Notes under the pieces: generated by a model
The model's input: the letters and a program-made list of their open reading frames with translations, nothing else
What the model was told of the DNA's origin: nothing
The model's database searches: none
Shown here: positions 1 to 32,719 of the stretch, piece after piece
Layout: the number at the start of each line of letters is the position of its first letter
Position numbering within the stretch: the first letter of the stretch is position 1
Program-made: the position numbers and the translations under genes
Assembly (NCBI GenBank): GCA_903821695.1
Contig: CAIJLX010000085.1
Span: forward strand, 1 to 32,719
Origin: an uncultured Alphaproteobacteria bacterium
GTDB taxonomy: Bacteria; Pseudomonadota; Alphaproteobacteria; Rickettsiales; CAIJLX01
Length of the DNA stretch: 32,719 nt
Direction of reading: 5' to 3'

Positions 1-544
1 GAGCTATAGGTTTATTATTTGCATCCAATTGAGAAAACCCAACGTCGGTAACTTTAGGATAATGGCTTAGCTGCTTATAAAAATTTGACTTATGCGTTAT
101 TACTTTGGTGTTATTTTTGCCAATTTCATCGGCAGCACATTTTACAGTCTCTTCTGTTGGTTTGTTAGCTGCGAGCTCGCTTTTTAATTTTTGGATATTT
201 AATTTTTTTTCTTCAAGTGTGAGGTCGATTAATTCATTCTCTTTTGGGCTCTTAGCCATAGCCGCATATTGTAAGCCTAGGCCAACTCCGCCGAGTAATA
301 GCGTTAAAATTCCTGTGAGGGCCGCAATCTCTTGGCCATTATCTCCAAGAAACTTCCATGTTTCTTTTAAGCCACCTTCTTGGCAGGCTTCGGCTTCTAG
401 CCTTATTTCTAGATTTAAAATCCGTATAACTTCATAAGCTAAAGCAATAACTTGTGCTTCACATTTATTTCGAACAATAGCATCCATAGAATGGCTGGAG
501 CTCTGCAAAAAATAATGGATCTCAAATTTGTTTGTGCCTTGCAT
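1..544 (-). CDS. Hypothetical membrane protein, 3' end cut by window edge
   Basis: An uninterrupted minus-strand frame runs from an ATG at 544 off the left edge, giving about 181 residues. A second in-frame ATG at 487 is an alternative start; an in-frame stop lies at 550-548, so 544 is the most upstream ATG. Around residues 75-100 there is one hydrophobic, Gly/Leu-rich stretch (core LTGILTLLLGGVGLGLQY) that looks like a membrane helix. A charged, probably coiled-coil segment rich in Glu, Lys and Leu follows it (ENELIDLTLEEKKLNIQKLK). The N-terminal part is soluble and contains an SHSMDA motif. I have a vague memory of similar hypothetical proteins but cannot assign a function. The overlapping plus-strand frame at 105-437 has no start signal and looks like a shadow. 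Confidence 0.6.
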   Translation of the reverse strand, partial: MQGTNKFEIHYFLQSSSHSMDAIVRNKCEAQVIALAYEVIRILNLEIRLEAEACQEGGLKETWKFLGDNGQEIAALTGILTLLLGGVGLGLQYAAMAKSPKENELIDLTLEEKKLNIQKLKSELAANKPTEETVKCAADEIGKNNTKVITHKSNFYKQLSHYPKVTDVGFSQLDANNKPIA

Positions 545-678
545 ACGTTAAGTTGTAGCAGGTTGCTTAATTCGTGGAAATTACAATCTAACGTGGTGCT
601 AAATGGTGATTTTTAACCATATAATATAATGGCAACCAGTCCCCCTACGCTCTGTGAGCTTCGGCGGACATAAGCCTC

Positions 679-700
679 GTAAGCGGGCGGAGCCCGCTAC
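679..700 (-). repeat. GC-rich hairpin just downstream of tRNA-Ser
   Basis: AGCGGGC (682-688) pairs with GCCCGCT (692-698) around a 3-base loop, and two flanking pairs extend the stem past one bulge. It lies 10 bases after the 3' end of the minus-strand tRNA. There is no run of T after it, so it is either a 3'-end structure or part of a dispersed palindrome rather than a standard terminator. Confidence 0.4.
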
Positions 701-709
701 TGCGGCTAA

Positions 710-799
710 TGGCGGAGAAGGTGGGATTTGAACCCACGATACCCTTACGGGTATGCCGCATTTCGAGTGCGGTACATTCAACCACTCTGCCACTTCTCC
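710..799 (-). tRNA. tRNA-Ser (anticodon CGA)
   Basis: The minus strand reads GGAGAAG at the 5' end and CTTCTCC-G-CCA at the 3' end, giving a perfect seven-pair acceptor stem with the G discriminator typical of serine tRNAs and an encoded CCA. The anticodon arm is CCGCA-CTCGAAA-TGCGG, so the anticodon is CGA, which reads UCG. A long variable arm (TACCC GTAA GGGTA) and a T arm with GTTCAAATC are present. The length of 90 nt fits the class II serine family. Confidence 0.97.
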
Positions 800-870
800 G
801 CATAAGTAATCGGGCATGCAAAAAACAGAACTGGGGGATAAAGTCAATATTCCTTACTATTTATTACGTT

Positions 871-944
871 GTCATCCTCGGGTTTAACCCGAGGATCTCG
901 TGCCACAAATTCGGGAGGTCCTCGGGTCAGGCCCGAGGATGACA
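871..944. repeat. Intergenic inverted repeat (GTCATCCTCGGG family)
   Basis: The sequence opens with GTCATCCTCGGGTTTAACCC and closes with CTCGGG...CCCGAGGATGAC, so the ends are reverse complements. Each arm is itself a small palindrome (CCTCGGGTTTAACCCGAGG and CCTCGGGTCAGGCCCGAGG). It resembles the dispersed intergenic palindromes common in alphaproteobacteria. It sits between tRNA-Ser and the rplU promoter. Confidence 0.75.
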
Positions 945-964
945 GTTAAATCTCAATAAGGGCC

Positions 965-993
965 TTGACAGGGTGGGGGTTATCTACTATTTA
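965..993 (+). promoter_or_regulatory. Sigma-70-like promoter for rplU-rpmA
   Basis: A consensus -35 TTGACA (965-970) is followed, after 17 bases, by TATTTA (988-993) as -10. Transcription would start near 1000, about 20 bases before the rplU ATG at 1021. This also argues against an upstream rplU start at 973, which lies inside the promoter spacer. Confidence 0.6.
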
Positions 994-1020
994 CACGCCC
1001 TCATTTTGAACAGGATTAGT

Positions 1021-1542
1021 ATGTTTGCGGTAATAAAAACAGGCGGAAAACAGTATAAATTGCAGGCTGGCGACATTTTTCACGTTGAAAAATTAGCGGG
1101 TGAAGCAGGATCTGTAATTGATTTTAACGAAGTGTTGGCCCTCGGGACCGGCGCTGGGATCACCATTGGAACCCCACTTGTAAAGGGTGCTTCGGTGGCA
1201 GTGCAAATCGTCGATCAGAAAAAAGACGATAAAGTCATGATCTTTAAGAAAAAACGTCGTCACAATTATCGTCGTAAGCGTGGCCATCGCCAGGAAATTA
1301 CCGTGGTGAAAGTGCTCGAAGTGCTTGAAGCTGGCAAAAAACGCACCGTTGAGCCACAGCCGCTCAAAGCGAAATATGTAAACCCAGCACAACGCCCAAA
1401 AGCTGGCAAAACAGAAGTGAAAGCTCCTGCTCCTAAAGCGAAAGCTGCGGCGCCAAAAGCTGAAAAAACCGAAACCAAAGCAAAAGCGGCGCCTAGCAAG
1501 AAGCCTGCCGCTGCTAAAGCAAAAAAGACCACGAAGGAGTAA
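1021..1542 (+). CDS. rplU: 50S ribosomal protein L21 with long basic C-terminal tail
   Basis: The first ~103 residues match bacterial L21: MFAVIKTGGKQYKLQAGD at the N-terminus and the rRNA-binding stretch KKKRRHNYRRKRGHRQ near residues 77-92. L21 binds 23S rRNA in the large ribosomal subunit. The start at 1021 is chosen because the family begins MFAVIKTGGKQY and an AGGA ribosome site lies at 1012-1015. The protein is 173 residues, whereas L21 is usually about 103. The extra ~70 residues are almost entirely Lys, Ala, Pro, Thr and Glu, a low-complexity basic tail. rpmA follows after 6 bases, the usual rplU-rpmA operon. Confidence 0.95.
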   Translation: MFAVIKTGGKQYKLQAGDIFHVEKLAGEAGSVIDFNEVLALGTGAGITIGTPLVKGASVAVQIVDQKKDDKVMIFKKKRRHNYRRKRGHRQEITVVKVLEVLEAGKKRTVEPQPLKAKYVNPAQRPKAGKTEVKAPAPKAKAAAPKAEKTETKAKAAPSKKPAAAKAKKTTKE

Positions 1543-1548
1543 TCAACC

Positions 1549-1812
1549 ATGGCAACAAAAAAAGCGGGTGGTAGTTCCAAGAACGGACGCGACAGTATTG
1601 GTCGCCGACTTGGCGTGAAAAAATTCGGTGGTGAATTCGTTATCCCAGGTAACATCATCATCCGTCAGCGTGGCACAGAATATTGGCCTGGCGCGAATGT
1701 GGATATGGGCAAAGACCATACCATTTTCGCAGTAGCCGAAGGCCAAGTGAAATTCACCACTCGTGCGAAAGATCGCGTTTGGGTTTCGGTTGAAGCTCCG
1801 AAAGTAGCGTAA
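1549..1812 (+). CDS. rpmA: 50S ribosomal protein L27
   Basis: Eighty-seven residues, the usual length. It begins [16 protein letters not shown] and continues [23 protein letters not shown] and the DHTIFA motif, all typical of L27. This large-subunit protein reaches toward the peptidyl-transferase centre with its N-terminal tail. It is the second gene of the rplU operon; AAGGAG just before rplU's stop provides its ribosome site. It ends 4 bases from the 3' end of the convergent minus-strand gene, and I see no terminator hairpin in between. Confidence 0.97.
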
Positions 1813-1816
1813 GCGT

Positions 1817-2515
1817 TTAAATATTTCTTTGCAGGTTCGGCACGAGCTTTATCTGCGCTCGCACCTGTTCTGAGAAATCTAGGAATTCATCCGGATCGCG
1901 TTTTACGGCATATTGGGGGTGGGCATCCCTTATTAATCGTATGATCTCGGGCGATGATATCGCGGTTGCTGTGGCAGTTACCAATGCTGCGGCAGCATAG
2001 CCTAATGCTTGAAATGGTGTATTGGTAACAACAGCGCATGTCATGGCCGCAACCGTAAGGCAGCCCCCTACTAAATTCTCTTTCTGTTGCATTTTATCAT
2101 TGGTCTTTTGTGCGGCAGATGGGTTTTCCAGAATAGGGGATACATTAACGTATAAATTTCCCTCAAATGGGATCGCATGAATATAGAAAGAGGAAAGGAA
2201 ATTATACTGAGCGACTAGTCTCTTGGCGGGTGATAAATAGACTTCTTGCATATTTACAATATCTGTAATGCCAGATGACTTAAGGCAAATATAGAGCGGC
2301 TTTGAATGGGGGAAGCGTAAATAACCCTCATCTGCTCGATGAAACCCTTCAATATCCCCTATTGGCAAGCCGATTTTATCTTTGCCGAACCGAATCTGCA
2401 TCAAACCCAGCGTATTTAGCTCAAGATTTGCCCGTTCGGAGAGGGTTTTTGCAAACGCAATCACCGCTTTTGCCCTTTCGTCATCCTTATTATCGACAAT
2501 GTTTTGCCAGTTCAT
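1817..2515 (-). CDS. Hypothetical protein with hydrophobic segment
   Basis: A 232-residue protein I do not recognise. The first ~135 residues look soluble and mixed alpha/beta. Residues about 150-187 are strongly hydrophobic and Ala/Thr-rich (GGCLTVAAMTCAVV, then ALGYAAAALVTATATA), enough for one or two membrane helices. The last ~45 residues are charged and soluble. There is no signal peptide. The gene is divergent from obgE and convergent with rpmA, so it is probably its own transcription unit. The region before its ATG at 2515 has only a weak ribosome site. No function is proposed. Confidence 0.7.
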   Translation of the reverse strand: MNWQNIVDNKDDERAKAVIAFAKTLSERANLELNTLGLMQIRFGKDKIGLPIGDIEGFHRADEGYLRFPHSKPLYICLKSSGITDIVNMQEVYLSPAKRLVAQYNFLSSFYIHAIPFEGNLYVNVSPILENPSAAQKTNDKMQQKENLVGGCLTVAAMTCAVVTNTPFQALGYAAAALVTATATAISSPEIIRLIRDAHPQYAVKRDPDEFLDFSEQVRAQIKLVPNLQRNI

Positions 2516-2560
2516 TCCAAATACTATATGTAGGAGCCATTAAAAAATGGTTAATCTGAT

Positions 2561-3586
2561 ATGAAATTCCTAGACGAAGCAAAAGTATTTATCCAATCCG
2601 GTGATGGTGGCGCGGGGGCTGTTAGCTTTCGGCGTGAGAAATATATCGAAATGGGTGGGCCCGATGGCGGCGATGGCGGGCGTGGTGGCTCGGTCTATGC
2701 GGAATGTGTGGATGGGCTCAATACGCTGATCGATTTTCGTTATCAGCAGCATCTCAAAGCCAAAAAAGGCATGCATGGGATGGGCAAGAACCGCACGGGT
2801 GCGAGTTCGGATGATATTATTGTCAAAGTTCCTGCCGGCACCCAAATTTTCGAAGAAGATGGCGAAACCATGATTGCCGATTTCACCAAAGTCGGCCAGC
2901 GTATGCTGCTGCTCAAAGGCGGCGATGGCGGTTTGGGCAACTCGCATTATAAAACCTCGACCAACCAATCCCCCCGCAAATCCACCCCCGGCTGGCCCGG
3001 CGAGGAAAAATGGGTATGGTTGCGCCTAAAATTGCTCTCGGAGGCGGGGCTTGCGGGCCTCCCCAATGCCGGTAAATCAACGTTTTTAAGCAAAGTAAGC
3101 CACGCCAAACCAAAAATCGCGGATTACCCTTTCACCACGTTGAAACCGCAATTGGGCGTTGCCTATATCGATGGCAGAGAATTCGTGTTGGCCGATATCC
3201 CGGGCTTGATCGAAGGCGCCAGCGAAGGCCATGGTTTGGGCGATAAATTTTTGAAACATATTGAGCGTTGCGGGGTGCTGTTGCATCTGGTCGATGCAAC
3301 GTCGGATGATGTGGTGCGCGATTATAAAATCATCCGCAATGAGCTGAAACAATATAACCCTGCGCTCGCTAAAAAACCCGAAATCCTAGCGCTCTCCAAA
3401 TGCGATGCGCTTACCGACGATGTGACCGCCGACAAGAAAAAAGCGCTAAAAAAATCCGCCAAAAAAACCATCCACGCCATTTCCTCCCACAGCGGATTAG
3501 GCATGCAGGATGTGCTACGTGAGATGATGAAGTATGTTGAAGAGCTCCGCTCCTCAACGATGAACGCTGATTCGATGAGCGATTAA
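2561..3586 (+). CDS. obgE: GTPase ObgE/CgtA
   Basis: A 341-residue Obg-family GTPase, which in bacteria associates with the 50S subunit and couples ribosome assembly to growth. The N-terminal Gly-rich Obg fold covers residues 1-158 ([30 protein letters not shown]). The G domain follows: P-loop GLPNAGKS at 166-173, switch I DYPFTT near 188-193, DIPG at 212-215. The base-specificity motif is SKCD (279-282) instead of the common NKxD; Ser in that place is tolerated in some Obg proteins. The C-terminus is short and ends in a Met/Ser/Asp-rich tail encoded by GATGA-rich DNA resembling the repeats just downstream. Position next to rplU-rpmA is the classic arrangement, here split by one opposing gene. 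Confidence 0.96.
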
Positions 3587-3604
3587 TCGAATTCTTTCTT
3601 ATCG

Positions 3605-3625
3605 TTCATCGTATCATCGCTCATC
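3605..3625 (-). repeat. 21-bp repeat, copy 1
   Basis: The bases read TTCATCGTATCATCGCTCATC, apart from the first base identical to copy 3 at 3841-3861 and reverse complementary to copy 2 at 3774-3794. It begins 19 bases after the obgE stop. Confidence 0.8.
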
Positions 3626-3773
3626 CTATCATCGTGAAATGGTGGCCACCACGGCTGACGCCTCTTTGCCCTAGAATTTACATACAATACCCTCCGCCCA
3701 GAGCTGCGGGTTGGATATGACGGTTGCAACGGGGGAGGTGTATGTGAGGTTTGGGGAAGGCGGAAGGGGAAAA

Positions 3774-3794
3774 GATGAGCGATGATACGATGAG
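3774..3794 (+). repeat. 21-bp repeat, copy 2 (inverted)
   Basis: GATGAGCGATGATACGATGAG is the exact reverse complement of copy 3 at 3841-3861. The two could form a 21-pair hairpin with a 46-base loop immediately before ccmC. The DNA between copies 1 and 2 (3626-3773) holds no gene I can support; it contains an imperfect inverted repeat, ACATACAATACCCTCC near 3679-3694 against GGAGGTGTATGT near 3735-3746. Confidence 0.8.
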
Positions 3795-3840
3795 AGCTGA
3801 AACGATAAAGTGCTGCTTTAATATTTACATCGACTCATCG

Positions 3841-3861
3841 CTCATCGTATCATCGCTCATC
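3841..3861 (-). repeat. 21-bp repeat, copy 3, abutting ccmC start
   Basis: CTCATCGTATCATCGCTCATC ends one base before the ccmC ATG at 3863. It occupies the place where a ribosome-binding site would be, so ccmC has no visible Shine-Dalgarno sequence. Confidence 0.85.
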
Positions 3862-3862
3862 T

Positions 3863-4561
3863 ATGTTCGAATTCCTCCTTGCTCCAAAGTATTTTAAGCC
3901 GCTTTCCGCCCCCCTATTGGCGGCCTTGAGCGCCGCTATATTCCTGCTATTTGCCTTCGGCCTTATCCAGGCGTTGGTGGTTTCGCCGCCGGATTATCAG
4001 CAGGGGGATACCGTGCGGATGATGTATGTGCATGTGCCGGCGGCTTGGCTTTCGATGTTGGTTTATGGGCTGATGGCGTTTATGGGGGTGAGTTTCCTGG
4101 CGTTTAAAACACCGATGGCGATGGTGATTGCGCATGCGGCAGCGCCTATCGGGGCAGTGTTTACGGGGATTACGCTGGTAACGGGCATGCTGTGGGGCAA
4201 GCCGATGTGGGGCGCCTGGTGGGTGTGGGATGCACGGCTCACCTCCGTTTTGCTGCTGTTTTTCCTCTATCTGGGCTATATCGCCCTCGCGCAATCTTAT
4301 GCCTATGGCGAGCGTGGATTTAAATCCTCAGCGATATTGGCGATTGTGGGGGCGGTGAACCTGCCCGTTATCAAATTCTCAGTCGAATGGTGGAACACCC
4401 TCCACCAGCCCGCCAGCATCATCCGAGCCGGCGGCATCAGCATCGACCCCAGCATGCGCATCCCGCTATTCGCGATGTTTGCGGCCTATTTAGCCCTGTT
4501 CTTGCTGCTGCTTTACTTGCGAATTAGTACCTCCGTTATGCGAAAGAAACGTAAACGCTAA
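3863..4561 (+). CDS. ccmC: Heme exporter/handling protein CcmC
   Basis: A 232-residue, six-helix inner-membrane protein of cytochrome c maturation system I. CcmC presents heme to the chaperone CcmE in the periplasm. The diagnostic tryptophan-rich loop WGKPMWGAWWVWD is at residues 111-123. Flanking histidines expected to ligate heme are in YVHVPAAW (H57) and in NTLHQPASI. The C-terminus is the basic MRKKRKR. No other ccm gene is in the window, so the gene stands alone; dispersed ccm genes are known in Rickettsia-like lineages. There is no Shine-Dalgarno before the ATG because a 21-bp repeat occupies that position. Confidence 0.94.
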   Translation: MFEFLLAPKYFKPLSAPLLAALSAAIFLLFAFGLIQALVVSPPDYQQGDTVRMMYVHVPAAWLSMLVYGLMAFMGVSFLAFKTPMAMVIAHAAAPIGAVFTGITLVTGMLWGKPMWGAWWVWDARLTSVLLLFFLYLGYIALAQSYAYGERGFKSSAILAIVGAVNLPVIKFSVEWWNTLHQPASIIRAGGISIDPSMRIPLFAMFAAYLALFLLLLYLRISTSVMRKKRKR

Positions 4562-4573
4562 TTTATCCACGTC

Positions 4574-4659
4574 GTCATTGCGAGCGAAGCGTGGCAATCC
4601 AGCCTCTCCGCTTGCTGCACCTCTGGATTGCCGCACTCCCGTTGGTCGTTCGCAATGAC
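4574..4659. repeat. Intergenic inverted repeat (GTCATTGCGAGCG family)
   Basis: It starts GTCATTGCGAGCGAAGCGTG and ends GGTCGTTCGCAATGAC, with an inner pair GGCAATCCAG / CTGGATTGCC. This palindromic sequence is widely seen between genes in alphaproteobacteria and other bacteria. It lies 12 bases after ccmC and may serve as a transcript end. Confidence 0.8.
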
Positions 4660-4666
4660 GCAGGAC

Positions 4667-4697
4667 AAAAAGAAACCCGGCGCTTGCGCACCGGGTT
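4667..4697 (-). terminator. Rho-independent terminator, minus strand
   Basis: On the minus strand AACCCGG (4697-4691) pairs with CCGGGTT (4680-4674) around a 10-base loop and is followed by TTTCTTTTTG. It would end transcription of the small minus-strand gene at 4735-5013. Confidence 0.75.
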
Positions 4698-4734
4698 CTC
4701 TAAAAATTAGCCTTCTTCTGCACGTTTTTCTTTT

Positions 4735-5013
4735 TTAAAATCGGTTTGCCCAACTATCTTTTGTGATGTGGCCTATTCTTTCAATATGAGGACCGTCTTC
4801 CTGCAATTAGATACGAACCACAGTTCCCTTTAGCTGGCTAACATTGGCTAGTTCCAGGGCGTTGATAAGGGCCGTAAGGGGCCCGATTCGGTAGTTCAAA
4901 TCATAATTGAATCTATCGGTAACAATCAAAACTTCAGCGTCCCACCACACGCCTCCTTTCTTTTCAACCAATTTTGCTTCTTGAATCTTTGCTTCTAAAA
5001 TTCTTTTTTCCAT
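4735..5013 (-). pseudogene. Small conserved-looking gene interrupted by one in-frame TAA
   Basis: From an ATG at 5013, with GAGAGG about 8 bases upstream, the frame encodes 68 residues (MEKRILEAKIQEAKLVEKKG...LKGTVVRI) and hits TAA at 4809-4807. The same frame then continues without interruption for 23 more codons, LQEDGPHIERIGHITKDSWA then NRF, to a second TAA at 4737-4735, followed by a terminator. The run-on part looks like real protein. From memory, small phage and bacterial proteins of this shape end with a GHI-x-KD-x-W pattern, so the first stop probably truncates the family's last beta-strand region. The uninterrupted frame can also be opened further upstream at a TTG at 5091. Function unknown. 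A single base error in the assembly would explain it equally well. Confidence 0.5.
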
Positions 5014-5158
5014 TGCCTGCCTCTCTTTCTTTTTTAGGTAGGACAATTGCGAGGAAGCAACCACAAGGTTCTCCCGTATCTTAGCGCGCAATTGTCATAC
5101 TTTTGGCCAATGCGCCTAAGAAGTAATGCTTCAACCATAGCCCAGAATTGTTACATTT

Positions 5159-5203
5159 TTATGACACCCTCCATCCTGCCACCCAGGCCTTCGCCGGGAT
5201 GAC
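5159..5203. repeat. Degenerate intergenic inverted repeat
   Basis: TATGACACCCTCCATCCTGCC...GGCCTTCGCCGGGATGACA has GTCAT-type ends and partial self-complementarity (ATCCTGCC against GGC...GGGAT). It looks like a decayed or shortened member of the same repeat class seen at 871 and 11671. Confidence 0.45.
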
Positions 5204-5258
5204 AAATTGAGAAGAAAAACGCTTTACAAATAAACACTCAAAGCTTAAACCGCAGGCC

Positions 5259-5603
5259 ATGGCATATGTAGTTACAGAAGCGTGCATTAAGTGCAAATAT
5301 ACGGATTGCGTAGAAGTCTGCCCGGTGGATTGCTTCTATGAAGGCGATAATATGCTCGTCATCAACCCCGATGAGTGCATTGATTGCGGCGTATGCGAGC
5401 CGGAATGCCCAGCGGAAGCCATTAAGCCGGAATCGGCTGATTTATCGAAATGGCTCGAAGTAAACCGCGAATATTCGGCGAAGTGGCCAAACATCAATGT
5501 GAAGAAACCAGCACCTGCGGATGCGGATGAATTTAAGGGTGTTGAAGGCAAATTTGAGAAGTTTTTCTCGCCTGAGGCCGGAAAATATGGCCAAAATCAA
5601 TAA
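5259..5603 (+). CDS. fdxA: Seven-iron (3Fe-4S/4Fe-4S) ferredoxin
   Basis: The 114-residue protein matches the alphaproteobacterial FdxA family. The N-terminal half carries two cluster motifs: the first, C9-x6-C16-x3-C20-P, is the 3Fe-4S type with an extra Cys ([14 protein letters not shown]), and the second, [12 protein letters not shown] (39-50), binds 4Fe-4S. The C-terminal ~50 residues ([15 protein letters not shown], then [11 protein letters not shown] and [10 protein letters not shown]) are the characteristic extension of this family. It is a soluble electron carrier; its partner is not evident. The ribosome site before the ATG is weak (GCAGG). carD follows in the same orientation after about 140 bases. 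Confidence 0.93.
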
Positions 5604-5741
5604 GTTAGAGTGCAGTGCATACGCAAGCGTTTTTGTCATTCTATTTAGCTAAAATTTGTGTTATATTGATGTCTGTTGCAGCAATGCAACAATTTCCTCA
5701 TTTTTCAGTTCTCTACTCTAAAGATTCAAAGGAGTTTTTTG

Positions 5742-6269
5742 ATGTCGCAGAAATTAGATTTTAAGTCAGGTGATCGCGTTGTTTATCCCGCTCATGGTGT
5801 TGGCCAGGTCTCGGGAATTGAAACCCAAACTATCGGCGGTTTTGATATTACAGTATACGTTGTTGCGTTTGAGAAAGATAAAATGATCCTCCGTATTCCG
5901 GTGAACCGTGCGACTCAATCCGGCTTACGCCGTATTTCAAGCGTGGTGGATATCCAGAAAGTGCGCGAAACCCTCGAAGCCCGTGCGAAGATCAGCCGTG
6001 GTATGTGGAGCCGTCGTGCGAAAGAATATGAATCGAAAATCAACTCCGGCAATATCGTTCTGGTGGCCGAAGTGGTGCGCGATTTACACAAAAACGTCGA
6101 TGATCCGGATCGCTCATACAGCGAACGCGTCATTTACGAATCCGCTTTGAACCGCCTGTCGAGCGAATACGCAGCGATTCAAAACGTGGAACAAACAAAG
6201 GCGTCTGATGATCTCATGAAAATCTTGAGCATCCGGGCTGCTAACAGGAATAAGAAAGAAGCCGCTTAA
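5742..6269 (+). CDS. carD: CarD/CdnL-family RNA polymerase-binding regulator
   Basis: The start at 5742 is set by AAAGGAG at 5728-5734 and by the family's usual N-terminus, giving 175 residues. Residues ~5-65 form the Tudor-like RNA polymerase interaction domain (FKSGDRVVYPAHGVGQVSGI), which in this family contacts the beta subunit. The rest is the helical DNA-binding part with conserved basic segments (SRGMWSRRAKEYESKI, YSERVIYESALNRL). CarD-like proteins stabilise the open promoter complex, notably at ribosomal RNA and growth genes. It appears monocistronic and is followed by a hairpin at 6309-6332. Confidence 0.93.
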   Translation: MSQKLDFKSGDRVVYPAHGVGQVSGIETQTIGGFDITVYVVAFEKDKMILRIPVNRATQSGLRRISSVVDIQKVRETLEARAKISRGMWSRRAKEYESKINSGNIVLVAEVVRDLHKNVDDPDRSYSERVIYESALNRLSSEYAAIQNVEQTKASDDLMKILSIRAANRNKKEAA

Positions 6270-6308
6270 AGTTACTGGCAAGCAACTTTATCACTCTTCA
6301 TTCTTAGC

Positions 6309-6336
6309 GCGGCGGGAGGAAACTCACGCCGCTTTC
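6309..6336 (+). terminator. Probable carD terminator
   Basis: GCGGCG (6309-6314) pairs with CGCCGC (6327-6332), followed by TTTCGTTT. The stem is short and the T-run is interrupted, so this is a weak candidate. Confidence 0.45.
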
Positions 6337-6370
6337 GTTTGTATGGAGCCAAAGATGGCTCCATACAAAC
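6337..6370. repeat. Perfect 15-bp stem-loop between carD and pyrE
   Basis: GTTTGTATGGAGCCA (6337-6351) and TGGCTCCATACAAAC (6356-6370) are exact reverse complements around the loop AAGA. On either strand it would fold into a strong hairpin. No T-run follows on the plus strand, so it is not a simple terminator. A -10-like TATAAT at 6423-6428 lies between it and pyrE. Confidence 0.8.
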
Positions 6371-6448
6371 GTCGCGCCGTAGCTTACTTTAAGCGAAAGC
6401 GGACTGGTTCAGCTTGCACTCCTATAATTTTCCTTTAAGAAACCTCGC

Positions 6449-7033
6449 ATGAACATCCTCAAAGAATTCGAAGCCGCACAAGCCATCCTCAAAGGCCATT
6501 TTATCCTCTCCAGCGGTTTGCATAGCGATACCTATATGCAATGCGCCCGCGTGTTGATGGATCACGCGCGTGCCGACCGCCTCTGCAAAGCATTGGCCGA
6601 AAAAGTAACCGCACAGTTTGGCAAGGATGCATTTGATATCGTCGTGTCACCTGCCATGGGTGGCGTGATCGTTGGCTATGAAATGGCCCGCCAGCTAAAC
6701 CTACCGTCCATCTTCTGCGAACGCGAAAATGGCCAGTTCACTTTCCGCCGTGGCTTTGAAGTACCTAAAGGTGCGCGCGTATTGATTATTGAAGATGTAG
6801 TCACCACCGGTAAATCCTCGATCGAAACCATCGATTGCGTCACCGCCCAAGGCGGAAAAGTGATCGCCGAAGCAAGCCTCGTAAACCGCAATAACGGTAA
6901 GAACCCACTCCCAATTCCATTGGTGTCGTTATTGGAAATTGAAGTAAAAACATTTGCTGCAGATGCAGTGCCAAGCGAACTTGCTAATATTCCTGCTGTT
7001 AAGCCAGGCAGTCGGTTTTTAAAAACAAACTAA
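6449..7033 (+). CDS. pyrE: Orotate phosphoribosyltransferase
   Basis: A 194-residue type I phosphoribosyltransferase that makes orotidine 5'-phosphate from orotate and PRPP in pyrimidine synthesis. The PRPP-binding motif VLIIEDVVTTGKS is at residues 111-123. The family signatures HFILSSGLHSDTYMQCARVL (17-36) and SPAMGGVIVGYEMAR (67-81) are present, and the substrate hood contains FCERENGQFTFRRGF. Length is normal. It is preceded by the 15-bp hairpin described separately; a small membrane protein gene follows after 8 bases and is probably co-transcribed. Confidence 0.95.
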   Translation: MNILKEFEAAQAILKGHFILSSGLHSDTYMQCARVLMDHARADRLCKALAEKVTAQFGKDAFDIVVSPAMGGVIVGYEMARQLNLPSIFCERENGQFTFRRGFEVPKGARVLIIEDVVTTGKSSIETIDCVTAQGGKVIAEASLVNRNNGKNPLPIPLVSLLEIEVKTFAADAVPSELANIPAVKPGSRFLKTN

Positions 7034-7041
7034 GAAATTAT

Positions 7042-7425
7042 ATGTTGCTAAAAACCATTGCGAGCATACCTCAGCCGCCTGCCGATAATGAATTAATTAG
7101 GAAAGCAGAGCAAAGATTTTTCTGGTTTGTGATTATTTATTGGTCACTCGCAATCTTTCTGCCCTTTGTCGTGGATTTTTTCTCGCCCGCGATATCGGAG
7201 CTGGTTTGGGAGCATAATATATTGTGGAATGGCGGTAGCATCCTCATTTTATTTTCCGTGCTGCATACGAGATATTTTGACATTAAAAAGAACTGCAACC
7301 CTGAAAACCGACATTTCCGCGGCAGTGATTTTAATCCGTATTATCACTTTGGCGAAAAGATCGCGCTACATTCCTGGACATTAGGATTTGTACTGATGGC
7401 TTTATCCAGGTGGATACAGCTCTAA
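7042..7425 (+). CDS. Small hypothetical membrane protein
   Basis: 127 residues, unrecognised. Three hydrophobic segments are visible: about residues 27-48 ([19 protein letters not shown]), 61-77 ([15 protein letters not shown]) and 108-125 ([17 protein letters not shown]). The loop between the second and third is polar and rich in Asn, His and aromatic residues. It begins 8 bases after pyrE, suggesting one transcript. Its stop overlaps by 4 bases the 3' end of the convergent sdhB. Confidence 0.75.
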
Positions 7426-8207
7426 ACCCGGCGCTCAACCATCAGCTTTTTGATTTCTGCAATTGCCTTCGCAGGGTTCAAACCCTTAGGGCAGGTTTTG
7501 GTGCAGTTCATGATGGTGTGGCAGCGATAGAGTTTGAATGGATCTTCAAGATCATCCAAACGATCACCCGTTGCTTCATCGCGGCTATCGGCGATCCAGC
7601 GATAGGCTTGCAGCAAAATAGCGGGGCCTAAATAGCGATCCGAATTCCACCAATAGCTTGGGCAGCTGGTCGAACAGCATGCGCACAAAATACATTCATA
7701 CATGCCATCCAACTTCTCGCGATCTTCTGGGCTTTGCAGGCGCTCGCGCGTTGGCTCGGCTGAGTCGGTCTGTAGCCATGGCTTGATGGATTCATATTGC
7801 GCATAGAAATGCTTCATATCCGGTACGAGATCTTTGATCACGGCCATGTGCGGTAGCGGATAAATATTCACCGCACCACTCACGTCATCACATGATTTGA
7901 GGCAGGCGAGGGTGTTTGTACCATCAATATTCATCGAGCAGGAACCGCAAATTCCTTCGCGGCAGGAGCGGCGGAAGGTGAGGGTAGGGTCGATTTCATT
8001 TTTAATTTTAATCAGCGCATCCAGCACCATCGGCCCACAGCTCGCCATATCGACTTCATAGGTATCGAGACGCGGATTGCTATCGCCTTCCGGATCCCAG
8101 CGATAGACTTTGAATTCTTTTATCTGCTTCCGCGTTGCAGTTGGTGGCGCTTTATAGAAGCGGCCTTTTTTGATTTTGGAATTTTTAGGCAGTGTAAATT
8201 CAGCCAT
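7422..8207 (-). CDS. sdhB: Succinate dehydrogenase iron-sulfur subunit
   Basis: A 261-residue subunit carrying three iron-sulfur clusters that pass electrons from the flavin in SdhA to ubiquinone. The plant-type 2Fe-2S motif is [15 protein letters not shown]...C, and the C-terminal bacterial-ferredoxin-like half has [12 protein letters not shown] and [17 protein letters not shown]. The N-terminus ([15 protein letters not shown]) and overall length fit the alphaproteobacterial/mitochondrial type. It is last in the sdhCDAB operon and starts one base after the sdhA stop. Confidence 0.97.
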
Positions 8208-8208
8208 A

Positions 8209-10005
8209 TTAATACACCCTTTCTTTCGGCGGAACGGGAGCGACTTCTTCCGTGCCGGTTTTCATATGGACAGGGCGGTAATCGACTTTCTCTTTGCCCT
8301 TTTCATCCACCCACATCAGCGTGTGTTTCATCCATTCTTTATCGTTCCGTTTCGGGAAATCTTCCCGCGCATGAGCGCCACGGCTTTCTTTGCGGTTCAA
8401 TGCACCTTTCACGGTCGCGATCGCCTGCGGCAACATATTCTCAAGTTCTAATGCTTCGACCAGATCACTGTTCCAAATCATCCCGCGATCCTGAACGCCG
8501 ATGCTGTCATGATATTGCGCGTTGATCTCCATCATTTTATCAACACCTTCGGCCATTGTTTTGTGCTCACGGAACACAGCGGCATGGTTCTGCATGGTCT
8601 TCTGCATCTTGAGGCGCATTTCCGCCGTGGAAGATTTACCTTTGGAGTGACGCAATTTATCCAACCGCGCGATCGAATTATCGCCCGCATCTTTAGGCAG
8701 CGATGGTAGCTTCGGTTTATCTTTCAAAATTTCTCCAGCGCGAATCGAAGCTGCACGCCCGAAAACTACGAGGTCAATCAATGAGTTCGAGCCAAGACGG
8801 TTTGCGCCATGCACAGATACGCAGGCAGCCTCACCAATTGCCATGAGGCCTGGGACGATTGCATCCGGGTTATTACCTTTAAGGGTCACCACTTCCCCAT
8901 GAATATTGGTTGGAATACCGCCCATATTATAATGCACGGTTGGGAGCACGGGGATTGGTTCTTTGGTTAAATCGACGCCGGCGAAAATCTTCGCGGTTTC
9001 GGAAATGCCAGGGAGGCGTTCTTCGAGCACTTTCGGATCGATATGATCGAGGTGGAGGAAGATGTGATCTTTCTCGGGGCCAACGCCAAGGCCTTCGCGG
9101 ATTTCAATCGTCATCGAACGGCTAACTACGTCTCGGCTCGCCAAATCTTTTACATGCGGTGCATAGCGTTCCATGAAACGGTCGCCTTTGGAGTTCACCA
9201 AATAACCACCCTCACCACGTGCGCCTTCCGTAATCAAACAACCTGCACCATAAATACCGGTTGGATGGAATTGGACGAATTCCATGTCTTGCAGCGGCAA
9301 GCCAGCACGCGCAACCATTCCGCCGCCATCGCCTGTGCAGGTATGGGCGGAAGTGGCAGAGAAGTACGCACGGCCATAACCACCTGTTGCGAGCACAACC
9401 ATATGTGCGTTGAAGCGGTGGAGCGTGCCGTCATCTAAATTCCAAGCCATGACCCCACGGCAGACGCCTTTGGAATCCATGATTAAATCCATGGCAAAAT
9501 ATTCGATGAAGAATTGCGCTTTGAAGCGCAAGCTCTGCTGATAGAGCGTGTGCAAAATTGCGTGACCAGTTCTATCCGCTGCGGCGCAGGTGCGTTGGGC
9601 TGGGGGGCCTTCGCCGAATTGGGTGGTCATGCCGCCGAAGGGGCGTTGATAAATTTTGCCTTCTTTGGTGCGCGAGAAGGGAACGCCGTAATGCTCCAGC
9701 TCGATCACCGAAGGGATCGCTTGCTCGCACATATAGGCGATGGCGTCTTGGTCGCCTAACCAGTCGGAGCCTTTGATAGTGTCGTAATAATGCCAGCGCC
9801 AATCATCTTCGCCCATGTTGCCAAGTGCGGCAGAAATGCCACCTTGCGCGGCGACAGTGTGGCTGCGGGTAGGGAATACTTTGGTGATGCAGGCGGTGCT
9901 TAAGCCTTTTTCCGCCATGCCGAATGTCGCGCGCAAACCAGCGCCACCAGCGCCGACAACCACCACATCATAGTTATGATCGATTACGGTGTAAGATGAG
10001 GTCAT
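8209..10005 (-). CDS. sdhA: Succinate dehydrogenase flavoprotein subunit
   Basis: 598 residues from the ATG at 10005; a further upstream opening at 10062 would run into sdhD and is unlikely. It oxidises succinate to fumarate in the TCA cycle, at the cytoplasmic face of the membrane. The Rossmann motif [12 protein letters not shown] (residues 15-26), the covalent FAD histidine H49 in SHTVAAQGG, and the catalytic region [20 protein letters not shown] are all present. The C-terminal domain ends with [11 protein letters not shown]. It lies directly downstream of sdhD, whose stop is one base from the sdhA start. Confidence 0.97.
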
Positions 10006-10006
10006 A

Positions 10007-10387
10007 TCAGCCCGGAATATAAATGGAAAAGAGGGTAAAGGTCGTCGCGACAACCGCAACAATGCTCGCCAGTTTAAAGAACACTAGCAGGAAAAGTTTA
10101 AGTGCATGGCCGTGAATATAATCTTCAATCACCACCTGAATGCCGAGATAGCCGTGATAAAATGTGGTGACCAACAACAGCATCAACAACACTACGTTGT
10201 GCGGCTTATGCAAGAACATGACAACGCTTGAATATTGCACCGGCGCAATCGAGAGCGCAGCATAGACAAACCAAACAACTAAAAAGATCAACGCCACTGC
10301 GCTCACACGCTGCGCCCAGAAATGGCCAGTACCTTCTTTCGCGGAGCCAAGGGCTTTTGCTTTCTTTAGGGGGGTGGTCATTTTCAT
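10007..10387 (-). CDS. sdhD: Succinate dehydrogenase membrane anchor subunit D
   Basis: 126 residues with three membrane helices (about residues 30-48, 62-80 and 96-122). The HYG-like heme/quinone region is [18 protein letters not shown], characteristic of the alphaproteobacterial SdhD. The start at 10387 overlaps the sdhC stop as ATGA, indicating coupled translation; upstream starts to 10414 and a downstream ATG at 10381 are possible. With SdhC it anchors the complex and forms the quinone site. Confidence 0.93.
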
Positions 10388-11049
10388 AAATATGCCTGTA
10401 TTTGCTGTAGGCATTCAGGGTGATTAATGAGGTAAATCGCGAGGGTGAGTGAGATCGACACCATCAATACGAATAAGCCCGAAAGCGTGACCGTAGGCAA
10501 CTCAAACCCTTCACCGATATCCCAAGCCAAATGGCGGATGCCGTTGCAGAGGTGATAAAACAGGCAGAAAATAATGCCATAAATCACGATCATGCCGGGT
10601 ATATTATTCAGCAGCGCCAGCGACGCATCAAAACAATTCGGCCCATAACCCAAGCATGCAATCAACCACGCCACTGCAAACGCACCAAGATAAAGCGCCA
10701 CACCTGTGCCACGATGCATGATCGACAACACCGAAGTAATCTGTGGGCGATAAATGCTCAAATGTGGCGAGAGCGGACGCTCACGCAGTGGTGTTACCGG
10801 CTTATTAGTTTTTGCAAAGGCAACGGATGATTTTGATTTGGCGGCAACCGCTGCTTTTTTTGCGGGCGCTTTTTTGGCGACCGAAGGCTTTGCAGTTACT
10901 TCTGCTGCCACTGTTTTTTTGACTATTGTTTTCTTTCGCGCCTTAGCCGCAATGGTTTTAGGGGCGGGCTTTTTACGCACTTTCGCCGAAGCTGCTTTTT
11001 TCGCAGATTTCCGCGCCGGTGCCTTACGAAGGGGTTTCTGTGTTGGCAT
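10384..11049 (-). CDS. sdhC: Succinate dehydrogenase cytochrome b556 subunit with basic N-terminal extension
   Basis: From the ATG at 11049 the protein has 221 residues. The last ~130 are a standard SdhC: RPLSPHLSIYRPQITSVLSI then MHRGTG, three membrane helices, and the heme region HLCNGIRHLAWDIG. The first ~85 residues are an unusual low-complexity tail rich in Lys, Ala, Pro and Arg (KKAPAKKAAVAAKSK and similar), absent from ordinary SdhC. A GTG at 11106 would add 19 residues but overlaps the likely promoter. It is first in sdhCDAB; sdhD overlaps its stop by 4 bases. Confidence 0.93.
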   Translation of the reverse strand: MPTQKPLRKAPARKSAKKAASAKVRKKPAPKTIAAKARKKTIVKKTVAAEVTAKPSVAKKAPAKKAAVAAKSKSSVAFAKTNKPVTPLRERPLSPHLSIYRPQITSVLSIMHRGTGVALYLGAFAVAWLIACLGYGPNCFDASLALLNNIPGMIVIYGIIFCLFYHLCNGIRHLAWDIGEGFELPTVTLSGLFVLMVSISLTLAIYLINHPECLQQIQAYL

Positions 11050-11058
11050 AACGCATTG

Positions 11059-11086
11059 AACATACAACAAAATTTCGCCTTTGCAA
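11059..11086 (-). promoter_or_regulatory. Candidate sdhCDAB promoter
   Basis: On the minus strand TTGCAA (11086-11081) and TATGTT (11064-11059) are separated by 16 bases. The -10 ends only 9 bases before the sdhC ATG, and no Shine-Dalgarno sequence is seen, so the transcript could begin at or very near the start codon. Confidence 0.4.
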
Positions 11087-11255
11087 GCGGATTTGAAATA
11101 CCCCACCCCACGTCATAAAACCTTAACAATTCCCTCGTATAATGTAAGTAATTCTCTTGGTGACACACCTTAACTTTAGGCGTGGCCAAGTTCAGGACGG
11201 CATGTTGCTGTTTCTATGTGTTACCGGAGAATAGTTTCTGGTTTAGGAGAAAATC

Positions 11256-11603
11256 GTGGGAAGACACAGTGCGGCTTGGACGGCGGTTAACCAGAGTTTT
11301 GCAGATGATGCCCAGCGAATCAAGAGTTTACAGGAACAGATCGGTAAGCTTGAGGTGGCGGGGGAAAATCGCAAAAAGCTAGTGGAACTGGTGTTGAAGT
11401 TGTCTGACGATGATGTTGCAAAAATTCTCAGTGGAATGGAATCCAAAAACGTCTGTCGGATTTGTGGTGCCTGGGACAAGGAGTTTCCACTCGGGGCATG
11501 TTTCGAGTGGGTCTGCAGCAACGGATGTGGCGACACACCGCGGAGACAACTGAACAATATCGAAATTCCTGATCCGGCGCGGGAAGAGGGCGGTGACTTC
11601 TAG
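11256..11603 (+). CDS. Hypothetical small protein with zinc-ribbon-like cysteines
   Basis: 115 residues from a GTG at 11256, supported by TAGGAG at 11244-11249. The N-terminal ~45 residues look helical and coiled-coil-like (DDAQRIKSLQEQIGKLEVAG). Residues 67-91 contain two cysteine pairs, CRICGAW and CSNGCGD, plus one further Cys, a spacing that suits a single zinc ribbon. The tail is acidic. It stands alone between divergent sdhC and convergent asd and has its own terminator. I do not recognise the family; nucleic-acid binding is only an inference. Confidence 0.75.
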   Translation: MGRHSAAWTAVNQSFADDAQRIKSLQEQIGKLEVAGENRKKLVELVLKLSDDDVAKILSGMESKNVCRICGAWDKEFPLGACFEWVCSNGCGDTPRRQLNNIEIPDPAREEGGDF

Positions 11604-11628
11604 GCGAGTTGAAAGCGATTTTAATTTT

Positions 11629-11664
11629 AGAGGACGACGCAGCGATGCGTCGTCCTCTTTTTTT
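11629..11664 (+). terminator. Strong Rho-independent terminator
   Basis: A perfect 13-bp stem, AGAGGACGACGCA with TGCGTCGTCCTCT, closes a GCGA tetraloop and is followed by a run of seven T. It ends the 11256-11603 gene. Confidence 0.93.
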
Positions 11665-11670
11665 GTTTAT

Positions 11671-11750
11671 GTCATGCCGGCGTAGGCCGGTATCCCCGAT
11701 AGGCCACGCGAAGGAAGTGCGTGGATCCCGTCATTCGACGGGATGGCGAT
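11671..11750. repeat. Intergenic inverted repeat (GTCATGCCGGCG family)
   Basis: It contains GTCATGCCGGCGTAGGCCGG at one end and ATCCCGTCATTCGACGGGAT at the other, each a small palindrome, separated by a CCACGCG/CGTGG-containing centre. It lies between the terminator and the asd stop codon and belongs to the same broad class as the repeats at 871 and 4574. Confidence 0.7.
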
Positions 11751-11754
11751 TATT

Positions 11755-12771
11755 TTAGAGTCCGTAACTCCGCACCAGCTCTTCCGCTATCTGTATGCTA
11801 TTCAGCGCAGCGCCTTTGCGGACGTTGTCGGAGACTACCCATAGGTTTAGGCCGTTCTTTACAGTTGGGTCTTTGCGGATGCGGGAGATGTAGACTGCAT
11901 CTTCGCCTACGGCTTCGATAGGGCTGGTGTAGCCGCCATTTTCGGCACGATCGACTACTACGCAGCCGGGAGCATTATCTAAAATCTCGCGCGCTTCTTC
12001 GGGGGTGATTGCGTTTTCGAATTCAATGTTGATCGATTCAGAATGGCCGACGAACACCGGCACACGCACGCACGTTGCGCTTACTTCGATTTTCGGATCG
12101 AGAATTTTTTTGGTTTCGTGGACCATTTTCCATTCTTCTTTGGTCGCGCCATCATCCATGAACACATCGATATGCGGGATCACGTTATAGGCGATCTGCT
12201 TCGTGAATTTTTTTGGTTCCTGCTTGTCATAGACGAATGTTTTTTTCGTTTGGTCATACAATTCATCCATACCTTCTTTGCCCGCACCGGAAACGGATTG
12301 GTAAGTCGACACCACCACGCGTTTAATTTTCGCGGCATCATGCAACGGCTTCAATGCCACGACCATTTGGATGGTCGAGCAGTTGGGGTTGGCGATGATA
12401 TTTTTCTTGCGGAAATTTTTGAGTGCTTCCGGGTTTACTTCAGGCACGACCAACGGAATATCTTCCATCATCCGAAAATGGGAAGTGTTATCAATCACCA
12501 CGCAGCCAGCTTCCGCCGCCTTCGGTGCAAAAATTTTGGAGACGCTAGCGCCAGGCGAGAACAGACCAATCTGCGTGCCCTTAAAATCATATTTCGCGAG
12601 ATCTTGCACGACCAAGATTTTATCTTCGCCGAAACTCACTTCTTTGCCGGCCGAATTGTTAGAGGCAAGTGCGACCACTTCACTGACAGGGAATTTGCGT
12701 TCCGCCAGAATCGACAGCATCACTCTACCAACATTTCCCGTGGCGCCAACCACGGCAACTTTATAACCCAT
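11755..12771 (-). CDS. asd: Aspartate-semialdehyde dehydrogenase
   Basis: 338 residues from the ATG at 12771, selected because the family begins MGYKVAVVGATGNVG and AAGG lies about 9 bases upstream; the frame opens further upstream at 12873 but that part overlaps the divergent gene. The enzyme makes aspartate semialdehyde from aspartyl phosphate, the branch point to lysine, diaminopimelate, threonine and methionine. The NADP site GATGNVG (9-15), catalytic Cys131 in NPNCSTIQ, and GHSESINIEF are present. Length and motifs are ordinary. Single-gene unit, divergent from the YihY-family gene across 49 bases. Confidence 0.96.
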   Translation of the reverse strand: MGYKVAVVGATGNVGRVMLSILAERKFPVSEVVALASNNSAGKEVSFGEDKILVVQDLAKYDFKGTQIGLFSPGASVSKIFAPKAAEAGCVVIDNTSHFRMMEDIPLVVPEVNPEALKNFRKKNIIANPNCSTIQMVVALKPLHDAAKIKRVVVSTYQSVSGAGKEGMDELYDQTKKTFVYDKQEPKKFTKQIAYNVIPHIDVFMDDGATKEEWKMVHETKKILDPKIEVSATCVRVPVFVGHSESINIEFENAITPEEAREILDNAPGCVVVDRAENGGYTSPIEAVGEDAVYISRIRKDPTVKNGLNLWVVSDNVRKGAALNSIQIAEELVRSYGL

Positions 12772-12820
12772 AAAAGAAACCTTTTTATTTATTGAAACGA
12801 GGGAGCTATATATATGCCTC

Positions 12821-13720
12821 ATGGTAAAAGCACGCAAGAGCATATCGCAACAAAGTTGGCAGGTTATTAGCAAAACCGCCTATTGGACGTTGCATCATGA
12901 TGGAATGGAGCTGGCGGGCTATCTCACCTTCCTCGGAATTTTGGCGATTTTTCCGTTCCTAGTGTTCCTGATTTCGTTAGCCGGTTTTGTAGGTGAGCTT
13001 GAAAAAGGCGGGCAATTTGTGGCACTCCTCACCACCTATATGCCGCAGGATTTCATCCAATCCTTCCAGCCGCGGATTCAGGAGATTGTCTCCGGTCCAC
13101 CGCAGGGGCTGATGACACTGGCTATTGTTGGCACGCTCTGGACCTCCTCTTCGGCTGTGGAAGGTTTAAGAATGGTGCTCAATCGGGCACATAATGTCTC
13201 GACACCGCCTTCTTATATGTGGCGGCGAGCGATAAGTATTTTGCAGCTAATTGTACTCTCCATTCTCATTATCATCGCGATGTTATTTATGACCGTAATC
13301 CCTGTGATTTGGAGTTGGGTGGAACGGCGATTCGATCTGGATGGGGCCCTTGCTCCCGGCTTTACCTATCTGCGTTATGCTTTTAGTTTTATTACGTTTT
13401 TTGGAGCGGTCGCTACTAGTTATTACATTCTGCCTAACATCCGCCAACGCTGGAAAGTGGTGGCGCCGGGAGCGGTGTTGGTAGTGATATTGTGGATGAT
13501 CGCCGCCGAGGTAATGGGTTTTTACTTAAGCATTTTTAACCAGCTTGATCTGGTCTATGGAAGCTTGGCCGGTTTGATCGTTTCCATGCTGTTTTTCTAT
13601 ATTTTGGCGGTTATTTACATCGCCGGGGCCGAATTTAACCACCAAATCGCCCTATTGATGGGCTGGCATATTACTGAAAAAGTGCATGCCAAGAGAAAAA
13701 CCGCCAAAAAATCGACATAA
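12821..13720 (+). CDS. YihY/BrkB-family inner-membrane protein
   Basis: 299 residues with about six membrane helices and a cytoplasmic basic tail (HAKRKTAKKST). The family marks are the N-terminal LAGYLTFLGILAIFPFLVFL, the WTSSSAVEGL segment with its following LNRAHNV, and the C-terminal VYGSLAGLIVSMLFFYILAV then YIAGAEFN. The family was once annotated as ribonuclease BN in error; its actual role is unproven, with transport or envelope functions proposed. No good Shine-Dalgarno is seen before the ATG. A hydrolase gene follows after 45 bases. Confidence 0.92.
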   Translation: MVKARKSISQQSWQVISKTAYWTLHHDGMELAGYLTFLGILAIFPFLVFLISLAGFVGELEKGGQFVALLTTYMPQDFIQSFQPRIQEIVSGPPQGLMTLAIVGTLWTSSSAVEGLRMVLNRAHNVSTPPSYMWRRAISILQLIVLSILIIIAMLFMTVIPVIWSWVERRFDLDGALAPGFTYLRYAFSFITFFGAVATSYYILPNIRQRWKVVAPGAVLVVILWMIAAEVMGFYLSIFNQLDLVYGSLAGLIVSMLFFYILAVIYIAGAEFNHQIALLMGWHITEKVHAKRKTAKKST

Positions 13721-13765
13721 TATACTGCACTGCAAGGTGATTTTTGGCCTGGGTTATATTAGTAT

Positions 13766-14569
13766 ATGCCTATGGATTTTATTCTCGCCATCATTGCATT
13801 TTTGAGCATCGCCTATCTGCTGGTAGTAGGGGTGATGTTCATTGTTCAACGTCATATGATCTATCACCCCGTGCGCCATTTAGGAGTGCCAGAATCTTAC
13901 GGCTTCATTCGCGCAAAACAAATCGAACTCCCCACCGATGATGGCCACACCATCAAAGCCTGGTACACACCGCCTACCACCCGCCAAGAAACCATCGTCT
14001 ATTTCCACGGCAATCGTGGCAATATCGGCAACCGTGCCCACAAACTCATAGCCTTCGCCAAAGAGGGCTACGGCGTGTTAGCAGTAAGCTGGCGAGGCTT
14101 CGGCGGTAGCACCGGCAAACCCTCTGAAAGGGGATTGCTCAAAGACGCCCACACTGCCATCAAGTGGCTCCACATCCCACATGAGCAGATGATCCTCTAC
14201 GGCGAATCATTAGGCTCCGGCGTTGCCGTACAAATGGCAACCGAATATCCAGTGTCCCTCATCATGCTAGAAGCCCCCTACGCCTCTATCCGAGGTCGCG
14301 CACAGGAGCTTTACCCGTGGTTACCAGTACACTATATTTTGCGCGATCATTTCGATTCGATCAGCCATATTAGTAAGATCAAATCACCGCTATTGATTAT
14401 CCACGGCGAGAATGATGAAGTAATGCCGGTTTCCCACTCCAAACGATTATTCGAAGCCGCCCCAGACCCTAAGCGCATGGTCCTCTATCCTCATGTGCAT
14501 CACACCGATTTTAGTATGCAGCAGATCTTGCAGCCGCTGGCGGAAGTTTTGGGTAATCGTAAACTCTAG
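13766..14569 (+). CDS. Membrane-anchored alpha/beta hydrolase
   Basis: 267 residues. Residues ~4-28 form one N-terminal hydrophobic helix (FILAIIAFLSIAYLLVVGVM), an anchor with the catalytic domain on one side of the membrane. The alpha/beta-hydrolase core shows the oxyanion strand YFHGNRGNIGNR, nucleophile Ser in YGESLGSGVA, acid Asp in HGENDEVMP, and His in HVHHTDF. It resembles the BEM46/ABHD13-like group (KAWYTPP, RGFGGSTGKPSE). Substrate unknown; an ester or thioester of lipid or protein is likely. Its last 59 bases overlap the 3' end of the opposing membrane-protein gene. Confidence 0.9.
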   Translation: MPMDFILAIIAFLSIAYLLVVGVMFIVQRHMIYHPVRHLGVPESYGFIRAKQIELPTDDGHTIKAWYTPPTTRQETIVYFHGNRGNIGNRAHKLIAFAKEGYGVLAVSWRGFGGSTGKPSERGLLKDAHTAIKWLHIPHEQMILYGESLGSGVAVQMATEYPVSLIMLEAPYASIRGRAQELYPWLPVHYILRDHFDSISHISKIKSPLLIIHGENDEVMPVSHSKRLFEAAPDPKRMVLYPHVHHTDFSMQQILQPLAEVLGNRKL

Positions 14570-16577
14570 AGACCTTACAAGACTCAATTTCAAGTGTGGT
14601 TCGTTCTGAAGGTTTTACGCCCAAATAGAGTTCGCTAGGTTTCCCAGCGATATGCTCTATCATTAAAAGCTGCGGATTTTGTGTATAATCCCGGCTATAG
14701 ACGTTGCGCGGCCCAGTTATTTTCCCTTTTACGGCTATTAAACCTGAGCTTACTTCATTCACAAGCAGTAGCGCGCGGTTCCCAATAACGGGTACGCCAC
14801 TTTTTTGGAATGTTATGTGATTCTTAACAGTAAGCTCAATATAATAGGTGCCTTTAGGCAATTTGTCGGTGATCAAAAGCATATCATTTTTTATACTGCA
14901 GTTAACATTACTCGCATATTTTTGCACATTGATTGGCTTCTTGCGTCTTTGCCAAACCACATGCAATGGCATTTGCGCCACTGGCTCAAAGCTCAGCAAC
15001 ATTTCTCTATAAAACCACCAATTTGCCCGCCGACTCCATGTCTCCCATGGAGTCCAATATTCGTCAGATGAAGGTCGCTCATTCGGAGTGGTTACAAAAT
15101 CAGGCTGTGAGTCTTTAAAAGACTGAAGATAATGCGCACGATTTTCTTTTCCTAAAGCATGAATAATATAGTCAATTCCGCTCGGTTGAAATTTATTGGA
15201 GAGAGCCTCCATCAACGAAGAATAGGTGGAAAATACGGTTTTATTTTCAAATTGTTTGGCTATTTTTATTTCCCTTTTTTGTGAATTTTCAAGAAACCCG
15301 CCAGCTGCCTCCGAATAAAAATGATCCTTGCCAGCAAGAATCAAAACTTCTTTTTTCCAATTCAAGAGGGAGACAGGGGCATAAAGAATGTAAAACAGGA
15401 CGCCGCATATGGCGGATGCCGGAATAAGGAACTTCTGATATTTTTCCTGAAAAATATTGGGAATGCACTTAAGGATAAAAAATAACGCGATAAAATAAAC
15501 AAGCCGCATAGGGGCACAAAAATAGCGTGCTTGTATACCACCACCTATTGTTGCAATTGCAGCAGCCGCAAGCGTTGCGGTAACAATATAAAAAAACAAA
15601 ATATCTTTAAGATCTGCCTTTTTTTGCGCCATGACGTAAATGGATATTGCTAACGCAGAGAGAGTAGGGAGGCTTACAATTGGAAATTCAACTACGTATT
15701 TTAATAACCCACCTAATGAAAATATTTTTTCATTTTCATTAAGCATGAAATACCAAAATTGATCTTTTGCAACTCCTCCAAAATTATAGCTTAAGGTACG
15801 CAGAGGGTAGCCTTGCGTGACAATAAAAAACAACAATATATAGCCAGCAATTACGCCCAAAAAATGTACCAATAAACTTGAGACTTTTGGTGATGCTCTC
15901 CAGACAAAAAGTAAGTAGGTGGCGGATAAAGCAGCAAGAGAAGCATAACCAAAATCATTGCTCCAACAGCCTTGTGCGCCAGCCATCACCCCCCATAACA
16001 ACGCTTCTTGGTTTTTTGTAAAATCCGCCTTTCGATTGTAAATAAGCAGCAATAGGCCCGCACTTAAGAATGGTAATGTAGCGCGAAGACCTAAAGCAGA
16101 ATTTTCTGCAGTGGAAAGTGTGGCAAAAACAGAGGGGGAAGAAGTGGGGTCAAGCGTGGGGATAATAGCATAAATCTGGACCAGAAAACTTAACGCCAAA
16201 GAAGTTTTCCAGTTAAATCTGAGCAAAATAAATAAGACAAAAGAGGCCAGTCCAAATAACCATTCATGTGAAAGTTCTGCGGAAAATTTGGAAGCCGCAA
16301 ACGTTTCGCCCATCAGTTTAAAAGGCAGATAGGTAACATAGGTAGTGCCAAAGCCCATATAAGGCTGGAAATCACGGCCTGGAACTTGACCAGCTGCCAT
16401 CCGGCGAAGTGGGTTATATGTCTGAAAATCGCCATTAATGGGGCTGTAACGCAGCATTTGCCCTTTCACAAGAGCCTGTGAAAGAGTTAGGTCAAACCAC
16501 ATTAACCCAATGCAAAACAACAGCGGAATATAATAGCGTTGCACAAGCGCCTTCGTACAATAGAATGAATACTGCAT
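14511..16577 (-). CDS. Large multispanning protein, GT-C-like; paralogue B
   Basis: 688 residues from the ATG at 16577 (a TTG at 16580 precedes it). The first helix is followed by a conserved loop, INGDFQTYNPLRRMAAGQ then VPGRDFQPYMGFG, whose Asp after the first helix and G-x-PGRDF pattern recall the first catalytic loop of GT-C glycosyltransferases. About ten helices extend to residue ~420. A soluble C-terminal domain follows, with WSRRANWWFYREML and a beta-rich end. It is a tandem paralogue of the gene at 16590-18617, 12 bases away. Its last residues (PPAAARSAAY) go beyond the paralogue's end and are encoded antisense to the hydrolase. Function is inferred only. Confidence 0.8.
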   Translation of the reverse strand: MQYSFYCTKALVQRYYIPLLFCIGLMWFDLTLSQALVKGQMLRYSPINGDFQTYNPLRRMAAGQVPGRDFQPYMGFGTTYVTYLPFKLMGETFAASKFSAELSHEWLFGLASFVLFILLRFNWKTSLALSFLVQIYAIIPTLDPTSSPSVFATLSTAENSALGLRATLPFLSAGLLLLIYNRKADFTKNQEALLWGVMAGAQGCWSNDFGYASLAALSATYLLFVWRASPKVSSLLVHFLGVIAGYILLFFIVTQGYPLRTLSYNFGGVAKDQFWYFMLNENEKIFSLGGLLKYVVEFPIVSLPTLSALAISIYVMAQKKADLKDILFFYIVTATLAAAAIATIGGGIQARYFCAPMRLVYFIALFFILKCIPNIFQEKYQKFLIPASAICGVLFYILYAPVSLLNWKKEVLILAGKDHFYSEAAGGFLENSQKREIKIAKQFENKTVFSTYSSLMEALSNKFQPSGIDYIIHALGKENRAHYLQSFKDSQPDFVTTPNERPSSDEYWTPWETWSRRANWWFYREMLLSFEPVAQMPLHVVWQRRKKPINVQKYASNVNCSIKNDMLLITDKLPKGTYYIELTVKNHITFQKSGVPVIGNRALLLVNEVSSGLIAVKGKITGPRNVYSRDYTQNPQLLMIEHIAGKPSELYLGVKPSERTTLEIESCKVSRVYDYPKLPPAAARSAAY

Positions 16578-16589
16578 CAACTATGAATA

Positions 16590-18617
16590 TTACTGCATCT
16601 TCCGGGGAAGATGTGGGAATTCATAAACGCCAGAAATGTGACAAGACTCAATTTTCAAAACCGCCCGCTCCTTTGGCGCTACCCGTAGTTTGAGGGTGCT
16701 CGGCATGCCGGCCTTGTGCTCCACCACCAACAGCTGGGGGCTTAGAGTATAATCCGCATTATAGGTTCGGATATCTGGCTGTGCGACATGCTTCCCCGCG
16801 ACTGCGTTAAAGCCGGAGCTTTCTTCTTCTACCACCAGTAATGCTCGGTTACCAATCAATGGTTCACCAGATTTTTTAAGTTTCGTTTTTTGTGGAACGG
16901 TTAATTCAATATAATACGTCCCTGCGGGTAGTTTATCTGTTAACTCGAGCGAGCTTCCGTTCACCTTGCAGCTCACTTGAGAGATGCGTTTTTTTGTATC
17001 GAGTGGCTGTGGCCTTTTCTTCCACACCACGTGATAAACCGTCTGCATCGCAGGCTCATGTTTTTTAATCATCTCGCGATAGAACCACCAATTCACCCTG
17101 CGGCTCCAGACTTCCCATAGGGTCCAAAGTTCATTGGGTGTCGTTACAAAATCTGGGTCGGTCTGCGCGAAGGAGATGAGATATTCCTCCCGATTCTCTT
17201 TGCCCAATGCATGAATAATATAATCAATCCCACTAGGTTGAAAATTTCCTGAGGCGGCATCCATGAGTGAAGAATAGGTCGAAAACACTTTCTTATTTTT
17301 AAACTGTTTCTGGATCACCATTTCCTGCTTCTGCGAATTGGAAAGATAACCACCTGCCCACGCCGAATAAAAATAATGCCCCTCGGTTTTTGCCTCGATT
17401 TCTTGCTGCATATTGCGGATTGAGACAGGTTGAAAGGCAGCATAAAACCCAACGCCACAAAGCACAGCTATCAGCAAAATAAAGTTATTAAACCGAGGCG
17501 AAGGTACTGGAATAAGTTTTAGTAACACAAACAATGCGGCAAAAGGCATCAGCCGTAGTGATGCCGAAAAATAACGCTCCATGATTCCGCCGCCGATGGT
17601 TGAAAGCAGGCCTGCGGCTAGGGATGTGGCGAGGATGTAGAAGAATAATATGTCCCGCAAATCGGGTTTTCTTTGTCGCCAGTTATAGAGGAATATGCCT
17701 GCAACAAAAGCTGCTGAGATGCCGGCTAATAAGAAGATGCGCTTGGCTTTGACATATTGCATTAGCGAGAAGACTTTGCCCTCTTCATCCAACATGAAAT
17801 ACCAAAACTGATCTTTTGCCACCCCCCCCAAATTATAGGTGAGTGCACGTATTGGATAGCCATGTGTGGCGATAACAAAGAGGGCAATGAACCCGATAAT
17901 GAGGCCGATCAAGTGAGGGACAACCCAACTTCTGCCGCGAAATAAAAAGTAACTGGCGGAGAGCACAACCATTGAGGTGAAGCCATAATCATTGCTCCAA
18001 AATGCTTGGGCACCTGCGATAAAGCCCCAGATCAATGCCTCCATATCGCCGGAGAGTTTAGCTTTGCGGCGATAGATCCATAATAATAACCCAGCAGTTA
18101 AAAAGGGCAGGGCGATGCGGACACCTAGGCAGGAATTTTCGGCGTGCGAGAGGGCGGAAAAAGTTTGGCCGAAGGGGAGGGCGGTCTCGGCGATTTCCCA
18201 GTCCATGGTGAGGGTGTAAAGATAATCCGACGCGACATAAGCATAGAGCTGCAGGATGAAGCTAAGTGCGAAGGCGGTGAACCAATTAAATCTTAATAGG
18301 CGAAAAAGCACGAGTGAACCGAGACTGAATAGCCACATATGCATCAATTGGGCGGAGAATTTTGAAGCCGAGAATGTTTCCCCCATCAGCTTGAAGGGGA
18401 GGTAAGTGACATAGGTGATACCGAGGCCCATATAAGGTTGGAAATCACGGCCGGGGACTTGCCCTGCGGCCATTCGGCGCAGAGGGTTATAGGTCTGAAA
18501 ATCGCCGTTGATGGGGTTGTAATGGAGGATTTGGCCCTCGAAATAGGCTTTCGAAATGGTGAGGTCTAACCACATCAGGCCGATGATCAATAATAAAAAG
18601 GTAGATGTGCGTTGCAT
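16590..18617 (-). CDS. Large multispanning protein, GT-C-like; paralogue A
   Basis: 675 residues. The N-terminal ~85 residues are almost identical to paralogue B (INGDFQTYNPLRRMAAGQ, YLPFKLMGETF), and shared blocks recur through the membrane part: AENS.LG, AGAQ.FWSND.G, GGVAKDQFWYFML and IGGGI. The soluble part shares SGIDYIIHALGKENR and VNWWFYREM. DNA differences in the conserved loop are mostly at third positions, so selection rather than recent copying keeps the loop. It probably sits in the inner membrane and could transfer a lipid-linked sugar. It is first in a two-gene minus-strand unit and divergent from the glycan operon across 44 bases. Confidence 0.8.
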   Translation of the reverse strand: MQRTSTFLLLIIGLMWLDLTISKAYFEGQILHYNPINGDFQTYNPLRRMAAGQVPGRDFQPYMGLGITYVTYLPFKLMGETFSASKFSAQLMHMWLFSLGSLVLFRLLRFNWFTAFALSFILQLYAYVASDYLYTLTMDWEIAETALPFGQTFSALSHAENSCLGVRIALPFLTAGLLLWIYRRKAKLSGDMEALIWGFIAGAQAFWSNDYGFTSMVVLSASYFLFRGRSWVVPHLIGLIIGFIALFVIATHGYPIRALTYNLGGVAKDQFWYFMLDEEGKVFSLMQYVKAKRIFLLAGISAAFVAGIFLYNWRQRKPDLRDILFFYILATSLAAGLLSTIGGGIMERYFSASLRLMPFAALFVLLKLIPVPSPRFNNFILLIAVLCGVGFYAAFQPVSIRNMQQEIEAKTEGHYFYSAWAGGYLSNSQKQEMVIQKQFKNKKVFSTYSSLMDAASGNFQPSGIDYIIHALGKENREEYLISFAQTDPDFVTTPNELWTLWEVWSRRVNWWFYREMIKKHEPAMQTVYHVVWKKRPQPLDTKKRISQVSCKVNGSSLELTDKLPAGTYYIELTVPQKTKLKKSGEPLIGNRALLVVEEESSGFNAVAGKHVAQPDIRTYNADYTLSPQLLVVEHKAGMPSTLKLRVAPKERAVLKIESCHISGVYEFPHLPRKMQ

Positions 18618-18632
18618 AACATTCTTTTACAA

Positions 18633-18646
18633 CGCAATGAATTGCG
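18633..18646. promoter_or_regulatory. Palindrome in divergent intergenic region
   Basis: CGCAAT-GA-ATTGCG is a perfect 6-bp inverted repeat in the 44 bases between the minus-strand paralogue pair and the plus-strand epimerase gene. It is well placed to be an operator for both units, but could be chance. Confidence 0.3.
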
Positions 18647-18661
18647 GTATCAACTTCCAAT

Positions 18662-19399
18662 ATGAAAACCTGTTTAATTGGACATACCGGATTTGTCGGC
18701 AGCAACCTGGCAAGCCAGTATAGCTTTACCGATAGCTACAATTCCAAAAACATCTCCGACATTGCGGGGAAGGAATATGATTTGGTCGTCTGCGCTGGCG
18801 TGCAGGCGAAAAAATGGTGGGCCAACCAAAACCCAGCGGAAGATTGGGCGGGCATTGAGGCGTTGCTCAAGCATCTGGATAATGTGCAGGCCAAACGCTT
18901 TGCGGTTATTTCGAGTGTTGATGTTTATCCAAAAACGAACGGTGTTGATGAGGAGTTTGATTGCTATGGTGAGACGAACCACCCTTATGGAACACACCGC
19001 CTATGCTTTGAAGATGAAATTCGCAAACGTTTTGATGAAGTATCATTGTTCCGCCTCTCCGCCTTGTTTGGCAAGGGCCTGAAGAAAAATATTATTTATG
19101 ATATGATGCACGATAATTGCCTGGAGATGATTAACCCCAACAGCAGTTTCCAGTGGTATGATTTGAGCAATCTGTGGACCGATGTTCGCACCTCGATGGC
19201 CAAACATATTAAGCTCATCAATCTTGTGAATGAGCCACTCGAAAGCTCTGCGATTGCAGATTTGTTCCCTGGCAAAAAGATCGGCTATAAGCCCTCGCCC
19301 GAAGCGCATTATAATATCAAGACCATCCATTCCCCAACCGGCTATCTCAAAACCAAGCAAGAGGTGCTAGAGGATATCAGGCAGTTCGTATGCGCCTAA
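18662..19399 (+). CDS. NAD-dependent epimerase/dehydratase-like protein
   Basis: 245 residues, short for an extended SDR but with the fold's signatures. The nucleotide-binding motif is GHTGFVGSN (residues 7-15), VVCAG follows at 42-46, and the catalytic region has ISSVDVYP (83-90). The active-site Tyr is Y109 in HPYGTHR, where the usual Y-x3-K reads Y-x3-R, so the catalytic Lys is replaced by Arg at 113. The likely substrate is a nucleotide-activated sugar, which it might reduce, epimerise or only bind. It opens the plus-strand glycan operon and overlaps the next gene by 10 bases. Confidence 0.8.
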   Translation: MKTCLIGHTGFVGSNLASQYSFTDSYNSKNISDIAGKEYDLVVCAGVQAKKWWANQNPAEDWAGIEALLKHLDNVQAKRFAVISSVDVYPKTNGVDEEFDCYGETNHPYGTHRLCFEDEIRKRFDEVSLFRLSALFGKGLKKNIIYDMMHDNCLEMINPNSSFQWYDLSNLWTDVRTSMAKHIKLINLVNEPLESSAIADLFPGKKIGYKPSPEAHYNIKTIHSPTGYLKTKQEVLEDIRQFVCA

Positions 19400-20190
19400 C
19401 GATTTCGAATCTCGCCTGGGAAAATAATCTGGAAGCAGAGGTGTTTGCTGAACTCAAAAAACGCGACATCTCTGCCATCGAAATCGCTCCCACCAAAATC
19501 TGGCCCGATTGGCGCAACATCAACGAAACTTCGATGCAATTTTTTCGTGAGCGAGTGTCAGGTTTCGATGTCTCCTCCTTTCAATCACTCCTCTTCGGTA
19601 GGCCAGAACTTTCTATTTTCGGCAGCGATGAAATCAAGCAACAAACCCTTCGCCACTTGAAAATGGTTGCTGACCTCGCCGCCAGCCTTGGCGCAAAACC
19701 GATGGTGTTTGGCTCACCTAAAAACCGAGATAAAGGTGAGCGCACAGCAGAGGCCGCATTCGCTGAAGCCAAAGAATTTTTCTACACCATCGGCAGTTAT
19801 TGCGAAAAGATTGGCGTCACCTTGTGCCTTGAAGCAAACCCAACTCAATATGGCTGCAACTTCATCACCAATGCCGGGCAGGCAGCGGAGTTAGTGCGTG
19901 CCGTAAACTCATCCGGCTTCCGTTTGCATCTCGATACTGCCTGTATGTTTTTGGCGGGCGATGATCTCGCAAAAACGATTCTCGATAACCGAGATATCTT
20001 GGCGCACTTTCATGTGAGCGAGCCAAACCTAGGCAATTTCGCTGAGCCACAATCGCCACATAAAACTGCAGCATCGGCACTTAAACAAATTGGTTATCTG
20101 GGCTATGTCTCGATCGAGATGCTAAACAAAGAAAACACGCTTCAGCCCATTACGGAGGCACTGGATTATGTCCAACGAACTTATTCCTAG
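19390..20190 (+). CDS. Sugar phosphate isomerase/epimerase (TIM barrel)
   Basis: 266 residues of the AP-endonuclease-2-like xylose-isomerase fold. It starts MRLTISNLAWENN. Metal-site candidates follow the family pattern: E148 in CLEANPTQYG, D181-x-A in LHLDTACM, H214 in LAHFHVSEP, and E244 near the C-terminus in VSIEMLNKE. Such enzymes isomerise or epimerise keto- or aldo-sugars with a divalent metal. Overlaps of 10 and 23 bases with its neighbours show tight co-translation, so it probably shapes the same sugar as the flanking epimerase-like protein. Confidence 0.8.
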   Translation: MRLTISNLAWENNLEAEVFAELKKRDISAIEIAPTKIWPDWRNINETSMQFFRERVSGFDVSSFQSLLFGRPELSIFGSDEIKQQTLRHLKMVADLAASLGAKPMVFGSPKNRDKGERTAEAAFAEAKEFFYTIGSYCEKIGVTLCLEANPTQYGCNFITNAGQAAELVRAVNSSGFRLHLDTACMFLAGDDLAKTILDNRDILAHFHVSEPNLGNFAEPQSPHKTAASALKQIGYLGYVSIEMLNKENTLQPITEALDYVQRTYS

Positions 20191-20959
20191 AGAAGTCCCG
20201 GCTTACGAAAAACATATTTTCTGGGACGCAAAAACCAAATACGCCGTACTCATCCCCGTCATCAACGAAGGCGGCCGCATCCAAGCCCAACTGCGTAAGA
20301 TGATGGCCGTTCCTGGCATGCCCGATATCATCATCGGCGATGGCGGATCAAAAGATGGCTCACTCGATTTTGAATTCCTCAAAGAATGCAACGTCCGCAC
20401 CTTGCTAGTCAAAACCGGCCGCGGAAAACTCAGTGCACAACTCCGCATGCTCTTCGATTTTGCACTAAAGGAAGGTTATGCCGGCGTCGTCACCATCGAC
20501 GGCAATAATAAAGATAGCGTCGAATCCATCCCCCATTTCGTCGCCGCACTTGAAGCTGGTTTCGATTATCTGCAAGGCTCCCGCTATATTAAAGGCGGCA
20601 AAGAAATCAACACACCATGGGATCGTAAACTCGGCCTAAAATATATCCACGCCCCCTTAATCAGCCTCGCCGCTCGCCATCGTTATACGGACACCACCAA
20701 CGGCTTCCGTGGCATCAATAGCCGAATCTTGAAGGATCCTAGAGTCCAGCCCTTCCGCGATATATTTGATACCTATAATTTGCATTACTACCTAAGCATC
20801 CGCACCGCCCGTTTGGGTTATCGCATCAAAGAAATTCCAGTCACCAGGGCTTATCCTAACGAGGGGCCTACCCCAAGCAAGATAGGTGGATTCGCTGGCA
20901 AGTTCCATGTGCTGAAGCAGATGTTTTTGGCATGCATCGGCGCTTATAATCCGAAATGA
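20168..20959 (+). CDS. Glycosyltransferase family 2
   Basis: 263 residues, a soluble GT-A fold without membrane helices. The start of the fold is YAVLIPVINEGGRI, the nucleotide-binding strand is IIIGDGGSKDGS, and the metal-binding DxD region reads VVTIDGNNKDS. The TNGFRGI segment and the following DTYNLHYYLSIRTARLGYRI resemble dolichol/polyprenyl-phosphate sugar transferases (DPM-like). It may transfer a sugar to polyprenyl phosphate, making the donor for the GT-C-like protein encoded next. The next gene overlaps its stop as ATGA. Confidence 0.87.
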   Translation: MSNELIPREVPAYEKHIFWDAKTKYAVLIPVINEGGRIQAQLRKMMAVPGMPDIIIGDGGSKDGSLDFEFLKECNVRTLLVKTGRGKLSAQLRMLFDFALKEGYAGVVTIDGNNKDSVESIPHFVAALEAGFDYLQGSRYIKGGKEINTPWDRKLGLKYIHAPLISLAARHRYTDTTNGFRGINSRILKDPRVQPFRDIFDTYNLHYYLSIRTARLGYRIKEIPVTRAYPNEGPTPSKIGGFAGKFHVLKQMFLACIGAYNPK

Positions 20960-22749
20960 AGTCATTCAAGCTCATTGGTTTATTTGCCGTGCTGGGTCTA
21001 TTGCTGACCTGGGTATTGGTGCCGAATATAGATGTTGAGATTACACCTAATTATCCAAAAACAGCCCCGGAGGATGTCATCCCGGTTTTTCCCAATTATA
21101 AACCCTGGTATCGGGCAGAAGCCGGAGAGCAGTTACATTATAAAATAACCATTCAGAAATTTGATAATTTACAGATTGGCACCTTCCGCCTGTTGCCAGA
21201 TGATTGCATTCAAAGTGTGGTATTGAATGGGCAGGAAATGCTAAAAGAAAAGCCGCCTTTATGTGTTGTTAACTCCGGTGCTTCCTTCGCGCTTTCGCCT
21301 TATTTGCGGTGGGGCAGCAATACCCTCAATGTCATCATTTTAAGCCCCCAAAGCAGCGCAGGCTTAGATTTCTATGCGGATTTCGTAAACGACAATACCG
21401 GTAGGTTTCTACTTGGCTATTGGGTGCTCTTTTGGGTTGCGGTTGTCATTGCTATCGCAAGGCAGTTGAAATTTTCGCCGCTTATTCAGGTTTGTTTGTG
21501 TTTAAACACTGCGCTATTGTTTACTGCCGGTATAGTCTCTACCCGCCATATGCTGGCCCATGATATGAGCGCTTATGTTGATCACGTCGCTTATCTTTAT
21601 ACCCATTGGTGGCGAACGGATCCTTTTTACCACTCCGGCTTCCGGCCAACTTCGCTTTATTTTTTATTCTTGGCCTGGCTTGCGCGGTTAGGGAACCATT
21701 TATTATTGGGCGGTCTAATCTGGCGCGTATCCTCTCTCGTGTTTTACAGCATATTCTTATTTTCAGGCCTAAAAATAATCGAAAAAACATTACGCAATTA
21801 TGAGGCCAGAACAATTGCACAAGTTTTGTTTTTGTTTTGGCCACTTCACTTCATTCTTGCGTTTCATGTGAATAACGATACTCCGTTTTATGCCTTCTGC
21901 AGTTTTGCGTTATTGCGGTGGCTTTCCTATATTGAGCGACCGACGCTTCAAAATATCTGTATTGCTGTTGGTATAACAAGCCTCTCGCTATTGATTAAAT
22001 TTAATACCCTTATCCTTGGCCCTGTTATTCTTGCCGCGCTTTGGATGAAGCGTGATTTCTTGCTGAAAAATCTGAGTGACGGGTGGCGCAAAAAAAGAAT
22101 GCTGCTGATCCTGGCTGTTTTTATGCCCATAATAGCTTTGGGTACAGGGCCGGTGCATAGCGCCTATAAAGCACATTCTTTGAGTTATGATCCGGGAATT
22201 TATGGCGCTCAGGGTTCCGGCGGAGAGGGTATCAAGGCGCAAAATAACTTAAAGGCTTATTTGCCAACGGACACCACCTTGTTGCGGGATTCCCCTTATA
22301 TCCAACACGGCAATCTGCCGAGCCAACAAAATCTATGGAATTATTTGTCCAAAACTATGCTCTTTGGTGAGTACGATTTTTCTTCCCCCGAGATTGCAGA
22401 GATAATGGTGATGTGTCTTTGTGGTATGGCTCTAACAGTTCTTGCATCGGTCTTTTTGTTACTGAGAAAAGATAAAATAACCCCGGCTGCACTATTAAAT
22501 ATCTTGTTTTTGCTCAGTGCGCTTGCGGGGCTTGTTTTTTTCAGGGCGCAATATAAGCAAACGGCGGCACAGGATTTTCGCTATATTGTGCCGAGTTTAA
22601 TTCCGTTTGTCATGGCTTGGTCAAGCACCGTGGCGCAGTGGCAGCGCAGGGATCTTTGGTTTTTATACATTCCCGCCTATGCCAGCGCCGCTCTACTGAT
22701 TGCCAGCGGCATTGTGTTGTATGAGTTGTTTTTCTATTATTTGCCATGA
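20956..22749 (+). CDS. Multispanning GT-C-like glycosyltransferase
   Basis: 597 residues. After one N-terminal helix (residues ~5-23) comes a ~120-residue periplasmic, beta-rich domain, then a second helix near 150 and about ten further helices. The segment HDMSAYVDHVAYLYTHWW then RTDPFYHSGFRPTS looks like a GT-C catalytic loop, with an Asp soon after the helix. GT-C enzymes move sugars from polyprenyl-phosphate donors on the outer face of the inner membrane. ATGA overlaps with both the upstream GT2 and the downstream oxidoreductase argue for one operon. Assignment to GT-C is by overall architecture, not by identified homologues. Confidence 0.75.
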   Translation: MKSFKLIGLFAVLGLLLTWVLVPNIDVEITPNYPKTAPEDVIPVFPNYKPWYRAEAGEQLHYKITIQKFDNLQIGTFRLLPDDCIQSVVLNGQEMLKEKPPLCVVNSGASFALSPYLRWGSNTLNVIILSPQSSAGLDFYADFVNDNTGRFLLGYWVLFWVAVVIAIARQLKFSPLIQVCLCLNTALLFTAGIVSTRHMLAHDMSAYVDHVAYLYTHWWRTDPFYHSGFRPTSLYFLFLAWLARLGNHLLLGGLIWRVSSLVFYSIFLFSGLKIIEKTLRNYEARTIAQVLFLFWPLHFILAFHVNNDTPFYAFCSFALLRWLSYIERPTLQNICIAVGITSLSLLIKFNTLILGPVILAALWMKRDFLLKNLSDGWRKKRMLLILAVFMPIIALGTGPVHSAYKAHSLSYDPGIYGAQGSGGEGIKAQNNLKAYLPTDTTLLRDSPYIQHGNLPSQQNLWNYLSKTMLFGEYDFSSPEIAEIMVMCLCGMALTVLASVFLLLRKDKITPAALLNILFLLSALAGLVFFRAQYKQTAAQDFRYIVPSLIPFVMAWSSTVAQWQRRDLWFLYIPAYASAALLIASGIVLYELFFYYLP

Positions 22750-23828
22750 TCAATCAGGTTTCAGTAATGAATGCTATCGTTATTGGCGGCGGGTTTTATG
22801 GATGTATGGTGGCGCTGCACCTGCATGAGAAGGGTATTCCTGTAAGCATTATCGAAGCAAGCGATAATCTGCTTTCACGCGCTTCGTATGTGAATCAAGC
22901 GCGTGTACATAATGGCTATCATTACCCGCGAAGCTTCAATACCGCCTATCGCAGCCGGTTTAATTCACCACGTTTTATCCGCGAGTTTAAGCCAGCCGTG
23001 GTCGATAATTTTACGCATTTATATGCCATCGTTCGCGCACGTTCTAAAGTGACGGCAAAACAATTCACCACCTTTGCCCATAACATCGAGGCCAAAATTA
23101 AGCCCGCACGAAAACTCCATCAGGAGTGGTTTAATCCGCGACTGATTGAGAGTGTATTTGAGGTGGAAGAATTCGCCTTTGATGCAACGATTTTGAAGGA
23201 AATTCTGCTGGAGCGATTAGGCGAAGACAAAATCCCGATTCATTATAATGAAAAAGTTTTGCGTTTTACTGAAGGCAAAGTAATCACTGATAAAAATGAA
23301 TACCCCGCGACATTGGTGTTCAACTGCACTTACTCGGCTCTAGAAGATATTGCCGGCACAGCACCGCTTAAACTGAAGCATGAAATTACGGAAATAGCGC
23401 TCGTCAAAGTGCCGCCATTGCTTTCTCAAATTGGGATTACGGTGATGGATGGCCCTTTCTTTTCGGTGATGCCATTTCCGGCAGAGTCGCTGCATTCGTT
23501 TACCCATGTACGCTATACACCGCATGCCAGCTGGAAGAGCGGCGAGAGGGCGACGCCCTATGGGCAGTTGGATGAATATCAAAGGCAATCACGCTTTCCG
23601 TTTATGGTGCGAGACGCGGCACGGTTTATGCCGATGTTGAAGGATTCCGAATATCAACATTCGCACTTTGAGGTGAAGACAGTGATGCAGACCAACGAAG
23701 TGGATGATGGAAGGCCGATTTTGTTCCAGCAACAGCCAGGGCAATCCGTCTATTCAATTTTAGGTTCTAAAATCGATAATATCTATGATGTACTGGAGCG
23801 CATTGATGCGGTATTGGTAAATGCATGA
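22746..23828 (+). CDS. FAD-dependent oxidoreductase (DAO-like)
   Basis: 360 residues, or 353 from an ATG at 22767 that has AGG 8 bases upstream; the 22746 start matches the ATGA coupling used by its neighbours. The FAD motif GGGFYGCMVALHLHEKG is at the N-terminus, with the acidic end of the second strand in IIEAS. The following ASYVNQARVHNGYHYPRS is typical of D-amino-acid-oxidase-like proteins found in polysaccharide clusters. There is no signal peptide, so it is cytoplasmic. It may oxidise or remodel the sugar or its amino group. The next gene overlaps by 4 bases. Confidence 0.85.
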   Translation: MINQVSVMNAIVIGGGFYGCMVALHLHEKGIPVSIIEASDNLLSRASYVNQARVHNGYHYPRSFNTAYRSRFNSPRFIREFKPAVVDNFTHLYAIVRARSKVTAKQFTTFAHNIEAKIKPARKLHQEWFNPRLIESVFEVEEFAFDATILKEILLERLGEDKIPIHYNEKVLRFTEGKVITDKNEYPATLVFNCTYSALEDIAGTAPLKLKHEITEIALVKVPPLLSQIGITVMDGPFFSVMPFPAESLHSFTHVRYTPHASWKSGERATPYGQLDEYQRQSRFPFMVRDAARFMPMLKDSEYQHSHFEVKTVMQTNEVDDGRPILFQQQPGQSVYSILGSKIDNIYDVLERIDAVLVNA

Positions 23829-24793
23829 AAAAAGAAACGTTTATATCGGTCGTAATCGTTACCTATAACGCCACGCGCTATATCGAGCTGGCGATCGAGA
23901 AGCTTTCGGCAGAATTATCGGCGCGCTATAAGGACTATGAAATCGTGGTGGTGGATGACGGGTCGCTTGACCGCACGGCGGAGGCGGTGGAGCGCCTGCA
24001 AAAACGCCTTTCCAATATCCAACTTTATGTTTTGGGGCGGCGCTATGGCGATGCGATTGCTACTATAGTTGGGCTTGATAACGCTATTGGTGATTATGTT
24101 GCTATCATGGACGCAGAAACAGATACGCCGGAAACAATTTCAGTAATGGCTGAGTTGGCGCAGAATGGATATGATGTTGTCTATGCCGCTGCAACTGGGC
24201 GCGAAACGCAGCAAAAGTTTTATGACAGGTTGGCTAAGCTTTTCTATAACCTGTTCCAGCGTTTTACGGGCAATGAAATTCCGGAGCAAGTTTCGCGTTT
24301 CCGTTTGTTTTCTAGGGCTGTGGTAAACTACATCACAGCAGTGAATGACCGGCACCAATTGCTTCGCGTATTACCGGCAATTTCCGGCTTTTCGCATACG
24401 GTGATCCCCTATGCGGCAAAAGCCTCTAGTAAGTCGCGTAGCCTAATGGGGCGAATAGGCGAAGGTATCAATGTGCTGTTCAGCTCATCCGTAAAGCCCC
24501 TGCGGTTTGCAACCTATACTGCACTTGCCGCAGGCCTGCTTAACCTTATTTATGCTGTTTACGTCGTAGTAGTAGCCTTGATTAAGCCGGATGTGGCAGA
24601 GGGCTGGGTTTCACTTTCGCTCCAGAGTTCCGGTATGTTTTTCCTGATTTCCTTGATATTAACAATTATATCCGAATATCTTTATGGAATTATGGAGCGG
24701 ACTCAAAACCGCCCGCTTTATAATATTGCACGTGAGTCTTCTAGCCTTGTGTTTAAGCGCAAAGAAGAATTGAACGTCGTCGATAAAAGCTAG
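23825..24793 (+). CDS. GtrB/DPM-like glycosyltransferase family 2 with two C-terminal helices
   Basis: 322 residues. The GT-A domain begins ISVVIVTYNA, has VVVDDGSLDRT at ~40-50 and the DxD region AIMDAETDTPE near 94-104. FRLFSRAVVNYI occupies the conserved place for this subfamily. Two membrane helices follow (about residues 232-258 and 268-291), as in GtrB-type transferases that attach a sugar to undecaprenyl phosphate at the inner membrane. It ends the plus-strand operon and overlaps by 4 bases the 3' end of the convergent gene at 24790. Confidence 0.9.
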   Translation: MKKETFISVVIVTYNATRYIELAIEKLSAELSARYKDYEIVVVDDGSLDRTAEAVERLQKRLSNIQLYVLGRRYGDAIATIVGLDNAIGDYVAIMDAETDTPETISVMAELAQNGYDVVYAAATGRETQQKFYDRLAKLFYNLFQRFTGNEIPEQVSRFRLFSRAVVNYITAVNDRHQLLRVLPAISGFSHTVIPYAAKASSKSRSLMGRIGEGINVLFSSSVKPLRFATYTALAAGLLNLIYAVYVVVVALIKPDVAEGWVSLSLQSSGMFFLISLILTIISEYLYGIMERTQNRPLYNIARESSSLVFKRKEELNVVDKS

Positions 24794-26214
24794 AATTTAT
24801 AGAGCTGATAGGTGGCGTCGGATTCGCCCCAGCCTTTGATGTTGCAGATGCTTTTTTGCACGCCGTAAATTTCTGGGGTGCTGGTTAATACATATTGCGG
24901 CTTGAATTGCTTCACGAAAGCGCCGGCATTTTTGCTGTTCATATTGGTGGGTTCGATATAGCTGGTGATCCCGGTTAAGGCGCCAAATTTATAGGAATAA
25001 TTTTTAGGCGGCAGCAGAATGGATTGCAGGGGCTTTTTTATGCAGGTGAGTAGTGGGGCGAACTCTTCCGGTTGTTGATTTATCTTATTAAACGCAAAAC
25101 CGATTGGGGCCGATTGGGTGATAGATTTTGCAAAGTAGGCACCTGCATAGGCTATCGATAGCAAGACAAAAGTGAGTGGAAGTGTGCGCACGATGGCTGG
25201 TTTGATTTTTGTGGGGAGAGTGAGCCACAGCAGAGCAACTAATAGGAAGAGTTGAAGTGGTACATAATAGCGGGTTTCGACGAAGCCGGTGAGCAATGTA
25301 GTGGATACTTGCGCTGCAATTAACAATGCAAAGAGGGTGATATTTTTATTTTTTTCGGAAGGCTTGGTGGTGAGTAATACGAAGCCTAACAGCCATGGTA
25401 GTGCACTGGTGGCGGTGAATAAGACGTCGGCGGATTTGATGATGGAGCCGATCGATTTTTTGATCCAGGTGGTTGGGTTATCCCATAGTAGTGGCACTAC
25501 GTCGGGATAATAATCGCGGACGAAAAGTGGGATGCTGGAGAGCACAGTGCGGCTGATATCGCTTATCCAGAAGGTGCCGAAATGGCTGTGGGAATAGGCG
25601 ACCCAAGGGAGCAATGTAATGAGCAGCGCAATATAATAAATGAAGAAGGGGCGGATGAAGAAGCCGAGGATCAAGGCGGGCAATAAAAAGTCGAAGCGGT
25701 TGAGGACACTTAAGCCAGCGACGATACCAGCCAGCAGGGCTTTCAGCGGCAGCGCATAACGTCTCGTTGCGTAGAGGTATAAAATGGTGAGGAGTAACAA
25801 AAGGCTTAAAGGCAACGTTCCGGCGGAAAAAAGTGCGGTGGTGTAATCGGGGGTGATCATTAGGGCGAAGAAGAGGAAGCAGCCGATTTCTTTTTCGCCG
25901 AACCAGATTTTGGATAGGCGTAGCAGCAATAATAAAGTTGGGATGGCGATGAGGAAGTTTAAGACGAAGCCGGCGTAAATACCGAGGTCATGAATGGCGT
26001 TTACGCTTGCGATGAGGATGGGCCAAAGCGGCGGGAAGGAAACACCGTAATTTGAGATGATATGGAATTGGCGGAAGCTGTTGATGTGGTAGAAATCGTG
26101 GAAGATGCTGCGGGAGAGTTCGTAATAGCTCCAGGAATCTTGCGAAAAATGGGAGTTTGTAGCGGTGGTTAGCCACAAAGCTCCGAGCATGAGGAATAAA
26201 GCAAAAAAGCGCAT
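24790..26214 (-). CDS. Multispanning GT-C/PMT-like membrane protein
   Basis: 474 residues from the ATG at 26214; a TTG at 26235, right after the upstream stop, is an alternative. The first helix is followed by SQDSWSYYELSRSIFHDF, matching the early D-S-x-x-Y-x-E-L-x-R pattern of PMT/ArnT-like GT-C enzymes. About ten helices follow to residue ~370, then a soluble tail of ~100 residues. It likely uses a lipid-linked sugar donor in the periplasm. It converges with the glycan operon and follows the repressor-like gene at 26236-26892 closely, so it may share that gene's transcript. Confidence 0.75.
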   Translation of the reverse strand: MRFFALFLMLGALWLTTATNSHFSQDSWSYYELSRSIFHDFYHINSFRQFHIISNYGVSFPPLWPILIASVNAIHDLGIYAGFVLNFLIAIPTLLLLLRLSKIWFGEKEIGCFLFFALMITPDYTTALFSAGTLPLSLLLLLTILYLYATRRYALPLKALLAGIVAGLSVLNRFDFLLPALILGFFIRPFFIYYIALLITLLPWVAYSHSHFGTFWISDISRTVLSSIPLFVRDYYPDVVPLLWDNPTTWIKKSIGSIIKSADVLFTATSALPWLLGFVLLTTKPSEKNKNITLFALLIAAQVSTTLLTGFVETRYYVPLQLFLLVALLWLTLPTKIKPAIVRTLPLTFVLLSIAYAGAYFAKSITQSAPIGFAFNKINQQPEEFAPLLTCIKKPLQSILLPPKNYSYKFGALTGITSYIEPTNMNSKNAGAFVKQFKPQYVLTSTPEIYGVQKSICNIKGWGESDATYQLYKF

Positions 26215-26235
26215 ATTACACGCTATAGCCGACAA

Positions 26236-26892
26236 CTAAGCTTTTCGCACCCATAGAATGCGCGAGGCGGATTTGAGTGAGACGAATTCCGTGGTTGGCG
26301 AGTTGGTAGCTTCGAGGTGGAAACGGCTTTCCATCGGGCTGCGCTTAAGGATGCGGAGAAATTTTTGACCGTCTAGTAATTCGACGATGGCTTCTTTGTT
26401 GATGGCTAGGTTTTCTAATTTTCCGTGATCGTCATAATAGAGAATATCACCGTGACGATAGGTTGGGGCGAGGCCTTCGCCTTCTACTCGTAGTGCAACA
26501 AGTGATGTGGCGGAAGAGGAAACGGCGTCGGCGAATTCGCGTTTGGTGGTTGCATCGAAATAGGTGACAGCACCTGCGCCACTGATGGTGCCGATGATTG
26601 GGATTGATTTGCTGTTGGTGGAAGCGAGTGGTTTGAAGTTTGAATCTTTTGATTCGCCGACTCTTTGCAAATACACCGCATCTTTCCCTAAAATCGCATT
26701 TAGCGTTTCGCTGCGAGGCACTTGGTATTCTTCTAGGAACTCGGCAATCTTGATTGCTTCGATAGGCGAGAATTGGCGGACATGGGCCAGGGCTTTGTTG
26801 ATTTTATCTTGCGGCAGACCAATCGCCTCACCCAGACTACGCTGAGTGATTTTTTTCGCACGCAGTATGGTTTTCAGCCATAAGGAATCCAT
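26236..26892 (-). CDS. HTH-XRE regulator with S24/LexA-like C-terminal domain, catalytic Ser missing
   Basis: 218 residues from the ATG at 26892 (a GTG at 26916 is possible). Residues ~6-55 form a helix-turn-helix of XRE type (KKITQRSLGEAIGLPQDKIN). Residues ~97-218 fit the peptidase S24 fold of LexA and CI repressors (IPIIGTISGAGAV, YRHGDILYYDD). The serine motif, expected as V-x-G-x-S-M-x-P, reads VEGEGLAP (136-143), so the nucleophile is Gly140, and the catalytic Lys appears replaced by Arg. It should therefore bind DNA and dimerise without self-cleavage. It probably acts as a repressor; its target is unknown. Confidence 0.85.
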   Translation of the reverse strand: MDSLWLKTILRAKKITQRSLGEAIGLPQDKINKALAHVRQFSPIEAIKIAEFLEEYQVPRSETLNAILGKDAVYLQRVGESKDSNFKPLASTNSKSIPIIGTISGAGAVTYFDATTKREFADAVSSSATSLVALRVEGEGLAPTYRHGDILYYDDHGKLENLAINKEAIVELLDGQKFLRILKRSPMESRFHLEATNSPTTEFVSLKSASRILWVRKA

Positions 26893-26957
26893 GCTTCTAT
26901 GTGCAGAATAAAACACACAAAAGCATCCGCCATTATCGCATAAAATCGCAAGCTTGT

Positions 26958-27221
26958 TTAGGCAGCTTCCTCAAAATCGGGCACCATGCCGAGGGCGTGG
27001 AGATACACATCGAGCAATTCTTCCTGCTCTTGGCGTTTGGAAGCATCCAGTTTGCGGATCTTTAAGACTTGGCGAATAATTTTACTGTCAAAGCCGGTGC
27101 TTTTCGCAACGGTGTACACATCTTTGATATGTTCAGCGACTTGGTTTTTTTCGATTTCGAGTTGCTCGAGCTGCGCGATATATTGACGCAATTTTTCACC
27201 TGCAAATCCACCTTTACTCAT
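26958..27221 (-). CDS. gapR: GapR-family nucleoid-associated protein (DUF2312)
   Basis: 87 residues matching the alphaproteobacterial GapR/UPF0335 family: GGFAGEKLRQYIAQLEQLE forms the long first helix, then KNQVAEHIKDVYTVAKSTGFD and KIIRQVLKIRK. GapR is known in Caulobacter to clamp overtwisted AT-rich DNA ahead of replication and transcription and to stimulate topoisomerases. Length is normal. AAAGGAG lies 6 bases before the ATG. The ATG shares one base with the stop of the upstream DUF1523-like gene, so the two are co-translated. Confidence 0.93.
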   Translation of the reverse strand: MSKGGFAGEKLRQYIAQLEQLEIEKNQVAEHIKDVYTVAKSTGFDSKIIRQVLKIRKLDASKRQEQEELLDVYLHALGMVPDFEEAA

Positions 27222-27577
27222 TATTTTTCTCCTTTAGTTACTTTTACAATATTGGGATACCAACTTAAAATCGGAATCCGCCAGCCATAGATGGTGACAT
27301 TGTAATAGCCGCCTTTGTCCAGCATGCCATACACGTCGCTGCTATTATATTTAATGTGCCACAACGCATCATCATTCCGATATACACCATGATCCGTAAA
27401 AATCAGATAGGTGCTTACTACCTTACCCGTTTTTTTGTCGGTCTCGGTTGTCACTTGTTTGTCTTTAATTAAAACATGTTCAATGGTGCGAGAGGTGAGG
27501 AGTTGATAAGGCGCATTGGTAAAGCAAAGACCAATCAACACAATGGCGACTACGCCGACGATAATATATTTTTTCAT
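27221..27577 (-). CDS. DUF1523-like membrane-anchored protein
   Basis: 118 residues from the ATG at 27577. Residues ~3-22 form a single hydrophobic helix (YIIVGVVAIVLIGLCF), leaving the rest outside the cytoplasm. The motifs VYRNDDALWHIKYNSSD and YNVTIYGWRIPILSWYPNI agree with my memory of the DUF1523 family of alphaproteobacteria (YRNED..., YGWR...LS..PN). No enzymatic role is known to me. It is translated with gapR, the TAA and ATG sharing one base. The frame also opens upstream at 27634, but that part lacks a start signal. Confidence 0.7.
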   Translation of the reverse strand: MKKYIIVGVVAIVLIGLCFTNAPYQLLTSRTIEHVLIKDKQVTTETDKKTGKVVSTYLIFTDHGVYRNDDALWHIKYNSSDVYGMLDKGGYYNVTIYGWRIPILSWYPNIVKVTKGEK

Positions 27578-27689
27578 TCCGGTGGTTATAAACCGATAAA
27601 TATATCTTGCAAGCGAAAGGCTTTGCTCTTGCAATTGGGTATAAAGGACTTAAATATCTTTCATTACCAAATCATAAATGGAGAGTAAA

Positions 27690-28292
27690 ATGAGCGTATT
27701 AGTAGGCAAGGCAGCACCAGATTTCACCGCAAAAGCAGTGATGCCAGACAACACCATCAATGAAAATTTCAACCTGAAACAATATCTTAAAAAGAAAATG
27801 GGTGTGTTGTTCTTTTATCCGCTCGATTTCACCTTCGTTTGCCCATCGGAAATCATCGCATTTAACAACCGTTTGGAAGAATTCAAATCCCGCAAAACGG
27901 AAGTGATCGCCGTGTCGGTTGATTCTCAATTCACCCACTTGGCATGGAAAAACACTCCTGTGAACCATGGCGGAATCGGCAACGTGCAGTTCCCAATGGT
28001 TGCAGACCTCACCAAACAAATCGCTCGTGATTATGATGTATTGACTGGTGAAGCGGTTGCTTTGCGCGGAACATTCTTGATCGACCAAGAGGGCATTGTG
28101 CGCCACCAGGTGATTAACGATCTGCCACTCGGCCGCAATGTGGATGAAGCGATCCGCATGGTGGATGCACTCGCATTCCACCAGCAGTTCGGCGAAGTGT
28201 GCCCTGCAAACTGGAACAAAGGCGATAAAGGTATGAAGGCTACCACCGAAGGCGTTGCAGCATACTTAAAGAAACAAGCTGCAAGCCTGTAG
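27690..28292 (+). CDS. 2-Cys peroxiredoxin (AhpC/Prx1 type)
   Basis: 200 residues from the ATG at 27690, preceded by GGAGAG. The peroxidatic Cys51 is in DFTFVCPSEI and the resolving Cys171 in GEVCPANW, the spacing of typical 2-Cys peroxiredoxins. It reduces hydrogen peroxide and organic peroxides, and is recycled by thioredoxin or a dedicated reductase. Thioredoxin reductase is encoded two genes downstream in the same direction, so the pair likely forms a small peroxide-defence unit. Cytoplasmic, normal length. Confidence 0.95.
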   Translation: MSVLVGKAAPDFTAKAVMPDNTINENFNLKQYLKKKMGVLFFYPLDFTFVCPSEIIAFNNRLEEFKSRKTEVIAVSVDSQFTHLAWKNTPVNHGGIGNVQFPMVADLTKQIARDYDVLTGEAVALRGTFLIDQEGIVRHQVINDLPLGRNVDEAIRMVDALAFHQQFGEVCPANWNKGDKGMKATTEGVAAYLKKQAASL

Positions 28293-28298
28293 TTTTTT

Positions 28299-28628
28299 AT
28301 GAGGCTTTTTTCTTTTTCGGGTTCTATTTCGCGCAAACAGTATTTTCAATATTTGGCCATCAACTTTGGTCTGGCATTGCTCATTTTTGCATTTGTAGGT
28401 TATCAGAAGGCACAGGTTATTCCTAATACTCCTGTAACGTTGGCGGGCTACACGGTGGCTATCGTTTTCTTGGGAATAATTGGTCATGGCTCTGCAATCG
28501 CTCGCCGCTTACGCGATATTGGTCAAAATTCTTGGCTTACAGTAATAATTTTCCTGACCATGATTTTTGCTCCCTTATATTTCATCATTTTGATCCTACT
28601 GGGTTGCATTAAAAGTAAAGCGGCCTAA
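28299..28628 (+). CDS. DUF805-like small membrane protein
   Basis: 109 residues with three hydrophobic segments (about 18-34, 46-64 and 80-103). The opening LFSFSGSISRKQYFQYLAIN and the motif ARRLRDIGQNSW agree with the DUF805 pattern (F.G..SR..Y, RRL.D.G.S.W). Function of the family is unknown. It starts 6 bases after the peroxiredoxin stop and ends 9 bases before trxB, so it is part of that transcript. Confidence 0.75.
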   Translation: MRLFSFSGSISRKQYFQYLAINFGLALLIFAFVGYQKAQVIPNTPVTLAGYTVAIVFLGIIGHGSAIARRLRDIGQNSWLTVIIFLTMIFAPLYFIILILLGCIKSKAA

Positions 28629-28637
28629 ATAAAAGAT

Positions 28638-29582
28638 ATGTCTCAGAATTATAAAACGAAAGTTCTCATCATTGGCTCCGGCCCGGCGGGTTATTCTGCC
28701 GCCATTTATGCTGCACGTGCAAACCTGAAGCCGATTCTGGTTGCCGGAATGCAGCCCGGCGGCCAGCTGACCATCACCACCGATGTCGAAAATTACCCTG
28801 GCTTTGCCGAGGTGATTCAAGGCCCATGGCTGATGGAACAGATGCAGAAACAAGCCGAGCATATGCAAACTCAAATCATCTTCGACCACATCGCCGAAGT
28901 TGATTTCTCCAAACGCCCCTTCACCGCAAAAGATGAATCCGGCAATACATATACCGCCGAAACCGTCATCATCTCCACTGGCGCCCAAGCGAAATGGTTG
29001 GGCTTAGAGAGCGAAAAGAAATTCCAAGGCTACGGCGTTTCGGGCTGCGCAACATGCGATGGCTTCTTCTTCCGCAATAAAGAAGTAGCGGTCGTCGGCG
29101 GCGGAAATACCGCAGTGGAAGAAGCATTATACCTCACCAATCACGCCTCTAAAGTGGTGCTCATCCACCGCCGTGACACATTGCGTGCTGAAAAAATCTT
29201 GCAAGATCGCTTGTTCAAACACCCTAAAATCGAATTGGTATGGAATAGCACCATCGAAGAAATCGTCGGCACCGAAGAGCCAAACTCCGTCACCGGCGCC
29301 CGCATCAAAAATTTAAAAACGGGCGAAGTCACCGAGCGCAAATTCGACGGTATCTTCATCGCCATCGGCCACAGCCCAAACACGGCAATTTTCAAAGGCA
29401 AAGTAAACATGGATAGCGAAGGCTATATTCTGACCACGCCTGGCAGCACGAAAACCAACGTCGAAGGCATATTCGCCGCCGGAGACGTGCAGGATAAAAT
29501 CTTCCGCCAAGCCGTCACCGCCGCCGGAACTGGCTGTATGGCCGCCTTAGAAGTCCAAAAATTCCTAGAAGCCCACGAGTAA
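28638..29582 (+). CDS. trxB: Thioredoxin reductase
   Basis: 314 residues, the usual low-molecular-weight bacterial enzyme that passes electrons from NADPH through FAD to thioredoxin. FAD motif GSGPAGYSAAIYAARA (13-28), redox pair C137-x-x-C140 in GCATCDGFFF, NADPH motif VVGGGNTAVEEALYL, and the C-terminal FAD contact FAAGDVQDKIFRQ are all intact. It is the last gene of the peroxiredoxin-DUF805-trxB group and is followed by a long hairpin at 29596-29665. Confidence 0.96.
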   Translation: MSQNYKTKVLIIGSGPAGYSAAIYAARANLKPILVAGMQPGGQLTITTDVENYPGFAEVIQGPWLMEQMQKQAEHMQTQIIFDHIAEVDFSKRPFTAKDESGNTYTAETVIISTGAQAKWLGLESEKKFQGYGVSGCATCDGFFFRNKEVAVVGGGNTAVEEALYLTNHASKVVLIHRRDTLRAEKILQDRLFKHPKIELVWNSTIEEIVGTEEPNSVTGARIKNLKTGEVTERKFDGIFIAIGHSPNTAIFKGKVNMDSEGYILTTPGSTKTNVEGIFAAGDVQDKIFRQAVTAAGTGCMAALEVQKFLEAHE

Positions 29583-29595
29583 TGTTATTTAAATC

Positions 29596-29665
29596 CGTCA
29601 TTTCGAACGTCAGTGAGAAATCTGAAGCACACGTCCACAGATTTCTCACTCCGTTCGAAATGACG
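29596..29665. repeat. Long near-perfect inverted repeat after trxB
   Basis: Outer arms CGTCATTTCGAACG and CGTTCGAAATGACG are perfect 14-bp complements; inside them AGTGAGAAATCTG and CAGATTTCTCACT add 13 more pairs around a loop of about 13 bases. It has the GTCAT...ATGAC ends of the dispersed repeats seen elsewhere. It could act as a bidirectional transcript end or mRNA stabiliser. Confidence 0.85.
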
Positions 29666-29679
29666 ACTATATTATAGGC

Positions 29680-29904
29680 ATGCGCGCCACTGACCCGACC
29701 ATTATCTTCATCTCGCAAGCATTTGAGTTCTTCCTGGTTTTCGTAATGGTCTGGACCGTTTTTTTCTTCATGGCCCTACCCATCGGAATGGGCAAAGAGG
29801 AAGAAAAAGGGCAGGGGAAAGACGTCAAAAAAAAGGCCCTCTATTCCGCCCTCGTAGCACTAGTCGTTAGCGCCTTAATCTATTACATTAGCAAAAGCCA
29901 ATAA
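29680..29904 (+). CDS. DUF1467-like small membrane protein
   Basis: 74 residues with two hydrophobic helices, about 8-36 (FISQAFEFFLVFVMVWTVFF) and 52-70 (ALYSALVALVVSALIYYI), joined by a polar, charged loop. The layout, with a short aromatic first helix ending in ALPIGM and a Lys-rich link, resembles the DUF1467 family of alphaproteobacteria. Function unknown. It overlaps the 3' end of the opposing trpS by 17 bases, and no clear ribosome site precedes the ATG. Confidence 0.6.
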   Translation: MRATDPTIIFISQAFEFFLVFVMVWTVFFFMALPIGMGKEEEKGQGKDVKKKALYSALVALVVSALIYYISKSQ

Positions 29905-30874
29905 GTTTATGGATTTCCTTGAGGTTTGCCTTGGCGATGGCATCCGCTTTCAGGGCATTTTCTGCCAATAATTTATCCAGATAAGCCGTATCTTTCAGCA
30001 GCCGAGTCATCTCACTGCGGATAGGCGCCAAATGCGCAATCAACGCATCCGCCAAATCCTTCTTAAACTGCGAAAAATTACTGCTCGCATAAGCTGCCTC
30101 AACCTCACCCCGAGCCTTCCCCTGAACCGCTGCCATAATCGTCAATAAATTAGAAGCCTCCGGCCGTTTTTCGAGGTCATAAGTAATTCCAGCCTCCATA
30201 TCCGACTTTGCCTTCTGAATTTTCCCCCGAATCACATCGTCATCATCACTCAAATGAATGCGCGAAAACTCCGAGGCATCGGATTTGCTCATCTTTTTAG
30301 TGCCATTCCGCAAGCTCATGACTCGCGTAGCCTGGCCCAAAATCTGCGGCTCCGGCAGCTTGAAATATTCGGTATTATATTGCCGATTAAACGCCCCGGC
30401 AATATCCCGAGCCAGCTCCAAATGCTGTTTCTGATCCTCACCAACCGGCACATGCGTGGCATGATATAATAATATGTCGGCGGCCATCAGAACCGGATAG
30501 GCATACAGCCCTAAAGCCGCTTTTTCCTTATCTTTTCCAGCCTTTTCCTTGAACTGCGTCATCCGATTCAACCAGCCCAGTGGCGTCAAACAGCTCAGCA
30601 ACCAGCCGAGCTCCGAATGTCCGGAAACGGCGGATTGTTGGAAGATAATCGATTGTTTGGGGTCAATACCGCTCGCAATATAAGCTGCCGCTGTTTGGCG
30701 GATGCTGCTGCGTAGTGCTGCCGGATCTTGCGGAACCGTAATTGCATGCAAATCGACGATGCAAAACAGGCATTCATAATCCTTCTGCAGCTTCACCCAG
30801 TTCTGGATGGCGCCGAGATAATTGCCTAAATGGAGGTTTCCGGTGGGCTGGATGCCCGAGAATATGCGCTTCAT
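29888..30874 (-). CDS. trpS: Tryptophanyl-tRNA synthetase
   Basis: 328 residues, a normal-length class I synthetase that charges tRNA-Trp. The N-terminus has MKRIFSGIQPTGNLHLGNYL, with GNLHLGNYLGA as the HIGH-type motif. The KKMSKS motif is near residues 193-198, followed by SDASEFSRIHLSDDDD. Other family features are DILLYHATHVPVGEDQKQH. Its start overlaps by 4 bases the stop of an upstream PH-domain gene, an unusual operon partner. Confidence 0.97.
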   Translation of the reverse strand: MKRIFSGIQPTGNLHLGNYLGAIQNWVKLQKDYECLFCIVDLHAITVPQDPAALRSSIRQTAAAYIASGIDPKQSIIFQQSAVSGHSELGWLLSCLTPLGWLNRMTQFKEKAGKDKEKAALGLYAYPVLMAADILLYHATHVPVGEDQKQHLELARDIAGAFNRQYNTEYFKLPEPQILGQATRVMSLRNGTKKMSKSDASEFSRIHLSDDDDVIRGKIQKAKSDMEAGITYDLEKRPEASNLLTIMAAVQGKARGEVEAAYASSNFSQFKKDLADALIAHLAPIRSEMTRLLKDTAYLDKLLAENALKADAIAKANLKEIHKLIGFC

Positions 30875-31428
30875 GTAGAGATTGCCTCGGTTATTTTTGT
30901 CTTTAAAGCAATAGGATCAAGGATAAGTTTGGGTAAAACTATTAGTTTAGTATCACCAAAAGATTGCAAGAATCCATTGAAGTTAGTAAAGGGCACCAAG
31001 AATTTTACTTGATAACTACCATCCACACAATGCAGTAAAAGACTGCCATAATTCAATAAAGAGCCAATTGGGTTTTGTTCTAAATCTATATTTCCGATTT
31101 TGTCTAATGAAACTATCTGTATTCTATACACAAAGGCGCCAAACGTATTGTATTTAACTATTAGCCTCTTGTTAGTAAGTATAATTTCTGCAGTCCAGTA
31201 GGGCAAAGCCGTCATCATCAGAAAAATGACAACAACTACAATGCATTCCAGTGTTTTTTCAGTGCTGGCATAGCGAGAAAATACATCATATAACGATGTA
31301 CATAGAAAGATAAATGGTAGCATAAATAGCATGTGATATGCCAAATAGACTGGATGCATCTTTGCTTTGTATTGTATTTTTTCGCCATCAATTAAAATCT
31401 TGGTAAAATAATTGCCCAAATGTTTCAT
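30871..31428 (-). CDS. PH-domain (bPH2/YdbS-like) membrane protein
   Basis: 185 residues. Two membrane helices occur near residues 28-50 and 62-84. The following ILTNKRLIVKYNTFG, then RIQIVSLDKIGNIDLEQNPIG and SLLNYGSLLLH, match bacterial pleckstrin-homology domains of the YdbS/bPH2 kind. It probably sits in the inner membrane with its domain on the cytoplasmic face; ligand unknown. It overlaps both neighbours by 4 bases, so it is co-translated with trpS. Confidence 0.85.
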   Translation of the reverse strand: MKHLGNYFTKILIDGEKIQYKAKMHPVYLAYHMLFMLPFIFLCTSLYDVFSRYASTEKTLECIVVVVIFLMMTALPYWTAEIILTNKRLIVKYNTFGAFVYRIQIVSLDKIGNIDLEQNPIGSLLNYGSLLLHCVDGSYQVKFLVPFTNFNGFLQSFGDTKLIVLPKLILDPIALKTKITEAIST

Positions 31429-31850
31429 ACGCGAGTTTGATCCAATGCTTTTTTGAATGCCATGGGGTCTTCTAGGTTCTGCGGCAAATCCATTTCGCCG
31501 ATGCCGACGCCATGAACCCGCACCGTGCCATAATCAAATATCCGGCCGAAAATACCCTGGATAATGCTCATGCTTTCGATCTTATTCAGGTAAATTTCCT
31601 GCGTATTGCGGGCCACCAAACCTTGTTTATACATCAGCCGTTTATTCGTAATCATCACATCGGTCGTCCAATAAGGGTGCATCATCAGCACGCTAATCGG
31701 GAAAAACAGGAACAAGGCGTAGTTCACAAACACAGCCGCCGCAAAAATCCCAACCGAGATCGCCGCATAATTGAAGATAAAAATAGGGTGAATGCTGCCG
31801 CGAAATAAAATCTGTTCGTCCGGGGTGAGCATCGTGTCGAGATAAGCCAT
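31425..31850 (-). CDS. Small PH-domain membrane protein
   Basis: 141 residues. Two hydrophobic stretches cover about 26-58 (IFNYAAISVGIFAAAVFVNY, ALFLFFPISVLMM). The PH-like part is MITNKRLMYKQGLVARNTQE, then IYLNKIESMSIIQGIFGRIF and DYGTVRVHGVG. It is a distant relative of the following gene, sharing YWT...TNKRL and the Y-G motif. First of a three-gene unit ending with trpS, separated from the secreted-protein gene by about 50 bases. Confidence 0.85.
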   Translation of the reverse strand: MAYLDTMLTPDEQILFRGSIHPIFIFNYAAISVGIFAAAVFVNYALFLFFPISVLMMHPYWTTDVMITNKRLMYKQGLVARNTQEIYLNKIESMSIIQGIFGRIFDYGTVRVHGVGIGEMDLPQNLEDPMAFKKALDQTRV

Positions 31851-31899
31851 AGCAAGGTTCTGCCCAGAATAAGCTGAAACATCAAGTATATATGTTTTC

Positions 31900-32535
31900 T
31901 TACTTTAATTCCCAAGTGTTGCCAGGAATATCTTTTAACCAATCCGGACGTTTTCCGCGCTTGAAATGCTGGTCTAATACATTTTCCATGATCTTCCCAT
32001 ATTGATCCGATTGTCGGCGTTGTTCAGGCGTAATAGTGCTAATGGGATACATACTTAGACTCCTTTCAACATGAAAAACTATCTCTGTGCCGGGAGTAAT
32101 ATTTACATAATTATTGTCATGGTCGAGATTAAGCAATAGTGGCTTTGGGCATATCGGCGCAGCTTGTGTTGGCACGCATAATTCCGCTGTGTCAGAGACA
32201 ACCATATAATTTGCACAGGGCTTACAGAATGCATCTTTAGGACAAGGTGGACATCTGTGGATCTCTTGCACATAGCCTTTGACCTCGTATTTTTCCATAG
32301 TTTGAGCAGGCCCCAAAAAAATCCTAGAAGGTGCAGTATCTGTGGAATCGGATAAGCGCTCCTTAGACAGAAAATCACTAACTGTAATGGTGGGAAGGCC
32401 AGTATTTCCAGCTTTTACTGGGACTAGTGTTGGAGGCGGCGGAACAATTTGATCACTAGTTTGAGCAAGCAAATGCGGCACTACAATTAAGAACAAGAAC
32501 CAGAAGAATATATAAAGAACCTTTGAACATATCAT
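31900..32535 (-). CDS. Secreted Cys-rich hypothetical protein
   Basis: 211 residues. The N-terminus is a clear Sec signal (VLYIFFWFLFLIVVPHLLAQ), with likely cleavage after LLAQ or nearby, so the mature protein is periplasmic or beyond. A proline-rich stretch follows. Residues ~95-131 carry a cluster of Cys (CPPCP, FCKPC, LCVP, ICPKP), likely disulfide-bonded or metal-binding. GGAAAG lies 3 bases before the ATG. The family is unknown to me. An IS element ends 69 bases upstream of it. Confidence 0.75.
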   Translation of the reverse strand: MICSKVLYIFFWFLFLIVVPHLLAQTSDQIVPPPPTLVPVKAGNTGLPTITVSDFLSKERLSDSTDTAPSRIFLGPAQTMEKYEVKGYVQEIHRCPPCPKDAFCKPCANYMVVSDTAELCVPTQAAPICPKPLLLNLDHDNNYVNITPGTEIVFHVERSLSMYPISTITPEQRRQSDQYGKIMENVLDQHFKRGKRPDWLKDIPGNTWELK

Positions 32536-32604
32536 TTACTTTCCATAATATATATAAGGCGACAACTAGTGATTGTCATTAACTTGTAATAATCGTTTGA
32601 TATA

Positions 32605-32719
32605 GGCACTGTTAACAAACCTCAAGTTTGATAAAGGCAAGGGCAAGGAATGCCATGAAAGTGGAATCGAGTTTGTCGACCCTTAGTGCAAGCCGTCTAT
32701 TTTCCTTGATTTTCTGGAA
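32605..32719 (-). mobile_element. End of an IS5-like insertion sequence, cut by window edge
   Basis: The transposase reading frame ends at 32612, and GGCACTGTTAACAAAC at 32605-32620 is a plausible terminal inverted repeat. The rest of the element, including the second end, lies outside the window, so the boundary is provisional. Confidence 0.6.
32612..32719 (-). CDS. IS5-family transposase, C-terminal fragment
   Basis: Minus-strand translation gives FQKIKENRRLALRVDKLDST then FMAFLALAFIKLEVC and a stop at 32614-32612. The ENRRLA-x-R-x-DKL-x-S/T-F-x-AF-x-x-LA pattern is the usual C-terminal end of IS5-family DDE transposases, where the R-x-DKL segment follows the last catalytic Glu. Only 35 residues are inside the window, so integrity cannot be judged. 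Confidence 0.75.
   Translation of the reverse strand, partial: FQKIKENRRLALRVDKLDSTFMAFLALAFIKLEVC

Follow-up and report, generated by a model that had tools for sequence, protein, structure and literature searches.

Five genes of an alphaproteobacterial locus, which code for an SDR, a TIM-barrel protein, a DPM-like glycosyltransferase (GT2a), an FAD oxidoreductase and a GtrB-like protein (GT2b), form a set that is not a one-off: it recurs in 18 other loci and is mobile, with copies on plasmids and chromosomes of different bacteria and in a prophage. Across related loci a GT-C-like gene is often found beside GT2a or fused to it, with GtrA or an SMR protein as a frequent companion. Taken together with the recurrence of the five genes, these partners point to a mobile relative of the three-component Gtr/Und-P systems, and envelope glycosylation of the three-component type is considered highly probable. 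The whole locus may be read as a mobile, Gtr-like cassette for the modification of an envelope glycan, making its own unusual donor sugar by a relay of enzymes for which GT2b serves as a dock; the chances of this complete reading are judged to be even. If it is true, the defined five-gene set, whose carriers include Cereibacter and Azospirillum, would provide a rare surface sugar by a route that can be transferred, through enzymes that are new to lipid-linked donors as far as the literature found goes.

Organisation of the locus

The window, that is, the whole stretch of DNA analysed here (32,719 nucleotides), forms contig 85 of a genome of 2.1 Mb that is assembled into 111 contigs. Six overlapping genes occupy positions 18662-24793 of its plus strand and code, in this order, for an SDR/epimerase-like protein (18662-19399, 245 aa), a putative TIM-barrel sugar epimerase/isomerase (19390-20190, 266 aa), GT2a (20168-20959, 263 aa), the GT-C-like protein GTC3 with an extracytoplasmic stretch at its N-terminus (20956-22749, 597 aa), an FAD-dependent oxidoreductase of the DAO fold (22746-23828, 360 aa) and GT2b, a membrane protein of the GtrB fold with two transmembrane segments (23825-24793, 322 aa). 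They are flanked by three multispanning proteins of the minus strand: GTC1 (14511-16580, 689 aa, GT-C-like by the motif GQ-PGRDF-PY-G-G, with a soluble C-terminal part), GTC2 (16590-18617, 675 aa, GT-C-like) and GTC4 (24790-26235, 481 aa, GT-C-like, with the motifs DSWSYYELSRS and FPPLWP).

All nine reading frames are present as an earlier sequence-only reading of this DNA had placed them, and so is the coupling that it described: the overlap is 10 nt between SDR and TIM barrel, 23 nt between TIM barrel and GT2a, and 4 nt (ATGA) at each of the GT2a/GTC3, GTC3/FAD and FAD/GT2b junctions. Within the plus-strand run, Pfam supports the Epimerase, AP_endonuc_2, DAO and GT2 folds. The same reading had seen no Wzx, Wzy or exporter, which holds for the window, but four genes of the Wzy_C family are found elsewhere in the genome.

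Recurrence and mobility of the five-gene set

The other loci lie on plasmids, on chromosomes of two classes and in one contractile-tailed prophage. The neighbourhoods were read for the 18 loci that contain both GT2a and the FAD gene, nine of them on plasmids, seven on chromosomes or contigs, one in the prophage and one on a 4-kb gut scaffold. All five core genes were found by tblastn in 15 of these loci, and the full set is counted in 17 when L011 and L017 are included, where a weakly similar ORF of 330 aa occupies the place of GT2b; the remaining locus is the 4-kb scaffold, which ends inside the FAD gene. The five genes mostly span 4.4-6.5 kb. Their order is variable, with SDR and TIM barrel adjacent in 17 of the tabulated loci and FAD and GT2b in 16. 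The sequence-only reading had named a synteny search for the FAD, TIM-barrel and GT2 genes as a check, and their co-occurrence elsewhere was confirmed. The joint conservation of the five clustered genes at 18 other loci goes beyond chance.

Related to their distribution, the FAD gene was detected in 5 of 397 other genomes of a phylum sample and in none of the other 216 genomes sampled from the order; it is also present on 12 plasmids, ten of them at 40-48% identity. For GT2a, the counts were 3 of 384 other genomes in the sample of the class and 3 of 274 in that of a second class, and its plasmids are the same ten records that carry the FAD gene at 40-48% identity (10/10). A search of the genome collection with a single protein as query gave almost no matches.

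Two carriers illustrate the mobility of the set. The cassette fills most of a 10.8-kb Psychrobacter plasmid (L014, NZ_MN657058.1), which also has mobC and relaxase genes and an SMR protein, and has no GtrA. At L031, it lies between the tail genes and the repressor of the contractile-tailed prophage. More distant relatives of the FAD gene occur in other settings: near SDR and TIM-barrel genes, without GT2 genes, in Mesorhizobium, and next to a Gfo/Idh reductase in L020 and L032. The second of these (IMGVR_UViG_3300032893_001286) is a viral contig with a head-protein gene, where the FAD relative stands between a DegT aminotransferase and the Gfo/Idh protein. As for the gut scaffold (L028, MT839812.1, 1-4015), it comes from human faeces and was deposited as an unverified bacteriophage; it contains SDR, TIM barrel, GT2a and part of FAD, and these genes leave no space for phage genes past the first few hundred bases.

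The two GT2 proteins

GT2b is supported as a GT2 protein by Pfam (Glycos_transf_2, 1e-25) and by a profile match to the GtrB protein sll0501 (4e-36). It has been reported that GtrB requires D94, D96, R122, D157 and R200 (PMC4728340). The window protein has D/E, A, R and S at D94/D96, R122, D157 and R200, respectively, so that D-x-E stands at the DxD site. In the alignment with GtrB, not one of the 18 cassette-type GT2b proteins retains D157 or the DxD motif; there is a one-residue gap near DxD, so that the loss of D157 is firmer than the assignment of single residues in the most divergent proteins. All catalytic residues are kept in the GtrB relative of an outgroup locus, L045 (G962:C6:71000-90500), which has GT2a, an amine-oxidase-type flavoprotein and a STELLO-like protein, and in which SDR and TIM barrel are absent. 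Because of these losses and of the intact outgroup, GT2b is probably a pseudo-GtrB, that is, GtrB-like by fold and not by catalytic residues. The sequence-only reading had listed the last gene of the run as a GtrB-like GT2; a working GtrB is not supported by the 18 cassette members. Besides, the presence of GT2a with an intact GtrB in L045 suggests that these two proteins can work without the triad of FAD, TIM barrel and SDR. GT2b is the least conserved member of the set (mean identity 0.27, versus 0.54 for GT2a); within its less divergent group the membrane part is better conserved (0.48) than the GT-A part (0.27-0.32).

GT2a is the likely active synthase, a soluble candidate polyprenyl-phosphate sugar synthase of the DPM type. 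Its Pfam match to Glycos_transf_2 (2.6e-4) is below the curated cut-off, and its best profile match is the dolichol-phosphate mannose synthase 5mlz. The acceptor arginine (GSRY) and the DTTNGFR motif, with its aspartate, of DPM synthase are retained, and DGN is found at the DxD site.

The putative sugar-modifying enzymes

The SDR belongs to the Pfam family Epimerase (9e-10) and retains GxxGFVG. Y109, G110 and R113 are invariant, and YxxxR (Y109, R113) replaces the YxxxK of classical and extended members. Since the catalytic lysine of that motif is missing, the normal role as a reductase may not hold.

The TIM-barrel protein (Pfam AP_endonuc_2, 5e-23) has profile matches to D-tagatose 3-epimerases, IolI and the 3-keto-D-glucoside 4-epimerase 6wn6. 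Its residues E148, D182, H208 and E243 are invariant and correspond to the Glu, Asp, His, Glu set of DTE/IolI-type epimerases; from the alignment and general knowledge they are presumed to be the metal ligands. Two studies give a context for such an enzyme: 3-keto-glucosides are substrates of TIM-barrel Mn enzymes (PMC10628242), and YcjQ/YcjR/YcjS of E. coli form a dehydrogenase-epimerase-dehydrogenase set that acts on glucosides (PMC11543891).

The FAD oxidoreductase (Pfam DAO, 3e-13) has the conserved motif RASxVNQARVHNGYHYPRS. By profile, the closest protein of known structure is L-alpha-glycerophosphate oxidase (4x9m), an alcohol oxidase; among the DAO-fold relatives of the FAD enzyme, by profile and by fold, amine oxidases predominate. 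Structure prediction from three sequences reached pLDDT 50 and pTM 0.55, and Foldseek supports the DAO-type Rossmann part only. Enzymes of the DAO fold often oxidise C-N bonds, and therefore the substrate could be an amine.

GT-C-like partners and flippases

The GT-C nature of the multispanning proteins is suggested by weak Pfam hits and by motifs. GTC3, with about 10 transmembrane segments, matches PMT_2 below the cut-off (2.7e-4), and no GT-C family is found in Pfam for GTC1, GTC2 or GTC4, even at a loose cut-off. GTC1 and GTC2 are tandem paralogues with 56% identity, and the class sample contained no relative of GTC2 in its 288 other genomes. A predicted structure of GTC2 with GTC1 reached a pTM of 0.32 and was not used. 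Most of the GT-C-like proteins are too divergent for mutual alignment, as is expected of acceptor-specific enzymes.

Other loci connect these proteins with the cassette. A homologue of GTC1/2 follows the cassette in the Roseobacter locus L012 (25%) and directly follows GT2a in L044, and a homologue of GTC4 is a C-terminal fusion to GT2a in L025 (29-30% over about 486 aa). In Cereibacter, the fusion partner of GT2a is a PMT_2-like domain, and in Rhodobacter it is a related one. Synteny at these other loci thus ties the minus-strand GT-C-like proteins of the window to the cassette.

GtrA is absent from the whole genome of the window. It is present in eight related loci, and on the plasmids of Rhodobacterales and Sphingomonas, as well as in L017, it comes after FAD; the SMR protein is found in one locus (Psychrobacter).

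Proposed mechanism and alternative explanations

We infer the order of the reactions, a chemistry on lipid-linked rather than nucleotide-linked sugars, the sugar and its acceptor. GT2a would load polyprenyl phosphate with a hexose taken from a nucleotide sugar, and the FAD enzyme would oxidise one hydroxyl of the polyprenyl-phosphate-linked sugar to a ketone. The TIM-barrel enzyme would then epimerise the carbon adjoining the ketone, which would be reduced by the SDR to give a rare epimer. GT2b, without catalytic residues, would most likely keep the lipid-linked sugar at the membrane, where the FAD enzyme could act on it. Flipping of the lipid-linked sugar would be carried out by GtrA or the SMR protein in relatives, and a GT-C enzyme (GTC1 to GTC4) would add the sugar to a surface glycan such as LPS. 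A cytoplasmic sugar pathway, loading on polyprenyl phosphate and transfer by GT-C enzymes outside the cytoplasm had already been proposed in the sequence-only reading, and this outline gains support from GtrA, the SMR protein and the GT2a fusions of the relatives. A relay of oxidation, epimerisation and reduction, for which YcjQ/YcjR/YcjS are a precedent, is given slightly less than an even chance, and its action on a lipid-linked sugar is a tentative and somewhat unlikely proposal. As a specific hypothesis, a pseudo-GtrB may have turned from transferase to dock, presenting polyprenyl-phosphate sugar to the flavoenzyme, so that oxidation, epimerisation and re-reduction take place on the lipid, in what would be a mobile equivalent of DprE1/DprE2 in proteobacteria, assembled from different enzymes; this is speculative and held to be unlikely.

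The main alternative concerns the carrier of the sugar. FAD, TIM barrel and SDR could act at an earlier stage, on a nucleotide sugar or sugar phosphate, so that GT2a would load the finished rare sugar on the lipid and GT2b would only anchor GT2a or aid flipping. This is a real possibility, short of an even chance, and it agrees with the Epimerase family of the SDR, whose usual substrates are nucleotide sugars, and with the tight SDR-TIM-GT2a block seen in many loci. However, the FAD gene nearly always adjoins that of the membrane protein GT2b (16 loci) and not SDR or TIM barrel, and action on a lipid-linked sugar is ascribed to the closest analogues, which are DprE1/DprE2 and the ORF13 epimerase of Citrobacter (PMC11127046). 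The flavoenzyme could also be an amine or amino-sugar oxidase, with a deaminated or keto sugar as the product instead of an epimer. The amine oxidases among its DAO-fold relatives and the DegT aminotransferase gene that adjoins FAD in L032 argue for this, but the best profile match is an alcohol oxidase, the glycerophosphate oxidase, and the core genes include no aminotransferase, which makes the proposal rather improbable.

It has also to be considered that GT2b might be an active transferase with unusual residues, so that two sugars on two lipid carriers would serve several GT-C enzymes. Two GT2 and four GT-C-like proteins are indeed present, and in the window copy the DxD site still reads D-x-E; the loss of D157 and DxD throughout the 18 cassette proteins, the intact residues of L045 and the low conservation of GT2b nevertheless leave this very unlikely. 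Finally, neighbouring genes vary widely between the loci and some carriers lie within larger polysaccharide loci, as would be found if this were an ordinary exopolysaccharide locus with genes together by chance and no single pathway. Such an assembly is hardly credible, since the same five families are found together in 18 loci. These lie on different replicons and in different classes, and among them are a prophage and the 10.8-kb plasmid, which has little else.

Comparison with known systems

The literature searched, which included few subscription journals, contained no account of this gene set and no characterised pathway that matches it. The cassette resembles the GtrA/GtrB/Gtr(type) systems for O-antigen glucosylation of Shigella and Salmonella phages in having a candidate polyprenyl-phosphate sugar synthase, a small flippase (GtrA in relatives) and GT-C-like proteins, and also in its carriage, here by one prophage plus plasmids. 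It differs from them in that the likely active synthase is the soluble GT2a and the GtrB-like protein lacks catalytic residues, in the three added sugar-modifying enzymes and in the want of GtrA in the window genome. If the pseudo-enzyme is truly conserved beside the flavoenzyme in the way proposed, a new role of the GtrB fold would be at hand.

On the working model, the mycobacterial DprE1/DprE2 pair is alike in altering a polyprenyl-phosphate sugar by means of an FAD enzyme and an SDR. DprE1 has the VAO flavin fold, whereas the FAD enzyme of the cassette has the DAO fold and not the VAO fold, and is accompanied by an extra TIM-barrel enzyme and the pseudo-GtrB. The three-component pentofuranose systems of Citrobacter youngae O1/O2 share with the proposed pathway a lipid-linked donor, a flippase, a GT-C protein with a soluble C-terminal domain and an SDR epimerase that alters the lipid-linked sugar (PMC11127046); they depend on a PRPP donor, a single SDR and a MATE flippase, in contrast to FAD, TIM barrel and SDR with a GT2 synthase here. 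In YcjQ/YcjR/YcjS, a TIM-barrel epimerase of 3-keto-glucosides works between two redox enzymes, which is the arrangement proposed here. Nevertheless, that set is NAD-dependent and catabolic and has no membrane or GT partners, and its kinship to the cassette is limited to the TIM barrel, at profile level.

Phage-encoded O-antigen modification is a precedent for lysogenic conversion (PMC8787464). Carriage of the cassette by plasmids and by a prophage suggests an effect on how the cell surface is recognised, like that of phage gtr genes.

Flanking regions and composition

An HTH plus S24 repressor-like protein (26236-26916, minus strand; Pfam Peptidase_S24, and HTH_3 below the cut-off) adjoins GTC4. 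It falls in the phage repressor family phrog_4 and is absent from 17 relatives; this weak evidence makes it a possible trace of the element that delivered the cassette. The prophage locus L031 likewise has a phrog_4 repressor beside its GT-C gene. A common prophage origin of both loci, considered from these repressors, is unsupported beyond a 33% match over 69 residues. When empty sites were compared, the left flank (abhydrolase) was common in the order, yet both flanks together were kept in none of eight relatives. Composition does not clearly indicate a recent arrival, with the exception of the low GC3 of GTC1 (0.38, versus 0.54 in its neighbour GTC2). The GC content is low (0.39) at 15001-16000, in the GTC1 region. 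Near the left end of the window, a tRNA-Ser (cga) is encoded on the minus strand (710-799).
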